Assembly (NCBI GenBank): GCA_937120475.1
Contig: CAKZJV010000007.1
Span: 1,070,068-1,134,067, forward strand
Direction: 5' to 3'
Length of the DNA: 64,000 nt
Source: an uncultured Cryomorphaceae bacterium
Lineage (GTDB): Bacteria > Bacteroidota > Bacteroidia > Flavobacteriales > Schleiferiaceae
The position numbers were made by a program, and so were the translations under genes. Below, one piece after another: positions 1 through 64,000 of the stretch. How positions within the stretch are numbered: position 1 is the stretch's first letter; the number at the start of each line of letters is the position of its first letter. The notes beneath the pieces were generated by a model. The model did no database searches and was not told the DNA's origin. It saw only the letters and a list, made by a program, of their open reading frames with translations.

Positions 1-49
1 CGTTGTAATCACTGAAGGCCAGGTTGGTAAGTTAATTTTTGCTTGTAAA

Positions 50-607
50 TCAATAACCAAATCTTTGAACATTTTCTTCAAACACCCCTATAAGACTATC
101 TTTTATGGGATGGTCCGATTGGTAATGTTGCAGGCTATCTAATATTTGGGCAAAGGGAAGATCCATAGGCTCTTCATATTCCATTAAGCTTAATAAATAC
201 CTTTTATCGATACCCTTATTAGATTCAAGGATTTTCATATAATCAGTGAACATGTAATACAAGTACATAATCGCAATTTCTTGAGCAATTTCCTCATACG
301 TAGATACTCCACGCTGAAATGCGATACTGTCTTTTCCACTAGCTAATATCACATTTTGCTCATATGGGAATTTTTTAGACCACTTGCAATTTTCATCTAG
401 AGCACATAAAAATCGATCTAAGTCTTCGTAGCTTATTGAATCTTTTGATTTTTCCAACTTTTCAACAATATCTTTATCACACTTATCACATTTGCTTTCT
501 TGGACCCGTGTCTTTTCTTTCCTACTTGTCGGACTAGTATTATTCTGCTTGTTGTTGCAGGAAAACATGACAGGCAAGAAAAAAATTACCAAAAGAATAC
601 GTTTCAT
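50..607 (-). CDS. Small secreted lipoprotein, possible RHS immunity partner
   Basis: I do not recognise the family. The 185-residue product starts with a lipoprotein signal (MKRILLVIFFLPVMFSC) with the lipobox cysteine at about residue 17, so it should be lipid-anchored outside the inner membrane. The mature part is acidic and helical, with a CDKCDKD cluster near residues 40-46 and two more cysteines near residues 68-75. It starts 12 bases after the stop of the RHS gene, on the same strand. A small gene directly behind an RHS C-terminal tip is the usual place for a cognate immunity gene, so that role is plausible but is inference from position only. It is AT-rich like the RHS tip region. It could equally be an unrelated lipoprotein. 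Confidence 0.75.
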   Translation of the reverse strand: MKRILLVIFFLPVMFSCNNKQNNTSPTSRKEKTRVQESKCDKCDKDIVEKLEKSKDSISYEDLDRFLCALDENCKWSKKFPYEQNVILASGKDSIAFQRGVSTYEEIAQEIAIMYLYYMFTDYMKILESNKGIDKRYLLSLMEYEEPMDLPFAQILDSLQHYQSDHPIKDSLIGVFEENVQRFGY

Positions 608-619
608 AAATTTTAAATT

Positions 620-3600
620 TTAATAAGTATCAGGGCTACCGTTTCCTATCAAGCTTACATTCTGCAACATCTGCCGTGTAGAACTTATTATAGTTTGAGT
701 AGTTGTGTTTATGTTAAATAGAACTTGATTTCCACTCAATGTAAAACCTATAGGTTGCCCACCCAAAGCCCCATTATTAATAATGTTTGAAGCAGGAAAC
801 CCTGCAGCAACTAATCCTGATCTTAAAGTATTATATCTATTTGCAAATAAATTTGCATTTGCAGCTATTCTAAGTGTAGATCTGATTGAAATTCCAATAG
901 TGCTTGAGCTACTTATTGTAGTGGTAATATTTCCGTTGGTACTTGATGTAGTTGAGTTAGGTGCAAGCCCTACTAGATTCCTAAAGATATTAGGTGAAGT
1001 ACTTGGAGCAAGATTTGCCCTACCTGGAACAAAATTTATTACCGGGGTAACCGTGCTAGAAGTCGATGCTGAAGAAGTAGAACTTGGATTGGCAGTTGTA
1101 AATTGGATAGATCCTATCCGGCCTGGATTATCACGATCTACAAAACCATTCCTATGGGGGTGTAACTTAAATCTCTCCTGAACCATCTGTCTTTCATGTG
1201 GATACAAAAATTTATCCGATGTTCTTTCACTTACCAGATTATTGTTAGCATCATAGTTCTGATATTGAATTTGTAAAGGACTATTATGCAAATCCCCTAA
1301 TTCCTGATTGGATTGTGGGGTTATCGTTGTTTGAAAACCTCCATTGGTTTGTGCCACCCGCTTTATGCTTAGATGTTCCAAGCCTTCTAGTTCTATACCA
1401 TCGGTTACCCTATTCTCACTAAAAGCATAAACACTATTGTGAACATATTCATCCGCCAAAGGATCGGTATTAAAAAACCTGCCAAGCTCCGGCATAGAGT
1501 TTCGCCACCTGAAAGAATACCACCCCAACCCTAACTCGTCTTGCAGCTCCTGCTTTTGGAAAAGATACTTATACGTAGTCTGCGTGGCCACCCCGTAATT
1601 CGTTCCTTTATGTTCCAGGCCAAAAGGATAGTAGTTGTGCTGTTGCGTGATCTCGCTTACCTCCACGGCCTCATCTTCATTATAATCACTAAAGCCTAAA
1701 CAGGTGTTGCCCAGGTGATCTTTATAGTAATATTCATAACGCCAGCTGCCATTATCTTCCACCGCCCGGCCCTCATCGGTAAATATAAAGTCCAGGTTAC
1801 CATCCGTGTAATTACCAATGGCGCTGTAATCAGTGGTGACGATTACAGAATAGGGTTGTTGCTGGAATACTACTTTTTGCAATTTATTACCGTTAGCATC
1901 GTAAATATATTCAATATAACCACCATGGCTATTGAAGGTGATCTTTTTAGGCAAATTCAAATGATTATAGGTAATCTGATTTATATTTTTATTTAAATCA
2001 GCCGTCATATTGCCGTTGGCATCGTAACTGTAATCGTTGCCACTGGTGTTGCCATCGTTAAAATCGTTAATATGATGAGTAGCCGCATCACTTACCGCCA
2101 GCAGTTGATCGCCACTGTAGGTATAGCTGAGGTTATCCATCAGGCCAAAGCCGGGGCTGCTCACCGTACCGCTGGTAAAGCCCTTGCGCTGCAGGCCTTG
2201 TATGTTCCCGTTGCGGTCGTAACTCATGGCACTGAGGCTGTAGCGGTTCACTTCCTGGTCCCAAAGGAGATTGTTGTAATTAAAGGCTTTGTAGGTAGCG
2301 GCCGTAATGCGGTTGAGGCCATCGTACTGGTAGCCGTAGGCCCTGCGCACCTGGTCGCCCGCGGCTTTCCAGTGCATTTCGGCTATGTTGCCGTTGTACA
2401 GCGGAGTGCTCTGTAAGGGGTCGTTATCATTGAACTGGGTGCTCTTAGCGTTGTACTTCAGCTCCAGCCCCCACAGGTCGTTCTCATCGTTATTGAAAAA
2501 GGCGTTGCTGAACTCGTAAGCGGCATAGGCCGCCCCGAAACGGTTGAGGGCCTGGGCACTCACCGTATTGGTAATGTTGTTTTGTGCCAGTACGGTGGCC
2601 AGGTAATCCTGGCAGGCTTCCATCACTTCCACGGTACCCATACCTTCGCTGGTGCTTACGGTACTAAAGTCCACCGTAAGGGGGTTGTAACCACCTCCCC
2701 CGTCATCGGTAAGGGCCAGCAGTTGGTTGTATTCATTGAGGTTGGTGGTGGTTTTATCCATAATAAACACCTCCGCTTCCTGGTCGCTGCCCTCAATCTT
2801 CAGGTAGAGTTGATGGCCATTTTTTTCCAGGTAGGTAAGGTCTAGTTGTGCAGAGGCAAAAGCTACCGAATCGGGGTGCATAAGGTGGCCGGCCTTACCG
2901 CTTACGTAGTTGAATACCGCCTGTTGTACCAGAGTGAGCGCATCTTCTTCGGTAAGGGTTTCACCCAGGTGGGCGTCCACCTCGGGATAAATCCAGTTGG
3001 TGAGGTCACCTACCGTGGTGCTGGCGTTCACAATACGGGCGGAAGAGTAGGTATTGCTGTAGGCCACCCCGGCTATAGACCGGAGGTCGTCATACACCGG
3101 GTTTTCTTCGGTGTAGTCCATCAGCCACAGGCGGCTGGCTTCATCGTTTTCGTAATGGTCGGTAAGCAGGTTGCCTTCCACCTGCATTTCCGATTGGTCC
3201 TGCACCCATATCTCCAGGCCCAGGGGCTGCTCTTCGGGATCCAATACCTCGGTGAGCTTAAAGCTGAGGCTGCTGAATTCAAAGGCACTGATGGCTCCCC
3301 CGGTACTGGCACTGGCATCGTTATAGGCATCGTCCTTCAGGTCGGCATTGTTGATGTGGGTAAGCCAGCCACGTATGTTATAGGCATAATCCACGGACTG
3401 TAAATATTTCTGAGTCCAGCCGGGGGGTATGGTACCCCCTGGGTACGGCAGCCCGTGCAGGTCTTTTTCGGTAAGCTGCCCCAGGGCATTGTAACTCAGT
3501 TCGGAAAGGATGACCTCACCCTGGTCGTCAATATCCTGGTAGGTTTTGAGCAGGCGCCCGGCATGGTCGTAGGTAAAACGCTTTTCGATGGTATGGGTTT

Positions 3601-5071
3601 GGCTGCCGTTATCGTGATGATGATAGCTGCGCAGCAGTTCCCCGATGAAGTTGTACTGGTTGAATACCCGGTCGATACCGCCCAGGTGGTTTTCCGCCTC
3701 ACTTTGGATCACGCGGCCCCTTTCATCGTACCAGCTCACCGAGCGTAGAAAAGTGGTGCCGCTACCGTCCAGCACCTGCACCAGGCTGCCGGTAGGAAGG
3801 GAACGGGTGCGCAGGGTAGGATTAATGACATTAAAGCCGTTGGGTGGAGTGGCAGCACTTACGTCCGGGCTACCGTCCCGGTCAAAGTCGTAATCATCGT
3901 AATAATTAATGATGTGGTAGTCAATCCCCCCGTTTATAGGAAAAGCTTGCTGTGTATATCCGTGTAAACTTCCGGATGCAGAAGATCTATTCTCGTAATT
4001 CTGATAAGTAAAATTGGCCAGGCCATTATCCAGGTTACTTTGCATGCTGCTACGTGTACCTGTAGTGATCAGCAAACCTTTAATGACCGGCCTTCCTATT
4101 TTGTCGTATTTGGTGAAAGACCATTCATTCCTAATCCGTTGACCCGCATCCTGGCTCAAAACCGGCCGGTTCAAATTATCATATACCACATATTCCCAAC
4201 CCTTGTGAGGAATCTTCTTTTCTATTAAACGCTTTTCATGGTCGTAACGGTAGCGATATACCCGTTCTGGTATTTCTGCATCTACATCATAAGTGCTCAT
4301 TTGGCTATACGCCTCGGGTGGTATCACGCAATGCAGCAAACCTTGGTAATCATATATATAGTAGGTTTGTGTATATTCAACGGGCGATAAGCTCAACTGA
4401 GCAGATTTAAGCACCACGCGATTTAATTTATCGAGGAATTTAAGTGTTTTATAGCCATGCTCATCGGTGGTTTCCTCAACCATTAATTCATCCTCATCAT
4501 AAAATTGCGCGGAAGTAACTGCTCCCGTGCCGGCATTCACTTGCCAAAATCGCACCTCGTTAGGCAGGTTCAATCGATAATTAATTTGGATGGAATGGCT
4601 GTTGTACCAGCCCTCCCCCGGTGCAAACCGCTCTGTGACCTTCCCTAAAGGACTACTCTCAAAAACCGTTGTTCCCCAGGGGAAGTCGGAATGAGCTACC
4701 CGCGCCTTATTTTTATAAAAATTGGCCTGGGTGCTTAGGGCATTGTTTTTATAATTCAAACCCGATGCCCCATCCGCAAAAGGTAAATATTGGGAAGCTT
4801 CCCTGCCCATCTGATCATAGGAATACACTTTAACAATATCCTCGTAATTTGAACTATTCCGATAAAGAATCTCCTGATCAGGCCGCCCCAGTCCATCGTA
4901 ATAAATGACGGACTGTTGTTTGGATACATCTGGCAGGTTATTCATTTGAGTTTCCGTCAAAACTTCCACCCTCAGCTTTGTAGTATGAATATAGTTTTGA
5001 TTAGAGCTTTGGCCCTTCAAACCTAAGGAGATACTGCTTAAAACTGCAATTATTAAAATTGGAAAACGCAT
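620..5071 (-). CDS. Secreted RHS-repeat protein with N-terminal DUF6443-type region
   Basis: Large cell-surface or secreted YD/RHS-repeat protein of 1483 residues. The start at 5071 is preferred over an in-frame codon at 5131 because it opens a clear signal peptide (MRFPILIIAVLSSIS, then GQ) and leaves 10 bases to the upstream gene. After the signal comes a DUF6443-like segment (YYDGLGRP), then many YD-type repeats, then the RHS-associated core end (GRFFNTDPLADEY) near residue 1200. Beyond it lies a 252-residue tail (about 620-1378 in DNA) that is Ser/Thr/Asn-rich and unlike the core; such tails are the variable, often toxic, part in RHS systems. I recognise no toxin domain in it. The DNA is mosaic: hand counts give 18/60 G+C at 841-900 and 36/60 at 2521-2580. 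It pairs with the RHS gene upstream and the lipoprotein gene downstream. Confidence 0.85.
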   Translation of the reverse strand: MRFPILIIAVLSSISLGLKGQSSNQNYIHTTKLRVEVLTETQMNNLPDVSKQQSVIYYDGLGRPDQEILYRNSSNYEDIVKVYSYDQMGREASQYLPFADGASGLNYKNNALSTQANFYKNKARVAHSDFPWGTTVFESSPLGKVTERFAPGEGWYNSHSIQINYRLNLPNEVRFWQVNAGTGAVTSAQFYDEDELMVEETTDEHGYKTLKFLDKLNRVVLKSAQLSLSPVEYTQTYYIYDYQGLLHCVIPPEAYSQMSTYDVDAEIPERVYRYRYDHEKRLIEKKIPHKGWEYVVYDNLNRPVLSQDAGQRIRNEWSFTKYDKIGRPVIKGLLITTGTRSSMQSNLDNGLANFTYQNYENRSSASGSLHGYTQQAFPINGGIDYHIINYYDDYDFDRDGSPDVSAATPPNGFNVINPTLRTRSLPTGSLVQVLDGSGTTFLRSVSWYDERGRVIQSEAENHLGGIDRVFNQYNFIGELLRSYHHHDNGSQTHTIEKRFTYDHAGRLLKTYQDIDDQGEVILSELSYNALGQLTEKDLHGLPYPGGTIPPGWTQKYLQSVDYAYNIRGWLTHINNADLKDDAYNDASASTGGAISAFEFSSLSFKLTEVLDPEEQPLGLEIWVQDQSEMQVEGNLLTDHYENDEASRLWLMDYTEENPVYDDLRSIAGVAYSNTYSSARIVNASTTVGDLTNWIYPEVDAHLGETLTEEDALTLVQQAVFNYVSGKAGHLMHPDSVAFASAQLDLTYLEKNGHQLYLKIEGSDQEAEVFIMDKTTTNLNEYNQLLALTDDGGGGYNPLTVDFSTVSTSEGMGTVEVMEACQDYLATVLAQNNITNTVSAQALNRFGAAYAAYEFSNAFFNNDENDLWGLELKYNAKSTQFNDNDPLQSTPLYNGNIAEMHWKAAGDQVRRAYGYQYDGLNRITAATYKAFNYNNLLWDQEVNRYSLSAMSYDRNGNIQGLQRKGFTSGTVSSPGFGLMDNLSYTYSGDQLLAVSDAATHHINDFNDGNTSGNDYSYDANGNMTADLNKNINQITYNHLNLPKKITFNSHGGYIEYIYDANGNKLQKVVFQQQPYSVIVTTDYSAIGNYTDGNLDFIFTDEGRAVEDNGSWRYEYYYKDHLGNTCLGFSDYNEDEAVEVSEITQQHNYYPFGLEHKGTNYGVATQTTYKYLFQKQELQDELGLGWYSFRWRNSMPELGRFFNTDPLADEYVHNSVYAFSENRVTDGIELEGLEHLSIKRVAQTNGGFQTTITPQSNQELGDLHNSPLQIQYQNYDANNNLVSERTSDKFLYPHERQMVQERFKLHPHRNGFVDRDNPGRIGSIQFTTANPSSTSSASTSSTVTPVINFVPGRANLAPSTSPNIFRNLVGLAPNSTTSSTNGNITTTISSSSTIGISIRSTLRIAANANLFANRYNTLRSGLVAAGFPASNIINNGALGGQPIGFTLSGNQVLFNINTTTQTIISSTRQMLQNVSLIGNGSPDTY

Positions 5072-5081
5072 ACTGTTAAGG

Positions 5082-8000
5082 TTAAGGTTTGTAATGGTAT
5101 TGATTGTACTCCAGTATATTACCACTGGCATCCTTTACGGATTGAAGTTTCCCCGAGGCATCGTACTCATAATTCTGAGCTTCTCCCCGGGGATCGGTAA
5201 CGCTTATCACCCCAAAACCCGGTTTAAAATTATAAGTGGTCATTTCCGCTCCTTCGGGATAAAGACGGCACTCATCGAGAAGATAATAATGATCAGGATC
5301 ATTATTTACCGTAATAGCTTTTATCCCTACATTTTGAGCTAAAGGAATGCTGTTGAGGTTTTTCGCATCATTAAGGTTTACCGAAACCTGGAACATTTTC
5401 CACTCACCCTCCGTATCAGTGAAGTTTAAAGATATTCCTGAAGATAGTATAAGCTCATTTGCCGTTCCCGGATCCTTTATTATTTCCAGGAGGATATTAC
5501 CTCCGGTGAACCCGGATTCTGTTTTGATCCACACCGAAAAGAGGTAATCTCGGTCCTGGTCGGGATTATCCAGGCGTAATTCCGGACTCCATACCGGGTT
5601 GCCCGCTGCAACAGACCTGCTATAAGCACCGCTGTAATGATCAAGACCATAATTCCCGCTTGGGCTTTCAAAACCATTGTAGAGGGTTTGATGCTCAGCT
5701 GCATTAACAACCATGGCCCGACTGGTATAAATATCATTTTCAAGAACTGCGGTTGTTATACCCGCTTCTTCATGAATATTGATCAATCGATCATCGTTGT
5801 CGTATTCGTAGCTCCCGCGCTTTTCCCAATCCGTATCAAGAATATCGTCTTTATCGAAGCTATACCATCCCGGTTGACCGGTGTAGTCATGTACCTCCGT
5901 TAGGTTACCCTCTGTATCATACAGTGTAACCTTACCTTCGTGCATCGTACTACCAGTGCGCTTGATTTCCGCCACGGGATAAGCCAGCTTGTGATCTGCG
6001 ATCATTGCCGAGGCAAAAGCTGCCTGTGGATCTGTGCTGTTTTCCAAGTGTTTGGTATAAACGTATTCGGTGCTGTACAAAAGCCCGTCACTATTTTGGG
6101 CCTCACTCTTTATTTTCAAATGGTGTTCGGTATCATACTCATAATCTGTAACTGAAACATACTGACTACCGTCATCCATATATTTAGTCTCGGTTTGAGT
6201 TTCTAGGATTTTTTGAGTTAAGTCATGCTCATAATGATATTCGGACATTAACCAGAGATCATCATTCTCGTTAGAGGAAACATAATGACATAATTCCTGA
6301 AACGCCATGACAATAGATTCATATTGAGAGCCTACAGGAGCCCTGTACATATCTCCGTTCAAAGTCCCTCTTTTCAAATCTATATATTGAAAATCCTTTT
6401 TCTCAACCGTTATAAAAGTATTATCCTGATCTTTAAATATAGTCTCACTTAAGAGTGTGCCGAAGTAATTGGAAAAAGGGCTTGGTATTCCACCTATATA
6501 GGCGATAGTATGATCAGGATAACCCACCGTTTGGGTTACAGGACACTCGACCTCCCTCGGGTGATTTGAATTATAAACCGTCTGCACTTCTTCGTTAACA
6601 AAAGTTCGTTCAATTTTCCCATCTACTCCACCATTAAACAATAGACTTACCTGGTCATAACCCACTAAACTTCCTTGAGCTTTTTTAACGGATGGAATCA
6701 GAGGCTTACCGGAAGTATGGATAGCCGGCTTGACACATGGAGCACTACCGCTACAACCATTTGGCTTAGAGGTAGTAAAAGATTCAAACTGGAAAAAAGG
6801 TACGGAAGTAAGTTTACCACCGCCATATTCCAATTCGCGACTGAGCGCTAGTATGCCATCGGATTTGTAATCTTTGACATTTTTTAAACGAATGCCAGCC
6901 CCAAGGCTGTAATGCCAACGGGGGTTAAAGGTATGCGGTTCGTACTCAAAAGTCGTATAACCCTTGGTAGGATATATAATTTTACTCAAATGTCCATAGA
7001 GGATCAAGGTTGGATTTGTTTCACGTTCATCATAAGGACAGTTCCAGGTAAAAAAATCCTCGTTACTCAAACTAAGATCCTTCATTACAATATGACTGGT
7101 ATAACTATGATTATTTACAAGTAATTTTTTAGGTGGAAATCCGGTATTACTTGTTTGTCCATTAAAATAACCAAAGTTATCAATTGCGGCAGAATATTGT
7201 ACCGGTACCTTGTCCGCATTATTATATTCAAAGGTGTATTCCTGGTATTCCAGGTTGTCATTATCAAAATACTTTATCGACTGGAGCCATAAACGACCTG
7301 GTATTGAGTGGTATGAAAACTTAACTTTCTTTACCAATTGGCTAATACCACTATGGCTACTATTCAATTGAACTTCATCCAGTCGTTGATAGCCATATAA
7401 CCGGTTCCCCATGCTTCCGGCACCTCCGTCTGTCCCGGCCTCATTATCCGGCCTTGCCGAATAGATAAAGTTCATGGAGTACTCAAGCTGATGTCTGGAA
7501 TAAGTAACATTGGTTAGATAGTTCTTATAGGAATAATGAATATCCCAACCAAAAAGAGCACTAAAATCATCGGTATGAGATGATGAAGAACTAAGGTCAG
7601 ATACATCATAGCAAATTATACCCAAATAATTATGATTCTGGTCAATATTTTCAGTATACTGAGAAATATAGGTGTAATCAATCACTTCATTATCAATAGT
7701 TTCAATCCTGCGAATCTTCCATTCCGTAGCACTCCATCTTTTAAAATGATATGAGTCGGTCCTTTTGATTTTACTACGAGTCCAGCTTGTATAATCCCTA
7801 CCGGTAGTGGATGCCGGTCCTTCGCCAAAATAATACTTATTGCCATAGGCATCAATAATCAGCCATTCACCATTGTCAGCTTGCGGAGGCTGTATTTCGA
7901 GCTCCTGGTTGGATTGTATAACCAAGTTTTTGCTGTAATCGTAAAAAAAAGTGGCTTGAATGCCATTAATGTTTAGGTGAAAAACATCCGGCTCCGTATC

Positions 8001-8552
8001 ATAGGTTTTATTGAGCATAATATCATCCAACTTCGTACCGTAATTTCCAATGCTATAAGTTAGATCAGGTGCCCTAAAACCACAATTAGGGTCGCTAAGG
8101 GTATTACAGGGTGTTATCTTAACAATAGGAATATGAGAAGGAGATAGCCAACCAGTATAGTAGGCCTCTACTTGAAAATCTCCTCTCAATGGATTAAAAT
8201 CACTGGAACCACGCATTTCACGAACTATGCTTCCACCGGCTCTTAAACTCCAATCCACTCCTATTTCGGAAGCCGGTTTGTTAATTTCCACTCCGTGGGT
8301 AGTGTAAGATGCAGATACAGCCATGTCCAAACTACTACCAGGAATATCCAGCAGCGGTAAGCTGATATTGACAGAGCCATTGTAATAGTTAATGGGTGTA
8401 TTTCCGTAAGCTTCGAAACTATATTTTTCGGGAACATCAACTTGATATTGAGGGGGAGAGTCAAAATCTTTATTAACAGTTGTAGATTGTCCAAACGAAC
8501 ATGTTGCTTGTACAGCCAACGCTAGTACTGCAATGCGGGTTAAGGTTTTCAT
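5082..8552 (-). CDS. Secreted RHS/YD-repeat companion protein
   Basis: 1156-residue secreted protein and first gene of the RHS island. The signal peptide is MKTLTRIAVLALAVQATCSFG. Residues from about 35 on resemble the start of many Bacteroidota RHS proteins (YNGSVNISLPLLDIPGS). The middle has scattered YD-like repeats (YEYDTEHHLKIKS, YEYDNDDRLINIH). Near residues 960-1090 a segment with the pattern YLFSVWIKTESGFTGGNILL looks like a carbohydrate-binding jelly-roll module. The end returns to YD repeats (NYEYDASGKLQSVKDASGN) but has no RHS-associated core end. The downstream RHS gene supplies the core end, so the two probably form one shell or complex, an inference from gene order. The DNA is AT-rich (20/60 G+C at 7321-7380). 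I found no good TAnnTTTG promoter upstream. Confidence 0.82.
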   Translation of the reverse strand: MKTLTRIAVLALAVQATCSFGQSTTVNKDFDSPPQYQVDVPEKYSFEAYGNTPINYYNGSVNISLPLLDIPGSSLDMAVSASYTTHGVEINKPASEIGVDWSLRAGGSIVREMRGSSDFNPLRGDFQVEAYYTGWLSPSHIPIVKITPCNTLSDPNCGFRAPDLTYSIGNYGTKLDDIMLNKTYDTEPDVFHLNINGIQATFFYDYSKNLVIQSNQELEIQPPQADNGEWLIIDAYGNKYYFGEGPASTTGRDYTSWTRSKIKRTDSYHFKRWSATEWKIRRIETIDNEVIDYTYISQYTENIDQNHNYLGIICYDVSDLSSSSSHTDDFSALFGWDIHYSYKNYLTNVTYSRHQLEYSMNFIYSARPDNEAGTDGGAGSMGNRLYGYQRLDEVQLNSSHSGISQLVKKVKFSYHSIPGRLWLQSIKYFDNDNLEYQEYTFEYNNADKVPVQYSAAIDNFGYFNGQTSNTGFPPKKLLVNNHSYTSHIVMKDLSLSNEDFFTWNCPYDERETNPTLILYGHLSKIIYPTKGYTTFEYEPHTFNPRWHYSLGAGIRLKNVKDYKSDGILALSRELEYGGGKLTSVPFFQFESFTTSKPNGCSGSAPCVKPAIHTSGKPLIPSVKKAQGSLVGYDQVSLLFNGGVDGKIERTFVNEEVQTVYNSNHPREVECPVTQTVGYPDHTIAYIGGIPSPFSNYFGTLLSETIFKDQDNTFITVEKKDFQYIDLKRGTLNGDMYRAPVGSQYESIVMAFQELCHYVSSNENDDLWLMSEYHYEHDLTQKILETQTETKYMDDGSQYVSVTDYEYDTEHHLKIKSEAQNSDGLLYSTEYVYTKHLENSTDPQAAFASAMIADHKLAYPVAEIKRTGSTMHEGKVTLYDTEGNLTEVHDYTGQPGWYSFDKDDILDTDWEKRGSYEYDNDDRLINIHEEAGITTAVLENDIYTSRAMVVNAAEHQTLYNGFESPSGNYGLDHYSGAYSRSVAAGNPVWSPELRLDNPDQDRDYLFSVWIKTESGFTGGNILLEIIKDPGTANELILSSGISLNFTDTEGEWKMFQVSVNLNDAKNLNSIPLAQNVGIKAITVNNDPDHYYLLDECRLYPEGAEMTTYNFKPGFGVISVTDPRGEAQNYEYDASGKLQSVKDASGNILEYNQYHYKP

Positions 8553-8708
8553 TTCAGTAGTATTAAAGCGTTAAAACTAGCAAGAAAATAATTTTCTCAC
8601 AACAAAATATTTTACCTTAAAATACTGTTAATAATAGTTTTACTCCCTTATTCAATGGATAAAAAGGTAATCGCCTATTTATCAAGTTCGCTCCACAGCT
8701 AATATATA

Positions 8709-8733
8709 AAAATTAACCATTATGGATAATTTT
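8709..8733 (-). terminator. AT-rich inverted repeat after apbE, possible terminator
   Basis: A 25-base near-palindrome (arms AAAATTA/TAATTTT and CCAT/ATGG with single mismatches) begins 14 bases after the apbE stop and is followed on the minus strand by T-rich sequence. It could end apbE transcripts. The stem is weak, so this is tentative. Confidence 0.35.
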
Positions 8734-8746
8734 CCTTTTTGATGGT

Positions 8747-9784
8747 TTAACGGGTGGAGACACTATATCTGCGGAAGCCCGGGGTTTCGTACACCTCCCA
8801 CTCCCCGTCTTCATTGGTGTAAATCAGGTAGCCCTCCAGTTCGGGTTTGGAGTTGAGAAAATCAATGGATTGTTGCAAACCCTTTACCATGCAGAGGGTA
8901 GCGTAAGCATCGGCATCCATAGCATGGGGAGCAATGATGGAAACGCTCAGCAAACGGTTTTTAGCGGGAAAACCGGTGAAGGGATTGATGGTGTGAGCAT
9001 ACTTGAGGCCAGTGGCCTCATCTACCCAAAATTTGCGGTAGTTACCGGAGGTAGCCAGGGCCGCATCTTTAAGGGCAATGATCACCTGGAAACGATTTTC
9101 TTCATCAATTTCCTCGCTGGGTTTATCGATACCAATCTTCCAAACCTCGTTATCGGTATTCACACCCCGGGCGCGCACCTCACCCCCTACTTCCACCATG
9201 TAGTTTTCTATGCCCTTTCGTTCCAGAAAATCAACAATCACATCCACGGTATAACCCTGGGCAATGGCGTTAAAATCCATTTTAAAGCCCTTAGGCACCT
9301 TTATCTTTGAGCTTGCTTGTTGCGTCAAGCCCGTAATTTCAAGCTTATCGTAACCGATAAAAGCTTTAACGCTATCCACCCGGGCAGAATCTACCTGATC
9401 CCTTTTGGAGAGTCCGAAGCCCCAAAGTTCCACCAGGGGACCTACGGTAGGATCAAACTGTCCACCCGACTCTTTACTTACCGCCAGGGCTCTTTGCAGC
9501 ACTTTCTGAAAAAGGGAATCCACTTCCACCAGGGTATCGCCTTTATTGATCATTGAAATCAAAGAATGGGGCTGGTAGGTACTCATGGAAGCATCGATGG
9601 CTTCAAAAATACCCTGTATTTCTTCCGAATAGTCTTTACCCTCCAACACCCGGTATTTGATCTGGAAAGTAGAACCCTGGGCGTAACCGGTATTGGTTAC
9701 CAGTATCAAACGAGGCTCTTGTTTACAAGAAGAAACCGTCCATAAAATGAGGGCGAAAAGGCTGATAGCGGCAAATTTTTTCAT
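8747..9784 (-). CDS. apbE: FAD:protein FMN transferase (ApbE)
   Basis: Covalently attaches FMN from FAD to threonines of secreted or membrane flavoproteins; here the obvious clients are NqrB and NqrC encoded just upstream. The 345-residue protein has a lipoprotein signal (MKKFAAISLFALILWTVSSC) with the lipid cysteine at about residue 20, so it acts outside the cytoplasmic membrane. Family motifs are visible: the N-terminal GYAQGSTFQIKY stretch, the FAD-binding DFNAIAQGYTVDVI and VEVGGEVRARG segments, and the metal/catalytic region DADAYATLCMVKG near residue 290. The length is normal for ApbE. It lies 110 bases after nqrF, behind a hairpin terminator, so it is either read through or has its own promoter. 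The identification is firm. Confidence 0.96.
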   Translation of the reverse strand: MKKFAAISLFALILWTVSSCKQEPRLILVTNTGYAQGSTFQIKYRVLEGKDYSEEIQGIFEAIDASMSTYQPHSLISMINKGDTLVEVDSLFQKVLQRALAVSKESGGQFDPTVGPLVELWGFGLSKRDQVDSARVDSVKAFIGYDKLEITGLTQQASSKIKVPKGFKMDFNAIAQGYTVDVIVDFLERKGIENYMVEVGGEVRARGVNTDNEVWKIGIDKPSEEIDEENRFQVIIALKDAALATSGNYRKFWVDEATGLKYAHTINPFTGFPAKNRLLSVSIIAPHAMDADAYATLCMVKGLQQSIDFLNSKPELEGYLIYTNEDGEWEVYETPGFRRYSVSTR

Positions 9785-9830
9785 GGAATCAAAAGTACGG
9801 AATCACCGGACAGAGCGGTAATCACCCTGT

Positions 9831-9863
9831 AAAAACAAAACGCCCGCCAAAGGCGAGCGTTTT
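9831..9863 (-). terminator. Rho-independent terminator after nqrF
   Basis: Arms 9837-9848 and 9852-9863 form a 12-bp GC-rich stem (one G-U pair when read on the minus strand) with a 3-base loop, followed on the minus strand by TTTTGTTTTT. It lies 31 bases past the nqrF stop and separates nqr from apbE. Confidence 0.8.
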
Positions 9864-9894
9864 TTCCAATATCTCAATTCTGATTATCTAAGAT

Positions 9895-11205
9895 CTATCC
9901 TCCAAAATCATCGAAGGACACATTCTCGGGTGGTACGCCCCAATCGTCCACCATCTTCAGTACGGCAGCGTTCATCAGGGGAGGCCCACAGAAATAGAAT
10001 TCAATTTCTTCCGGTTCTGGGTGCTTTTTCAAGTACTGATCGATCACCGCCTGGTGTACGAAGCCGGTAAAGCCATCGCCTTCTTTATCATCAATATCCT
10101 TTTTCTCAGTCCAGTTATCTTCTGGTAAAGGCTCGGAAAGCACAATGTGGAACTGGAAGTTGGGGAATTCCTTTTCAATATTTTGAAAATCGTCCAGGTA
10201 GAACAGCTCGCGTTTAGAACGGCCACCGTACCAGTACGATACCTTACGTCCGGTTTTCAAAGTATGGAACAGGTGGAACAAATGCGAACGCATGGGAGCC
10301 ATTCCGGCACCACCACCGATGTACAGCATTTCGGCCTCGGTATCCTTGATGAAGAATTCTCCGTAAGGGCCGGAGATGGTTACCTTATCTCCCGGTTTTT
10401 GGGCAAATACGTAAGAGGAACAAATACCGGGGTTTACGTCCATCCATTTGTTTTTAGCTCTATCCCAGGGCGGGGTGGCAATACGGATGTTGAGCATCAC
10501 AATATTCCCTTCAGCCGGGTGATTAGCCATGGAGTAAGCCCGGAAGATGGGCTCATCGTTCTTCATCTTCAAAGGCCACAGGTTGAATTTATCCCATTCC
10601 GACTTAAAGTCCATCGGGTCGCGGCCCAAGCGTGGGTGTGAAGTAATATCGATGTCCTTAAAGTCCACTTCACATTCCGGCACATCGATCTGGATGTAAC
10701 CACCGGCTTCAAAATCGAGGTTTTCGCCTTCCGGTAGTTTTACCACAAATTCCTTAATAAAGGAGGCTACGTTGTAGTTGGATACTACCTCACACTCCCA
10801 CTTTTTGATACCGAAAATCTCTTCCGGCACCTTGATCTTCATGTCGTTTTTCACCTTCACCTGGCAACCTAAACGCCAGTTTTCCTGAACCTCCTTACGG
10901 GTAAAATAACCCACTTCGGTGGGGAGTATTTCACCACCACCTTCCAATATCTGGCACTTGCACATGGCACAGGTACCTCCTCCTCCACAAGCGGAAGGCA
11001 GGAATATCTTCTGGTTGGACAAAGTGGTTAAAAGGGTATTCCCGGATTCCACTTCGCGCGGTTCACCGTTAATATCCAGCATTACCGGTCCGGAGGGAGC
11101 CAGTTTAGCTTTAGCTCCCAATAGTATGGATACCAGCAGGAAGATCACGATAAAGAAAACGACTATACTGGAAATGATAACCGTAGATGTTGCCAAAAAT
11201 ATCAT
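9895..11205 (-). CDS. nqrF: Na+-NQR subunit F, NADH-oxidising flavoprotein
   Basis: Electron entry subunit of the Na+-translocating NADH:quinone reductase: it oxidises NADH, passing electrons through FAD and a 2Fe-2S cluster. The 436-residue protein has one N-terminal membrane segment (about residues 7-30), a ferredoxin domain with cluster cysteines C73, C79, C82 and C114 ([12 protein letters not shown]), then a ferredoxin-reductase-like FAD domain ([10 protein letters not shown]) and an NADH domain ([24 protein letters not shown]). It ends in an aromatic-Gly tail typical of the subunit ([10 protein letters not shown]). It is last in the six-gene nqr row, 24 bases after nqrE, and is followed by a terminator. 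Complete and normal in length. Confidence 0.98.
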
Positions 11206-11229
11206 CGTATGCTACGTCTTTTAAATCAG

Positions 11230-11847
11230 TTAGAGTTTAATTCCCATAAAGGCCATAAAGCCAATGCCCATAAGGCCGGTTATAATAAAGGTTATACCCA
11301 GGCCACGTAAGGGGGCCGGCACATTGGAATAACGGATCTTTTCACGGATGGCTGCAATGGCTACAATGGCCAAAAACCAACCGATACCGCTACCGATACC
11401 GAATACGGAAGCTTCCGCAATGGTATTGTAATTGCGCTCCTGCATAAAAAGGGAACCTCCCAAAATAGAGCAGTTTACCGCAATAAGGGGTAAGAAGATA
11501 CCCAGTGCGCCATAAAGTGCCGGGGCGAATTTTTCCACGATCATTTCCACCAACTGCACCATGGAGGCGATTACCGCGATGAACATGATAAAGGAGAGGA
11601 AGCTCAGATCCACCTCTGCAAATTGAGGCCCCAGCCAACTCAAAGCTCCTTCTTTCAACACGTGGTTTTCTAGAAGATAGTTGATAGGAACGGTGATACC
11701 GAGTACAAAAATTACGGCCGCACCGAGGCCCACCCCGGTTTTTACGGTTTTAGATACAGCCAGGTAGGAACACATGCCCAGGAAGAAGGCAAAAATCATG
11801 TTCTCAACAAAGATGGCCTTTACGAATATGTTTACTAGTTCTTGCAT
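11230..11847 (-). CDS. nqrE: Na+-NQR subunit E
   Basis: Integral membrane subunit of the Na+-NQR pump, 205 residues with six predicted membrane helices. NqrD and NqrE are related to each other with inverted topology and together hold an Fe centre in the membrane; the conserved cysteine region FLGMCSY near residue 26 and VNCSILGG near residue 120 fit this. The gene lies 7 bases after nqrD and 24 bases before nqrF on the same strand, so it is co-transcribed. Nothing unusual is seen. Confidence 0.97.
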
Positions 11848-11854
11848 GGTCCGT

Positions 11855-12574
11855 TTAGTTTTCTTCGATTAATTCACGGTTGCGGGATCTTTGGATCCAG
11901 ATGATAATACCCACTGCGATCAGTGCCATGGGAGGCAAAAGGAAAAATCCGTTATCGCTGTAAAAGCCAGTGCCAGTTTCAGGATTCAGGTACCAGCTTT
12001 CGGGAATGATCTGCACCCCGAACAACTCACCGGAACCGAAAAGCTCGCGGAAAAAGGCGACAATAATCAAAATGGCTCCGTAGCCGAAGGCGTTACCGAT
12101 ACCGTCCAGGAAAGACTTCCAGGGACCGTTACCCAAAGCAAACGCCTCAAAACGACCCATGATAATACAGTTGGTAATGATCAGCCCCACAAAAACCGAT
12201 AGTTCCTTGGACACATCATATACATAGGCCTTCAAAACCTGGTCCACCAAAATTACCAGCGAGGCTACCACCACCAGTTGCACGATAATACGGATACGGT
12301 TGGGTATGAAATTCCGCATCAATGAAATGATAACGTTACCGGCACCCAATACGAACAGTACCGAAATAGACATTACCACGGCAGGGTACAGTTTTACCGT
12401 AATCGCCAGTGCCGAACAAATACCCAAAACCTGCACGGTAATTGGGTTGCTGTCGTTCATAGGGTCGCTGATCAGCTTCCGGTTTTTCTTACTAAAGAGT
12501 GGCTCTCTTTGTTTTTTCTGCTTTTCTAAAGCTTCGGTTACTTCGGCCATATCTTCTTTGTTATTTTCTTCCAA
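11855..12574 (-). CDS. nqrD: Na+-NQR subunit D
   Basis: Integral membrane subunit of the Na+-NQR pump, 239 residues with about six membrane helices. The conserved TNCIIMGR and the [10 protein letters not shown] segments carry the cysteines expected for the NqrD/NqrE Fe site. The reading frame opens with TTG at 12574; an ATG at 12550 ([11 protein letters not shown]) is an alternative. Either way the product has an unusually long charged N-terminal extension (about 30 residues, rich in Glu and Lys) before the first conserved segment. It lies 18 bases after nqrC and 7 bases before nqrE. Confidence 0.96.
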
Positions 12575-12592
12575 TGCTTAGATTTTTTAGGC

Positions 12593-13312
12593 TTATTTCA
12601 TGGCGGTTGTACTGCTGGCATTATAATCCAACAGAAAAGGGAAATAAGCGGCTACGTTATCTTCAATCATATCCTGCACACCTTGTGAGGTAATGGTTCC
12701 TCCACTGATACCATCTACCTGGTAATCGCCCGCGGCACCACCTTTACGCACTTCGATGCTTACAAACTCCTTCTCAGCGTTCAGTATTTTCTTTTCGTGA
12801 AATTGCTCGGAGAACATGGGGGTTACAATCTCCGCTCCCAAACCGGGTGTTTCGCCTTTATGGTCGAATACGGCTCCGTAAACGGTATTGGCGTCATCAC
12901 TTAAAGACATGTATCCCCATATAGGGCCCCAAAGTCCTTTACCCCGCAAGGGTATGATGTAATAGGTTTGCCCGTCCTTTTCGGCCACGTAAAGTGGAGC
13001 ATTGCGCTCCTCCACGGGTTTAGCCACTTCTTTGGACATTTCAACGGTGAAGGCATCCACGCCTTCAGCCACTTTTCCATTGCGGATTACCAGTTCTTGT
13101 TTAATGTATTTGTCGTACTCGGCTGCCGCACCGTCACGCTCTACTTCCACACTGATGGAAGCCAGGATATTCTGCATTTTCTCACGCTCCACATTCTCAT
13201 CCTGCATCGGTTTCAAGGAAGTAGCTGCGAAGGATAGCAATGCAGCAACCACTAGTACCATAATGGCGGCAAAGAAAAAGGTATAGCTGTTCTTATTTAC
13301 GTCTAATGCCAT
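12593..13312 (-). CDS. nqrC: Na+-NQR subunit C, covalent flavoprotein
   Basis: Periplasm-facing flavin subunit of Na+-NQR. The 239-residue protein has one N-terminal membrane anchor (about residues 12-32) and an FMN-binding domain with the ApbE target site near residues 200-206: D200, S203, G204, G205 and the acceptor T206. Most NqrC proteins have SGAT here, so the third position (Gly for Ala) is a mild variant. The segment GLWGPIWGYMSL is the conserved block before the flavin domain. It lies 4 bases after nqrB. ApbE, encoded at the end of the cluster, should carry out the flavinylation. Confidence 0.97.
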   Translation of the reverse strand: MALDVNKNSYTFFFAAIMVLVVAALLSFAATSLKPMQDENVEREKMQNILASISVEVERDGAAAEYDKYIKQELVIRNGKVAEGVDAFTVEMSKEVAKPVEERNAPLYVAEKDGQTYYIIPLRGKGLWGPIWGYMSLSDDANTVYGAVFDHKGETPGLGAEIVTPMFSEQFHEKKILNAEKEFVSIEVRKGGAAGDYQVDGISGGTITSQGVQDMIEDNVAAYFPFLLDYNASSTTAMK

Positions 13313-13316
13313 GTTA

Positions 13317-14510
13317 TTATGCGGTTTTTACGTTTACCTGTAATCTCTTTTTACGTTTTTTCACATTGGCCTCAATCACGTAGTGATCGATCAACGGGGC
13401 CATTACGTTCATAAAGAGGATAGCCATCATAACCCCCTCCGGGTAAGCCGGGTTAAACACCCGTATCATAATACAAAATAATCCCACCAGGAAGCCGTAA
13501 ATCCATTTACCGCGCTTGGTTTGTGCAGCCGAAACGGGGTCGGTGGCCATGAATACAATACCAAAGGCAAATCCTCCCATAATCAGGTGCTGCCAATAAG
13601 GAACACCCATAAAGCCCTGCTGTTCAGGCGACAGTCCACCAAGTGTAGATACCCAGTTGAATATCAACCCCATAACAACGCCTCCTAAAAGGGCGCTCAG
13701 CATAATTCTCCAGCTACCGATACCGGTGAACAGCAGTATTGCCGCACCAATAAGAATGGCGATTACCGAAGTTTCACCGATACAACCGGGTATAGTTCCT
13801 ATAAACATATCAATGGGTGCAAAAGAGGTAGAACCGGTAACGGCCAGATCTCCCAGGGCCGTGGCCCCGGAATAGCCATCTACTACACTTTGGCCTGCTT
13901 CGGTGGAAGTGTTGATCCACACCTTATCACCCGACATATAACTGGGGTAAGCGAAAAAAGCAAAGGCACGGGCGGTAAGGGCAGGGTTCAGGATGTTCAT
14001 CCCGGTTCCACCGAATACTTCCTTGCCTAACACTACCGCAAATACTACGGAAAGGGCCACCATCCACAGGGGAATGTCCACCGGCATAATAAGCGGAATC
14101 AACATACCGGTTACCAGGTAACCCTCGTTGATCTGGTGCTTTTTGATCACGCAAAAAGCAAACTCAATGCCCAGGCCTACCGCGTACGAAACAACTACCA
14201 TCGGTAAAACTTTAATGGCCCCGAACATAAATTTGTCCCAAAACCCTACCTGCTCACCTAAGGCCATATAGTGAAAATGGCCCACGTTCCACATGCCGAA
14301 CAGTAAGGCTGGCACCAGTGCCAATACCACGGTGATCATGGTACGCTTCAAGTCAATACCATCTCTCACGTGAGCACCACTATGAGTGGTATGGCCCGGC
14401 ACAAACAAAAAGGTGGCAAAGCCATCGTACACGGGGTATAGTTTTTCCAGCTTTCCGCCCTCTTCAAAGTGGGGCTTTACGCTTTCCAGTAAATTCTTAA
14501 ATAACTTCAT
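13317..14510 (-). CDS. nqrB: Na+-NQR subunit B, covalent flavoprotein
   Basis: Main membrane subunit of Na+-NQR, 397 residues with about ten membrane helices; it carries the Na+ path and riboflavin plus a covalent FMN. The FMN acceptor is T217 in DGYSGAT (residues 211-217), the canonical ApbE target. Also conserved are GGTGMNILNPALTARAF and the C-terminal FMATDPVSAAQT. It lies 16 bases after nqrA and 4 bases before nqrC. Complete and ordinary. Confidence 0.98.
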   Translation of the reverse strand: MKLFKNLLESVKPHFEEGGKLEKLYPVYDGFATFLFVPGHTTHSGAHVRDGIDLKRTMITVVLALVPALLFGMWNVGHFHYMALGEQVGFWDKFMFGAIKVLPMVVVSYAVGLGIEFAFCVIKKHQINEGYLVTGMLIPLIMPVDIPLWMVALSVVFAVVLGKEVFGGTGMNILNPALTARAFAFFAYPSYMSGDKVWINTSTEAGQSVVDGYSGATALGDLAVTGSTSFAPIDMFIGTIPGCIGETSVIAILIGAAILLFTGIGSWRIMLSALLGGVVMGLIFNWVSTLGGLSPEQQGFMGVPYWQHLIMGGFAFGIVFMATDPVSAAQTKRGKWIYGFLVGLFCIMIRVFNPAYPEGVMMAILFMNVMAPLIDHYVIEANVKKRKKRLQVNVKTA

Positions 14511-14526
14511 GATGTGTCGCTATTCT

Positions 14527-15882
14527 TTAGTCGCCTAATTCTTTGATCATTAAATCCAAACCTTCCCGAACGGTTTCCTGTACCGGGATTTTGGAAGTAC
14601 AAACTACTTCACACAAGGCAAAGTCTTCCTCCGCCACCTCGTAAATACCCAGGTTTTCCATGGCTTCGATGTCCTTGATCATAATTGATTTGATCAACTG
14701 CACGGGATAAATATCAAATGGAAAAACCTTTTCGTACTCGCCCGTAACCACGTAAGCCCTTTCTTCACCGTTCATGGCCGTGTCGAGTTTATATTTTTTC
14801 TGGGGCTGCAGCCAGCCGAACATGGCTCTTGAAATGCTGAACTTACCCAGGTTGGGAGCTATCCATCCAAAAAACTGGTCCTGATCGCCTTCCGGGATTA
14901 CGGTGATCTGGCGATCGTAAAAGCCCAGGTAGCCATCGGATTTTATTTGCGTTCCGGTGAGCACATTACCGCTGATGTAACGGTTTTTATTGCCCGAAAC
15001 ATTATCGGCCAGAATATTTTTGACGGAGGCCCCAATCAACGTTTTGTAATACCGGGGCTTTTGAATTTCAGAGCCGGTAGCGGCTACGTTGATCTGCGCA
15101 TCGAACTTACCGGTTTGGAACAAACGGCCCAGAATGATAACCTCCTGCGGACTGATGGTCCACACTACTTCGCCTTTATTAATAGGGTCGATGTTATGGA
15201 TTTGAACACCAACGTTACCGGCCGGGTGTGGCCCTTTAAAGCGGTGTATTTGTACGCCCTTGCAATTGGTAAAAACCGTGCTGGGGTTGGTACTGCCATC
15301 CACACCTAAATGAATTTTTCCATCGGTAAGACGTGAAAGCACGTTGATACCTACCTGGAACTCCTCCTCCTGGCCGTGCACCACAAAATCCGTATCAGCT
15401 GCCAGGGGAGCTGTATTAAAACAGGAAATGAAGATCGCCCTGGGGGTACGTTCGGGGTTGGCCACAATGTTGTAGGGGCGCTGCCTGATGAAAGGCCAGC
15501 AACCGGAAGCCAATAATTTTTCCTTAACCGCATCACGATCGAGGGTATTGGGGTCGGCAGCCCCAAAATCCTGGTAGCGTAATTCTTTATCCGCCAGTAT
15601 TCGAATTTCAAGGAGTTTGCGTTTGTCGCCTCGTACAATTTCGGCTATCTCCCCACTTACCGGTGAACAAAATTTCACTTCTTCCCGGTCTTTATTGAAG
15701 AGTATCGGGCTTCCCGCCTTTACCTCGTCACCTTCCCTTACGGAAAGCTTGGTACGTATGCCGGGAAAATCGGTTGGTTTAATAGCAAAAGTCTCGGGCT
15801 GTTCGGTGTTCGCATATAACTGTTCGGCCTGGCCTACAAGTTTTATATCCGCACCACGTTTAATCTTTATCAGGTCTGACAT
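14527..15882 (-). CDS. nqrA: Na+-NQR subunit A
   Basis: Cytoplasmic subunit of Na+-NQR, 451 residues, first gene of the nqrABCDEF operon. The N-terminus (LIKIKRGADIKLVGQAEQ) and the segments PGIRTKLSVREGDEVKAGSP and KGPHPAGNVGVQIH match NqrA. It has no membrane segments and no cofactor motif, as usual. The ATG at 15882 is supported by a promoter about 37 bases upstream. The pump exports Na+ while reducing quinone, in keeping with a marine habitat. Confidence 0.97.
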   Translation of the reverse strand: MSDLIKIKRGADIKLVGQAEQLYANTEQPETFAIKPTDFPGIRTKLSVREGDEVKAGSPILFNKDREEVKFCSPVSGEIAEIVRGDKRKLLEIRILADKELRYQDFGAADPNTLDRDAVKEKLLASGCWPFIRQRPYNIVANPERTPRAIFISCFNTAPLAADTDFVVHGQEEEFQVGINVLSRLTDGKIHLGVDGSTNPSTVFTNCKGVQIHRFKGPHPAGNVGVQIHNIDPINKGEVVWTISPQEVIILGRLFQTGKFDAQINVAATGSEIQKPRYYKTLIGASVKNILADNVSGNKNRYISGNVLTGTQIKSDGYLGFYDRQITVIPEGDQDQFFGWIAPNLGKFSISRAMFGWLQPQKKYKLDTAMNGEERAYVVTGEYEKVFPFDIYPVQLIKSIMIKDIEAMENLGIYEVAEEDFALCEVVCTSKIPVQETVREGLDLMIKELGD

Positions 15883-15918
15883 TGCAGCAGAATGAAAAAT
15901 TCTATCTTAAATTGGCGG

Positions 15919-15950
15919 CAAAATTAATAAGCTAAGGTCTTTTGCTTCAA
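15919..15950 (-). promoter_or_regulatory. Bacteroidota-type promoter for the nqr operon
   Basis: On the minus strand a TTG (plus positions 15948-15950) is followed after 21 bases by TAATTTTG (15919-15926), matching the TTG-N(17-23)-TAnnTTTG consensus. The implied transcript would have a leader of about 30 bases before the nqrA ATG. Confidence 0.6.
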
Positions 15951-15961
15951 TTTTGCCCGTA

Positions 15962-15978
15962 TTTAGAACAATTCTAAA
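15962..15978. promoter_or_regulatory. Palindrome between nqrA and the plug gene, PerR/Fur-box-like
   Basis: TTTAGAA-CAA-TTCTAAA is a perfect 7-bp inverted repeat with a 3-base spacer. It lies 12 bases upstream of the nqr -33 element and about 50 bases before the divergent plug gene. Compared with the published PerR-type box TTATAATNATTATAA it agrees at 11 of 14 defined positions. It is a candidate operator; which regulator binds is unknown. Confidence 0.35.
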
Positions 15979-16029
15979 CAGGCTGCAAATTTACTGATAA
16001 TTAGCTTCGAAAAAAGGCATAATTCTGGT

Positions 16030-17340
16030 TTGATCCAACACAAATACATCGCACCCTTGAAATACCTTTCACTTTTACTACTGCTCCTTACAGGCAGCCG
16101 CATGATAGCCCAGGAAAATCAATATTATAACGAGGATCGCCTGCGCTATGAAGATTTTATTTACCAACCGGGAATCTTTACGGTAAAATTTCATCCCCTC
16201 AATAATGACCAGGGTATGCCCATCATTAAACTAAACAGCGGGGAGCGACTGATCTTACGTTTTGACGATCTGTACGAAGACTTTGTGGATTACAGTTACA
16301 CCATCATACATTGCAACCACGATTGGACACCCTCAAACATCCTGAAGGCGCAGTACCTCAGCAGCTATCAGGATTATTACCTCACCAATTATGAGTATTC
16401 CACCAATGCGCTTATACCTTATACCCACTATGACCTGGTAATTCCGAACAACAATATGCGCTTTACCAAGTCGGGCAACTACATTTTAAAGGTATATCGT
16501 GATGATGACCCGGATAAGCTGGTGCTTACACGCAGGTTTATGGTATTTGAAGACCGGGTAGGTATTGGCGGCCAGGTGCGTAGGGCTACGCAGGTAGATA
16601 AGAGGGATACACACCAGGAAATTGATTTTACCATCAATCACTCCAACTATCATATTCAAAACCCTTTTCAGGATTTGCATGTAACCATTATGCAAAACCA
16701 GCGCTGGGATAATCCCATTACCAACCTGAAACCACAGTTTGTGCAAAATGCCCAGCTATTGTACAATTATGACGATGAAAATACCTTCCACGGCATTAAC
16801 GAGTTTCGTTTTTTCGACATTAAAAACCTACAGGTACTTACCCAAAATGTAAGGCGGATAAGCCAGGATAGTGTATATACGGCCTACCTGGCTACCGACC
16901 AGGAAAGGAGCATTACCCGCTACGCGGTGTATTTTGATATCAACGGGCATTACGTGGTAAGGCGGTTGGACGCTGGCAATTCTGAAACGGAGGCGGACTA
17001 TGCCTATGTTGATTTCATACTGGACTATCCCGCCCCACTGCAGGATGGCGATATTTATATTTTTGGCAAGTTCAGCGATTGGAAGTTGTTGCCGCAATAC
17101 CGCATGCAGTACGATTACGTAAGAAATGCTTACCGGGGTAAATTTTTACTAAAACAAGGCTACTACAACTACATGTATGCCCTGCAGGAAAACAACGGCC
17201 AACTGGATGTGGAAGCTATTGAAGGCAGCCATTGGGAAACCGAAAACACCTACCAGATTTTAGTATATAACCGGGAGGTGGGTTTGCGTTACGATCGTTT
17301 GGTTGGATTTAACGAACTTAGCTCTGAAGACCTTTATTAA
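16030..17340 (+). CDS. T9SS plug protein (DUF5103 family)
   Basis: Member of the family (formerly DUF5103) whose Flavobacterium member closes the SprA translocon of the type IX secretion system when no cargo is engaged. The 436-residue product has a signal peptide ending near MIAQENQ. It opens with a TTG codon at 16030; the first ATG in frame would cut the signal, so TTG is preferred. The N-terminal half (YQPGIFTVKFHPLNN, YTIIHCNHDWTPSNI) is the conserved core of the family. The C-terminal part contains an immunoglobulin-like segment (DGDIYIFGKFSDW) similar to glycogen-binding E-set folds. It is divergent from nqrA and is followed 6 bases later by a DUF3667 gene. Confidence 0.88.
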   Translation: MIQHKYIAPLKYLSLLLLLLTGSRMIAQENQYYNEDRLRYEDFIYQPGIFTVKFHPLNNDQGMPIIKLNSGERLILRFDDLYEDFVDYSYTIIHCNHDWTPSNILKAQYLSSYQDYYLTNYEYSTNALIPYTHYDLVIPNNNMRFTKSGNYILKVYRDDDPDKLVLTRRFMVFEDRVGIGGQVRRATQVDKRDTHQEIDFTINHSNYHIQNPFQDLHVTIMQNQRWDNPITNLKPQFVQNAQLLYNYDDENTFHGINEFRFFDIKNLQVLTQNVRRISQDSVYTAYLATDQERSITRYAVYFDINGHYVVRRLDAGNSETEADYAYVDFILDYPAPLQDGDIYIFGKFSDWKLLPQYRMQYDYVRNAYRGKFLLKQGYYNYMYALQENNGQLDVEAIEGSHWETENTYQILVYNREVGLRYDRLVGFNELSSEDLY

Positions 17341-17346
17341 CAACCT

Positions 17347-18327
17347 TTGAAATCCAGGGCACTAAAATCAGATACCTGCCTTAATTGCGGCCAGGAGTTA
17401 CAAGACGAAAATTACTGCCCGAACTGTGGGCAAAAGAATGACGCACGCAGGCTTACCACACGCCATTTTATTGAAGAAGCCATCAGCACTTCCTTTGCGG
17501 TGGATGGCCGCCTATTAACCACCCTGCGCTACCTGGTTACTTATCCTGGTAAGGTAGCCCGTGACTTTGTAGAAGGAAAGAGAGTACGATACATGAACCC
17601 TATCCGGCTCTATTTCATCTCCTCGATAATCCTGCTCTTTATTATTCAAACCAGCCGCGATCAACCGGAATTTGTAAAAACGGGTGACTTGAGTAATCGT
17701 AAGGCGAATACGGTTCAAAGTGATTCTCTGGACGGTGCGAAAAAAGACGCTATGAACCTGATTATCATCGATCCGGAGAACAAAGAGCTCGATAATCATC
17801 CTGTTTCCAGCTATCAGGAAAGTAAAGGAAGTTTCAGCGATATGATGGATTTTCACCAGGACTACCCCGACATAGGTGCGGATATAGCCCTGGATTCATT
17901 GAATCAGGAACCCACTTTCTGGAACCGCTTTTTATTTGCTCAAGCAGCCAAGGCCGCTGATTTTGATACCAATGAGTTTAACCAGTATTTTCTTTCCAAG
18001 CTCTTTTGGATACTATTCCTGTTTGTTCCGGTGTTGGGTATAATATTACATCTGGTACATTTCAGGCGGCCTTTTTACTACCCTGAACACCTCATCTTTG
18101 CCTTTTATTCCCAGGCCTTGTTCTTCCTTCTTTCTTCGCTGGCCCTCGTTACCACCGTTTACCTCATCTTCCCTTTTGTAATTTATCTCTTATGGGCCAT
18201 GAAGCGCTTTTACAAACAAGGTTGGGGTAAAACTATCCTGAAATTTGTCCTAGTTAATATGCTTCTGTCACCAGCTCTTTTGCTCTTTACCATTCTTTCG
18301 ATGCTGGTGGTATTCATTATGCTTTAA
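17347..18327 (+). CDS. DUF3667 zinc-ribbon membrane protein
   Basis: 326-residue membrane protein of unknown function. The N-terminus has a zinc ribbon with C11, C14, C24 and C27 (CLNCG, CPNCG), followed by the conserved DUF3667 stretch VDGRLLTTLRYLVTYPGKV near residues 55-75. Membrane helices occur near residues 90-105 and four more in the last 110 residues. A hydrophilic 100-residue section, rich in Asp and Ser, separates them. The start is TTG at 17347, 6 bases after the plug gene, so the two are co-transcribed. The family is widespread in Bacteroidota; no role is established that I know of. Confidence 0.82.
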   Translation: MKSRALKSDTCLNCGQELQDENYCPNCGQKNDARRLTTRHFIEEAISTSFAVDGRLLTTLRYLVTYPGKVARDFVEGKRVRYMNPIRLYFISSIILLFIIQTSRDQPEFVKTGDLSNRKANTVQSDSLDGAKKDAMNLIIIDPENKELDNHPVSSYQESKGSFSDMMDFHQDYPDIGADIALDSLNQEPTFWNRFLFAQAAKAADFDTNEFNQYFLSKLFWILFLFVPVLGIILHLVHFRRPFYYPEHLIFAFYSQALFFLLSSLALVTTVYLIFPFVIYLLWAMKRFYKQGWGKTILKFVLVNMLLSPALLLFTILSMLVVFIML

Positions 18328-18334
18328 GCGTGAC

Positions 18335-18342
18335 TATCTTTG
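18335..18342 (+). promoter_or_regulatory. -7 promoter element of the sua5-type gene
   Basis: TATCTTTG matches TAnnTTTG exactly and ends only 4 bases before the ATG at 18347, so the transcript would start at or very near the start codon (leaderless). I saw no strong TTG at the usual upstream distance. Confidence 0.45.
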
Positions 18343-18346
18343 CCGG

Positions 18347-19303
18347 ATGGCACAATTGGGCACCGATATTAAGGAAGCAAAAATACGGCTACAGAAAGGT
18401 GAAGTGGTGGCCATTCCCACCGAAACGGTTTATGGCCTGGCCGCTAATGCCCTTGATGAAAAAGCGGTGAGTTCTGTGTTCAGTATCAAGAACCGTCCTT
18501 CCTTTGACCCCCTCATTGTACACCTGGCCAATCATTCCAGCTTGGAAAACTTTTGCCAGGATATCCCCAAAGACTTTTACCATTTATACGATGTCTTTTG
18601 TCCTGGGCCACTTACTTTTATTTTACCTAAAAAAAACGTTGTTCCCGACCTGGTAACGGCTGGTAGCCCTACCGTTGGCATTCGCTTTCCACGCCACCCG
18701 CTAACCCAGCAATTACTGGAAAGCCTTGACTTTCCACTGGCAGCACCCAGTGCCAATCCATTCGGTTACGTAAGCCCCACCAATGCCCGGCATGTAGAAC
18801 AGCAATTGGGGGAACGGATCAATTATATACTGGATGGTGGTGATTGCGAAGTGGGTTTGGAATCCACCATTATCGACCTTAGCGCAGGTGAGCCGGTTAT
18901 TTTAAGGCTCGGTGGCCTATCCCTGGAGGAAATACAGGCGGTAACCGGAAAGAGATATGCTGTACAAACATCCTCAAGCAATCCCAAGGCACCCGGCATG
19001 CTGAGCTCTCATTATGCTCCCGGTAAAAAAGTGGTGTTTGACAACATGGAGGAGAACTTCCGTATTTTTAAAGGTCGCAGGTTGGGGAGTATCACTTTCC
19101 AAAAAAATGTTTCAGGAATACCATTGGCTAACCAGTGGGTGCTGTCACCTAACGGAGATTTAAAGGAAGCGGCCCGCAACCTGTTCAAGTGCTTAAGGGA
19201 AACCGATGAAACTGATGTAGAAGTGATTTTAGCAGAACGTTTTCCTGAAGAGGGCCTCGGAAGAGCTATTAACGACCGGCTGATGCGCGCAGCAGCAAAA
19301 TGA
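18347..19303 (+). CDS. sua5: L-threonylcarbamoyladenylate synthase (Sua5/YwlC type)
   Basis: Makes threonylcarbamoyl-AMP from threonine, bicarbonate and ATP, the first step of t6A37 modification of ANN-decoding tRNAs. The 318-residue protein has the YrdC/TsaC domain first (residues 1-205; GEVVAIPTETVYGLAANA, FDPLIVHL, APSANPFGYVSPT), then the C-terminal Sua5 extension (PGMLSSHYAPGKKV onward), so it is the long form rather than short TsaC. It has its own -7 element directly before the ATG and converges with lptB. Confidence 0.96.
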   Translation: MAQLGTDIKEAKIRLQKGEVVAIPTETVYGLAANALDEKAVSSVFSIKNRPSFDPLIVHLANHSSLENFCQDIPKDFYHLYDVFCPGPLTFILPKKNVVPDLVTAGSPTVGIRFPRHPLTQQLLESLDFPLAAPSANPFGYVSPTNARHVEQQLGERINYILDGGDCEVGLESTIIDLSAGEPVILRLGGLSLEEIQAVTGKRYAVQTSSSNPKAPGMLSSHYAPGKKVVFDNMEENFRIFKGRRLGSITFQKNVSGIPLANQWVLSPNGDLKEAARNLFKCLRETDETDVEVILAERFPEEGLGRAINDRLMRAAAK

Positions 19304-19344
19304 GATGGAGCTTCGGGGTTAGAGGTTAGAAATTTCTCATTTCC

Positions 19345-20097
19345 CTACTCCTGTTTCAGTATCTGATCGCGCTTTTTACGCAACTCAAAGTTTTGACCCA
19401 GGTAAACTTTACGCACTTGTTCGTCATTAGCCAATTCCTCTGCCGAACCGGATTTCAGGATACGTCCCTCGAACATCAGGTAAGTACGGTCGGTAATAGC
19501 CAGGGTTTCCTGAACATTGTGGTCGGTAATCAAAATGCCGATGTTCTTTTCCTTAAGGGAAGCTACGATGCTCTGAATATCTTCCACCGCAATAGGATCT
19601 ACACCAGCAAAGGGTTCATCCAGCAAAATAAATTTTGGGTCAACCGCCAGGGCGCGGGCTATTTCGGTGCGCCTGCGCTCCCCCCCTGAAAGTAAATCAC
19701 CCCGGTTTTTACGGATGTGCTGCAAACCAAATTCATCCAGTAAGTTTTCCAGGCGCTGCCTTTGCTGCTCCCGCGATAGCCCGGCCATTTCCAAAACACC
19801 CATGATATTCTGCTCCACGCTCAGCTTCCGGAATACCGAAGCCTCCTGCGCCAGGTAGCCGATACCCTTTTGCGCACGTTTGTACATGGGGTTTTTCGTA
19901 ATCTCCTCATTATCCAGGTAAACATGGCCTTGATTGGGTTTTATCAGGCCCACTACCATATAAAACGAAGTGGTTTTACCGGCACCATTGGGCCCCAGCA
20001 AACCCACAATCTCGCCTTGGTTAACGTCAAAACTCACCCCTTTTACCACGGTACGGCTGCGGTACTTCTTCACAATATTTTCAGCTCTTAGCTTCAT
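19345..20097 (-). CDS. lptB: LPS export ABC transporter ATPase LptB
   Basis: ATPase that, with LptFG, drives lipopolysaccharide extraction from the inner membrane. The 250-residue protein has Walker A GPNGAGKT (residues 35-42), the ABC signature [16 protein letters not shown] and Walker [14 protein letters not shown] followed by the H-loop [29 protein letters not shown] is the Q-loop region typical of LptB. The C-terminal tail is Lys-rich. The gene lies 34 bases after tatC. lptF and lptG are not in the window. Confidence 0.96.
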
Positions 20098-20131
20098 CCT
20101 CTTGTTTTTGGTGGCTGTGCAATAAATATAC

Positions 20132-20968
20132 CTATTGCCCGGCCTCCTGGTTTCGTAAACGTTCTTTTTCCTGCCGTTTCACCACGCGGGCACATATTTT
20201 AATACTGATTTCATACAGAACCACTATGGGTAGCGAAACCAAAACCTGGCTGGAAATATCAGGAGGCGTAATTATAGCCGCCAATATTAAGGTAACCACA
20301 AAAGCATGCCTGCGGTATTTCCGCATCCAGGCGGGGGTAAGCAGGCCTATCTTAGCCAGGAAATACACTAATATGGGTAATTCAAAAATGAGCCCGGTAC
20401 TGAGTGTTACGGTTGATACGGTGGAAATAAACGAGTTCAGGTCGATAAGGTTGGTTACTTCCCGGCTTACCGTGTAAGTACCTAAAAACTGTACGGAGAG
20501 CGGTACAATCAGGAAATAACCGAATAAAACGCCCAGTATAAAAAGGAAGGAAGCGAAAAAGATAATCCCGCGTGAATACTTGCGCTCCGTTTTATGCAAG
20601 CCGGGTTTGATAAACCGCCAAACCTCGTACAATACGTAGGGAAAGGCCAGGATAAAACCGGCAATGAGCGATACCCAAACGTGGGTACTGAACTGCCCCG
20701 CCATGCGGGTATTCAAAATTTCGAAAGGCATTTCATCCAGGCAAAAAAGCTCCTTGATGTTCATAGCCCTCGAAAAATCACAAAACAAGCGGTAAGTAAT
20801 AAAATTCGGGTCTTTAGGACCGAAAATTATTTCATCAAACAGAATACCTTTGCCAATGAAACAAACCACTGCGAACAATACAATGGCAGCGGAGGAACGT
20901 ACCAGGTGCCAACGCAACACTTCCAGGTGCTGTAAAAAGGACATCGTTCCGCTTGTGTTCTTAGCCAT
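20132..20968 (-). CDS. tatC: Sec-independent translocase subunit TatC
   Basis: Membrane core of the twin-arginine translocase, which receives folded proteins carrying RR signal peptides. The 278-residue protein has six predicted membrane helices and the conserved N-terminal block [17 protein letters not shown]. Also seen are the [15 protein letters not shown]-like segment ([17 protein letters not shown]) and [15 protein letters not shown] longer periplasmic loop after helix 1 (about residues 45-80) contains two cysteines, which is common in Bacteroidota. TatA/B are not in the window. It is divergent from recQ and followed by lptB. Confidence 0.96.
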
Positions 20969-20991
20969 TTTAAAAATTCATTGCGAGCCGG

Positions 20992-21026
20992 CAAAGGTCT
21001 TAATTTTAGGAAAACGCGTTAACAAA
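20992..21026 (-). promoter_or_regulatory. Possible promoter of tatC-lptB
   Basis: On the minus strand TTTG (plus 21023-21026) is followed after 23 bases by GACCTTTG (20992-20999), one mismatch from TAnnTTTG. It lies about 25 bases before the tatC ATG. Near-consensus only. Confidence 0.4.
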
Positions 21027-21111
21027 TTACTTTGAACATTGTGGGCTTACAATATTTTTTAAATAAGGCGTTTGTACTATCTTAGAGAAAATTCAAAATT
21101 ATAATTGAGTA

Positions 21112-23316
21112 GTGGGATTGGAAACACAGGAATTGTCGGTGCAGAAGAGCTTAAAGAAGTTCTTCGGCTTTGATAATTTCAAGGGAAATCAGAAGGCTGT
21201 AATTCAAAGCGTAATTGAAGGTCACGACACTTTCGTGATCATGCCAACCGGGGGAGGAAAATCATTGTGCTACCAGTTGCCTGCACTAATGCAGGAAGGA
21301 ACGGCCATAGTGGTATCACCCCTTATTGCATTAATGAAAAACCAAGTGGACAGTATCCGTGGTTTCTCCGAAAGTAACGGAGTGGCCCATGTACTGAACT
21401 CCTCCTTAACCAAAAGGGAAACGGAACAGGTGAAATCGGATATTACCGATGGTGTCACCAAACTGCTGTACGTTGCCCCCGAATCATTGACCAAAGAGGA
21501 AAACATCGAGTTCCTGCAACAGGCCAGGGTTTCCTTTTTTGCCATCGATGAGGCCCATTGTATTTCGGAATGGGGGCATGACTTCCGGCCCGAATACCGC
21601 AACCTGCGCAGCATTATGGAAAAAATAGGCCGTAAGCCGGTTATTGCCTTAACCGCTACCGCCACACCCAAGGTGCAGAACGATATTCAAAAAAACCTGG
21701 GCATGGAAAACGCCCTGGTATATAAAGCTTCCTTTAACCGCCCTAACCTCTATTACGAGGTGCGCCCGAAAACTAAAAATGTGGACCGGGACATTATCAA
21801 ATTCATCAAGGGGCACATGGGTAAAAGCGGTATTATTTACTGCCTGAGCCGGAAAAAGGTGGAAGAACTGGCCCAAACCCTGCAGGTAAACGGAATAAAG
21901 GCCCTGCCCTATCATGCCGGGCTGGACGCAAAAAGCCGTGTAAAACATCAGGATGCCTTTTTAATGGAAGAGGCTGATGTGATTGTGGCAACCATTGCCT
22001 TCGGGATGGGTATTGACAAACCAGACGTACGTTTTGTAATTCACTATGATATGCCCAAGAGCCTGGAAAGCTATTACCAGGAAACCGGAAGGGCTGGCCG
22101 CGATGGTGGTGAAGGGATTTGCGTTGCCTTTTATTCATACAAGGACATTGAGAAGCTGGAAAAATTCCTGCACGGAAAACCGGTTTCAGAGCAGGAAATA
22201 GGCATGCAACTGCTGCAGGAGGTGGTTTCATTTGCCGAAACTTCCATGAACCGCAGGAAGTTTATACTGCATTATTTCGGAGAAGAATTTGACGAGGAAA
22301 AAGGCCCCGGTGCCGAAAATGACGATAATACGCGCTACCCCCGTAAAAAATTCGAAGCCAAGGAGGATGTAAAGCTGGTGCTCGAAACCATTCGATCTAC
22401 CAACGAACGCTTTAAGGCCCAACCCATTATTCAGATTTTAACCGGTCAGCAAACCACCATGCTCAAGCAGTACAAAGCTGAAAACCTGGAGCAGTTCAAC
22501 GAAGGGGCCGATAAGGATGAAAAGCACTGGATGAGTGTGATCCGGCAGGCAATTGTGGGCGGTCTTCTCAAAAAGGATATTGAAAAATACGGGGTTCTCC
22601 TGCTTACCGATGAAGGCCTGGGTTTTATTGAAAAGCCGGTAAGCTTTATGATTGCCGAAGATCACGACTATGAGGAGGAAGAGGAAGATGAAATCATTAC
22701 CGACCAAAAGTCATCAGGAGCCGCCCTGGACAAGCAGCTATTTGATATGCTGAAGGATCTTACCCGTAAAGTGGCTAAACAAAAAGGCGTGCCCCCTTAT
22801 GCCGTTTTCCAGGAAAACTCGCTCAATGAAATGGCTATAAACTACCCCACCACTCTGGATGAGTTGAAAAACATCAGCGGTGTAGGTGAAGGAAAGGCCA
22901 AAAAGTTTGGGAAGCCCTTTGTGGAAATGATCCAGAACTACGTAGAGGAGAATAACATTGATCGCCCGGATGACTTTGTAGTAAAGTCGGTAGTGAATAA
23001 ATCGGGCCTCAAGGTCTATATCATTCAAAGTACCGATCGCAAATTACCGCTGGAAGACATTGCTTCGGCCAAAGGCCTTTCAATGGACGACCTGCTTACC
23101 GAGATAGAACACATTGTAAATAGCGGTACCAAGGTGAACATTGACTACGCCATTGAAAGTGTACTGGACGAGGAGCAGATGGAGGAAATACATGAGTATT
23201 TCATGGAGGCGGAAAGCGAAGATCTTGCCGAGGCTATTGAGGAGTTTGACGGAGATTATGAAGAGGAGGAATTGCGCCTGATGCGGATCAAATTTATGAG
23301 TGACGTAGCCAACTAA
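21112..23316 (+). CDS. recQ: RecQ-family DNA helicase lacking the zinc cysteines
   Basis: 3'-5' DNA helicase for recombination and fork repair. The 734-residue protein starts with GTG. Helicase motifs are intact: Walker A PTGGGKS (residues 45-51), IDEAHCISEWGHDFRPEY, ALTATATPKV, YHAGLDAKSR, TIAFGMGIDKPDVR and QETGRAGRDG. The RQC part follows (FILHYFGEEFDEEKGPG), but the four cysteines that bind zinc in E. coli RecQ are replaced by acidic and small residues. An HRDC domain (FQENSLNEMAINYPTTLDEL) and a C-terminal helix-turn-helix-like, Glu-rich tail complete it. I think related Bacteroidota RecQ proteins share the missing cysteines, so this may be lineage-typical. It is first in a plus-strand row with the VOC gene. 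Confidence 0.94.
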   Translation: MGLETQELSVQKSLKKFFGFDNFKGNQKAVIQSVIEGHDTFVIMPTGGGKSLCYQLPALMQEGTAIVVSPLIALMKNQVDSIRGFSESNGVAHVLNSSLTKRETEQVKSDITDGVTKLLYVAPESLTKEENIEFLQQARVSFFAIDEAHCISEWGHDFRPEYRNLRSIMEKIGRKPVIALTATATPKVQNDIQKNLGMENALVYKASFNRPNLYYEVRPKTKNVDRDIIKFIKGHMGKSGIIYCLSRKKVEELAQTLQVNGIKALPYHAGLDAKSRVKHQDAFLMEEADVIVATIAFGMGIDKPDVRFVIHYDMPKSLESYYQETGRAGRDGGEGICVAFYSYKDIEKLEKFLHGKPVSEQEIGMQLLQEVVSFAETSMNRRKFILHYFGEEFDEEKGPGAENDDNTRYPRKKFEAKEDVKLVLETIRSTNERFKAQPIIQILTGQQTTMLKQYKAENLEQFNEGADKDEKHWMSVIRQAIVGGLLKKDIEKYGVLLLTDEGLGFIEKPVSFMIAEDHDYEEEEEDEIITDQKSSGAALDKQLFDMLKDLTRKVAKQKGVPPYAVFQENSLNEMAINYPTTLDELKNISGVGEGKAKKFGKPFVEMIQNYVEENNIDRPDDFVVKSVVNKSGLKVYIIQSTDRKLPLEDIASAKGLSMDDLLTEIEHIVNSGTKVNIDYAIESVLDEEQMEEIHEYFMEAESEDLAEAIEEFDGDYEEEELRLMRIKFMSDVAN

Positions 23317-23328
23317 TTAAAGGTAATT

Positions 23329-23703
23329 ATGAAAATACCCGAAGGTTACCAGGCACTTATGCCCTACCTCATTCTTAGTAATGCGCACGACTTCCTGGCC
23401 TTCGCCAGGGAAGCTTTTAACGCTAAGGAAAAAATGACCGTTAATCACGAAGACGGTAACCTGATGCACGCTGAGCTATGGTTCGGGGAGAGTGTATTGA
23501 TGATAGGGGGCAGTAGTGCCGAATATCCTCCCAATACTTCAGGGATGATGATTTACGTGGAAGATGCCGATAGTGCCTACCGTAAAGCCATTCAATTGGG
23601 AGCTGTGTCCCTGATGGAGCCCGAGGATAAGGAATACGGGCGAAGCTGCGGTGTTCGCGATCCCTGGGGCAACACCTGGTGGATTACCTCGGTCATAGAT
23701 TAG
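23329..23703 (+). CDS. VOC (glyoxalase/PhnB-like) protein
   Basis: 124-residue protein of the vicinal oxygen chelate superfamily. It has two beta-alpha-beta units, with PYLILSNAHDFLAFAREAF at the start and the typical end CGVRDPWGNTWWIT. The pattern resembles PhnB-like and uncharacterised glyoxalase/bleomycin-resistance-like proteins; substrate and metal dependence cannot be told from sequence. It starts 12 bases after recQ and ends 3 bases before the methyltransferase gene, so all three are probably one transcript. Confidence 0.85.
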   Translation: MKIPEGYQALMPYLILSNAHDFLAFAREAFNAKEKMTVNHEDGNLMHAELWFGESVLMIGGSSAEYPPNTSGMMIYVEDADSAYRKAIQLGAVSLMEPEDKEYGRSCGVRDPWGNTWWITSVID

Positions 23704-23706
23704 GTC

Positions 23707-24360
23707 ATGGATCAGGAAACTCAAAAAATTATAGCTGCGCACTTGCGTAAACCGGAAGGTGAAACAGGTATGGAAGTGGCTTATTATATGAATGAGGGTA
23801 ATGCGGGAATGAATCGCTTTGCCATCAGCAAACTTACACCTGAAACCAATCATAAGGTGCTGGAGATAGGGATGGGCAATGGTTATTTTGCCAAGGAGGT
23901 ACTGGAAAAAATACCCTTCGGGTTTTATACTGGTTTTGATTACTCGGCTACCATGGTAAGGGCAGCGGAAGAGTTGAACAAAGATAAAGTTGGAGAAGGC
24001 AGGATGCGTTTCCTGGAAGGTAAGGCCGCTAATATGCCCTTTGATGACGGATCTTTTGAATGGGTATTTACGTCAAATACCATATACTTTTGGGAAGAAC
24101 CGGCTAAAGAGCTTAAAGAAATAAAACGGGTATTGAAACCCGGTGGCACCTTGCTTTTAGCTATGCGGCCTGAAGAAACCATGAATAATATCCCTCTTAC
24201 TAAATACGGTTTCCATATAAGAACAAAAGAAACCGTTCATAATATGCTCCAAATGGGAGGCTTCACCGAAATTAAAACTGAGGAATTCTCTGAGGAAAAG
24301 GAAGACGCCAATGGGTCACCGGCTCAGTTAAAAACGATGGTGTTCAATTGCAAGGCATAA
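23707..24360 (+). CDS. Class I SAM-dependent methyltransferase
   Basis: 217-residue methyltransferase of the Methyltransf_11 type. The SAM-binding motif I is VLEIGMGNGYFAKEVL (about residues 52-67); acidic loop motif II follows with FDYSATMV, then FEWVFTSNTIYFWEEP and GGTLLLAMRP. It has no membrane segment and no substrate-defining domain, so the acceptor is unknown. It begins 3 bases after the VOC gene stop. Nothing odd is seen. Confidence 0.88.
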   Translation: MDQETQKIIAAHLRKPEGETGMEVAYYMNEGNAGMNRFAISKLTPETNHKVLEIGMGNGYFAKEVLEKIPFGFYTGFDYSATMVRAAEELNKDKVGEGRMRFLEGKAANMPFDDGSFEWVFTSNTIYFWEEPAKELKEIKRVLKPGGTLLLAMRPEETMNNIPLTKYGFHIRTKETVHNMLQMGGFTEIKTEEFSEEKEDANGSPAQLKTMVFNCKA

Positions 24361-24456
24361 AACTGATTTTCAATACGGTAAGAAATTTCTTTATGGCATG
24401 GATTCTGTAGCTTTACAGCGTGGGTCTGTCACCCCAAAGAATTACTGAAGATCGGA

Positions 24457-26139
24457 ATGAGAGGACTGAATTTAAACGCGCTTTCGGCATGGCTTGTCGG
24501 GGGCTTCTTTTTTTTAAACCTATCTGTTCAAGCCCAGAATATCAGCCAGCTACCGGTTATTAACCAAGGTATTTCCGCCAAAAAGTTACTGGTAAGTGAA
24601 AATAAAAACCGCATGCGCGGTCAGTCATGGTCCATCGTAGAAAGCTGGAGCAGTGAAGTTCATAATCTTTACAGCAACGGTAACTCCGTTTATTATGCCA
24701 AAAGTGTAAACAATGGTATTACCTGGAGTGAAGAACCCCTGCACCTGCACGGCCACCGGGATTCCTCTTCGGATAAACCGATGACCGTTTACCGGGCCGT
24801 AATGGGCACCGATAACCGGGGCAGTGTTCATATTTTCCTGGCTGAAAGTGAATACCGCTGGTCTAAAGGCAGCGTGTATCACTACTATCGGTCCAGGGCC
24901 AGTGATCATTTTACCCGAAAAGTACTTGATGAAAATGTTTCAGGCCCCGCCATGGGTGCCGATATGGACCTGGATATCGATTGCGGCAACCGCATCCACC
25001 TGGTGTATAACGTGGGGGAGCGATTCACCCGTTATGCCTTCTGGAATGGTGACCAATGGCAATTTTCAGATATCGCCTTCGGGGAGAGGCCCATCGGTTG
25101 TGCGGTTTCCTATGGTTTTGGCGATACTGTTCACGTAGCCATCGGGAGTGAAAACGGTTCACTGGGAGTAGCATCGCAAAAAATGGGCGCCAAAACCTGG
25201 CACTTCGAAGCCATTACCGAACCGGTTTACTGGGATTGTGACCTCGTAGTAGCCAATGATGGAAGCCTTTTTGTTACCTCCTCCTCTGCCGACCAGGCTA
25301 CCGATCCTCATTACAAGCTTTCTGTGAAACGCAAGGATGACGACCGGTGGACCACTTACCGTTTTGGTTACAGCAAAGCCAATAACGGAAATGCCCTTAG
25401 CCCGGTTATGAAAACCGATATTTCAGGCAAGCTGCACTTGTTGTATTACCTGCACCAGGCTGATTCCACCAGTGGCGACCGCCTGGCTTACCTCACCTCA
25501 ACGGATTTTGGCCAAAGCTGGAACCGGCAGTTAAGTGGTGATGATATCGGGGATTTTTCCGAAATGGCCTTCCCGGACCTGGATTGGAACGACCGGTTCA
25601 TTTTTATGGCTTACAAAAATGAGGAGGGCTACCCCGCCTTGTTACGCATAGGCCAAAACGTAGATTTGGAATCGATAGATCCCTGCAAGTATAAAAAGCC
25701 GGAGCGCGTAGCACTACAACAACCGGAAGAGGTTGAGAAGGAAAGGGAACCCGAACCCGAACCCGTTTACCGGGAAACCCGCAGGGACCCGGATGTGAAT
25801 AAGCGTGAAATCAGCACCCAGGGCGATTTTGCTACCCGGGATGATTTTGTGAAGGTGATCCTCAGGGATTATGAAGAGGTGGATGGGGATACTATTTCAC
25901 TGTACTATCGTGGAGAATGCCTGCTTTTCAACCAGGCCCTTGACTCCAGACCCACGGTTATAACGGTTGACCTGGTGCCCGGCTCCGAATCGGACCTGAT
26001 GATATTTGCCCGTAGTGAAGGAACACGCCCACCTTGTACGGTGGCTCTGGCCATTAAAGATTCTAAAAAAACCCAGCGTTACACTATACGTTCCAACTTA
26101 CAGAGTAACGGAGCCATAAAGCTCAAATCGGTGCGCTAA
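24457..26139 (+). CDS. Secreted Asp-box (sialidase-fold-like) protein of unknown function
   Basis: 560-residue secreted protein; signal peptide of about 26 residues ending SVQAQ. The first 400 residues look like a beta-propeller: two Asp-box motifs are visible (SVNNGITW near residue 86 and STDFGQSW near residue 350) among repeated Trp/Tyr/Asp-Gly segments. I do not see the arginine triad and Tyr/Glu pair needed to call a sialidase. A Glu/Pro/Arg-rich linker near residues 425-445 leads to a C-terminal beta-sandwich module of about 95 residues (VDGDTISLYY, RPPCTVALAIKD, SNLQSNGAIKL), a pattern shared by many Bacteroidota surface proteins. There is no T9SS sorting domain. Its 3' end overlaps the convergent phosphatase gene by 3 bases. 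Confidence 0.8.
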   Translation: MRGLNLNALSAWLVGGFFFLNLSVQAQNISQLPVINQGISAKKLLVSENKNRMRGQSWSIVESWSSEVHNLYSNGNSVYYAKSVNNGITWSEEPLHLHGHRDSSSDKPMTVYRAVMGTDNRGSVHIFLAESEYRWSKGSVYHYYRSRASDHFTRKVLDENVSGPAMGADMDLDIDCGNRIHLVYNVGERFTRYAFWNGDQWQFSDIAFGERPIGCAVSYGFGDTVHVAIGSENGSLGVASQKMGAKTWHFEAITEPVYWDCDLVVANDGSLFVTSSSADQATDPHYKLSVKRKDDDRWTTYRFGYSKANNGNALSPVMKTDISGKLHLLYYLHQADSTSGDRLAYLTSTDFGQSWNRQLSGDDIGDFSEMAFPDLDWNDRFIFMAYKNEEGYPALLRIGQNVDLESIDPCKYKKPERVALQQPEEVEKEREPEPEPVYRETRRDPDVNKREISTQGDFATRDDFVKVILRDYEEVDGDTISLYYRGECLLFNQALDSRPTVITVDLVPGSESDLMIFARSEGTRPPCTVALAIKDSKKTQRYTIRSNLQSNGAIKLKSVR

Positions 26140-27260
26140 AGAGCTCCGACCAGTTCCATCATTTTAGTGTAGATCTCCGTGTTTTGGTAAATACCGGTAA
26201 ATTTTTCGGCTCCCGGCCCAAAGGCTAAAACGGGTACCATGGTGGCACTGTGCCCACCCGTGGAAAAAGTAGGAACGATGGAATTGTAATCGCTTTGTTG
26301 GCCTTTAAAGGGCACCTCTTTTACTTCACTGGAAAGGGTAAAGCCACCCGTCTCATGATCAGCGGTTACAATTACGAGTGTATTACCGTCTTTTTCCGCG
26401 AAGTCAAACACCGCACCTACCATTTCATCAAAATCCAGGGTTTCGGTGATTACGTATTGTGCATCATTAGCATGACCGCCCCAGTCTATTTGGGAGCCTT
26501 CCACCATCATAAAAAAGGGGGTTTCCTTTTTTTCAAGATAGTTAAGCGCGAGCGTGGTAGCATCTTTAAGAAATGAACCACGGCCTTCGGTTATGCGGGG
26601 CATACCGTCATCGGCCAGCAAAAAGCCGTACTTCCGATTGCTCTCAATACGGGAAGCAGGCCATAGTGCCGTGGTGTCCACCGTATAACCTGCCTTAATC
26701 AGGGACTTCCAGTTTTCTTCCTTTTGAGTAAAGAATTTTCTACCGCCACCCGCAAAAAAATCCACTCCTGAAGGGGTCATGAAAGCTGCAATTTCAAAGG
26801 CCTTATTGCGGGAATCTACGTGGGCATAAAAAGAAGCCGGAGTGGCGTGAGTGATGGACGAAGTGGCGATAAGGGCGGTACTCTTACCCTGCTTTTGAAA
26901 ATACTCCAGTATGGTTTCAACGTGATTGGTATCCTGATCTACACCTATAGCGCCATTGTAAGTTTTCTTTCCTGCTGAAAGGGCGGTGGCACCCGCGGCA
27001 GAATCCGTTATTTTGTGCGAAGAGGCCGAAGTTTGACTCAGGCCTACCACCGGAAAACGGCTGAAATTGGGTTCTTCATTTTTGTAGAAATAGGTGGATG
27101 ACATTTGTGAGAGCCCCATTCCATCACCGATCAGTAAAATAATGTTTTTAACCGCAGGTTTTTTCCGCTCCTCAGTCTTAAAAGCAGTGACAAATAGCAG
27201 TGGAAAAACAATAACAGACATTAACAGGAGGGCTCGGATGAGCATGGACACGAACTTCAC
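26136..27260 (-). CDS. Alkaline phosphatase (PhoA family)
   Basis: Secreted phosphomonoesterase, 374 residues. Numbering from the GTG at 27260, D46 in LLIGDGMG is a metal ligand and S87 in TDSAAGATA is the nucleophile. THATPASFYAHVDSR, EGSQIDWGGHAND, TADHETGGF and STGGHSATMVPVLAFGPGA are the remaining metal-binding blocks, so the enzyme should be active. The N-terminus is a signal peptide or anchor; an ATG at 27245 (MLIRALLLMSVIV) is an equally good start. The length is short for the family but contains all catalytic parts. It overlaps the convergent upstream-numbered gene by 3 bases, leaving no room for a terminator between them. Confidence 0.94.
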   Translation of the reverse strand: MKFVSMLIRALLLMSVIVFPLLFVTAFKTEERKKPAVKNIILLIGDGMGLSQMSSTYFYKNEEPNFSRFPVVGLSQTSASSHKITDSAAGATALSAGKKTYNGAIGVDQDTNHVETILEYFQKQGKSTALIATSSITHATPASFYAHVDSRNKAFEIAAFMTPSGVDFFAGGGRKFFTQKEENWKSLIKAGYTVDTTALWPASRIESNRKYGFLLADDGMPRITEGRGSFLKDATTLALNYLEKKETPFFMMVEGSQIDWGGHANDAQYVITETLDFDEMVGAVFDFAEKDGNTLVIVTADHETGGFTLSSEVKEVPFKGQQSDYNSIVPTFSTGGHSATMVPVLAFGPGAEKFTGIYQNTEIYTKMMELVGAL

Positions 27261-27289
27261 GGTACGGTAGCTTTAAGAGTTTAGCGGCT

Positions 27290-27320
27290 TAAAAGTAAAT
27301 TAAAACTTCGGCTCACTCAA
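27290..27320 (-). promoter_or_regulatory. Possible promoter of the alkaline phosphatase gene
   Basis: On the minus strand TTG (plus 27318-27320) and TACTTTTA (27290-27297) are 20 bases apart; the -7 box has one mismatch to TAnnTTTG. It lies 30-45 bases before the candidate start codons. Confidence 0.35.
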
Positions 27321-27367
27321 TTGGTGTTATGGCCTGCCATTAACATTTTAAGAACTATCGTATTTCC

Positions 27368-27392
27368 AAAAAAAAACACCCCGAAGGGTGTT
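27368..27392 (-). terminator. Rho-independent terminator of the CX4CH T9SS protein gene
   Basis: Arms AACACCC (27375-27381) and GGGTGTT (27386-27392) with a 4-base loop, followed on the minus strand by a run of nine Ts. It begins 24 bases past the stop of the gene at 27417-28232. Confidence 0.85.
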
Positions 27393-27416
27393 CTTCTTAT
27401 GAAAAGGTAAAACCCT

Positions 27417-28232
27417 TTATATTTTTTGAAAGGTTTTAGTAGAACCTTCACCTTTTGTGGATTTAATGATATAAGTACCTACCGGTAATTCATCCGCGTT
27501 GTAAATCAGTAAGCCACTGGCATCCATATCCGTTTCATCCAGCTTAACCACTAAGCGACCCATTAAATCATAAATGAAAATATCTCCCATGCTTGCGGTG
27601 TACCCATCAACATGTAGTGTGTGTGAAACGGGGTTAGGAAAAACCTTAAAATCACTAACCGGGGTTTCCTCAATACCCACACCGCTGGCTTTAGAAAGAG
27701 TTAAACTTTGAGTAACAACTACATCACCGTTATTAGAACCATTGTTGTTGGTAAAATTAACCGCTACATAAACAGTGGTTTGATCCGGTGCCATTCCACT
27801 GTTCCAATCAAAGGTCCAGTTACGTACACCGCTGGTGGCTGATGTGCCTTGAAAAGTGTGGGTCACCGCGTTGTTGTTTCTCACCAACTTCGTTGCACTG
27901 TTTACCAAACTTATGGTACCTACGGCATTACCGGCCTCTTCTACGGTAGCTTCAAAACCCATTTTGGTAAGGTTACGCCCACCGTCATCGGCTGATATGG
28001 TAATGGTATAATCGGTATTCTCCAGGAATCCTGTAGCCGGGATATCGGTTGTAATATTAACCGCTTCAGTAGTTTGAGCCGGTCCGGAGTGACAACTGGA
28101 ATTGGCACAGGTACGATTATCACCCGGAGAGCCTGAATTACCGCCCGGAGATCCCGAGCTAAAGGTTACAGCCTTGTAGGATATCAGGCAGCAAGCGATT
28201 GCAAAAAGATAAACGAGTATTGATTTTTTCAT
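27417..28232 (-). CDS. T9SS cargo protein, choice-of-anchor V type, with CX4CH motif
   Basis: 271-residue secreted protein. After a signal peptide (residues 1-20) comes a Gly/Ser/Pro-rich strip (SSGSPGGNSGSPGD) and a CX4CH motif at C42-C47-H48 (TCANSSCHSG). This is the place where choice-of-anchor V proteins usually have a CxxCH-like haem site. A reelin-like beta-sandwich follows (residues 55-185). The last 75 residues are a type A T9SS sorting domain (FPNPVSHTLHV, DLMGRLV, LPVGTYIIK). It should therefore cross the outer membrane through the T9SS and be surface-anchored or released. Whether the motif binds haem is not known. It is a single-gene transcript with its own promoter box and terminator. 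Confidence 0.88.
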   Translation of the reverse strand: MKKSILVYLFAIACCLISYKAVTFSSGSPGGNSGSPGDNRTCANSSCHSGPAQTTEAVNITTDIPATGFLENTDYTITISADDGGRNLTKMGFEATVEEAGNAVGTISLVNSATKLVRNNNAVTHTFQGTSATSGVRNWTFDWNSGMAPDQTTVYVAVNFTNNNGSNNGDVVVTQSLTLSKASGVGIEETPVSDFKVFPNPVSHTLHVDGYTASMGDIFIYDLMGRLVVKLDETDMDASGLLIYNADELPVGTYIIKSTKGEGSTKTFQKI

Positions 28233-28254
28233 ATTCCTGTTTTAAGTTATTTCA

Positions 28255-28262
28255 CAAATCTA
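28255..28262 (-). promoter_or_regulatory. -7 promoter element of the T9SS cargo gene
   Basis: TAGATTTG on the minus strand is a perfect TAnnTTTG, ending 22 bases before the ATG at 28232. The upstream TTG element is not convincing. Confidence 0.45.
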
Positions 28263-28329
28263 TCTTTTTTTCTCAAAAATTTTCCTTTGCCTTACTTATC
28301 CAGGCTGTTTTTAACAGTTTTTCAGTGCC

Positions 28330-29088
28330 TTAAACGTCCAGCCATTGCTTAAAGTCGTTTACCCGGTCACGGCTTACCAGTATGTCATTGTCCTTCATAT
28401 TCCTGATCTTTATCTTTAAGCGGCTACTGCTATAAGTGCGTATGTCTTCTATACTTTCCAGAGCTATCATAAACTTTCGGTTGATGCGGAAAAAGCGTGA
28501 TGGGTCGATCAATGTTTCCAACTGATCCAGGCTGTAATCCACAGGGTAGTTTTTACCGTTTTCCAGTTGAATAAAAGTTCCCTTATTCTCGCTGTAAAAA
28601 GCTAAAATATTGAGCACGTCTATTGGCTTAAGTTGATCGCCTATACGTATAATAAAACGAGTCTTGAAGTTTTGGCCTCCGGCAACCATGGCTTGATGCA
28701 GAGCCTCATAATTCACGGGGGGTTCATTGCTACGGCTTAGTTTTTTGAATTTACTCACGGCCTCCTCCAGGTCAATCGGATCGATCGGTTTCAAGAGGTA
28801 ATCGATGCTATTGAGTTTAAAAGCCTGAATAGCATACTGATCATAGGCTGTGCAGAAAATTACCGGGGTCAGTATTTCACGTTGACGGAATATTTCAAAA
28901 CTCAGGCCGTCTGCCAGGTGAATATCCAGGAAAATGAGATCGGGGGCAGGATTATCATCCAGCCAATCGATAGCCGATTTTACCGTATCAAGGTGGCCGT
29001 GAAAAAAGGCATCCGGTAAAAGTTCCCGCAGCAAACGCTTCAACCGATCTGCGGCCGGCCTTTCGTCTTCAATAATCAGTACGTTCAT
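28330..29088 (-). CDS. LytTR-family response regulator
   Basis: 252-residue DNA-binding response regulator. The start at 29088 (MNVLIIEDE) is chosen over an in-frame codon at 29124 because it begins the receiver fold exactly and its ATG overlaps the kinase stop codon (ATGA). The receiver domain has D55 as phosphoacceptor (DLIFLDIHLADG) and the switch residues FCTAYD and LLKPID. The LytTR domain follows from about residue 150 (KTRFIIRIGDQLKPIDV to SRDRVNDFKQWL). It is co-translated with its histidine kinase, and probably controls genes linked to the adjacent TonB receptor, an inference from the operon. Confidence 0.95.
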   Translation of the reverse strand: MNVLIIEDERPAADRLKRLLRELLPDAFFHGHLDTVKSAIDWLDDNPAPDLIFLDIHLADGLSFEIFRQREILTPVIFCTAYDQYAIQAFKLNSIDYLLKPIDPIDLEEAVSKFKKLSRSNEPPVNYEALHQAMVAGGQNFKTRFIIRIGDQLKPIDVLNILAFYSENKGTFIQLENGKNYPVDYSLDQLETLIDPSRFFRINRKFMIALESIEDIRTYSSSRLKIKIRNMKDNDILVSRDRVNDFKQWLDV

Positions 29089-30149
29089 TGCACCACCGCT
29101 TTGAGTTTTAAAATCGGCAGACATACGGTAAAGTCACGCTCGTTTTGGGTGACTTTAACCTCCTTCCCTGACAGTAAATGGTAACGCTCCCTTATATTTT
29201 TAAGGCCGATACCGCTGGGGGTTTCTCCTTCCATGGAGCGCGCTTGCACATTGTTGCTGATACAAAGCTGATCCGCTTTGCGAAACACTTTGATTTTTAA
29301 GGGTTTGTTTTGTGACACTTCATTGTGCTTAATGGCATTTTCAAGGCACAATTGCAGGGCCAGGGGTGGTATCTGCTCGTTGGCTTCCGCTGAAACTTCT
29401 ATTTCGGTAATCAGGCGATCTTCAAAACGCAGTTGTTGTAAAAAAAGGTAGCGTTTTGCGAACTGCAACTCCTGGTCAAGACTCACCACTTCCTCTTGCT
29501 GCACATCCAGCACATAACGGTAAAAGCGCGATAACTGCTGAATATAATCGGCTGCCTTATTTTGATCCTCATAAACTATGTTGGCCAACACGTTTAAGGA
29601 ATTGAACAAAAAATGCGGGTTCAGTTGATCCTTCAATATCTGGTATTGGCCCGCATATCTTTCGGCCCGTAATTTTTCGGCATCCACCGCGGCCTGCCGC
29701 CATTCCATTAAAAACGAACGGCTGGTAAAGAAAAAGGTAATAAAGTAAGCCACAATTACCGGGTTATACGTTTGTTCCACCAATTGATCCCAGGGTATTT
29801 GGCTCAGGGTAAAATTCCCGAAAGCCCAGTGAAACAGGAACACCACTACAAAGGAGGCCAGAAAGGAATACACCGCTATTACCAGCACCACCAACCAGAA
29901 ACGTTTCAGAGGAGCTTTGGTCCACGGAATGTATTGATTCATCCACTCTTCCAACAAACCGATTCCGCTGCTCAGGGCCAGGGACAGTAAAAAAGAATAT
30001 AGCCAGGTATAGGCCCCTTCGCTCCATAAGTCGGGATTGAAAAAACAGGAGGAACAGAAAAAAAATGTAATACCCAATGCGATTATAGCATTGATGACCA
30101 GGTACTTTCCGAAGTTTTTAAATGATATTACAATGTGATCCAGCAACAT
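29085..30149 (-). CDS. LytS-type sensor histidine kinase
   Basis: 354-residue membrane kinase. About four membrane helices lie in residues 15-145, with very short outside loops and no periplasmic sensor domain. A coiled segment leads to the His_kinase domain, phosphoacceptor H179 in LNPHFLFNSLN. The ATP-binding part has the N box ALQLCLENAIKHN and G box GIGLKNIRERY. Family members partner with LytTR regulators, and the next gene overlaps it by 4 bases. It follows the small secreted protein by 53 bases. What it senses is unknown; the receptor and secreted protein encoded upstream are candidates. Confidence 0.95.
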   Translation of the reverse strand: MLLDHIVISFKNFGKYLVINAIIALGITFFFCSSCFFNPDLWSEGAYTWLYSFLLSLALSSGIGLLEEWMNQYIPWTKAPLKRFWLVVLVIAVYSFLASFVVVFLFHWAFGNFTLSQIPWDQLVEQTYNPVIVAYFITFFFTSRSFLMEWRQAAVDAEKLRAERYAGQYQILKDQLNPHFLFNSLNVLANIVYEDQNKAADYIQQLSRFYRYVLDVQQEEVVSLDQELQFAKRYLFLQQLRFEDRLITEIEVSAEANEQIPPLALQLCLENAIKHNEVSQNKPLKIKVFRKADQLCISNNVQARSMEGETPSGIGLKNIRERYHLLSGKEVKVTQNERDFTVCLPILKLKAVVQ

Positions 30150-30202
30150 AGTGGTAGTGGTTAGTCCCGGTTCCTAGCGGAACCAGGCTTGAAATTTACA
30201 TT

Positions 30203-30862
30203 TTATTCTTCGGTGCTTTGGCAGGCTTTGCTCACCTGTTCTGCCATACCCTTGCCCCAATGCGGCTGAATACCACGGTTGGTTTGAGCCTCTTTTTCAA
30301 AAAGCTGAAGGCTGCCTTGTACCATTGCACAGGCTTCATCGGTACCTGATTTAAAAAACTGGGCGGTACCGTATTTCATACGGCCCATCAGTAGCATAGC
30401 CCGTGGATTGTCGGGGTTCAGCTCCATGGCTTCACCAAATAGTTTCATAACCGTAGCGGTCATAAACGGACCTCGTATAGCGGGCTTCACCGAAAGCTTG
30501 GCCATTTTAGCATAGCCCTGTAAGGCCACCACCTCCGAATTATCGGGCGACCGTTCGGCAGCTTCATCCGCAAATTCCTCAGCCTGATCAAGGTAAGCGT
30601 CCCTTTCATCATCAGACAAGCCTTTTTGAAAACTCATAATGGTGTAAATAAATCCGCTGTAATAAGCGGGCAGCCATTCATTTTTGTTCATTTCCGAGAT
30701 ACGCGAAAACGTATTGGCCACCGCCTGGAATTGTTCCAGGCTTTCCGCATCCTTCATCAGTTGGATGTTGGTTTCCATGGCTTGGGTGTAAGCATCGTTG
30801 CCGGCCTGGGCCTTAATACCCATTCCGATGGCAAGGGCTAAAAAAAGAAAGGTAGTTTTCAT
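30203..30862 (-). CDS. Secreted TPR-like helical protein of unknown function
   Basis: 219-residue protein with a signal peptide (MKTTFLFLALAIGMGIKAQA). The rest is helical, with TPR-like spacing (ERSPDNSEVVALQGYAKMAK; AMELNPDNPRAMLLMGRMKY). No enzyme motif is seen. Two cysteines occur near the C-terminus. It lies 18 bases after the TonB-dependent receptor gene and 53 bases before the kinase gene, all on one strand. A periplasmic partner of the receptor or a ligand sensor for the kinase would fit, but this is inference. Confidence 0.8.
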   Translation of the reverse strand: MKTTFLFLALAIGMGIKAQAGNDAYTQAMETNIQLMKDAESLEQFQAVANTFSRISEMNKNEWLPAYYSGFIYTIMSFQKGLSDDERDAYLDQAEEFADEAAERSPDNSEVVALQGYAKMAKLSVKPAIRGPFMTATVMKLFGEAMELNPDNPRAMLLMGRMKYGTAQFFKSGTDEACAMVQGSLQLFEKEAQTNRGIQPHWGKGMAEQVSKACQSTEE

Positions 30863-30880
30863 GATTTTAAAGTTTAACGT

Positions 30881-33022
30881 TTACAGATTATTGAGTTGGT
30901 TGGCCGATTTATCTTCGGATATGGTGATAAAAAGACCGATAAAGAAAAAGTGTTTGGCCCCCTGTATCATAGGCAGGGAAGCATAGTTACCGTTGGCATC
31001 CGGCTGTTCGGAGTAGCGGTAACCGAATAGATTATCACGCCCCAGAACATTGGTTACCGCGGCATGCAGAATGATATTCTGGCGATGCAGGTAACTCCAG
31101 CTCAGGCTTAAATTGCTGAAGTTGGGCGAAACCGATTCCTGTTCACCAACCTTATTGGGATTATCGTAGGGCAGGCCACTGTTCCAGCTCCAGCTACCAC
31201 CTATTTGTGATTTCAATGACGAAACAAAGTGTTTAGCTACTACCGAAAGGTTGTGTTCAGGAGCGAAAGAGGGTTGTACGGCCTGGCTGAAACTGCCGTA
31301 CCTACGCTGGCTTTGCACCCAGGAATAGGTGATCCAGTAATCGGTATTTTTCAGGGTTTTGCGGTCACGGTAAAACACATCCACTCCCCGGGCATAGCCG
31401 TATCCATCGTTGGTAAAATCCCCGCCAGTACCATTTACCACCAACTGCCCGTACTCTTTGTGAAAGGCTTCCGCACGCAGGGTATATCCCTCTTTGGCAA
31501 AAAGATAATTTACAATGTAGTGCTGCGCCCGGGTATGGTTTAGTTGGCGGTCCTGTACACGGTATTGATCTTCCGCATCCTGGTTAAAAGAACCGTAGGC
31601 CACGGAAAACTGTGATCTTTCGTCCAGCTTGTAAGCAGCGGACAGGCGTGGCGACAGGTAAAACCGTTGGTTGAGATCATCATACTCGGCCCTTGCTCCT
31701 ACCCGGGCCGCCCAATCGCTGGAAAAATAATAGTTGGCCTCGGTAAAAGCCGCGCTTAAATTACCCTGCAAAGACCGGTGGTGATTCTGTTCCGGTTGCG
31801 CTTCACGGTAGTATTGAATAAAATGCTCGGCACCGTTTACCCAATTGAAACGGTCATTGTGAAAATAGGTGTATTTGGCCTTGAAATGCGCCAAACGTTG
31901 GTGGCGTTCCAACTGCAGGGTATCAATATTCAGTACATCAAGGTTATTGGAAAGGCTGCTACCTCCTTCCAGCAACCACTTGTCACCCGTCTTTTTACGG
32001 GCACTCAGGTTTACAAAATCATAATTGTTCGTGATTTTAATATGCTGGCCACGATCGTTTTGGCCCGGTACTTTTTGCCAAAGGTCTAAACCCGATTGTT
32101 GATGACTGTAAAAGGCTTTCAGCAAACCATCCTTGCCCCATTTATGACGATACTGGCCCTCGGCATTTAAAGAGGAAGGTGCCCTTTCCCAATCAAAGTC
32201 TTGGGGCACCAGCGATTGGTAAGGGGCCAGGTCAAAATAGCTGAGTGATATGGTTCCCGATGACTTTTTTCCGCTCTGAGTATGGCCGAGGCTCCCCCCC
32301 ACCGTCATTAAGGATATATCGGTTTGGGTGCGCACCGGCATATCCACCGTATTTAAAACCAACGCAGAAGAAAGTGCCTGGCCGAATTCAGCCGAGTAAC
32401 CACCGGTACTGAAAAAGGTACCCTTGAACAACAAGGGGCTGAAGCGGGTACGGGTGGGGACACCTGAAGTAGAAGTACCGTAGGCATTGCCTACTTTCAG
32501 ACCGTCAAAAAAGATAGCCGTTTCCGTAGCATCGCCACCTCGCACAAAAAGACGGCCATCATTACCAATGGTAGAAGTACCCGGTAGGGTGCTCAGTGCT
32601 CCCACCACATCACCTAAGGCACCGGAAGTGGTTACAATATCCAATGGTTTTACCACCACTGAACGTTTTTCATCACTGGCCTCCATGCTGCCAGCGGTAA
32701 TATTTACTGCATTGAGCTGACTTATGGTTTCACGCAGCTTTATGTTCAGCCGGATATTTGCCTGATCACAATCTACCGCCTGCTCATGGGTATGGTATCC
32801 CATAGCCGATATTACCAAAGTTTGTGAGCCTTCAAGCGTACTGCTAAAGCGGAAAGCCCCCTCTGAATTGGTGGAGCTCCCGTCATAACTATCCTTTAAA
32901 TAAACATTGGCACCGGGAATGTTACGACCTTTAGAGTCACTTACCGTTCCGCTCAATTGGGTTTGGGCGTGAACGAAAAAAGACAGTAGCAGGGTGATAA
33001 TGATGATAAGCTGGCGAAGCAT
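30881..33022 (-). CDS. TonB-dependent outer membrane receptor
   Basis: 713-residue outer membrane receptor. After a signal peptide (residues 1-19) comes a CarboxypepD_reg-like beta-sandwich (LSGTVSDSKGRNIPGANVYL, ISAMGYHTHEQ), then the plug domain (DVVGALSTLPGTSTIGNDGR, LFVRGGDATETAIFFDGLKV) and a beta-barrel ending in an aromatic-rich strand. It is rather short for a SusC-like protein and no SusD-like gene follows, so it is an ordinary TBDT; the substrate cannot be read from sequence. It is first in a four-gene row with the helical protein, LytS kinase and LytTR regulator. A near-consensus promoter precedes it. Confidence 0.93.
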   Translation of the reverse strand: MLRQLIIIITLLLSFFVHAQTQLSGTVSDSKGRNIPGANVYLKDSYDGSSTNSEGAFRFSSTLEGSQTLVISAMGYHTHEQAVDCDQANIRLNIKLRETISQLNAVNITAGSMEASDEKRSVVVKPLDIVTTSGALGDVVGALSTLPGTSTIGNDGRLFVRGGDATETAIFFDGLKVGNAYGTSTSGVPTRTRFSPLLFKGTFFSTGGYSAEFGQALSSALVLNTVDMPVRTQTDISLMTVGGSLGHTQSGKKSSGTISLSYFDLAPYQSLVPQDFDWERAPSSLNAEGQYRHKWGKDGLLKAFYSHQQSGLDLWQKVPGQNDRGQHIKITNNYDFVNLSARKKTGDKWLLEGGSSLSNNLDVLNIDTLQLERHQRLAHFKAKYTYFHNDRFNWVNGAEHFIQYYREAQPEQNHHRSLQGNLSAAFTEANYYFSSDWAARVGARAEYDDLNQRFYLSPRLSAAYKLDERSQFSVAYGSFNQDAEDQYRVQDRQLNHTRAQHYIVNYLFAKEGYTLRAEAFHKEYGQLVVNGTGGDFTNDGYGYARGVDVFYRDRKTLKNTDYWITYSWVQSQRRYGSFSQAVQPSFAPEHNLSVVAKHFVSSLKSQIGGSWSWNSGLPYDNPNKVGEQESVSPNFSNLSLSWSYLHRQNIILHAAVTNVLGRDNLFGYRYSEQPDANGNYASLPMIQGAKHFFFIGLFITISEDKSANQLNNL

Positions 33023-33041
33023 GGTTTGTAAAAGTTTGAAT

Positions 33042-33072
33042 CGAAAGTAGATAGCCTCCGCACGCAGCTCAA
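33042..33072 (-). promoter_or_regulatory. Possible promoter of the TonB receptor operon
   Basis: On the minus strand TTG (plus 33070-33072) and TACTTTCG (33042-33049, one mismatch) are 20 bases apart, about 20 bases before the ATG. A small inverted repeat ACTACC-GGTT-GGTAGT (33079-33094) sits just upstream and might be an operator. Confidence 0.45.
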
Positions 33073-33156
33073 AAGAAAACTACCGGTTGGTAGTATTGGA
33101 GGGATGAATCGTTATATAGCCCGACCAATCGGAAAGCTATTTCATTATCAATCGCT

Positions 33157-33164
33157 TACTTTTG
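33157..33164 (+). promoter_or_regulatory. -7 promoter element of rmlC
   Basis: TACTTTTG is a perfect TAnnTTTG and ends 5 bases before the ATG at 33170, implying a transcript with almost no leader. It supports that ATG rather than an in-frame one at 33104, which would lie upstream of the box. Confidence 0.5.
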
Positions 33165-33169
33165 CAGCC

Positions 33170-33724
33170 ATGAAGATTATTGAGACCGGAATTCCCGATT
33201 TAGTGGAAATAATCCCCAACGTTTTTGGAGACGAACGCGGCTACTTTTTTGAGTCGTACAACCAAAAAAACTTTGCCGAAAAAGGCTTGAATATGCAATT
33301 CGTGCAGGATAATCAATCCCTTTCCAGCCGTGGTGTATTGCGAGGACTGCACTTTCAGGCACCACCATTTGCGCAGGGCAAGCTGGTGCGTGTATTAACT
33401 GGCTCAGTTTTGGATGTGGCCGTGGACATCCGTAAGGGCTCACCCACTTATGGCCAACACTATAGCGTGGTTTTATCGGGTGAAAACAAAAAAATGTTTT
33501 GGATACCGGAAGGCTTTGCCCACGGTTTTGCTACCCTTGAGGATGACACGATATTTTGCTACAAATGCACCGGGTATTACCATAAAGAAGCGGAAGGCTG
33601 CATTTTATGGAATGACCCCGAACTGGCCATAAACTGGGGCCTGGATGATCCCATGCTATCGGAGAAAGACCAGCAGGGCGAATTACTGAGGAACTTTAAA
33701 ACACCTTTTACACGAAATGAGTAG
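33170..33724 (+). CDS. rmlC: dTDP-4-dehydrorhamnose 3,5-epimerase
   Basis: Converts dTDP-4-keto-6-deoxyglucose to dTDP-4-keto-L-rhamnose, a step towards dTDP-L-rhamnose for surface polysaccharide. The 184-residue protein has the cupin fold with the motifs GDERGYFFESYNQ, SRGVLRGLHFQ (catalytic His), GSVLDVAVDIRKGSPTYG and IPEGFAHGFATLEDD. The start at 33170 matches the family start and the promoter box; an in-frame codon at 33104 would add 22 unconserved residues. rmlA, B and D are not in the window. The 3' end overlaps the lytic transglycosylase gene by 8 bases. Confidence 0.96.
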   Translation: MKIIETGIPDLVEIIPNVFGDERGYFFESYNQKNFAEKGLNMQFVQDNQSLSSRGVLRGLHFQAPPFAQGKLVRVLTGSVLDVAVDIRKGSPTYGQHYSVVLSGENKKMFWIPEGFAHGFATLEDDTIFCYKCTGYYHKEAEGCILWNDPELAINWGLDDPMLSEKDQQGELLRNFKTPFTRNE

Positions 33725-34739
33725 ATTTTTACAAATTATAGGACTGGTGAGCGTACTGGTGGTTACCATTTGCTTTTTTTCATTCTTTACCTTTCCTGAA
33801 GATACGGATGATAAAACCTTTAAGTCAAATTTTAACCGCGATTATAATATTTACGCCCTCAGCCTTCCTGAAGATGTAACCTTTGCGGGCGAGTTTGTAC
33901 CGCTTATAGACCCGGATATCAACGAGCGTTTTGACCGGGAATTACTGGTAAACACCTACTGGCAATCGCAAACCTTATTGTTTTTCAAACGTACCGGGCG
34001 CTATTACAGTGACATTGAGAAAGTGCTTAAGAAGTACGATATCCCCGAAGACTTTAAATACCTCGCTCTCATAGAAAGTGGTTATACCAATGTGGTATCT
34101 CCGGCCGGGGCTACGGGCTTTTGGCAAATACTGGAAAGTACCGGTAAACGTTACGGCCTGGAGATTAACAAGGAAGTGGATGAACGCTACCACCTTATTA
34201 AATCTACCGAAGCGGCCTGTAAATACCTGCGTGAAGCTTACGGGGAGTTTGGCAACTGGACTTTAGCCGCAGCCTCTTACAATATGGGCATTGCCGGGCT
34301 AAAAAAACAAATGGAAAGGCAAAAGGCCAAAAGTTACTATGACCTTACCCTGAACAGTGAAACGGCCCGCTATATCTTCCGCATACTGGCCGCCAAGGAA
34401 ATTATGGAGAATCCGGAAAAGTACGGCTTTCACCTGCGGGACAAGGATATTTACACCCCCATACCCACTTATACAATTAAGGTGGATACCGCTATCGCGG
34501 ATTTCGGTGACTTTGCCCGTAAATTGGGAATCAATTACCGCATACTGAAATATCACAACCCCTGGTTGCGCTATGAATACCTGCCCAACCCGGAGGGCAG
34601 AACTTACGAAATAGAGATTCCTAAAAGAGGCAATTACTGGATAAAGGAGGGTGACGAAGAACTGCCGGATGAGTACGAATCGGACGGTGACGTTCCTCAA
34701 CCTATTTCAGATACCACGGGCACCGCAAAAGAGCAGTAA
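33717..34739 (+). CDS. Membrane-bound lytic transglycosylase (SLT domain)
   Basis: Cleaves peptidoglycan glycan strands between MurNAc and GlcNAc. The 340-residue protein has an N-terminal membrane anchor or signal (about residues 5-24). The SLT domain has catalytic E120 (LALIESGY), AGATGFWQILESTGKRYGL and LAAASYNMGIAGL. It resembles the catalytic part of MltD, and the C-terminal 80 residues may hold one degenerate LysM-like segment (YTIKVDTAIADFGDFARKLG). It overlaps rmlC by 8 bases, so the two are co-expressed. Confidence 0.92.
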   Translation: MSRFLQIIGLVSVLVVTICFFSFFTFPEDTDDKTFKSNFNRDYNIYALSLPEDVTFAGEFVPLIDPDINERFDRELLVNTYWQSQTLLFFKRTGRYYSDIEKVLKKYDIPEDFKYLALIESGYTNVVSPAGATGFWQILESTGKRYGLEINKEVDERYHLIKSTEAACKYLREAYGEFGNWTLAAASYNMGIAGLKKQMERQKAKSYYDLTLNSETARYIFRILAAKEIMENPEKYGFHLRDKDIYTPIPTYTIKVDTAIADFGDFARKLGINYRILKYHNPWLRYEYLPNPEGRTYEIEIPKRGNYWIKEGDEELPDEYESDGDVPQPISDTTGTAKEQ

Positions 34740-34767
34740 AACATTTCCTTACCCGGCCCGGTTCCTT

Positions 34768-34775
34768 TATTTTTG
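34768..34775 (+). promoter_or_regulatory. -7 promoter element of uvrA
   Basis: TATTTTTG matches TAnnTTTG and lies 23 bases before the uvrA ATG. A TTTC at 34744-34747, 20 bases upstream, may serve as a weak -33 element. Confidence 0.5.
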
Positions 34776-34798
34776 CACTCTTTACGAGTCATCTTTTT

Positions 34799-37645
34799 AT
34801 GCCGGAAGATCAACAGCTTGCCGAGCTCGATCAGATAGAGGTTCTGGGAGCCCGGGTTCATAACCTCAAAAACATTGATGTTACCATACCGCGCAACCAA
34901 CTGGTGGTAATCACCGGTTTGAGTGGCAGTGGTAAATCGTCCCTGGCCTTTGATACCATTTATGCAGAAGGTCAGCGTAGGTATATTGAAACCTTTTCAG
35001 CCTATGCGCGCCAGTTTTTGGGAAACCTGGAACGTCCGGATGTGGATAAGATCAATGGTTTAAGCCCGGTGATTTCCATTGAACAAAAAACCACCTCTAA
35101 AAACCCACGCTCCACCGTGGGAACGGTCACGGAGATTTACGATTTTTTACGCCTTTTATACGCCCGGGCGGCTACGGCCTATTCCTATAACACGGGCGAA
35201 AAAATGGTGAGCTATACCGATGATAAGATACGGGAGCTGATTATTGAAAAATTCAGTGGCAAAAAGGTAAATATACTGGCCCCGCTGATTCGTTCCCGCA
35301 AAGGTCATTACCGCGAGCTCTTCGAGCATATTATTAAACAAGGCTTTTTAAAAGCCCGGGTGGACGGTGAAATAACGGATGTGGAAAAGGGTATGCGGCT
35401 GGACCGTTACAAAACCCACGACATTGAAGTGGTGATAGACCGTTTAAAGGTAGATCCTGATGATGATAAAAGACTCAAGGAATCTATTACCGTAGCCTTA
35501 CAGCAAGGCCAGGGGGTAATGATGGTGTTGGAAAACGGTGCGGAAAGCCCTCAGTTTTTTAGCAGGCACCTGATGTGCCCTACCACCGGAATATCTTATC
35601 CTGAACCGGAGCCCAATACTTTTTCCTTTAACTCTCCTAAGGGAGCGTGCCCACGTTGCAACGGCCTGGGTGAAGTTTCGGAAATCGATATGGAAAAGGT
35701 AATACCCGATCCTGAAAAATCCATACGCAGAGGCGGCCTCGCCCCACTGGGTGAATACAAACGTACCTGGATCTTCAACCAGATTGAGATTATCGGTGAT
35801 AAATATGGTTTTGACATGTCCACACCGGTCAGTGAAATTTCCAAAGAAGGTATGGATGTGATCCTTTACGGCTCAGATGAAGCCTTTGAAGTAGAAAACA
35901 AAAACCTGGGGGTTACCCGTAAGTACAGCATCAACTTTGAAGGGGTGATCAATTTCATCCAAAACCAAAGCGAGGAAACCAAAAGCAAGTCCATAAAACG
36001 CTGGGCCGAAGGCTTTATGAATAAAGTAAGCTGCCCGGAGTGTCAGGGCGACCGCCTGAAGAAGGAATCGCGCCATTTCAAAATCGGTCAACAAAGTATT
36101 GCCGACCTGGCGCGGATGAGTATCGGTAAACTCTTCCATTGGTTTGAAGGCATAGAGGAGGAAATGGACGATAGCCAAAAGGCCATTGCCAAAGAAATAC
36201 TAAAAGAATTGCGCACCCGCTCCAACTTTTTGCTAGATGTGGGACTGGATTACCTCAGCCTCAACCGTCCGGCCCGAAGTCTTTCCGGAGGGGAGGCGCA
36301 GCGCATTCGTTTAGCCACCCAAATTGGTTCGCAGTTGGTCAACGTACTCTATATATTGGATGAGCCCAGCATAGGCTTGCACCAACGTGATAACCACAAG
36401 CTAATCGATTCCTTGAAGGAATTACGGGACGTGGGTAACTCAGTGATTGTAGTGGAACACGACCGGGATATGATAGAAAGTGCCGATTACATTTACGATA
36501 TAGGTCCTTTTGCCGGCAGGCGCGGTGGTGAAGTGGTAGCCAAAGGCTCCCTGGATAACATATTGAAGAGCAATAGCCTTACCGCTCAGTACCTTAACGG
36601 TGAAAAGGAAATTGCGGTACCATCCGAGCGCAGAAAGGGAAACGGGAAAAACATTACCCTGAAGGGGGCCAGGGGGCATAACCTGAAAGACATATCCGTA
36701 AAATTTCCCCTGGGGCAGTTAATCGTGGTAACCGGTGTTTCCGGAAGCGGTAAATCCACCCTGGTCAACGAAACCCTGTACCCCCGGTTAAGCCAGTATT
36801 TTTACGACTCCGTAAAAAAACCATTGGAGCATACCTCGATAAGCGGACTGAAAAATATTGATAAGGTGATTGATATAGACCAATCACCCATCGGGCGTAC
36901 CCCCCGGTCTAATCCCGCCACCTATACCGGTGTGTTGTCCTATATCCGCGATCTTTTCTCAAACCTACCCGAATCCAAGGTTCGTGGCTATAAGCCCGGC
37001 CGCTTTTCGTTTAATGTAAAAGGCGGACGATGTGAAACCTGCGAAGGTGCCGGTATCCGGGTAATTGAAATGAATTTTTTACCAGATGTTTATGTACCCT
37101 GCGAAACCTGCCAGGGCAAACGCTTTAACCGTGAAACGCTGGAAATACGCTATAAAAGCAAGTCCATAGCCGATGTGCTGGATATGAGCGTAAATAGTGC
37201 GGTTGAATTTTTTGAAAGCATACCCCGCATCTACAATAAGCTCAAAACCCTGCGGGACGTAGGGCTGGGCTACATTACCCTCGGTCAGCAATCCACCACC
37301 CTATCGGGCGGTGAGGCACAACGCGTGAAACTGGCTACGGAATTGAGTAAACGCGACACGGGCAAAACACTTTATATTTTAGACGAACCTACCACCGGCC
37401 TCCACTTTGAAGATGTTCGTGTACTTATGGAAGTATTGGATAAATTGGTGGATAAGGGCAATACCGTATTGATAATTGAACATAATATGGATGTTATTAA
37501 GTTAGCCGATCATATTATAGATATTGGTCCGGAAGGTGGTGAAGCTGGTGGAACGGTGGTATTTGAAGGAAGCCCCGAGGAAATCATTAAACACGAAAAA
37601 AGTTACACGGGCCACTTTTTAAAAGCGGAACTGGATCGCCAGTGA
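34799..37645 (+). CDS. uvrA: Excinuclease ABC subunit A
   Basis: Damage-recognising ATPase of nucleotide excision repair, 948 residues. Two ABC modules are complete: Walker A GLSGSGKSS near residue 45 and GVSGSGKST near residue 650, signatures SLSGGEAQRIRLA and TLSGGEAQRVKLA, and Walker B ILDEPSIGLH and ILDEPTTGLH. The C-terminal zinc module is intact (CETCEGAG and CETCQGK). The N-terminal one reads CPTT at the first pair and CPRC at the second, so one of four zinc cysteines is Thr. I believe this is usual in Bacteroidota UvrA. It has its own promoter box and is followed 11 bases later by the LOG gene. Confidence 0.98.
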   Translation: MPEDQQLAELDQIEVLGARVHNLKNIDVTIPRNQLVVITGLSGSGKSSLAFDTIYAEGQRRYIETFSAYARQFLGNLERPDVDKINGLSPVISIEQKTTSKNPRSTVGTVTEIYDFLRLLYARAATAYSYNTGEKMVSYTDDKIRELIIEKFSGKKVNILAPLIRSRKGHYRELFEHIIKQGFLKARVDGEITDVEKGMRLDRYKTHDIEVVIDRLKVDPDDDKRLKESITVALQQGQGVMMVLENGAESPQFFSRHLMCPTTGISYPEPEPNTFSFNSPKGACPRCNGLGEVSEIDMEKVIPDPEKSIRRGGLAPLGEYKRTWIFNQIEIIGDKYGFDMSTPVSEISKEGMDVILYGSDEAFEVENKNLGVTRKYSINFEGVINFIQNQSEETKSKSIKRWAEGFMNKVSCPECQGDRLKKESRHFKIGQQSIADLARMSIGKLFHWFEGIEEEMDDSQKAIAKEILKELRTRSNFLLDVGLDYLSLNRPARSLSGGEAQRIRLATQIGSQLVNVLYILDEPSIGLHQRDNHKLIDSLKELRDVGNSVIVVEHDRDMIESADYIYDIGPFAGRRGGEVVAKGSLDNILKSNSLTAQYLNGEKEIAVPSERRKGNGKNITLKGARGHNLKDISVKFPLGQLIVVTGVSGSGKSTLVNETLYPRLSQYFYDSVKKPLEHTSISGLKNIDKVIDIDQSPIGRTPRSNPATYTGVLSYIRDLFSNLPESKVRGYKPGRFSFNVKGGRCETCEGAGIRVIEMNFLPDVYVPCETCQGKRFNRETLEIRYKSKSIADVLDMSVNSAVEFFESIPRIYNKLKTLRDVGLGYITLGQQSTTLSGGEAQRVKLATELSKRDTGKTLYILDEPTTGLHFEDVRVLMEVLDKLVDKGNTVLIIEHNMDVIKLADHIIDIGPEGGEAGGTVVFEGSPEEIIKHEKSYTGHFLKAELDRQ

Positions 37646-37656
37646 ATTAAGAAAAC

Positions 37657-38382
37657 ATGAGTAAGGATAGTAAACTTCCCCAGGACGAGAAGATCAAAAA
37701 GGCTTTTGAGCCTAAAAACTGGAATGAGATACGTAGCAACGACAGTTGGGCCATCTTCAAAATTATGAGTGAATTTGTAAACGGTTACGAATCACTTTCC
37801 CGCATCGGGCCTTGTGTTTCCATTTTTGGTTCAGCACGTACCCAGGCCGACAATAAGTTTTACGAACTGGCACAAAACATTGCTTTTCGCCTCACTCAAA
37901 AAGGGTATGGCGTTATTACCGGTGGTGGCCCCGGTATTATGGAAGCTGCCAATAAAGGCGCACAAAGGGGTGGCGGTATTTCGGTAGGTTTAAATATAGA
38001 GCTGCCTTTTGAGCAGCAACCCAATGCCCACATCGACCACGATAAAAACCTGAACTTCGATTACTTCTTTGTACGTAAGGTAATGTTTGTAAAGTACTCC
38101 CAGGGTTTTATTGTTATGCCCGGTGGTTTCGGAACCCTCGATGAGCTGTTCGAAGCAATTACCCTCATACAAACCTTTAAAATCGGGCGGTTCCCGATAG
38201 TACTGGTAAGCCACGACTTTTGGGATGGCTTAATAGACTGGGTTAAAAATGTGCTTTTGGAGCGTGAAAAGAACATAAGCCCTGAAAATCTCGATCTTTT
38301 TAAAATAGTGGATACCGCTGAAGAAGCGGTGGAGGTTATCGATGCCTTTTACAACCGCTATATGCTTAAGCCCAACTTCTAA
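37657..38382 (+). CDS. LOG-family protein (TIGR00730 Rossmann fold)
   Basis: 241-residue member of the LOG/lysine-decarboxylase-like family, whose characterised members release the base from cytokinin nucleotides or hydrolyse nucleotide monophosphates. The signature motifs are ITGGGPGIMEAANKGAQ (near residue 90) and MPGGFGTLDELFE (near residue 155), with the conserved Arg and Glu of the active site. The bacterial substrate is uncertain. It starts 11 bases after uvrA and is followed by two plus-strand terminators. Confidence 0.92.
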   Translation: MSKDSKLPQDEKIKKAFEPKNWNEIRSNDSWAIFKIMSEFVNGYESLSRIGPCVSIFGSARTQADNKFYELAQNIAFRLTQKGYGVITGGGPGIMEAANKGAQRGGGISVGLNIELPFEQQPNAHIDHDKNLNFDYFFVRKVMFVKYSQGFIVMPGGFGTLDELFEAITLIQTFKIGRFPIVLVSHDFWDGLIDWVKNVLLEREKNISPENLDLFKIVDTAEEAVEVIDAFYNRYMLKPNF

Positions 38383-38387
38383 ACGCA

Positions 38388-38414
38388 ATAAAGCCCCGCT
38401 TTGCAGGGCTTTAT
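38388..38414 (+). terminator. Hairpin terminator after the LOG gene
   Basis: Perfect 9-bp arms ATAAAGCCC (38388-38396) and GGGCTTTAT (38406-38414) begin 6 bases past the stop. The following T-run is short, so termination may be partial. Confidence 0.65.
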
Positions 38415-38446
38415 CATCACCAAAACATCATCAGAAATTATTCTAC

Positions 38447-38482
38447 TACGCTTTTACCGAAGCATAAAGCGTACCATTTTTT
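38447..38482 (+). terminator. Second terminator after the LOG gene
   Basis: Perfect 8-bp arms TACGCTTT (38447-38454) and AAAGCGTA (38466-38473), then six Ts at 38477-38482. It probably backs up the first hairpin. Confidence 0.6.
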
Positions 38483-38501
38483 ATTAGTGCAGTAGCTATT
38501 C

Positions 38502-38533
38502 AAAAAACAAACCCCGGCAACAACCGGGGTTTT
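38502..38533 (-). terminator. Rho-independent terminator of the LruC gene
   Basis: Perfect arms AAACCCCGG (38509-38517) and CCGGGGTTT (38524-38532) with a 6-base loop; on the minus strand it is followed by a T-rich run. It lies 30 bases past the LruC-domain gene stop. Confidence 0.8.
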
Positions 38534-38562
38534 GTACAAAAGAAAATCAATATTTCCAGGTC

Positions 38563-40581
38563 TTAGTAAACGTTACTTCCGTTTCGGTAACCGGGTAAAT
38601 CCAGGAACCAATCGTTGAAATTAAGACCGTTGCTGGTAGCCCAGCTGTTGAAGTTCAAATACGTATTGGAAATAGATGCTTTTTCCCTGGGATACTCAAA
38701 AGTACCGTCAATGTGCAGCGCCCACGGTAAATTATCCACCGTTTTGTAATAGCGGTTATTACCGGCATCTGAATCATCGTCCACCATTCCCAGAGCTGAA
38801 ACATCCATTTTATCGGTAGGCTCCATATCGGGCAAATGCACCTCGTAACGGGTTACGCCATTAGAACCCTGCCTCGGATCGGTAAGAAACAGGAAGGGAT
38901 TATAAGGAGGTAAACCGATGGTAGCAGGATTCACCGCAGTAGTCAGCGTTACGTCCATCTGGAAATCCACCGGGGCTATACTGGTATTTCCCTGTACGGT
39001 ATTGATGAAGGACTCCCCACCAACGTGCTGCATTTGATCGAAAGCCTCATCATAAACAATTAATACTGCATCGGTTTGGCCGGTCTCCAGTCCATTACTC
39101 AAAGTAACATGGCCCTGGGTAATTTGTGAGCCGGTAGCAGACTGCACCGCTGAAGGACTCAGTCCATCAATTTGTACACCGAAACCCTGATGCAATTCCC
39201 CACCTAAGGCCTTAAGAGTATATTTGGTTTTAATGTCTTTAATGTTGTTGGAAGCATCGGTAACCTGGTTGGTTTCGTAATCTATTACCAGGTCGTTAAA
39301 ATCGTAATCGCCTTTTCCGGGCCATAAATCTTCATAGGCCAAGGTACCACTGGTGAAGTTATCGAAAGCCCGGTCGGGATCATTGCGATAGTCCTCATCA
39401 CAGTTGGCCACACCATCACCGTCATCATCCAGGGCACAGTAATCCGGCTGGGGAATATTGGAAATATCTACATTCTGGAAAGGATTCACGGTAACGTACA
39501 TCAAGAAGTCGTTAAAGTCGTTATCGGTACTGAAATCCCTGCGAATATCTTCAAAGCCTACAATAATGTGTTCACGGTTGGCATCAACCAGTTGAACGTT
39601 ATGCTGCCTCAGGGCGGGGTTCGCCTCGGGGTTGAACGAATAGGTAGAGTAAAAGCGGGTTTGGCTTGGGTTGGAAGCTTTAATGGTTTGAGTAGAAGCA
39701 TTCCATCCGTTGGCCAGCATCACCCAGCCAATTCCGGTTCCGGCCGGGAAAGAACCCAGTTTAATCTTATCACCCGGCTGCAGGCCACCACCGGAAGTGA
39801 GGCGTGAGGCGTTGGGGAAAAGACAGAAGATAGAATCAATCTGGTTGGCTGAAGTAGGAGGATTATTGGGATCGTACTTGTAATAACCGAAGGTGTTCAA
39901 TGCTCCGGCACCTTCACCGATAAAGGTGATCCAAACTTCGGCCGGGCCGGTCAGTACCACATCATAGGAATTGGTAGGAGCTAACAGATTAGGCTTATTA
40001 ACGGGAATATTGAGGAATTCAGGTAAAGCTGAAGATACGTCAGCCAGGTAAGCTGCATTGACTACATCGCCCGGAGACTCCAGGTAATTAGGTACACCCT
40101 GTGAGTTATAGGAACCAATAAAATACCAGTTGCCACCAGCCGGGGTAATCACTTGGGCTCCGGCACTTTTATTTTTTCCGGGTCGGGCGGGGTAATGGCC
40201 ACCGTAATTTCCACTCACCGAATTTCCTTGAATTTTAATGATTTCACCGTTGGCCAAACCAATGCGGTTGGTAATACGGATCATCACCTCATCCAGGTAA
40301 GAAGGCATCCGGAATAAAGTACTCAATGAACCATTGGCATCCGTTGCACCGGAGAGAAGTTTCTTCTGACCATCGGGTGTATAAATATCGAACCTTACTC
40401 CACGGTCGGGCTCACCCTCTATGTTGCGAACATTAAAGTTTGTATTGATCTCACGGGTGGTGGAGTAGTCAAAATTATCGGCTATGGCACCAGGTGTTTC
40501 ATTGCGATTCTCCGCATCTTTCTTACAGGAAGTAACCGTAAGAACCCCAAACAGAATCGACAGAATAATACTTTTTTTCAT
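38563..40581 (-). CDS. LruC-domain surface lipoprotein
   Basis: 672-residue lipoprotein (MKKSIILSILFGVLTVTSC, lipid cysteine at residue 19). The early part (residues 55-130) looks like an Ig-like or carboxypeptidase-regulatory domain. A DUF4114-like segment with Asp-rich NDFLMYVTV follows, then a calcium-binding-like strip (DDDGDGVANCDEDY, near residue 385). Last comes the LruC domain (FPGKGDYDFNDLVIDYETN-like block; here WPGKGDYDFNDLVIDYE, near residue 420), running to the C-terminus. LruC proteins are large Bacteroidota and Leptospira surface proteins without a clear biochemical role. It is transcribed alone, with its own promoter box and terminator. Confidence 0.9.
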   Translation of the reverse strand: MKKSIILSILFGVLTVTSCKKDAENRNETPGAIADNFDYSTTREINTNFNVRNIEGEPDRGVRFDIYTPDGQKKLLSGATDANGSLSTLFRMPSYLDEVMIRITNRIGLANGEIIKIQGNSVSGNYGGHYPARPGKNKSAGAQVITPAGGNWYFIGSYNSQGVPNYLESPGDVVNAAYLADVSSALPEFLNIPVNKPNLLAPTNSYDVVLTGPAEVWITFIGEGAGALNTFGYYKYDPNNPPTSANQIDSIFCLFPNASRLTSGGGLQPGDKIKLGSFPAGTGIGWVMLANGWNASTQTIKASNPSQTRFYSTYSFNPEANPALRQHNVQLVDANREHIIVGFEDIRRDFSTDNDFNDFLMYVTVNPFQNVDISNIPQPDYCALDDDGDGVANCDEDYRNDPDRAFDNFTSGTLAYEDLWPGKGDYDFNDLVIDYETNQVTDASNNIKDIKTKYTLKALGGELHQGFGVQIDGLSPSAVQSATGSQITQGHVTLSNGLETGQTDAVLIVYDEAFDQMQHVGGESFINTVQGNTSIAPVDFQMDVTLTTAVNPATIGLPPYNPFLFLTDPRQGSNGVTRYEVHLPDMEPTDKMDVSALGMVDDDSDAGNNRYYKTVDNLPWALHIDGTFEYPREKASISNTYLNFNSWATSNGLNFNDWFLDLPGYRNGSNVY

Positions 40582-40608
40582 TTTGACTAAAGGGTATTTA
40601 TACTCTTA

Positions 40609-40616
40609 CAAAGATA
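40609..40616 (-). promoter_or_regulatory. -7 promoter element of the LruC gene
   Basis: TATCTTTG on the minus strand matches TAnnTTTG exactly, 27 bases before the ATG at 40581. No clear TTG upstream. Confidence 0.5.
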
Positions 40617-40671
40617 CGGAAGTACCGGGTTTACCCATGCCGATAATCGAAAAAAAGGGGTGTCTAAGCGA

Positions 40672-41841
40672 TTAAACTTCAGCACGTTTTGCTCGTTCCC
40701 AAGTCGATTTTTGACCTTTGCTCAGCCATCGGAAAAATCCTGCAAAAACTGCATAGTTCATTATGATAAAATAGTAGGGTATAAACAGTACCTTAACCCT
40801 AATTTTCCGGTTTTCAAGACTCCAGCCCAACATACCCATGCTGTAAAAAAGTATCTGCAGCACCAGTAATGATTGATATAATATATTTTCCTGTAAGGCT
40901 AATACTACGTTCAGAATAAAAATAATGGGTAAGGCAAATGCCGAAACCGACCATCGCAACACCCGGTGTGAGATGTATTGAAAGCTGAGCGTAAAATGCC
41001 GGAAAGGGTTCAGTAGTGCGGTTAAACGGCTCATAGATTGCCACCCCCCGGCAGCAATCCTTACCTTTCTTTTGAGTTCTTCCTTTACATCCTGGCTGGC
41101 GGTTTCCATGGCGTAAGCCTTGGGTTCATACGCAAAGCGGTAGCCTTTGCTGCAAATGCGCAGGCTCTGCATAAAATCATCCAGTATGGTATCCTCCTCC
41201 AGGTCGGTCATCAAAGCACTGCGGAAGGAAACCAGTTCTCCAGCTGCCCCGACTATGGTATATAACTCGTAATCCCATTTTTTGAGGGTAGATTCGTACT
41301 TCCAGTACATCCCTTCACCGGCTGCACTGGCTGAATCCGCTTCTTTACTCATTACACGCTTTTCACCGGAAACCCCTCCTACCCTGGGATTGCTGTAGTG
41401 TTTCACGAGTTCACGGATACTCTCCCGGTTTAACATGGTATTGGCATCACAAAACACCACAATAGGGCTTTTTACGAAGGTCATAGCACGGTTTTCTGCC
41501 GCTGATTTTCCGGCCCTCCGGTTTTCGTGCAGCACCTCTATACCTTCTATTTCCCGCAGTGCATCGGGTGTACCATCGGTGCTTCCATCGGTTATGAAAA
41601 TGATGCGTAGCTTGTCCCTTGGGTAGTCCAACTCCAGGCTATTACGGGCTTTTTGAGCGATGATATCCCTTTCATTGTAGGAGGGTATCACCAGGGTTAC
41701 CTCGGGTTCGTAATCAAGATCGAAGGCAAAGGGCCTGGCCCCGAAAAGTCGCTTGAGCCGCACCAGTATAAACAGCAAGAGACCGTAACCCAGGTAGGTA
41801 TAAAACACCAGTGCAATGAGCAGCCAAAATGCAATTTCCAT
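40672..41841 (-). CDS. Membrane glycosyltransferase family 2 (CESA-like)
   Basis: 389-residue inverting glycosyltransferase. It has one N-terminal membrane helix (residues 5-28), then a GT-A catalytic domain (VTLVIPSYNERDIIAQKARN, FITDGSTDGTPD, VFCDANTML as the DxD-like site, TILDDFMQSLRICSKGY, GGWQSMSRL), and about three helices at the C-terminus. This is the layout of CESA-like GT2 enzymes that add a sugar at the membrane. It is last of four glycosyltransferase genes in a coupled row; its ATG shares a base with the stop of the previous gene. Donor and acceptor are unknown. Confidence 0.92.
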   Translation of the reverse strand: MEIAFWLLIALVFYTYLGYGLLLFILVRLKRLFGARPFAFDLDYEPEVTLVIPSYNERDIIAQKARNSLELDYPRDKLRIIFITDGSTDGTPDALREIEGIEVLHENRRAGKSAAENRAMTFVKSPIVVFCDANTMLNRESIRELVKHYSNPRVGGVSGEKRVMSKEADSASAAGEGMYWKYESTLKKWDYELYTIVGAAGELVSFRSALMTDLEEDTILDDFMQSLRICSKGYRFAYEPKAYAMETASQDVKEELKRKVRIAAGGWQSMSRLTALLNPFRHFTLSFQYISHRVLRWSVSAFALPIIFILNVVLALQENILYQSLLVLQILFYSMGMLGWSLENRKIRVKVLFIPYYFIIMNYAVFAGFFRWLSKGQKSTWERAKRAEV

Positions 41842-42686
41842 CAGCGTTCTTTTTGTTTGGTGAAATTGGAAAAGAAATAGCGGATGTTGTATTTAAAACG
41901 TATCCAAAAAGCCTTAAGCAGACTACCATCTTTATCAGTTCTCCGCATATTGGTGTAGATAACCGCCTTTTGGGAAGACACCATGTGTATTTTACCATAA
42001 TCCGACAATTGCAGGGCCATATAACCGTCCGAGCCCCTTACAATACCGGTATTGTAACCGTCAAACTTCAGGGCAGTTTCCACCGGAAAGGCCATACTCG
42101 CTCCTCCGCAATTGAGCTGTGGCCGCGACACATCTCGCGAATAAATACCCAACAGTTTGGCGTACTGGTACATTTGCAGACTGGGTGGATATTTTTGATC
42201 ATCGCGGTAAAAGGCATGCAGGCTGTAGGTACAAACAATGACTGGGTTGCGCAGCATGGGCTTCACCATCTCTTCCACCCACTGCGGGGTGTAAATAGTA
42301 TCGGTATCACCGGAAATAAAATACTTCCCCCTGGCGGCCTTCAACCCGGCCTGCCGGGCAAAGGGGTAGCCCTGCTGCGTTTCAACAATACTTTTTACCC
42401 CACAGCGGTCCATAAACTTTTGGGTATCATCGGTTGAATTGTTGTTCACCACTACAATTTCAATGGGAAAGGAACAACGTGTTTCGGCCAGGCTCGCCAA
42501 AGTGGCGAGTATAAAATTTTGTTCGTTGTAAGCGATGAGTCCAACCGTGGCCACCGGCTCATCACTTTGCAAAGCTTCTATTTTGGAGCGTATGGCCTCA
42601 AAGTCCTGCTCCGGTACATCCTCGTACTTTACGTAGTTGTAACGTTGAAAGCGACTGATCTTTTTAGGGGGTACAAAGCTGTACAT
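41841..42686 (-). CDS. Glycosyltransferase family 2
   Basis: 281-residue GT2 enzyme. The ATG at 42686 is preferred to a TTG at 42692 that overlaps the previous stop codon. The GT-A fold motifs are VGLIAYNEQNFILATLASLA, VVVNNNSTDDTQKF and the metal-binding SGDTDTIY near residue 130. No membrane helix is evident. It stands third in the glycosyltransferase row. Specificity is not deducible. Confidence 0.9.
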   Translation of the reverse strand: MYSFVPPKKISRFQRYNYVKYEDVPEQDFEAIRSKIEALQSDEPVATVGLIAYNEQNFILATLASLAETRCSFPIEIVVVNNNSTDDTQKFMDRCGVKSIVETQQGYPFARQAGLKAARGKYFISGDTDTIYTPQWVEEMVKPMLRNPVIVCTYSLHAFYRDDQKYPPSLQMYQYAKLLGIYSRDVSRPQLNCGGASMAFPVETALKFDGYNTGIVRGSDGYMALQLSDYGKIHMVSSQKAVIYTNMRRTDKDGSLLKAFWIRFKYNIRYFFSNFTKQKER

Positions 42687-42688
42687 GA

Positions 42689-43828
42689 TCAATGGTTTTT
42701 TAATACTTCATGATAAATGTCCAACACCTGCCTTGCGGTTTGTGCCCAGCTAAACATCTGCGCACGTTCCAGGCCTTTTTGGATATTCCGTGCCCGCAGA
42801 TCAGCATCGGAGAGGAGGGTATGAATACCTGCGGTAATTTCATCCGGTTGTTCCGGGTTAACAAAAAGTGCTGCATCTCCGCCTACTTCAGGCATGGAAG
42901 AAGTATTACTGGTAAGCACGGGTGTGCCGGAAGCCATTCCCTCTAAAACGGGAATACCGAAGCTTTCTCTTTTGCTGGGGTACAGGAAAACATCCGCCAG
43001 GTTGATCACAGCGGGTAAATCGCGATTGTTAATGTAACCGGTAAAGTGAATTTGATCGAAAAACTCCGTTAAGCCATCCTCGGCCAGAAAGCCGCGAATA
43101 ACTTCCGGGTCCAGGTCTCCGATTACCAGTTGATGGTCGCGGCCATATTGTTTGCAATAGCGCGCATAGGCTTTCACCGTATTGCGGGTATTTTTTTTAG
43201 GATCGGTATTGCCTAAAAAAAGGAAAAACCGTTCGGGTAAATGGTATTGTTCTCTGACCTCTTCCAGGTAGGCCTCATCCTCAATTTTACGGAAGTGCTC
43301 CCCCACCCCGTTGTACACCACCCGTACTTGTTCATCAGCCAGGTTGAGGAAACTGTGAAAGCGTTGCTTTTCGTAATGGGAAACGGTTATAATTAGCCGC
43401 GCCCGGTTCAGGATACGGCTAACCACGGCCCTGCGGTACAGGTTACCGAATTTTTGATACGAGCTGTAACCTTTAGCCCGAAGGGGGTGCGTTTCGAAAT
43501 AAATAATATCATGAATAGTAACCACCAGGGGTACCGGGCAGTTGACCGGGGCCGTATTGGAAGTACAATGCAGAATATCCACCGCATTTTTCCGGGCTGC
43601 AGCCGGAAGTTTAAACTGCTCCCACAAGGGATAAGGGCCGCCAAAGGTTTCTATCCTGAAATTATCGGTTTCCCGCAGGCATTGGGTATCGGGGCCTTCG
43701 TTCACAAAAATCACGTATTCATTGGTGGTATCCAGCTTTTGCAGGTTGCGGATCATTTCCAAAGCCACAAAGTCCATCCCGTGCTTATGTTCCCTGAAAA
43801 TGCGCTGGGCTTCAATTCCTATTCTCAC
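42689..43828 (-). CDS. Glycosyltransferase family 4
   Basis: 379-residue retaining GT-B enzyme (GT1/GT4 superfamily). It starts with GTG at 43828. The C-terminal donor-binding half has FFLFLGNTDPKKNTRNTVKA and the EX7E motif RESFGIPVLEGMASGTPVL (near residue 290), the mark of GT4 enzymes such as mannosyltransferases. The N-terminal half has VTIHDIIYFETHP. It overlaps the previous gene by 17 bases and ends 2 bases before the next start. It probably adds a sugar to the lipid-linked polysaccharide unit. Confidence 0.93.
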   Translation of the reverse strand: MRIGIEAQRIFREHKHGMDFVALEMIRNLQKLDTTNEYVIFVNEGPDTQCLRETDNFRIETFGGPYPLWEQFKLPAAARKNAVDILHCTSNTAPVNCPVPLVVTIHDIIYFETHPLRAKGYSSYQKFGNLYRRAVVSRILNRARLIITVSHYEKQRFHSFLNLADEQVRVVYNGVGEHFRKIEDEAYLEEVREQYHLPERFFLFLGNTDPKKNTRNTVKAYARYCKQYGRDHQLVIGDLDPEVIRGFLAEDGLTEFFDQIHFTGYINNRDLPAVINLADVFLYPSKRESFGIPVLEGMASGTPVLTSNTSSMPEVGGDAALFVNPEQPDEITAGIHTLLSDADLRARNIQKGLERAQMFSWAQTARQVLDIYHEVLKNH

Positions 43829-44729
43829 GTGGTTTTGCTTTATGCGTTATGTTCCACCAAAATCCTTTTAAAAAGGCAACTGCGAGGTCCTTTCTTCCTT
43901 TGAGTAACCACTGTATGGCATTTTTAGGTACGGCTACCAGACCAAAGTACAGAAAAGCCAATGAACTGCTCCATGTCGGGTAATTCCTGCGGGCAAATAA
44001 CAGGCGGTTGCGGGTAAGGTAGTAGATTTTCAAAGGACTGTTTTGGCCGGTACTCACCGACTCTTTGTGATACACCACCGATGGTCCGAAATACCAGATC
44101 GTATAGCCTTTCTGCTTTACGCGTTCGCACCAATCGTATTCCTCGTAGTATAAAAAGTAATCTTCGTACATCACTCCAACCTCATCAATCACTTTACGGG
44201 GTACCAACATGGCTGCGCCATGTATATAGGCGGTTTGACGGATATCATGGTACTGCCCACGGTCCTTTTCCATCCACCCGATGCCGGAATTGCGGATGGT
44301 GATTGTACTCATCGGATGAAAGCCGGCATATTGAAGGGTGTCTTTTTGCTGGTAAAAACAAATGCGCGGGCTAAGCATCCCAAAATCCGGATTATCGGAT
44401 ATCCACTTCACGATGGGGTTTAAAAAACCAGGTTCTACCTCCGTATCGTTATTAATGAAAAATATATAGTCGCCCTGGCAAAGCGGGAGGCCGGCATTAT
44501 TGCCACCGGCAAAACCCAGGTTGGCATTGGTGGCCATATACCTGGCCCTGGCCTCGGTCTGTAGGGGTTCGCTCAGGCTTTTATCTTCCGCACCATTATC
44601 CACCACTACCAACTCCCAGTGGGTATAATCCATCTTTTGTAATGACCGCAATAATTCAATGGTAATTGCTGCCTGTTTATAGTTTACCGTAAGAAAGGTA
44701 ATGAGGGGATTAACGGTAGTAGTGTTCAA
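43812..44729 (-). CDS. Glycosyltransferase family 2 (rhamnosyltransferase-like)
   Basis: About 305-residue GT2 enzyme of the WbbL/rhamnosyltransferase type: ITFLTVNYKQAAITIELLRS, VVVDNGAEDKSLSEPL, FAGGNNAGL and the metal site FFINNDTEVEPGF, with YEEYDWCERVKQKGY near residue 210. An in-frame TTG at 44756 would lie inside the -7 box of a good promoter, so translation more likely begins at the TTG at 44729. There is no ATG before the conserved core. First of four glycosyltransferase genes; overlaps the next by 17 bases. rmlC elsewhere in the window makes rhamnose a plausible donor. Confidence 0.9.
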   Translation of the reverse strand: MNTTTVNPLITFLTVNYKQAAITIELLRSLQKMDYTHWELVVVDNGAEDKSLSEPLQTEARARYMATNANLGFAGGNNAGLPLCQGDYIFFINNDTEVEPGFLNPIVKWISDNPDFGMLSPRICFYQQKDTLQYAGFHPMSTITIRNSGIGWMEKDRGQYHDIRQTAYIHGAAMLVPRKVIDEVGVMYEDYFLYYEEYDWCERVKQKGYTIWYFGPSVVYHKESVSTGQNSPLKIYYLTRNRLLFARRNYPTWSSSLAFLYFGLVAVPKNAIQWLLKGRKDLAVAFLKGFWWNITHKAKPRENRN

Positions 44730-44753
44730 ATAGAGATTGTTAAATACGTGTTT

Positions 44754-44782
44754 CAAAAATAATTTTTTGGGTTTAATGGCAA
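44754..44782 (-). promoter_or_regulatory. Promoter of the glycosyltransferase row
   Basis: On the minus strand TTG (plus 44780-44782), an 18-base spacer and TATTTTTG (44754-44761) fit the Bacteroidota consensus fully. It overlaps a divergent plus-strand promoter. Confidence 0.6.
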
Positions 44783-44804
44783 GCGGCCGATATTTCTATT
44801 TTTG
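44772..44804 (+). promoter_or_regulatory. Promoter of the secreted protein / wzy-like pair
   Basis: TTTA (44772-44775), a 21-base spacer and TATTTTTG (44797-44804), 24 bases before the ATG at 44829. The -33 part has one mismatch. It interleaves with the divergent promoter of the glycosyltransferase row, so the two could influence each other. Confidence 0.5.
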
Positions 44805-44828
44805 TTCATATCCACATCTTGAAAAGTT

Positions 44829-45602
44829 ATGCGTTTCACTTTCTTCTTTCTGATTTTCTCATTCAGTTTATCCGCTCAGCTGCGCGAAGAAGAACCTCTA
44901 CCGAAATTTTCTAAAAAGCCCATATCCGTTCTTAAAAAGGATGTTACTGGCTGGATGTACTCAGTAGATGGCCAGTGGATATCCGATAAAAAAACCATAC
45001 CGGTACACGCTATTTCCACCAATGAAAAAATCTACAAAGCCAAACCGGAGTACCTCGGTTCCGATAATTTCGAGGAGTTTCGCATTTACCCTACCATGTA
45101 TGGCAAGGATACTTTATTACTACTGGTAAAAATTTATAACGATGGCCACTTTAAATACGAATTCACCCAAAAAGGCTGGCGGGAAACTACCCAGGTAAGT
45201 TATTACCTGTTTAACAAGAGAGCCCTTAATGTGCTGGATAACCTGAAGGATTCAGTGGTACAAATTATTTCGATCGACCTTTTGGATGCCGGTACTATTA
45301 AAAACGTATCGCGCTCCAATGTGCTCAATGCTATTTCCCGTAGAATTGCGGTTAATGAAAATTTTGACCGCGAATTTGTAGCTATGATCCAACCGTTTTC
45401 CGTGTTTGACCGAATTCGCTTCCAGTTCTTTTCGCTGCATAAGGTTTTTCGCGATGTAGAGGGGGTGCGGAAGGACTTTACCATTAACGGGGAGTCGCAA
45501 TACCTGGATGAGCGTTTGTTCGATTACCTGTATTACGAAACGGATATCGAAAATTTTTCAGAGTTCATACGAGTACCGCCTAGCTTTGAATTCAAAACCT
45601 GA
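44829..45602 (+). CDS. Secreted protein of unknown function in the polysaccharide locus
   Basis: I do not recognise this 257-residue protein. It has a clear signal peptide (MRFTFFFLIFSFSLSAQ) and no lipobox, membrane helix or sorting domain. The body is of mixed alpha/beta character with many charged residues (DVTGWMYSVDGQWISDKKT; FDREFVAMIQPFSVFDRIRF) and no cysteine. It stands 6 bases before the wzy-like gene and shares its transcript, so a periplasmic role in polysaccharide assembly is possible but unproven. Confidence 0.78.
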   Translation: MRFTFFFLIFSFSLSAQLREEEPLPKFSKKPISVLKKDVTGWMYSVDGQWISDKKTIPVHAISTNEKIYKAKPEYLGSDNFEEFRIYPTMYGKDTLLLLVKIYNDGHFKYEFTQKGWRETTQVSYYLFNKRALNVLDNLKDSVVQIISIDLLDAGTIKNVSRSNVLNAISRRIAVNENFDREFVAMIQPFSVFDRIRFQFFSLHKVFRDVEGVRKDFTINGESQYLDERLFDYLYYETDIENFSEFIRVPPSFEFKT

Positions 45603-45608
45603 TCTGGC

Positions 45609-47084
45609 TTGGGACGTGCTCCATTAGGAAATATTCTCAAATACATTATCTCGGCCCTGCTGGCCGCTGTTACCGGCTACCTGATGGTAAGCAGGGGCTT
45701 GGCGGTGGCGGGCGTGGCTATTGGTATTCCCTTGCTCCTGGGCTTTTTTGTGATTTTTTTCCGTTGGCCTAAAACCGGGGTTTACTTTGTACTTATCATG
45801 TCCTTTATCCTCCCCATTTTAGGGCGGTACCTCCCCTCGGGCATACCCTTCGGGCTTACGGTGGATATTATGCTGGTGTTTACCTACATCGTGTTGTTTT
45901 TAAAACATTGGAAAAAAGTAGATTTTTCGCTGGCGGCCAACGAAGTTATGTTGCTGATGACCATATGGATGGCCTATATTATCCTGCAGATTGTAAACCC
46001 GGAAGCGTACAGCTTTGCGGCCTGGTTTTATTCCATGAGAGGGGTGGCCCTGTACCAGTTTTTATTGATTGGCCTTTGTTTTATCCTGTTCACCGATCGT
46101 AAGGATTGGTACCAGTTTTTTAATATTTGGCTGGGTATGTCGGTACTGGCCATCCTCTGGGCCATGAAACAAAAGGTGTTCGGGGTAGATTCTTACGAAC
46201 AAAGGTGGTTGGATGACGGTGCTGCCGTTACCCACGTTCTTTTCGGTAAACTACGGATATTCTCCTATTATTTTGATGCCGGAACCTTTGGGGCGGCCAT
46301 GGGACAAATCTCTATTATGAGCTTTATACTGGCTTTGGGGCCATGGAGCATGGGCAGACGGGTTTTTTACGTGGTGTTAGGGCTTTTTTCCTTTTATGCC
46401 TTAATGCTGAGCGGCACGCGCGGTGCCCTGGCGGTACCGGCTATAGGTGGTATCCTGTACCTCATTATGACCCGTAACTTCCGGATGCTGACGGTAGGGG
46501 GTGCCATTTTGTTAAGTGGATTTGTATTCCTGAAATACACCACCATTGGTAATGCCAATTACGATATTAACCGCCTTCGTACCGCGCTCGATCCAAATGA
46601 TGCTTCGTTGAACACCCGCTTACGCAACCGGGCACGCCTTACCGAATACTTAAGAGATAAGCCTTTTGGTGGTGGTATGGGTACGGTAGGTTCGTGGGGA
46701 CAACGCTTTTCTCCAGGTACCTGGCTGGCCAATTTCGAGCCGGACGGGCTTTATACGCGTATTCGCGCAGAAACGGGCCTTATCGGACGTATTTTTTACG
46801 TAGGTATGTGGGTTTTTATACTGGTGCGCGGGGTAATATTCATGTGGCGCTTCCCCGATATGGAGCGCAGAAATATTTCCATGGCCATTTTAGCGGGTTA
46901 TGCGGGCATACTGGTTGCCAATTATGGTAACTCGGTATTAACGCAATTCCCGGTATCTATTACCACCTTTATAGCCGTAGTGTTTGTTTACAATATGCGC
47001 TACTGGAACGAGGCCGGGCATTTTGAACTGCCCGATAAACCTACTCCAAGGCTGGGCCGTAAGCCCGATGATTTGCCGGAATAG
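45609..47084 (+). CDS. O-antigen ligase / Wzy-like polymerase family membrane protein
   Basis: 491-residue protein with ten or more membrane helices and one large outside loop (about residues 315-385), the layout of Wzy polymerases and WaaL ligases. The LSGTRGALAVPAIGG stretch near residue 265 is the typical Wzy_C motif. It starts with TTG at 45609, 6 bases after the secreted protein gene. In this locus, which also has a flippase and a Wzc-like protein, polymerase is the likelier role; ligase cannot be excluded. It is followed by a bidirectional terminator. Confidence 0.88.
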   Translation: MGRAPLGNILKYIISALLAAVTGYLMVSRGLAVAGVAIGIPLLLGFFVIFFRWPKTGVYFVLIMSFILPILGRYLPSGIPFGLTVDIMLVFTYIVLFLKHWKKVDFSLAANEVMLLMTIWMAYIILQIVNPEAYSFAAWFYSMRGVALYQFLLIGLCFILFTDRKDWYQFFNIWLGMSVLAILWAMKQKVFGVDSYEQRWLDDGAAVTHVLFGKLRIFSYYFDAGTFGAAMGQISIMSFILALGPWSMGRRVFYVVLGLFSFYALMLSGTRGALAVPAIGGILYLIMTRNFRMLTVGGAILLSGFVFLKYTTIGNANYDINRLRTALDPNDASLNTRLRNRARLTEYLRDKPFGGGMGTVGSWGQRFSPGTWLANFEPDGLYTRIRAETGLIGRIFYVGMWVFILVRGVIFMWRFPDMERRNISMAILAGYAGILVANYGNSVLTQFPVSITTFIAVVFVYNMRYWNEAGHFELPDKPTPRLGRKPDDLPE

Positions 47085-47113
47085 ATTAAACCTTTAATTA
47101 TTCAGAAAAACAG

Positions 47114-47140
47114 AAAAGCCCCAACCTCGGTGGGGCTTTT
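47114..47140. terminator. Bidirectional terminator between wzy-like and wzc-like genes
   Basis: Perfect 10-bp arms AAAAGCCCCA (47114-47123) and TGGGGCTTTT (47131-47140) with T-runs on both strands. It serves the two convergent genes on either side. Confidence 0.85.
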
Positions 47141-47168
47141 TACTTGGAATACGTTTATTTTTTACTGT

Positions 47169-49382
47169 TTAGTTATTGCGATTATGACTGAACTTCCGGG
47201 AGTGGAATTCCAGGGTAAAAATCATCTTCATAAACCTACGCAGGAAGGAACGTGACTTTTTAATATCACCCAGCACCACATCCATGTAATCGGGATCTAC
47301 ACCGTTTACAATCAACCTGGGTTGTACATTAAGGGTATTGATGAATTCCTTGATGGCAAAGCGATCTGCCTTGTTCCACGAGCGGTGGGCCGAGAGTACA
47401 CAAAAAGCCATATCCGCTTTCTCGGCAAGATCCAGCGGATACTGTTCGGTTATAATTCCCTCGATGGTTACAAATACAAAGTCGTACAGGGAGGAGGTAT
47501 AACCGGAAGGGATAAGATCATCGAAGTTGCGGGTTTTTAAGAAGTCGCGACCGGCCTGGTGTACACTGTTGTCGTAAAAGGCTTCGGTATCTATGGCTTT
47601 ATGGGTTAGCACCAGCACCTTGAAATTCATGGATACCAATTCATTGGCCAGCAGGTGGGTCATAAACGCCTTACCATCGCTTTCACGGGTGCTGAATACC
47701 AGCACATATTTCGGTTTCTTTTGGGTAACGCCAAGGGCCCGCATTTCCAGGCGGGTATTCTGGCTCATTAAGCCCAGGGCCTTGTCCTTCAGCCACTCCA
47801 TATCCACACTACGGTTTTTGCTATCCTCGCGTAAATCAGGAAAAGCACCCAAAAGCTTAAGTCCGGTAAGTTCCTCTGCTCTTTCCGGATGCCGCACGGT
47901 GTTATCGAGAAACTCCATGATTACGATGATACTAAAGGGTACCGTAAAACCGATTACCGCAGCTACCAGCACCAACAAGGTGGATTTAGACTTCAGGGGC
48001 TGCAAAGGATAATTGGGTGGTACCGTAACTACCAAACCACCGGTAGCCAAGGTTTCACTTTGCTGGCGCATCATGGCCATATTCATACTATGCAGCAATT
48101 CCAGGTAGTGACGTTCCTCTACGGCAATTTCACGTTCCATACGGGCAATTTCGGAGCCCAGGGGTGCAAACTCATCGTAAACGGAGCGGAAATAAGCTTT
48201 ACGCGTTTCAAAAACTTCCAGGCGCGCGTTCGCTTCATCCAGGGCCAGTGTATAACTCAACCATTCTTGTAATATATCCTTGAGGGGAACTCCTTCGGTG
48301 GTTTTACCGTATTGATAACGCTTTTCAAGGGTATTATTGAGCTGTGCCTCCAGTTTAGCCGCATTGTTTTTAAGTTTTTCCAACTCTTTAGCGTCCTTAT
48401 AATACACTTCGAGCTGGGCAATTTTATACTTGATATCGGCCAACTGCTTGCGCTTCTCCAGTATATCATCGCTGAACTTTACAATTTCCTTGTTCAGTTC
48501 CAGTTGCTTTTCCAGTTTTTCCACCGATGCCTCCGCTGCAGCTTTAACCGCCAGTTCCTTTTGGTACTCATCCTCCATCATCTCCTTAAGGGTCGCAATG
48601 GATTTAGTTTGTTCCTGGTAGTTAATAATGCGGTTTTTGATGCGGAAGTCTTTAAGCTTGGCCTCGGCCACTTGCAAGCGCTGATTAGCCAGTTCAACTT
48701 GCTCCCTGAAATACTCGATTACATCGCTGGATTGCCCCATTTTAATCTGGGCCATCTTATCGGTAAAAACATCATTCAGTATTTCGAGGGTGCTTTGGGT
48801 GATGCCGGGATCTGCCCAGGTATAGCTGATTTTGATAAGGTCAGAGTTTTGCAGGCGATAAACACTGATGCGCTGGATGGATTTGTAGCTGTAAGGAGAA
48901 CCGGCATCTTCGAAAGTAAGTTTTACCAGGTGGCTATCGTAGTTTTTTCGTTTGTACTCCCGCAGGTTTTCAATGGTTTCGAACATAGAGCCGGGCACCA
49001 GCAGGGAATCCTCCAGTTCCTGCGGCATTTTATACCGAAAATGACCCCAGTTTTCTTCGGTAATGTAACGAGGGTCAGCACTATCCAGCATCATGTGGCG
49101 GTAAAGCAAACGCTCGCCTACTTCCACCAGGGTTTGCTTGGATTGAATAATATTGATAAGGTTATCGTATTCGTTATTGGTGGCAAAAAAGTCGAGAGCT
49201 GAGTTTTCTACGGAAGCCACGTTAAGTCCTGAGGCAATACCGGTGTACACCTCTGTTTCAGATTGATATTGTTTTGGCAGGTTACGGGTAAGAAAAAACA
49301 CCACAATAGCCAATACAATGGAGCAGAGAAGAAATAGATTGAGATTGCGGTTTAATACCCTGAAAAACTGGACTAAACTCAT
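47169..49382 (-). CDS. Wzc-like polysaccharide copolymerase with degenerate kinase domain
   Basis: 737-residue inner membrane protein that should set chain length and help export. It has the Wzz-type N-terminal helix (residues 17-33), a long periplasmic coiled-coil section (about 200-420), the Pro-rich NYPLQPLKSKST before the second helix (about 465-490), and a cytoplasmic domain in the position of a BY-kinase. That domain starts VLVFSTRESDGKAFMTHLLA, where active kinases have GxxxGKS/T. The P-loop is lost, and the C-terminal tail has no tyrosine cluster. It is thus probably an inactive kinase. It is last in the six-gene operon and overlaps the TolC-like gene by 4 bases. Confidence 0.9.
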   Translation of the reverse strand: MSLVQFFRVLNRNLNLFLLCSIVLAIVVFFLTRNLPKQYQSETEVYTGIASGLNVASVENSALDFFATNNEYDNLINIIQSKQTLVEVGERLLYRHMMLDSADPRYITEENWGHFRYKMPQELEDSLLVPGSMFETIENLREYKRKNYDSHLVKLTFEDAGSPYSYKSIQRISVYRLQNSDLIKISYTWADPGITQSTLEILNDVFTDKMAQIKMGQSSDVIEYFREQVELANQRLQVAEAKLKDFRIKNRIINYQEQTKSIATLKEMMEDEYQKELAVKAAAEASVEKLEKQLELNKEIVKFSDDILEKRKQLADIKYKIAQLEVYYKDAKELEKLKNNAAKLEAQLNNTLEKRYQYGKTTEGVPLKDILQEWLSYTLALDEANARLEVFETRKAYFRSVYDEFAPLGSEIARMEREIAVEERHYLELLHSMNMAMMRQQSETLATGGLVVTVPPNYPLQPLKSKSTLLVLVAAVIGFTVPFSIIVIMEFLDNTVRHPERAEELTGLKLLGAFPDLREDSKNRSVDMEWLKDKALGLMSQNTRLEMRALGVTQKKPKYVLVFSTRESDGKAFMTHLLANELVSMNFKVLVLTHKAIDTEAFYDNSVHQAGRDFLKTRNFDDLIPSGYTSSLYDFVFVTIEGIITEQYPLDLAEKADMAFCVLSAHRSWNKADRFAIKEFINTLNVQPRLIVNGVDPDYMDVVLGDIKKSRSFLRRFMKMIFTLEFHSRKFSHNRNN

Positions 49383-50173
49383 TTGGTATACCTTGTGTAT
49401 TTAAACTTGCTAAACGGCACTCCTACCATACGTTCCAAACGGGTATAAGCATTGCTGAACTGTGTGCGCAGCTGTTCGTATTCCGATGCATAACGGGCTT
49501 TTAATTCAGCCGTTTGCCCCAGTTGATCCAAAGAAAGTTCACCATCCCGAAAACGTTCCTCGGCCATATCTGAAATGAGCCGTGATGACTCCTTAGCCTC
49601 GGAAATAATATTAAGTAACCGCTGTAGCAGCAACAATTGGTTGTAGGTTTCTATTACTCTTTCGCGCACCTGCCTTTCTACTTCGTTGTATTTGGCTTCC
49701 TGGCTTTCTACCATCGCTTCTGCGCGCTTTATGCGGTCCTTACGGCCGTACCAGCTACTTACGGGAATGGTCACCCCTACTCCGAGGTTGTAACCTTCGT
49801 TAACCTGGTTACCTCCTATCAGTAAGCCGCTTAATATCACTTGGTTACCGTATGACCAGTTGTACCCACCGATAAAGCGGATATCCTCGGCCCATCTTTT
49901 CTTTTCTATTATTACGTCATACTCTGAGGCCTCTATTAGTGCCTCGTAATAATCTTTGTCCGGTGCATGGGTAAGTGCGGAGTCTATTAAGACCGAAAGA
50001 GGCGGCAAATAGTCCAGAATATTGATATCCAGCGGTAAAATGGAGTCGGTTTCATTTTCCAATGAAACCTCTACAGAATCCACTTGCGCGCTCATTTGCA
50101 GTACCATTACCGTAAAGATACTGGAGAGCAGAGCTCGCATCCGGGGGGCGTAAAAGCACTTTTTAACAAACAT
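49379..50173 (-). CDS. Half-size TolC-like outer membrane factor
   Basis: 264-residue outer membrane efflux (OEP/TolC) family protein. TolC proteins normally have two repeats and about 450 residues. Here there is one: after the signal peptide come LIDSALTHAPDKDYYEALIE, beta-strand segments (GYNWSYGNQVILSG, GVGVTIPVSSW), and one helical hairpin (AEAMVESQEAKYNEVERQVR to YTRLERMVGVPFSKF). The frame is open from signal to stop, with no sign of frameshift. The ATG at 50173 abuts the previous stop; one at 50140 (MRALLSSIF) is an alternative start. It might be the outer membrane exit for the polysaccharide, since no Wza is encoded nearby (inference). Confidence 0.85.
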   Translation of the reverse strand: MFVKKCFYAPRMRALLSSIFTVMVLQMSAQVDSVEVSLENETDSILPLDINILDYLPPLSVLIDSALTHAPDKDYYEALIEASEYDVIIEKKRWAEDIRFIGGYNWSYGNQVILSGLLIGGNQVNEGYNLGVGVTIPVSSWYGRKDRIKRAEAMVESQEAKYNEVERQVRERVIETYNQLLLLQRLLNIISEAKESSRLISDMAEERFRDGELSLDQLGQTAELKARYASEYEQLRTQFSNAYTRLERMVGVPFSKFKYTRYTK

Positions 50174-51313
50174 TCAAACATTTTCTTTTTGAAACAATGC
50201 CGGGATAGTCTTTAAAATCAGACGAATATCATTCCAGAAACTGAAGTTCTTCGCGTATTTATTGTCGAGGGCTTTCCGTTCTTCTTCGGACATATCACCC
50301 TTACCTCTTTTCTCCACCTGCCATAGTCCGGTTATACCTGCCGGGGCCAAAAAGCGCTCTCCCCAATCATCGGAGGTCAACTGCTCCGCTTCATAAAGGG
50401 GCAACGGACGGTTGCCTACAATGGACATATCGCCTTTTAGCACGTTCAGCAACTGGGGTAGCTCGTCAATACTGGTGTTACGGATAAATTTACCCACCTT
50501 GGTTACCCTGGGGTCATTGGCAATTTTCACAAAGGTTCCGGCCTGTTGTTTTCGTTTTAATTCCAGGTATTCTTCCTCGCTCATGGGGGTACCGTCTTTA
50601 TAAATCAAGGTTGGTGAACCCAAAAGCGAATGATACTCCTTGCGTAGATTATCGGTGGATTCCTGCTTGGCGTACTGGTTAAGGTGTTGCACCTCTTTCA
50701 AGCGTTCGGCCGCATCCACGTACATCGAACGGAATTTGTAGAAATCAAAAACCTTGTACCCGGTTCCCACCCGTTTTGAAACGTAGAATATGGGCCCTTT
50801 GGACTCCAGCTTAAGGGCCAGTACCACTAGCAAAAGAACCGGTGATAGCAAAACCAGTGCAGTGCCTGCCACTACAATATCAAAAATCCGTTTGGCCACC
50901 GGTATTTTATACTCATCATATTTTGTCTTCCGGGCATCGCCCAGTTTGGCATCCAGCATCTGCTTAAGGAAGTCGATACGCTCCACCACTACCTGCTCGG
51001 AAATATGGGGTTCGTACAATTCGGTAATACCAAGTTTCAGAAACTCTTTTTTACGGCCGTTTTCAAGGTTTCGGCTAACCAACGAATAAGGTATTTTGAA
51101 GCTGTTGAGCAAATCACGGTAACGCTCAAAAATACCATCTCCTTTCAATCCTCTCAGTTGATATTCGGATAGCACCAGATCATAGCCGGAGAGGTTTTCC
51201 AACTGGTTGTGAAAGCCCACAACATTCTTTACCTGCTTTAGCTCCACATTTTCCAATACGGAGTAGCGTTCTACCAGTTCATTCTCTTCCCCTATGTATA
51301 ATATGCGTTTCAA
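50174..51313 (-). CDS. Phosphoglycosyl transferase fused to a degenerate receiver domain
   Basis: 379-residue protein. Residues about 135-379 are a bacterial sugar transferase that loads the first sugar-phosphate onto undecaprenyl phosphate: KRIFDIVVAGTALVLLSP (membrane element), FYVSKRVGTGYKVFDFYKFR, SIDELPQLLNVLKGDMSIVG and GITGLWQV. Instead of the usual membrane domains, residues 1-120 look like a response-regulator receiver whose key residues are changed: E50 for the phospho-Asp (DLVLSEYQL), S80 kept, E101 for the Lys (LYEPH), and no acidic pair after the first strand. It should not be phosphorylated and may act as a docking or phospho-mimic domain. It starts with TTG overlapping the receiver gene stop (TTGA). 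Confidence 0.9.
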   Translation of the reverse strand: MKRILYIGEENELVERYSVLENVELKQVKNVVGFHNQLENLSGYDLVLSEYQLRGLKGDGIFERYRDLLNSFKIPYSLVSRNLENGRKKEFLKLGITELYEPHISEQVVVERIDFLKQMLDAKLGDARKTKYDEYKIPVAKRIFDIVVAGTALVLLSPVLLLVVLALKLESKGPIFYVSKRVGTGYKVFDFYKFRSMYVDAAERLKEVQHLNQYAKQESTDNLRKEYHSLLGSPTLIYKDGTPMSEEEYLELKRKQQAGTFVKIANDPRVTKVGKFIRNTSIDELPQLLNVLKGDMSIVGNRPLPLYEAEQLTSDDWGERFLAPAGITGLWQVEKRGKGDMSEEERKALDNKYAKNFSFWNDIRLILKTIPALFQKENV

Positions 51314-51690
51314 GATCGCAGGCTGATTAGGTTGTCAATACGGAGACCGAGTTCTTCGGGGTTAAAGGGCTTTATAAGGTAATCATTGGCCCCCAGCTTC
51401 AGGCACTTAATCCTTTCGGCACTACTCTCTTCGCCTGAAAGTACAATCAGGGGTACATCACTGAAAAAACCACTCTCACGAACTTTTTTGATGTATTCAA
51501 AACCATTGATCTCGGGCATATTCAAATCGGCCACTACCAAATCGGGAATGTTTCCGGAGTACATCCACTCCAGGCCTTCGCGGCCATTTTCGAGTGAAAT
51601 AACCTCGTACTTTTCTTTGAGAATCTGCTCTAACAGCTTTCTCATGATTGGTTCATCATCAATGATCAAAACTTGTTTCATACGTGGCAT
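51310..51690 (-). CDS. Single-domain response regulator
   Basis: 126-residue stand-alone receiver with all catalytic residues: acidic pair DD (residues 11-12), phosphoacceptor D55 (DLVVADLNMP), S in VLSGEE and K in YLIKPF. It has no output domain. ATG at 51690 abuts the Hpt gene stop; a second ATG at 51681 (MKQVLIIDDE) is possible. It could pass phosphate to or from the Hpt protein, or bind the receiver-like domain of the transferase encoded next; both are inferences from the operon. Confidence 0.94.
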   Translation of the reverse strand: MPRMKQVLIIDDEPIMRKLLEQILKEKYEVISLENGREGLEWMYSGNIPDLVVADLNMPEINGFEYIKKVRESGFFSDVPLIVLSGEESSAERIKCLKLGANDYLIKPFNPEELGLRIDNLISLRS

Positions 51691-52029
51691 TTAGAGGGTG
51701 CGTAATTGTTCAAAAGCGGTTTTTAAAACTTCATCCACTTTGCCTATTTCACCGTTCAGAGCTTCATCGGGTTGCTCATTCTTTCCCTTGTTCTCCACTT
51801 CCCTGATCTCGCTGTAAATAGATTTGATCCCGAATAGGTCAATATTGGGCTTTATCTTATGGGCAATACCGCCCATGGTTTTCCAGTCCTTTTGGGCGTG
51901 GGCCGTTTTCATTTCCTCCAATTGCCCCGGAGTATGTTCCAAAAAGGTTTCAATCATACTATGCACAAACTCCTCACTACCTCCTGCCAATTCCTCCAGC
52001 TGACTTAAATCGTAAACTTTATCAGACAT
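51691..52029 (-). CDS. Histidine phosphotransfer (Hpt) protein
   Basis: 112-residue single Hpt domain: a helical bundle with the phosphorylatable H57 in GGIAHKIKPNIDLFG. The start is the ATG at 52029 rather than the TTG just before it. Hpt proteins shuttle phosphate between receiver domains in multistep relays. The operon holds two intact receivers (this gene's neighbours) but no histidine kinase, so a hybrid kinase elsewhere would have to feed it. It lies 17 bases after the sigma-54 regulator gene. Confidence 0.9.
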   Translation of the reverse strand: MSDKVYDLSQLEELAGGSEEFVHSMIETFLEHTPGQLEEMKTAHAQKDWKTMGGIAHKIKPNIDLFGIKSIYSEIREVENKGKNEQPDEALNGEIGKVDEVLKTAFEQLRTL

Positions 52030-52046
52030 CAACGTTTTGGTTTTAC

Positions 52047-53393
52047 TTAAATGGTTAATTCATTGTTCTTTATCATGCGGTAAATGGTGCTTTTCCCGAT
52101 GTCGAGTTTATGAGCCACCTTCACCACATTACGGTCGTATTTATCCAGGTAATGCTGGATAATGCGTGCGGTATAATCTTTCAACGTTGCCTCCTCACTA
52201 ATCAGGTTATCCATGGTAGAGGTTGAACTGAAATTGATATCCCGTTCTTCTATCTTCCCGTCATCCACCATTACCGTAGCCAATTCCACTACCGCCTTTA
52301 ATTCACGTACGTTACCCGGCCAACGATAGTTCAGTAGCTTTTTTTGCGCCCCGTTGGTGATCTGGATTTTACCGAGCTTGTTTTCTCGGGCAAATTCATC
52401 TACAAAGTGTTTGGCCAAAAGAACAATGTCGTTTTCCCGCTCCCGCAACGGTGGAAGCTCTATGGGTAGGCCCAGCAATCGATAGTAAAGGTCTTCCCTG
52501 AAGTTGCCACTTTTCACTTCTTCCGCCAGGTTACGGTGTGTAGCTACAATAACGCGTGCATTAATTTTTACGGCCTGGTTGCTGCCGATTCGGGTAACTT
52601 CTTTCTCCTGCAATACTCTTAAGAGTTTAGCCTGTAGCTGCAGGTCCATTTCTCCTATTTCATCCAGGAATATAGTGCCACCATTGGCCTCTTCAAACTT
52701 CCCGATGCGCTTATTAATAGCTCCGGTAAAGGCTCCTTTTTCGTGACCAAAAAGCTCACTCTCCAAAAGGTCACGGGGTATAGCGGCAATATTTACGGCC
52801 ACCAGTGATTTTTTATGAAACTTGGAATTGTAGTGAATAGCCTTGGCTACCAACTCTTTTCCTGTTCCGGTTTCACCGGTAACCGATACCGTAATATTGG
52901 TTTGAGCGGCTTTTTCGATAAGCTTGAATACATTCTTGATAGCCGGGCTGTTTCCCTTAATGTTGGAGAAATCATACTTCTGGTTAACTTCTTCCCTCAG
53001 CTTATCGATTTCATCGCGCAGGCGGGCATTTTCCCGAACATGGTTGGACGCATTCCACATGCGCTCCTTCGCATTATCATCCTTAACAATGTAATCGTAA
53101 GCCCCTTCTTTCAAGAGGTTTACTGCCGTACTTACATCTTCCTGACCACTTACTATTACCACAGGTATCTCCGGGTGAGTTTCCTTTATTTTTCGGAGGA
53201 TTTCTATCCCCGACATCTCTGGCAAAGAGTAGTCCAAAAAGATAAGGTTGGGCTTTTTATAGAGGTTATCCATGCACTCCTTTCCGCCTCGAAATACTTC
53301 TACTTCATTGTCAGGATTGAGTGACAGGTGGTGTTGAGCCATTCTTGAGTACAGCTCATTGTCGTCCACCACAAAAATTTTTAGAATATCCAT
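52047..53393 (-). CDS. Sigma-54-dependent response regulator (NtrC family)
   Basis: 448-residue activator with receiver (residues 1-120, phosphoacceptor D54 in LIFLDYSLPEMSG), AAA+ domain (Walker A GETGTGKE, sigma-54 contact loop GAFTGA, GGTIFLDEIGEMDLQLQAKL) and C-terminal Fis-type helix-turn-helix (VAHKLDIGKSTIYRMI). All parts needed for phosphorylation and sigma-54 activation are present. It heads the six-gene operon that ends in the Wzc-like gene, and probably controls polysaccharide genes. A perfect inverted repeat lies 51-73 bases upstream of its ATG. I found no clear GG-N10-GC sigma-54 promoter there. Confidence 0.95.
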   Translation of the reverse strand: MDILKIFVVDDNELYSRMAQHHLSLNPDNEVEVFRGGKECMDNLYKKPNLIFLDYSLPEMSGIEILRKIKETHPEIPVVIVSGQEDVSTAVNLLKEGAYDYIVKDDNAKERMWNASNHVRENARLRDEIDKLREEVNQKYDFSNIKGNSPAIKNVFKLIEKAAQTNITVSVTGETGTGKELVAKAIHYNSKFHKKSLVAVNIAAIPRDLLESELFGHEKGAFTGAINKRIGKFEEANGGTIFLDEIGEMDLQLQAKLLRVLQEKEVTRIGSNQAVKINARVIVATHRNLAEEVKSGNFREDLYYRLLGLPIELPPLRERENDIVLLAKHFVDEFARENKLGKIQITNGAQKKLLNYRWPGNVRELKAVVELATVMVDDGKIEERDINFSSTSTMDNLISEEATLKDYTARIIQHYLDKYDRNVVKVAHKLDIGKSTIYRMIKNNELTI

Positions 53394-53443
53394 AGCCTGC
53401 TCAAAGCGGTTTTTGGTTATCCCAAAGATGGCTTCAAAATCTC

Positions 53444-53466
53444 AAATTTGGAAAAATTCCAAATTT
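53444..53466. promoter_or_regulatory. Perfect 10-bp inverted repeat upstream of the sigma-54 regulator
   Basis: AAATTTGGAA-AAA-TTCCAAATTT (arms 53444-53453 and 53457-53466). It lies between the flippase stop (53470) and the regulator start (53393). It may be a binding site for the regulator or another factor. A weak terminator for the flippase gene is less likely because no T-run follows. Confidence 0.45.
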
Positions 53467-53469
53467 TAA

Positions 53470-54801
53470 TTAGGCTGAGTTGCCAACATACTTTTTAACA
53501 AGCCTTACGAACTCATAACCACCTTTTTGGAAGATATTCCTAAAATGGATCGAGATGTGTTTCCGGAGAAATAAAACTCCGAAAAGTATGCCGGTACCAA
53601 AGGTGATGATGGATATAAAAGCTACCCAAACCAGATTATCGGAAAACTGTAAAACCAGGATATCGCCCACCACATTGGCCAATAACATGAGCATTACCTT
53701 GTAAAAATTAAGGTCGGGGCGGTTGATCACATCCAGGGCAATACCCGTAAAACGGTCGAGAGGGGTAAGCGCGGTATAAATGGCAAAAACACGCAGCACA
53801 TTAGCACTGCTGAGGTATTCCTCACCACCCAGGGCCAGCACCAGGGGTTCGGCAAATATCAATACCCCGATACTGATGGGCAGGAGCAAAAGAGTAGAGA
53901 AACCGGCACCGGTTTCCAGTTCGTCCTCAAACTCTTTGGTCATACCCACGGCATATTTTTTTGCCAGTTGAGGAAAGGCAATGGCCACAAAAGCCCGCAA
54001 AGGAATGTCAAACAGCCCAATGAGCCGCTCCGCTACATTGTAAACGGCATTGGCACCCGGACCCAAAATGGACATAATGATGAAAGTATCGGAACTCCGC
54101 AGGAAATTACTGCCTACCATAGTGGCCATACTGAACTTACCGAAGTTGAAAAGAGACTTATCCATTTCACGGTTACCAAGACCGAAATATTTCAGTTTGC
54201 TCCAACCGGTGACCAATACCAGTAAAGCCGGAAGAATATTGGAAGCCAGGTAGGCAATGAGGATGAAGTTGAGGCCCGGCTGGAAATAATACTGGTAAAC
54301 TACGCCCAGCAAAAAACTGCCCTGTAAAAAGAAGCGTATCCATACAATACGGTCAAAGCGTACGTAGGCATTTAAAATCCAAACCGCCATGGAGTGGGGT
54401 AAACTGGCCAGGGCTATTGGTACAAACCATTGGAAAAGGTAGCGATAGCTTTCGTTTTGGGTAAAGTAAAAAATGATGTAAAAAACCAGCGCGATACCCA
54501 CCGAGCCAATGAGGGTTATAATCAGGTTTAACTTCCACCCGGAACCGATCACCACTGAAGCTTCTTCCTCGGTATCGCATTCGTTAATGCGTTTGATCAT
54601 GGCGTTGCTGATCATACCAGAGCGCAGCATATCGAAAAGGGTGTACACCGTGAGGAAAAAGCTCCAGTACCCCAACTCCGACATGGAAAAGGAACGGGCC
54701 AGCAGTCCAAAGGTCAGCAAGCCTAAAATAGCTGCGGTACCACTGCTGATCAGAGAAAGTGATTTGTTGGTACGCAAGAGTTTTTTGAATCGGCCTGTCA
54801 C
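53470..54801 (-). CDS. Polysaccharide flippase (Wzx / MATE-like)
   Basis: 443-residue membrane protein with about 12-14 helices of the polysaccharide synthesis/Wzx family, which flips undecaprenyl-linked repeat units across the inner membrane. The N-terminal block LISSGTAAILGLLTFGLLAR and MVGSNFLRSSDTFIIMSILG near residue 220 are typical. It begins with GTG at 54801 and is divergent from the next glycosyltransferase gene, 63 bases away. It lies 76 bases before the sigma-54 regulator on the same strand. Confidence 0.9.
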   Translation of the reverse strand: MTGRFKKLLRTNKSLSLISSGTAAILGLLTFGLLARSFSMSELGYWSFFLTVYTLFDMLRSGMISNAMIKRINECDTEEEASVVIGSGWKLNLIITLIGSVGIALVFYIIFYFTQNESYRYLFQWFVPIALASLPHSMAVWILNAYVRFDRIVWIRFFLQGSFLLGVVYQYYFQPGLNFILIAYLASNILPALLVLVTGWSKLKYFGLGNREMDKSLFNFGKFSMATMVGSNFLRSSDTFIIMSILGPGANAVYNVAERLIGLFDIPLRAFVAIAFPQLAKKYAVGMTKEFEDELETGAGFSTLLLLPISIGVLIFAEPLVLALGGEEYLSSANVLRVFAIYTALTPLDRFTGIALDVINRPDLNFYKVMLMLLANVVGDILVLQFSDNLVWVAFISIITFGTGILFGVLFLRKHISIHFRNIFQKGGYEFVRLVKKYVGNSA

Positions 54802-54812
54802 CTTAATAATTC

Positions 54813-54820
54813 TATATTTG
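54813..54820 (+). promoter_or_regulatory. -7 promoter element before a glycosyltransferase gene
   Basis: TATATTTG is an exact TAnnTTTG, 44 bases before the ATG at 54865. A TTG 25 bases upstream is slightly too far away. An 18-codon open frame (ATG at 54822, stop at 54876-54878) begins 1 base after the box and overlaps the gene start. Confidence 0.4.
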
Positions 54821-54864
54821 GATGGTAAAAGTAAAAGATACGCCCCAATACTTACTCCAGATCA

Positions 54865-56079
54865 ATGCTAATCGATAAAAGGGACTTTATCATAGTTGGC
54901 CAGCAACCCTGGGACAATCCCATTGGCAGCAACTGCATCGATATTGCCGAAGAAATTTCCCGGAAAAACCGGGTTTTATACATCAATCCCCCGGTAGATA
55001 GGATTACCCTCCTTCGGAAAAGAGAAAGTGAAAAATACATCCTGAACCGCAGGCAGGACATTTTAAAAGGTAAGCGGCCTCAATTGGAAAAAGTAGGTGA
55101 GCAACTCTGGGTGTTTACACCTACCAATGTTATTGAGTCGCTGAATATGTTACCGGATGGCTTCATCTATGACGTACTGAACAAACGCAACAATCGCCTG
55201 TATGCCAATGACATCAAAAAGGCGATCCGTGAACTTGACTTCAGCGACTATATCCTGTTCAATGATGGGGACATGTTCCGTAGCTTTTACCTCAAGGATT
55301 TTCTGAAACCACAAGTTTCCATTTACTACACCCGCGATTTTTTCCTGGCCGTGGACTACTGGAAAAAACACGGATTAAGACTGGAACCGGCCTTGATGAG
55401 TAAGAGCGATCTGGTGGTTTCCAACTCCATTTACCTGAACAACCTGGCTAAAAAATACAACTCCAATTCCCACTACATCGGGCAAGGTTGTGACTTTAGT
55501 TTATTTGATCCCAGTGATACCAAAGCGGTTCCGGCTGAGCTGGATAGCATTCCCAAACCCCGTATCGGCTATATCGGGGCGCTGTTAAACCTGCGGCTGG
55601 ATATTCAACTGCTGGAGCAGATTGCCGAAAAACGTAAAGACTGGCAAATGATTTTGATAGGTCCGGAGGATGAGCATTTTAAAGCTTCCAAACTGCATAA
55701 TATGGATAACGTGCACTTTTTGGGCTCTAAACCCATGGAAACCCTCGGGCAATACCTTAAGGGTTTTGACGTAGCCCTGAACCCGCAAAAATTCAATGAG
55801 GTAACCATCGGAAACTACCCGCGTAAAATTGACGAGTACCTGGCTATGGGCACGCCCACGGTAGCTACCAAAACCGAAACCATGGAAGCTTTTGAGGAAT
55901 ATGTTTACCTGGGCCGGGGCCTGGAGGATTACCTGCGCCTGATTGAGGAAGCCTTGCAAAACGACTCACCCGAATATCGGAAAAACCGCAGGGAATTCGC
56001 TTTACAGCATACCTGGGAAAACAGTGTAAACGCCCTCTACGAAGCTATTCAACAAACTGATTCATACCGTGGGAATTAA
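54865..56079 (+). CDS. Glycosyltransferase (GT-B, family 1/4-like)
   Basis: 404-residue GT-B enzyme. The N-terminal segment DFIIVGQQPWDNPIGSNC is distinctive for a Bacteroidota group resembling TuaH-type glycosyltransferases; the donor half has PRIGYIGALLNLRLDIQLLE, LIGPEDEHFKASKLHNM and a EYLAMGTPTVATKT loop. No membrane helix is seen. It overlaps the acyltransferase gene by 11 bases. Its substrate is not deducible, but it belongs to the polysaccharide locus. Confidence 0.9.
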   Translation: MLIDKRDFIIVGQQPWDNPIGSNCIDIAEEISRKNRVLYINPPVDRITLLRKRESEKYILNRRQDILKGKRPQLEKVGEQLWVFTPTNVIESLNMLPDGFIYDVLNKRNNRLYANDIKKAIRELDFSDYILFNDGDMFRSFYLKDFLKPQVSIYYTRDFFLAVDYWKKHGLRLEPALMSKSDLVVSNSIYLNNLAKKYNSNSHYIGQGCDFSLFDPSDTKAVPAELDSIPKPRIGYIGALLNLRLDIQLLEQIAEKRKDWQMILIGPEDEHFKASKLHNMDNVHFLGSKPMETLGQYLKGFDVALNPQKFNEVTIGNYPRKIDEYLAMGTPTVATKTETMEAFEEYVYLGRGLEDYLRLIEEALQNDSPEYRKNRREFALQHTWENSVNALYEAIQQTDSYRGN

Positions 56080-56689
56080 AGAAACCATTAAAAGCAACGA
56101 GCGGCTCAAGAAGTTTATTCATTACCTGCTCATCCCCAAAAACCAGGCCCGTCCACGCCTTTGGGTAAGATGGTTTGTAAATCCTTTTATACACCAAAAA
56201 GGCAAGGGTGCCAAGGTTTGCAGAATGACGCGCATGGATGTACTTCCCTTTAATGCTTTTAGCCTGGGAGCCTACTCCACGGTTGAGGATTTTGCCACTA
56301 TTAACAATGGTGTAGGCGAAGTACACATCGGGAACCATACGCGCATTGGTATTGGAAATGTGATAATTGGCCCGGTTACCATCGGCAATAATGTGATACT
56401 CGCTCAAAACATTGTAATGTCCGGGCTCAATCATGTTTACGAGGATGTGGATACCCCTATTCACCTTCAGCCGGTTACCACACAACAGATTACCATTGAA
56501 GACGATTGCTGGATCGGGGCTAATGCGGTTATTACCTCAGGTGTATCCATTGGAAAACACTCCGTAATAGCGGCCGGTGCGGTGGTCACCAAAAATATTC
56601 CTCCCTTTAGTATTGCCGTTGGGAATCCCGCCCGGGTAATCAAGCAATACAATGCCCAAACTAAAAGCTGGGAGAAGGTTTCCAGCTAA
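56069..56689 (+). CDS. Hexapeptide-repeat acyltransferase (WbbJ-like)
   Basis: 206-residue left-handed beta-helix acyltransferase. Hexapeptide repeats run from about residue 80 to 190 (VHIGNHTRIGIGNVIIG, ITIEDDCWIGANAVI, VSIGKHSVIAAGAVV). The catalytic His is in GLNHVYED, and the end FSIAVGNPARVIKQY is typical of sugar O-acetyltransferases. It starts with GTG at 56069, inside the previous gene, so translation is coupled. It probably acetylates a polysaccharide sugar. It overlaps the convergent GT2 gene by 4 bases at its 3' end. Confidence 0.92.
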   Translation: MGIKETIKSNERLKKFIHYLLIPKNQARPRLWVRWFVNPFIHQKGKGAKVCRMTRMDVLPFNAFSLGAYSTVEDFATINNGVGEVHIGNHTRIGIGNVIIGPVTIGNNVILAQNIVMSGLNHVYEDVDTPIHLQPVTTQQITIEDDCWIGANAVITSGVSIGKHSVIAAGAVVTKNIPPFSIAVGNPARVIKQYNAQTKSWEKVSS

Positions 56690-57870
56690 CTTTTGGAAGT
56701 CACGTTTTTCTCGGTAACCTCGAACTTTGAGGCCGTGGATTTACGTATGCGCAGGATAGAAAGCACCATAAACAGTATGGCCTTGGGAATATTCAACAAA
56801 GCTTTAAGCAGCCGGAGGTTGTAAAAGCGCCTGGGTACCGCCAATAACAGCGACAGGAAATAAACCAGCATAAGGGCGAGCCAAAGCGGATGCACCGGGG
56901 TAAACAAACTTAAAACGCCCATAAAGCCCAGCAGGCCGATTAAAAGTACCTTGGGTACCAGGAACATCTGAAAAGCCTTGTCGAAATAATCGAAATTACC
57001 ACGGGTTATAAATTCCTTAAGCCCATCGAGAAAATAATTTTTGAAAAAATAGATTTGTACCCCTACCCACCGGGTGCGTTGCTTACTAAAGTTTTTGGCG
57101 CTGCTCACCTTTTCATCGTACACCAGCGCATCTTCCAGGTATTCAATGGTGTTGCGCTCTTTTAGCACTTTTAGCTCCACCAGTTTATCTTCCCCAGCCA
57201 CATCCTCAATGTCAGCCATTATATTTTTGAAGTACTCAAAATCGAAGGCCATAGCAGAGCCAATGAGGGCGGAGCTTACACCCCACACACGGTGACCCTT
57301 CCGGAAAATACTATTGCCAATCTCCTCATTTATAGCATCCAGCAGGGCAAAGCTGGTATTTTGATTTTTAGCGGTACGGTGCCCTTGTATTACTTTGTAG
57401 CCGGAAGCATAGGCTTTGTTAATCTTGTCCAAAAAACCCGCTTCCATTACATTATCAGAGTCCAGTATTACCGCAACATCAGGTGGGGAAGAACTTAAGT
57501 ACGCGAGCGCTTTATTAACGCTTTTGGCTTTAGTGGAATTTTCAAACTGAACTTCCAGAACGGTAACGTCCAACTTACGAAGCTCTTCTATAGTCTCGGG
57601 CTTAAAGCTATCGGCACAAATAACTACTTCATAATTTTCACGGGGATAATGCTGCTCTAGCGCGTGATTAGCGGTATCGATTATAATACGGTCTTCTTTG
57701 TAACCGGGTATGATTACTGCAATTTTGTGATGGCGGGCTTCCTTTTGCAGTTTAGGCCGGTAGGGAAAAAGGCTTCCCAACGCAAAAAAAGCCAGGTACA
57801 GCACCTGTAAACCAATAACTAGGAGGAGGATAAGCTCCAGCAATTCCAGAAGTTGAAATAAAATATCCAT
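56686..57870 (-). CDS. Membrane glycosyltransferase family 2
   Basis: 394-residue GT2 enzyme with an N-terminal helix (about residues 8-30), a GT-A domain (IAVIIPGYKEDRIIIDTANH, VVICADSFKPETIEEL, DxD site VILDSDNVME near residue 140, DALVYDEKV, RTRWVGVQIYFF) and about three C-terminal helices. It resembles processive or lipid-linked GT2 enzymes. It is convergent with the acyltransferase gene and marks the edge of the polysaccharide locus; the next gene upstream is a T9SS cargo protein 38 bases away. Confidence 0.91.
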   Translation of the reverse strand: MDILFQLLELLELILLLVIGLQVLYLAFFALGSLFPYRPKLQKEARHHKIAVIIPGYKEDRIIIDTANHALEQHYPRENYEVVICADSFKPETIEELRKLDVTVLEVQFENSTKAKSVNKALAYLSSSPPDVAVILDSDNVMEAGFLDKINKAYASGYKVIQGHRTAKNQNTSFALLDAINEEIGNSIFRKGHRVWGVSSALIGSAMAFDFEYFKNIMADIEDVAGEDKLVELKVLKERNTIEYLEDALVYDEKVSSAKNFSKQRTRWVGVQIYFFKNYFLDGLKEFITRGNFDYFDKAFQMFLVPKVLLIGLLGFMGVLSLFTPVHPLWLALMLVYFLSLLLAVPRRFYNLRLLKALLNIPKAILFMVLSILRIRKSTASKFEVTEKNVTSKS

Positions 57871-57908
57871 TGAACTGATTCAGCTTCCGAAATATCCTGA
57901 AAATTTCC

Positions 57909-59519
57909 CTAATTCCGAATGATCAGTTGCGATGGTTCAAAGAAGGAGTTGGAGGAAAGTATCTGCAGCATGTAGGCACCTTGCGGCAAGCGGTGTTCTA
58001 TCCTGATTTTTCCTTCCAGCACATGGATAGCTTTTTCCATAACTACGCTTCCTCTCATATCCAGTACCTGCAATTGGCCGTCTTTTACCTCAGCACTGCC
58101 AAAGTCGATCTCAAAATAGTGGGAAGATGGGTTTGGGGCAATTTCCACCGTGTTCCTCAAGCTATTTTCAGCCAGTGAAATATTGTTTTGTAGTAAGGCT
58201 ATTTCTACGTGGGTTTCAATACCGTTATTCATAAACACATCCACGGTATCGGTAATATACCCTGATTTGCTAACCACTACCGGGTAAAAACCGGCATTTA
58301 TGATTCCGGCCTTGAATTTTCCGAGAACATCACCGGTGAAATTCTGATTGAGGTTCAAAATCCGGATCTGCGCATTGGGTATGGGGTTTTGGGTGAGAGA
58401 GTCTTTAACCAGACCCGTCAGGTAACAACCCTTGGGATAGGTGCTGGATAAAACGAACAGCCCCTGCTGGATGTCCGTAATCAGGATATTACCGCTGGGG
58501 AGGTAGGGATACGCTCCCCAGGCTCCGTTATAACCGGTACCGTTTAAGGGAGAGGTATCGTAATAGGCCGTTTCAATGAGAATGTCGGGCATAGTTGCAT
58601 CCACAATCTGCAAACCGGAAGTATAAAATGAAGTTACCAGGAAATCGCCCAGCACATGTACATTGTGGGGGATAACGTCCGGGCCACCGTAGCTGCTCTT
58701 TATCCGATCGAGTTCTTTGATATTGGTAGGGTCAGAAACATCGTAGGCCGTAACAAAAGCCCCGGAGATTTCATCGGTGGTATATACGGTCTGATTGTTA
58801 TCCGATACCCAACAATTATGGGTAAAGGCCCCGGGGGTAATTACCGAGCCCAAAATAACCGGGTTGGTTTTATCGGAAACATCAATAACCTGCAGTCTAT
58901 CATCATTAATCGCTCCTCCCCACAGCGTATCGCCCCGTACCATTCCGTCATGCAGGTAATTGGCGTTAAAAACACCCAGGTAAACCGGGTTTTCGGGATC
59001 AGGTTTCAGATCAAACATTAAAGCGCCTCCAGCCGATACGTTGGAGCCAAAAACGTAGAGAATACCATTCTCATCGATGTAAATGTTGTGAGCACGATTA
59101 AAATTAAAAGTGAACCCATTGACCGTAATAGAGGGGTAAAAACGCTTCAGTTTAGGAGTAGGCTGGTTCACACTATCCATATCCACGATGAGGATACCAT
59201 CGGAGGTAGTGCTGGGCGAAAAATTATCATGAACCACGTACGCATAATGGCTCCAGGTTTTCATGTCTCTCCAGACTGAAAAAGCACCGGGTTCGAACAT
59301 TACTTCTGTAGGGTTGGACGGGTTACTGATATCCACCACTGAAAAGCCATTACGCACCCCAACCAGGGCATATTCATCACCATTGGAATCCGCATAACCC
59401 CAAACATCATTGAGGTCTTGCGCATAGGTTAAACGCCCCAGCTTATTCACGGCCAGGCTATCTTGTGCAAACAATGGAAGGGCCATGATTACGGCCCCCA
59501 GGAGTATTATTTTTTTCAT
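57909..59519 (-). CDS. T9SS cargo protein, choice-of-anchor B family
   Basis: 536-residue secreted protein. After the signal peptide (residues 1-18) comes a beta-propeller of LVIVD-type repeats (GVRNGFSVVDISNPSNPTEV, DRLQVIDVSDKTNPVILGSV, GLQIVDATMPDI), the mark of choice-of-anchor B proteins. A carboxypeptidase-regulatory-like Ig domain lies near residues 370-450. The last 80 residues are a type A T9SS sorting domain (IAPNPSSHYFEIDF, DMRGSVVM, LPQGAYMLQIL). It should be exported by the T9SS. It starts 9 bases after parC, an odd partner for a housekeeping gene, so it may be read from the same transcript. Confidence 0.9.
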   Translation of the reverse strand: MKKIILLGAVIMALPLFAQDSLAVNKLGRLTYAQDLNDVWGYADSNGDEYALVGVRNGFSVVDISNPSNPTEVMFEPGAFSVWRDMKTWSHYAYVVHDNFSPSTTSDGILIVDMDSVNQPTPKLKRFYPSITVNGFTFNFNRAHNIYIDENGILYVFGSNVSAGGALMFDLKPDPENPVYLGVFNANYLHDGMVRGDTLWGGAINDDRLQVIDVSDKTNPVILGSVITPGAFTHNCWVSDNNQTVYTTDEISGAFVTAYDVSDPTNIKELDRIKSSYGGPDVIPHNVHVLGDFLVTSFYTSGLQIVDATMPDILIETAYYDTSPLNGTGYNGAWGAYPYLPSGNILITDIQQGLFVLSSTYPKGCYLTGLVKDSLTQNPIPNAQIRILNLNQNFTGDVLGKFKAGIINAGFYPVVVSKSGYITDTVDVFMNNGIETHVEIALLQNNISLAENSLRNTVEIAPNPSSHYFEIDFGSAEVKDGQLQVLDMRGSVVMEKAIHVLEGKIRIEHRLPQGAYMLQILSSNSFFEPSQLIIRN

Positions 59520-59528
59520 AATTATGTT

Positions 59529-62099
59529 TTATAATTCCAGGCTAATCTGAGGCTCGTCTCCCTCCTGATTGCCATTCCCATCCGTTTCTTCCGGCACCGG
59601 CTCTTCATCCGTTTCCAGGATGTTGATTTGTTTAACGGGATCTTTAGTCAGTTGATTGCCCTGGGCTTTTATGCCCTTTACGGCTATAAAATCACTCAGG
59701 TCAACCGTTTCGTTTTCTTTTTGTTTGCCTTTTACCTTTTTGTAAACCACCTCTATCAAAGGTTTACGGTGGGTTACCGCCACCTCTAAAAACGAAGCTT
59801 CAGCATCACTGATAAACAGCTCCTTTTTATCACTTAGTTCAGGTATAAAGCGTTTTACATAGTAAAGCTCTTTCCCTCCATCATAATATACGACAGAAAC
59901 GGGAACATCGTGCCTAAATTTCTCGATAAGGATCATATCCTCCTCAAATTTAGTGCTCAAATCAAAGCTCAGCAAACGGTAATGGCCCGATTGGCTGATC
60001 TCCAGTATCCGGTCTTCGCCACGAAAGCTTCCCAGTAAAATTCCACGTCCATCGGCATTCAGGCGGCCTACGGTGTCATCAAACCAAATTTTACGTGGCG
60101 AGAGGGTAGAAACCCCTTCCTCTTTGATCTCCACTTTTTTTACCGGGTATTTGGAAACCTGGTTACCCTTGGCTGCCCTACCCTTTATGGCCAACTCGGC
60201 AAAGTCGATATCGAATTTAAGCTTGCGGAGTTTTTGCAAGGCGCGCAGATGTACCGTAACTACCTCCGCTTCACCGTTGGGGTTGGCTGTGAAATACAGC
60301 ACTTCAGTACCCCTGGTTCCGTTGGTTAAATCGTACTCTTTATTACGCGTAATACTGGTTACCGAGAAACGTTTCATATAAGTGTTACCCTTGGAACCAT
60401 CGCGATACATCATATTGTAAACAGTGCGTTTATCGCCCTTTTTCCAAACCGCCACGTGAATGATGTTTTTGCCCACATAGGTTTTCGCATCTATTTTGGT
60501 AACCATCATCTTACCGTCCCGTAGAAAAATAATAATATCATCTATGTCGGAGCAATCGGTTACAAATTCATCGCGTTTCAGGGAGGTGCCTATAAAGCCC
60601 TCTTCACGGTTCACGTAAAGTTTGGTATTGGAAATCGCCACTTTGGTAGCGTCAATATCTTCAAACAGGCGAATCTCCGTTTTGCGCTCTTTACCTTCCC
60701 CGTATTTCTTTTTCAGCATTTTAAACCAGTCCACGGCATAGTCGATCAGGTTTTCCAGGTAATGCTTTACCTCGGCTATACGATCTTCAAGATTGAGTAT
60801 ATGCTCATCGGCCTTGGTTTTATCGAATTTGGAGATCCGCTTAATACGAATTTCGGTAAGGCGAACAATATCGTCATCCGTAACTTCACGGATGAGTTTT
60901 TTGATGTGAGGCTCCAGGCCTGCGCGAATATTGGAAAGCACCTCTTCCCAGGTTTCAGCCTCCTCAATATCACGGTATATTTTTTCTTCGATGAAGATAC
61001 GCTCCAGGCTGGCGAAATGCCATTGCTCTTCCAGCTCATGCAACTGTACCAACAATTCTTGCTTTAACATCTCAACGGTACGTTCCGTGGAGCGTTTCAG
61101 CATTTCCTTAACATTCATGAACTCCGGACGCTCATTGTCAATGGTGCAAGCCAATGGAGATATGGAAACTTCACAATCGGTAAAGGCATACAGCCCGTCC
61201 ACCATTTTATCCGGTGAAACACCAGTCGGTAAATGCACCAGTATTTCTACGTTTTCAGCTGTATTATCTTCAATCTTCTTGATCTTGATCTTACCCTTAT
61301 CGTTGGCCTTGAGGATACTATCGATGAGGCTGGTTGTGGTTGTTCCGAAAGGTATTTCGTTTATGACCAGCGTTTTGCGATCATCTTCAATATTGATGCG
61401 CGCCCTTACCCGCACTTTGCCCCCACGGGTACCATTCTGGTAATTGGAAAAGTCGGCAATACCCCCGGTGGGGAAATCGGGTAAAATGGTAAAACTGCGC
61501 CCTTTTAAAACCTTGATGGAGGCATCAATTAATTCAAGGAAATTGTGGGGCAGTATTTTGGTGGATAGACCTACGGCAATACCCTCTACACCCTGCGCCA
61601 GTAAAAGCGGGAACTTTACCGGAAAATGAACCGGTTCCTTACCACGGCCATCATAACTGGCCTGCCACTCGGTAATTTTAGGTGCAAAAATTACTTCCAG
61701 GGCAAACTTGGTGAGGCGCGCTTCGATGTATCGCGGAGCGGCTGCCCGGTCACCGGTAAGAATATTACCCCAGTTTCCCTGGGTATCAATCAATAATTCT
61801 TTTTGCCCAACCTGTACCAGTGCGTCCCCTATGGAAGCATCACCGTGCGGGTGGTACTTCATAGTTTGCCCAATGATATTAGCCACCTTATGGTAACGGC
61901 CGTCCTCCATTTCGCGCATGGCGTGTAAAATGCGCCTTTGTACCGGTTTAAAGCCATCATTAAGGGCCGGTACCGCTCTTTCAAGAATTACGTAGGAAGC
62001 ATAATCCAGGAAGTAATCCTCGTACATACCCGAAACCCGGGTAATGCTCACACCGTTGTTAGGGGGTGTATTGTTATTGGAAGATTGGATATCGTCCAT
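59529..62099 (-). CDS. parC: DNA topoisomerase IV subunit A
   Basis: DNA-cleaving subunit of topoisomerase IV, which unlinks daughter chromosomes. 856 residues from the ATG at 62099 (a TTG lies one codon earlier). The active-site tyrosine is Y124 in APRYIEARL; MKYHPHGDASIGDALV and LLAQGVEGIAVGLSTKILPH are family hallmarks. The C-terminal part is a beta-pinwheel without a GyrA box that I can see. An acidic tail follows (EPVPEETDGNGNQEGDEP). Pairing with parE next door favours ParC over GyrA. Its start shares one base with the stop of the small membrane protein gene (TGATG). Confidence 0.95.
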   Translation of the reverse strand: MDDIQSSNNNTPPNNGVSITRVSGMYEDYFLDYASYVILERAVPALNDGFKPVQRRILHAMREMEDGRYHKVANIIGQTMKYHPHGDASIGDALVQVGQKELLIDTQGNWGNILTGDRAAAPRYIEARLTKFALEVIFAPKITEWQASYDGRGKEPVHFPVKFPLLLAQGVEGIAVGLSTKILPHNFLELIDASIKVLKGRSFTILPDFPTGGIADFSNYQNGTRGGKVRVRARINIEDDRKTLVINEIPFGTTTTSLIDSILKANDKGKIKIKKIEDNTAENVEILVHLPTGVSPDKMVDGLYAFTDCEVSISPLACTIDNERPEFMNVKEMLKRSTERTVEMLKQELLVQLHELEEQWHFASLERIFIEEKIYRDIEEAETWEEVLSNIRAGLEPHIKKLIREVTDDDIVRLTEIRIKRISKFDKTKADEHILNLEDRIAEVKHYLENLIDYAVDWFKMLKKKYGEGKERKTEIRLFEDIDATKVAISNTKLYVNREEGFIGTSLKRDEFVTDCSDIDDIIIFLRDGKMMVTKIDAKTYVGKNIIHVAVWKKGDKRTVYNMMYRDGSKGNTYMKRFSVTSITRNKEYDLTNGTRGTEVLYFTANPNGEAEVVTVHLRALQKLRKLKFDIDFAELAIKGRAAKGNQVSKYPVKKVEIKEEGVSTLSPRKIWFDDTVGRLNADGRGILLGSFRGEDRILEISQSGHYRLLSFDLSTKFEEDMILIEKFRHDVPVSVVYYDGGKELYYVKRFIPELSDKKELFISDAEASFLEVAVTHRKPLIEVVYKKVKGKQKENETVDLSDFIAVKGIKAQGNQLTKDPVKQINILETDEEPVPEETDGNGNQEGDEPQISLEL

Positions 62100-62563
62100 C
62101 AATCACTGTTATTTTTTCTCAGAACCTTTTCCAGCGATAATTTCAAATCTGATAACTCCTTGGAATTCAGGTAGGAAATGTTGATTTTTTGTTTTTGCAA
62201 AATACCTTCCTTACTCTGAACCGCTACGGTTAAAGTTCTACGCAAAGGATATGATTTTATATGAAACCGCGCCAACTTTCGCTTGGGAAATTCAAAGTGT
62301 TTTACAAACCATCTACCCAACCAACGCAAGTGGGGCTCTTCAGCAGTAAAATTAAGTACTTCACCATCGCTATCGTAATGAAAAACGGGTAGGCCCCGGT
62401 AAATAAACACTACTACTATAGGAATAATAAAAGGGGTGACTTTAAACAGGTTTCCCAACGAACCATCGATGTTCATCACCACCAGATCGAAGATGACACC
62501 TAAAAAGCAGAGTGCATACAACACACCCGTCACTTTTTTATTTCTTTCCGACTTTATGCGCAT
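62099..62563 (-). CDS. Small membrane protein between parE and parC
   Basis: I do not recognise this 154-residue protein. Two membrane helices occupy about residues 12-30 and 40-58, followed by a cytoplasmic-looking basic region (WFVKHFEFPKRKLARFHIK) with beta character and a C-terminal helix rich in Lys, Leu and Glu. Its start directly abuts the parE stop codon and its stop shares a base with the parC start, so it is translated in step with both topoisomerase IV subunits. A link to chromosome segregation or membrane attachment is only a guess from that position. Confidence 0.82.
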   Translation of the reverse strand: MRIKSERNKKVTGVLYALCFLGVIFDLVVMNIDGSLGNLFKVTPFIIPIVVVFIYRGLPVFHYDSDGEVLNFTAEEPHLRWLGRWFVKHFEFPKRKLARFHIKSYPLRRTLTVAVQSKEGILQKQKINISYLNSKELSDLKLSLEKVLRKNNSD

Positions 62564-64000
62564 TTACGATTTTTCCACTTCCTGTTCAAAGAGGTCTTTC
62601 TCCACCCGCAGGTTCTCAATTATAAATTCTTGGCGCTGTGGTGTGTTTTTACCCATGTAAAAGCCCAGCAGTTCTTCAATGGTCGCTTCTTTACTCAGCA
62701 TAACCGGGTCTAAGCGAATATCTTCATTTATGAAATGCTTGAACTCATCCGGTGAAATCTCTCCCAACCCTTTGAATCGGGTAATCTCTGCTTTTACCCC
62801 TAATTTCAACAGTGCTGCTCTTTTCTCCTCTTCACTGTAACAGTAATGCGTTTCCTTTTTATTGCGTACCCGGAAAAGCGGGGTTTGCAGGATAAAAAGG
62901 TGCCCTTCCTTTACCAGTTCAGGAAAAAATTGGAGGAAGAAAGTAATCAAAAGCAGGCGAATGTGCATGCCATCCACATCGGCATCGGTAGCAATTACCA
63001 CATTATTATAACGAAGATCTTCCAGACCTTCTTCAATGTTGAGGGCCGCCTGCAGCAGGTTGAACTCCTCATTTTCGTAAACCACCTTTTTGGTGAGCCC
63101 GTAACAGTTCAGGGGTTTCCCCTTTAAACTGAAAACGGCCTGGGTATTTACATCGCGTGACTTGGTGATAGACCCTGAAGCAGAGTCACCCTCGGTAATA
63201 AAAAGGGTAGTGTCTAACCTCCGTTCATTCTTTTGATCGTTGTAATGTATCCGGCAATCGCGCAGCTTGCGGTTGTGCAGGCTCGCTTTTTTAGCCCGTT
63301 CACGAGCCAGTTTTTTAATGCCGCTAAGCTCTTTCCGCTCCTTCTCGGCCCGTAAAATCTTTTTGTAAATAACTTCGGCAATACCCTCGTTTTTGTGAAG
63401 GAAATTATCCAACTGCCGTTTTACAAAGTCGTTAACAAAGGTGCGTACCGTAGTAAGGCCCGGCCCCATATCGGTAGAGCCCAGTTTCGTTTTGGTTTGT
63501 GATTCAAAAACCGGTTCAATCACCTTTATGCTGATAGCGGCCACCACCGACTCACGGATGTCGGAAGCATCAAAATTTTTATTGTAAAAATCGCGCAGGG
63601 TTTTTACCAATGCCTCACGCAGAGCAGATTGGTGGGTACCGCCCTGGGTGGTGTGCTGACCGTTAACGAAAGAGTAGTACTGGTCGCTCTGGCTCTTTTC
63701 AGCATGGGTAAGGGCCAGTTCAATATCCTCTTCTTTCAGGTGAATAATATCGTGAATGACCTCTCCATCCAGGTTATCTTTTAAAAGGTCTTTCAAACCA
63801 TTTTCCGAATGGATTTTGGTGCCATTGTAAACAATGGTAAGGCCCGGGTTGAGATAGGCATAGTTCCAGAGCATTTTCTCAATGTACTCCGTAGCAAAGC
63901 GGTAATTCTTGAAAATGGAACCATCCGGGCGAAAAACAATTTTGGTACCCTTACGCAGGCTGGTCTCTTTTACAGGCTCATCTTCTATAAGTGCTCCACG
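62564..64000 (-). CDS. parE: DNA topoisomerase IV subunit B (partial, runs off window)
   Basis: ATPase subunit of topoisomerase IV. Only the C-terminal 478 codons are in the window; the frame is open to base 64000, so the ATP-binding N-terminus lies outside. What remains is the transducer region ([20 protein letters not shown] onward), the loop carrying [14 protein letters not shown], and the TOPRIM domain ([13 protein letters not shown] with catalytic Glu, and [13 protein letters not shown]). The C-terminal domain ends [15 protein letters not shown]. It heads the row parE - membrane protein - parC. Confidence 0.95.

Follow-up and report, generated by a model that had tools for sequence, protein, structure and literature searches.

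A small-type phosphoglycosyl transferase with a degenerate receiver domain, paired with an intact receiver across Bacteroidota

Why should the enzyme that starts a polysaccharide carry a receiver-like domain that appears unfit for phosphorylation, and why should the gene of an intact receiver adjoin it? The locus that raises this question lies in a stretch of 64,000 nucleotides from an uncultured Cryomorphaceae bacterium (hereafter the window). The transferase reading frame (51313–50174, minus strand, TTG start, 379 amino acids) is real, and the named relatives are Owenweeksia/Cryomorphaceae-like Flavobacteriales. The receiver gene upstream ends 4 bases into the transferase gene, its stop overlapping the TTG start. 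In the direction of transcription the operon consists of the NtrC-type regulator, a 14 bp gap, Hpt, 0 bp, the receiver, the 4 bp overlap, the transferase, 0 bp, OEP, a further 4 bp overlap and the chain-length protein, such that the spacing between genes ranges only from a 4-base overlap to a 14-base gap (Table 1). The placement of the enzyme in one operon with an intact receiver and an Hpt protein, as originally predicted, is thus correct, both genes lying directly upstream and tightly spaced.

Table 1. Positions of the features of the transferase locus within the window.
Feature	Position	Strand	Basis or remark
Pseudo-receiver phosphoglycosyl transferase, 379 aa, TTG start	50174..51313	-	Relatives keep full length
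Pseudo-receiver domain, residues 1-130, (beta-alpha)5 receiver fold	50924..51313	-	Structure and profiles
E50 codon, phospho-Asp position	51164..51166	-	Alignment; Glu in 62/91 homologues
P102 codon, conserved-Lys position (not E101)	51008..51010	-	Alignment
Catalytic phosphoglycosyl transferase domain, residues 139-376; membrane helix 139-170	50186..50899	-	Pfam, AlphaFold2, VIA
Catalytic Asp-Glu pair D283-E284	50462..50467	-	Invariant in 67 aligned homologues
Intact single-domain receiver, 126 aa; D11, D12, D55, S85, K107	51310..51690	-	4 bp overlap with transferase
Stand-alone Hpt phosphotransfer protein	51691..52032	-	Sole stand-alone Hpt match in genome
NtrC-type sigma-54-dependent response regulator	52047..53393	-	Family search
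Outer membrane efflux-type (TolC-like) protein, OEP	49379..50173	-	Family search
Chain-length determinant protein (Wzz/GNVR)	47169..49382	-	Family search
Polysaccharide flippase, Wzx-like (Polysacc_synt_3)	53470..54801	-	Family search
Wzy_C polymerase/ligase-like membrane protein	45609..47084	+	Family search

Polysacc_synt_3, Wzy_C and Wzz/GNVR matches all fall within the window, and several glycosyltransferases also flank the transferase operon. With the flippase and the Wzy_C protein flanking it as well, the locus therefore makes a Wzx/Wzy-type polysaccharide. The export gene beside the transferase (49379–50173) is TolC/OEP-like and not of the Wza type, and OEP and chain-length genes are found 3' of the transferase in most of the homologous loci. 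The chain-length protein (47169–49382) has Wzz and GNVR matches without a kinase-domain match. The place of its P-loop reads STRESDGKAF, and it is perhaps a tyrosine pseudokinase.

The catalytic domain identifies the class of the enzyme. Residues 141–374 match Bac_transf (PF02397; E 7.8e-60), and the catalytic pair D283–E284 is invariant in 67 aligned homologues, a combination that marks a monotopic phosphoglycosyl transferase. The catalytic part has the size of the small PglC-like enzymes, and comparison using VIA superposes it on PglC (PDB entry 8e37) over 182 residues with 36% identity (Z 19.6). In the AlphaFold2 model the first long helix after the receiver fold is a 32-residue helix at 139–170, which lies inside the catalytic domain. 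The N-terminal helix bundle and DUF of the large type, as in WbaP (8t53), are absent and residues 1–130 form a receiver fold instead. The protein belongs to the small type, extended by an N-terminal domain that PglC itself lacks, and is not a large enzyme that has lost its helices. The description of the receiver-like domain as standing in place of the usual membrane helices consequently holds relative to the large WbaP-like enzymes but not relative to the small PglC-like ones, which have no such helices.

Of 128 pseudo-receiver transferases, 72 have four cysteines in the motif CxxC-x8-9-CSxLxxDGxxICE within an insertion of the catalytic domain, compared with 0 of 12 other transferases; the motif region is also present in L043, L049, L074 and L101. 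In the window protein the insertion is kept (residues 209–263; 50525–50689) and the cysteines are lost. The motif is a possible metal or redox site.

The relationship of the N-terminal domain to receivers is invisible to a plain family search because residues 1–135 gave no Pfam match at E 1 or better, and hence do not reach the curated cut-off of Response_reg (PF00072). As a single-sequence query against the PDB the domain alone likewise found nothing, and profiles and structure were needed. AlphaFold2 predicts the full transferase with a pLDDT of 84.7, rising to about 95 in the first 120 residues, and the domain alone with a pLDDT of 96.6 and a pTM of 0.90, as five alternating strands and helices. 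VIA-align matches this model to receiver domains with Z up to 16.1, including the PmrA receiver with an rmsd of 2.1 over 117 residues, where the list of matches is informative for the folds that it contains and proves nothing about those absent from it. A WbaP-like DUF was considered as the identity of the domain and rejected: the full model aligns with WbaP over 233 residues with an rmsd of 17.5, compared with an rmsd of about 2 and Z of about 15 for receivers. A profile built from 52 of the domains retrieves receivers from the PDB sequences (best E 1.9e-22, PleD), and profile–profile comparison with the companion receivers, including that of the operon itself, gives a probability of 99.8% (E 8e-28). 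Residues 1–130 are beyond reasonable doubt a receiver fold. The original prediction had made itself depend on a receiver-like fold for these residues and on conservation of the domain in close homologues, and the structure prediction, the profile match to the PDB and the profile–profile comparison agree with the former while the homologues bear out the latter.

In the profile–profile alignment D11–D12, D55, S85, K107 and P108 of the neighbouring receiver correspond to G8–E9, E50, S80, P102 and H103 of the transferase. The fused domain has the degenerate site of a pseudo-receiver: the acidic pair is replaced by G8–E9, the phospho-accepting Asp by E50 and the conserved Lys by P102, while the Thr/Ser site is retained as S80. 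The glutamate at the phospho-Asp position (E50) was predicted correctly, as it aligns with D55. The supposed glutamate at the conserved Lys (E101) is off by one residue. The alignment is ungapped from G95 to I113, so that E101 pairs with Ile106 of the receiver, the Lys column falls on residue 102 and the cis-Pro column on H103. Among 91 aligned homologues position 50 is Glu in 62 and Asp in eight, position 102 is Lys in 24 and Arg in 14, and the complete active-site set is kept in none. Judged from these alignments, degeneration of the site is family-wide. Glu is the commonest replacement in receivers that lack the Asp, and it mimics phosphorylation sometimes but not always (PMC12632262).

Two sequences at the base of the tree (L152 and L155), useful for the order of degeneration, retain the first Asp, the Ser, the Lys and the Pro in the fused domain and carry Glu at the phospho position. 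Because they keep the rest of the site and yet have this Glu, they suggest that the Asp-to-Glu change came early, on a rough tree with weak support at that node.

The intact receiver is a constant neighbour. Homologous loci with over 450 bases of upstream sequence number 93, and in 91 of them a strict gap rule places the gene of a single-domain-length receiver immediately 5' of the transferase gene; these loci include five that repeat contigs of others (for example L009 and L038, the same contig from two collections). The remaining two (L083 and L092) fail the rule only owing to a transferase start placed too far upstream, and inspection places a receiver upstream there too, so that it is present in all 93. 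The two genes are separated by anything from overlaps to about 140 bases, mostly by less than 60. The companion receivers are intact, with the Asp in 85/86 and the Lys in 86/86.

Because similarity to the window protein had been the criterion for collecting the 93 loci, we also searched an evenly drawn sample of 392 Bacteroidota genomes, about 47 of which have a close member, and read 49 loci besides the window. A receiver gene adjoins 36 of the 37 transferases with the domain and four of the 12 close relatives without it (Fisher p 9e-6, with kinship among the loci not fully removed from the counts), compared with none of about 12 other transferases from the same and related genomes. A FastTree phylogeny nests the domain-less forms at several separate points, and absence of the receiver gene is concentrated in two groups of them. 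Apart from L145, the lineages in which that gene is lost are ones that no longer have the domain. Seven domain-less relatives (L095, L111, L114, L162, L163, L165 and L169) still have the receiver gene, so that the pairing does not strictly depend on the pseudo-receiver.

In L145 no receiver gene adjoins the domain-bearing transferase, which has Asp at position 50 and is directly preceded by a histidine kinase. The idea that its fused domain is an intact substitute receiver was dropped, as it has neither the Lys nor the acidic pair despite the Asp. No one-chain fusion of an intact receiver and a transferase was seen among the loci examined.

Median distances are 0.60 for the companion receivers, 0.48 for the catalytic core and 2.06 for the pseudo-receiver, indicating from sequence comparison that the companion receivers evolve slowly, near the rate of the core, whereas the pseudo-receiver evolves fast. 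With the core removed, receiver divergence correlates with that of the pseudo-receiver (partial r 0.49, compared with 0.24 for the core) in a permutation test that ignores the tree.

A published case offers a guide to what the pair might do. In Myxococcus xanthus the phosphorylated single-domain receiver EpsW activates the transferase EpsZ post-translationally by contact, touching both the DUF and the catalytic domain in the proposed model (PMC12802240). Both systems have an intact single-domain receiver and the initiating transferase of a Wzx/Wzy polysaccharide, action on the enzyme being proposed here, and in the family studied here the linkage takes the form of the 4-bp overlap and phylum-wide adjacency. 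EpsZ, however, is large, with membrane helices and a DUF and without a pseudo-receiver, whereas the window enzyme is small with a fused pseudo-receiver, and EpsW is phosphorylated by the chemosensory kinase DifE, while the window operon has an Hpt. The window receiver matches the NCBIfam model of EpsW (NF041866) with E 3e-23 and 81.8 bits, below the cut-off of 200, and the transferase scores 171.7 bits with the EpsZ equivalog (NF041877), below the cut-off of 800. PleD of Caulobacter, which the domain profile matches best among PDB sequences, combines the same set of receiver, pseudo-receiver and enzyme: once phosphorylated, its receiver works through a pseudo-receiver adaptor to control the enzyme (PMC12632262). 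In PleD the set is one chain with a diguanylate cyclase output, whereas in the window the receiver is encoded separately and a membrane enzyme is the output.

We consider it fairly probable that the phosphorylated receiver binds the pseudo-receiver and thereby sets the activity of the transferase. The receiver fold, its degeneration, the intact enzyme and receiver, the tight operon and the phylum-wide pairing are observed; the phosphate route and the binding are what we infer. A hybrid histidine kinase encoded elsewhere would pass phosphate via the operon Hpt to the co-translated single-domain receiver. The pseudo-receiver, presumably unable to accept a phosphoryl group in the usual way, would serve as a docking and allosteric module with which the phosphorylated receiver pairs, probably also touching the catalytic domain, and the pairing would switch on the complete small-type monotopic transferase that would start the Wzx/Wzy-type polysaccharide. 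As to the sign of the effect, activation is more likely than inhibition by analogy with EpsW–EpsZ. Control by direct contact is favoured because the receiver gene constantly adjoins the transferase gene, the two partners are lost jointly, they appear to diverge together and EpsW–EpsZ provides a precedent (PMC12802240). The pseudo-receiver may not be the sole contact, and the receiver may also touch the catalytic domain, since domain-less relatives keep the receiver and the EpsW–EpsZ model includes such a contact. The mechanism proposed for EpsZ, dimer formation, may not carry over because EpsZ is large and small enzymes are said to act as monomers (PMC12802240). Transcriptional control is likely as well because the NtrC-type regulator shares the operon.

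The source of the phosphate can be narrowed down in part. The genome encodes two Hpt domains, that of the operon and one inside an 845-residue hybrid kinase, and a further six hybrid kinases that contain receivers are candidate donors, two of which, at more than 1,300 residues each, may be one-protein systems. In other lineages a hybrid kinase (L048, L049, L061, L064 and L069) or an Hpt (L058) is encoded just upstream of the pair, Hpt adjacency being limited to some lineages. These neighbours, together with the kinases and Hpt of the genome, make a phosphorelay from hybrid kinase through Hpt to receiver plausible at this locus. In L163 and L165 a frame with kinase, receiver and Hpt similarity lies just upstream of the receiver and domain-less transferase; kinase, receiver and/or Hpt-like frames upstream in these two and in L169 look like a whole phosphorelay beside the enzyme.

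The pair usually sits within a larger block with OEP and the chain-length protein, and because of this another operon member could be the target of the receiver. The pseudo-receiver might then be a constitutive structural or dimerization domain held in an active-like shape by its Glu, with the receiver directed at the chain-length protein or the NtrC-type regulator. The Glu in 62/91 homologues fits this, as does the presence among the structural matches of a PhoB D10A/D53E mutant described as constitutively active, and the rapid, spacer-like divergence of the domain (median distance 2.06 compared with 0.48 for the core) and the frequent position of OEP and chain-length genes 3' of the pair point the same way. 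The receiver nevertheless stays where no OEP is recognized directly downstream (for example in L078, L090, L099, L101, L108 and L117), its gene goes missing almost only together with the domain, and it tracks the pseudo-receiver more than the core. We therefore regard this explanation as unlikely.

It is much less credible that the domain acts as a sink or competitor that binds Hpt, the kinase or the receiver and so tunes the NtrC-type relay, in which case the enzyme would feed back on signalling. Competition has been suggested for pseudo-receivers generally (PMC12632262) and Hpt, receiver and NtrC-type regulator do share the operon, but in most lineages Hpt and the NtrC-type regulator are not found beside the pair, while receiver and transferase stay together. 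Loss of the acidic site may also leave a free pocket, and c-di-GMP binding by the ShkA pseudo-receiver has been published; a domain whose ligand is a small molecule, for instance a nucleotide second messenger, and which is only loosely connected with the receiver, would however leave the near-universal adjoining intact receiver unexplained, and we think this the least probable of the readings considered.

Part of the picture is already known, namely that receiver–transferase fusions exist and that a single-domain receiver can control a transferase directly (EpsW–EpsZ). A receiver fused to a small monotopic phosphoglycosyl transferase, the architecture found here, was reported by O'Toole 2021, as cited in PMC12802240 (reference 13), where neither degeneration of the domain nor a constant adjacent intact receiver is described. 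Two features appear to be new: the fused domain has degenerated throughout the family, and across Bacteroidota it is constantly partnered by an intact receiver. A literature search for a Bacteroidetes case of this control gave nothing relevant, and the word 'transferase' is absent from the 2025 review of pseudo-receivers (PMC12632262). The same review calls pseudo-receiver regulation a mystery, and for most of those studied, which are orphans, no partner is obvious. In the present family nearly every genome encodes the likely partner beside the transferase gene, and the output enzyme is directly assayable, so that a switch between phosphorylated receiver and pseudo-receiver enzyme can be tested with two proteins.

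We give slightly better than even chances to the broader proposition that this is a Bacteroidota-wide two-protein switch, in which the phosphorylated receiver docks onto the fused pseudo-receiver as a PleD-like pair split over two proteins. If so, the EpsW–EpsZ principle, known from myxobacteria and a large transferase, would extend to the small transferases found throughout Bacteroidota, reaching Parabacteroides, Pedobacter, Mucilaginibacter and marine lineages, and the domain would join the small number of pseudo-receivers that have both a constant, encoded partner and an enzyme as output. Capsule or biofilm polysaccharide would be controlled at the point where the shared lipid carrier is committed. 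The pairing suggests that a phosphorylation signal switches on production of the sugar polymer at its first step.
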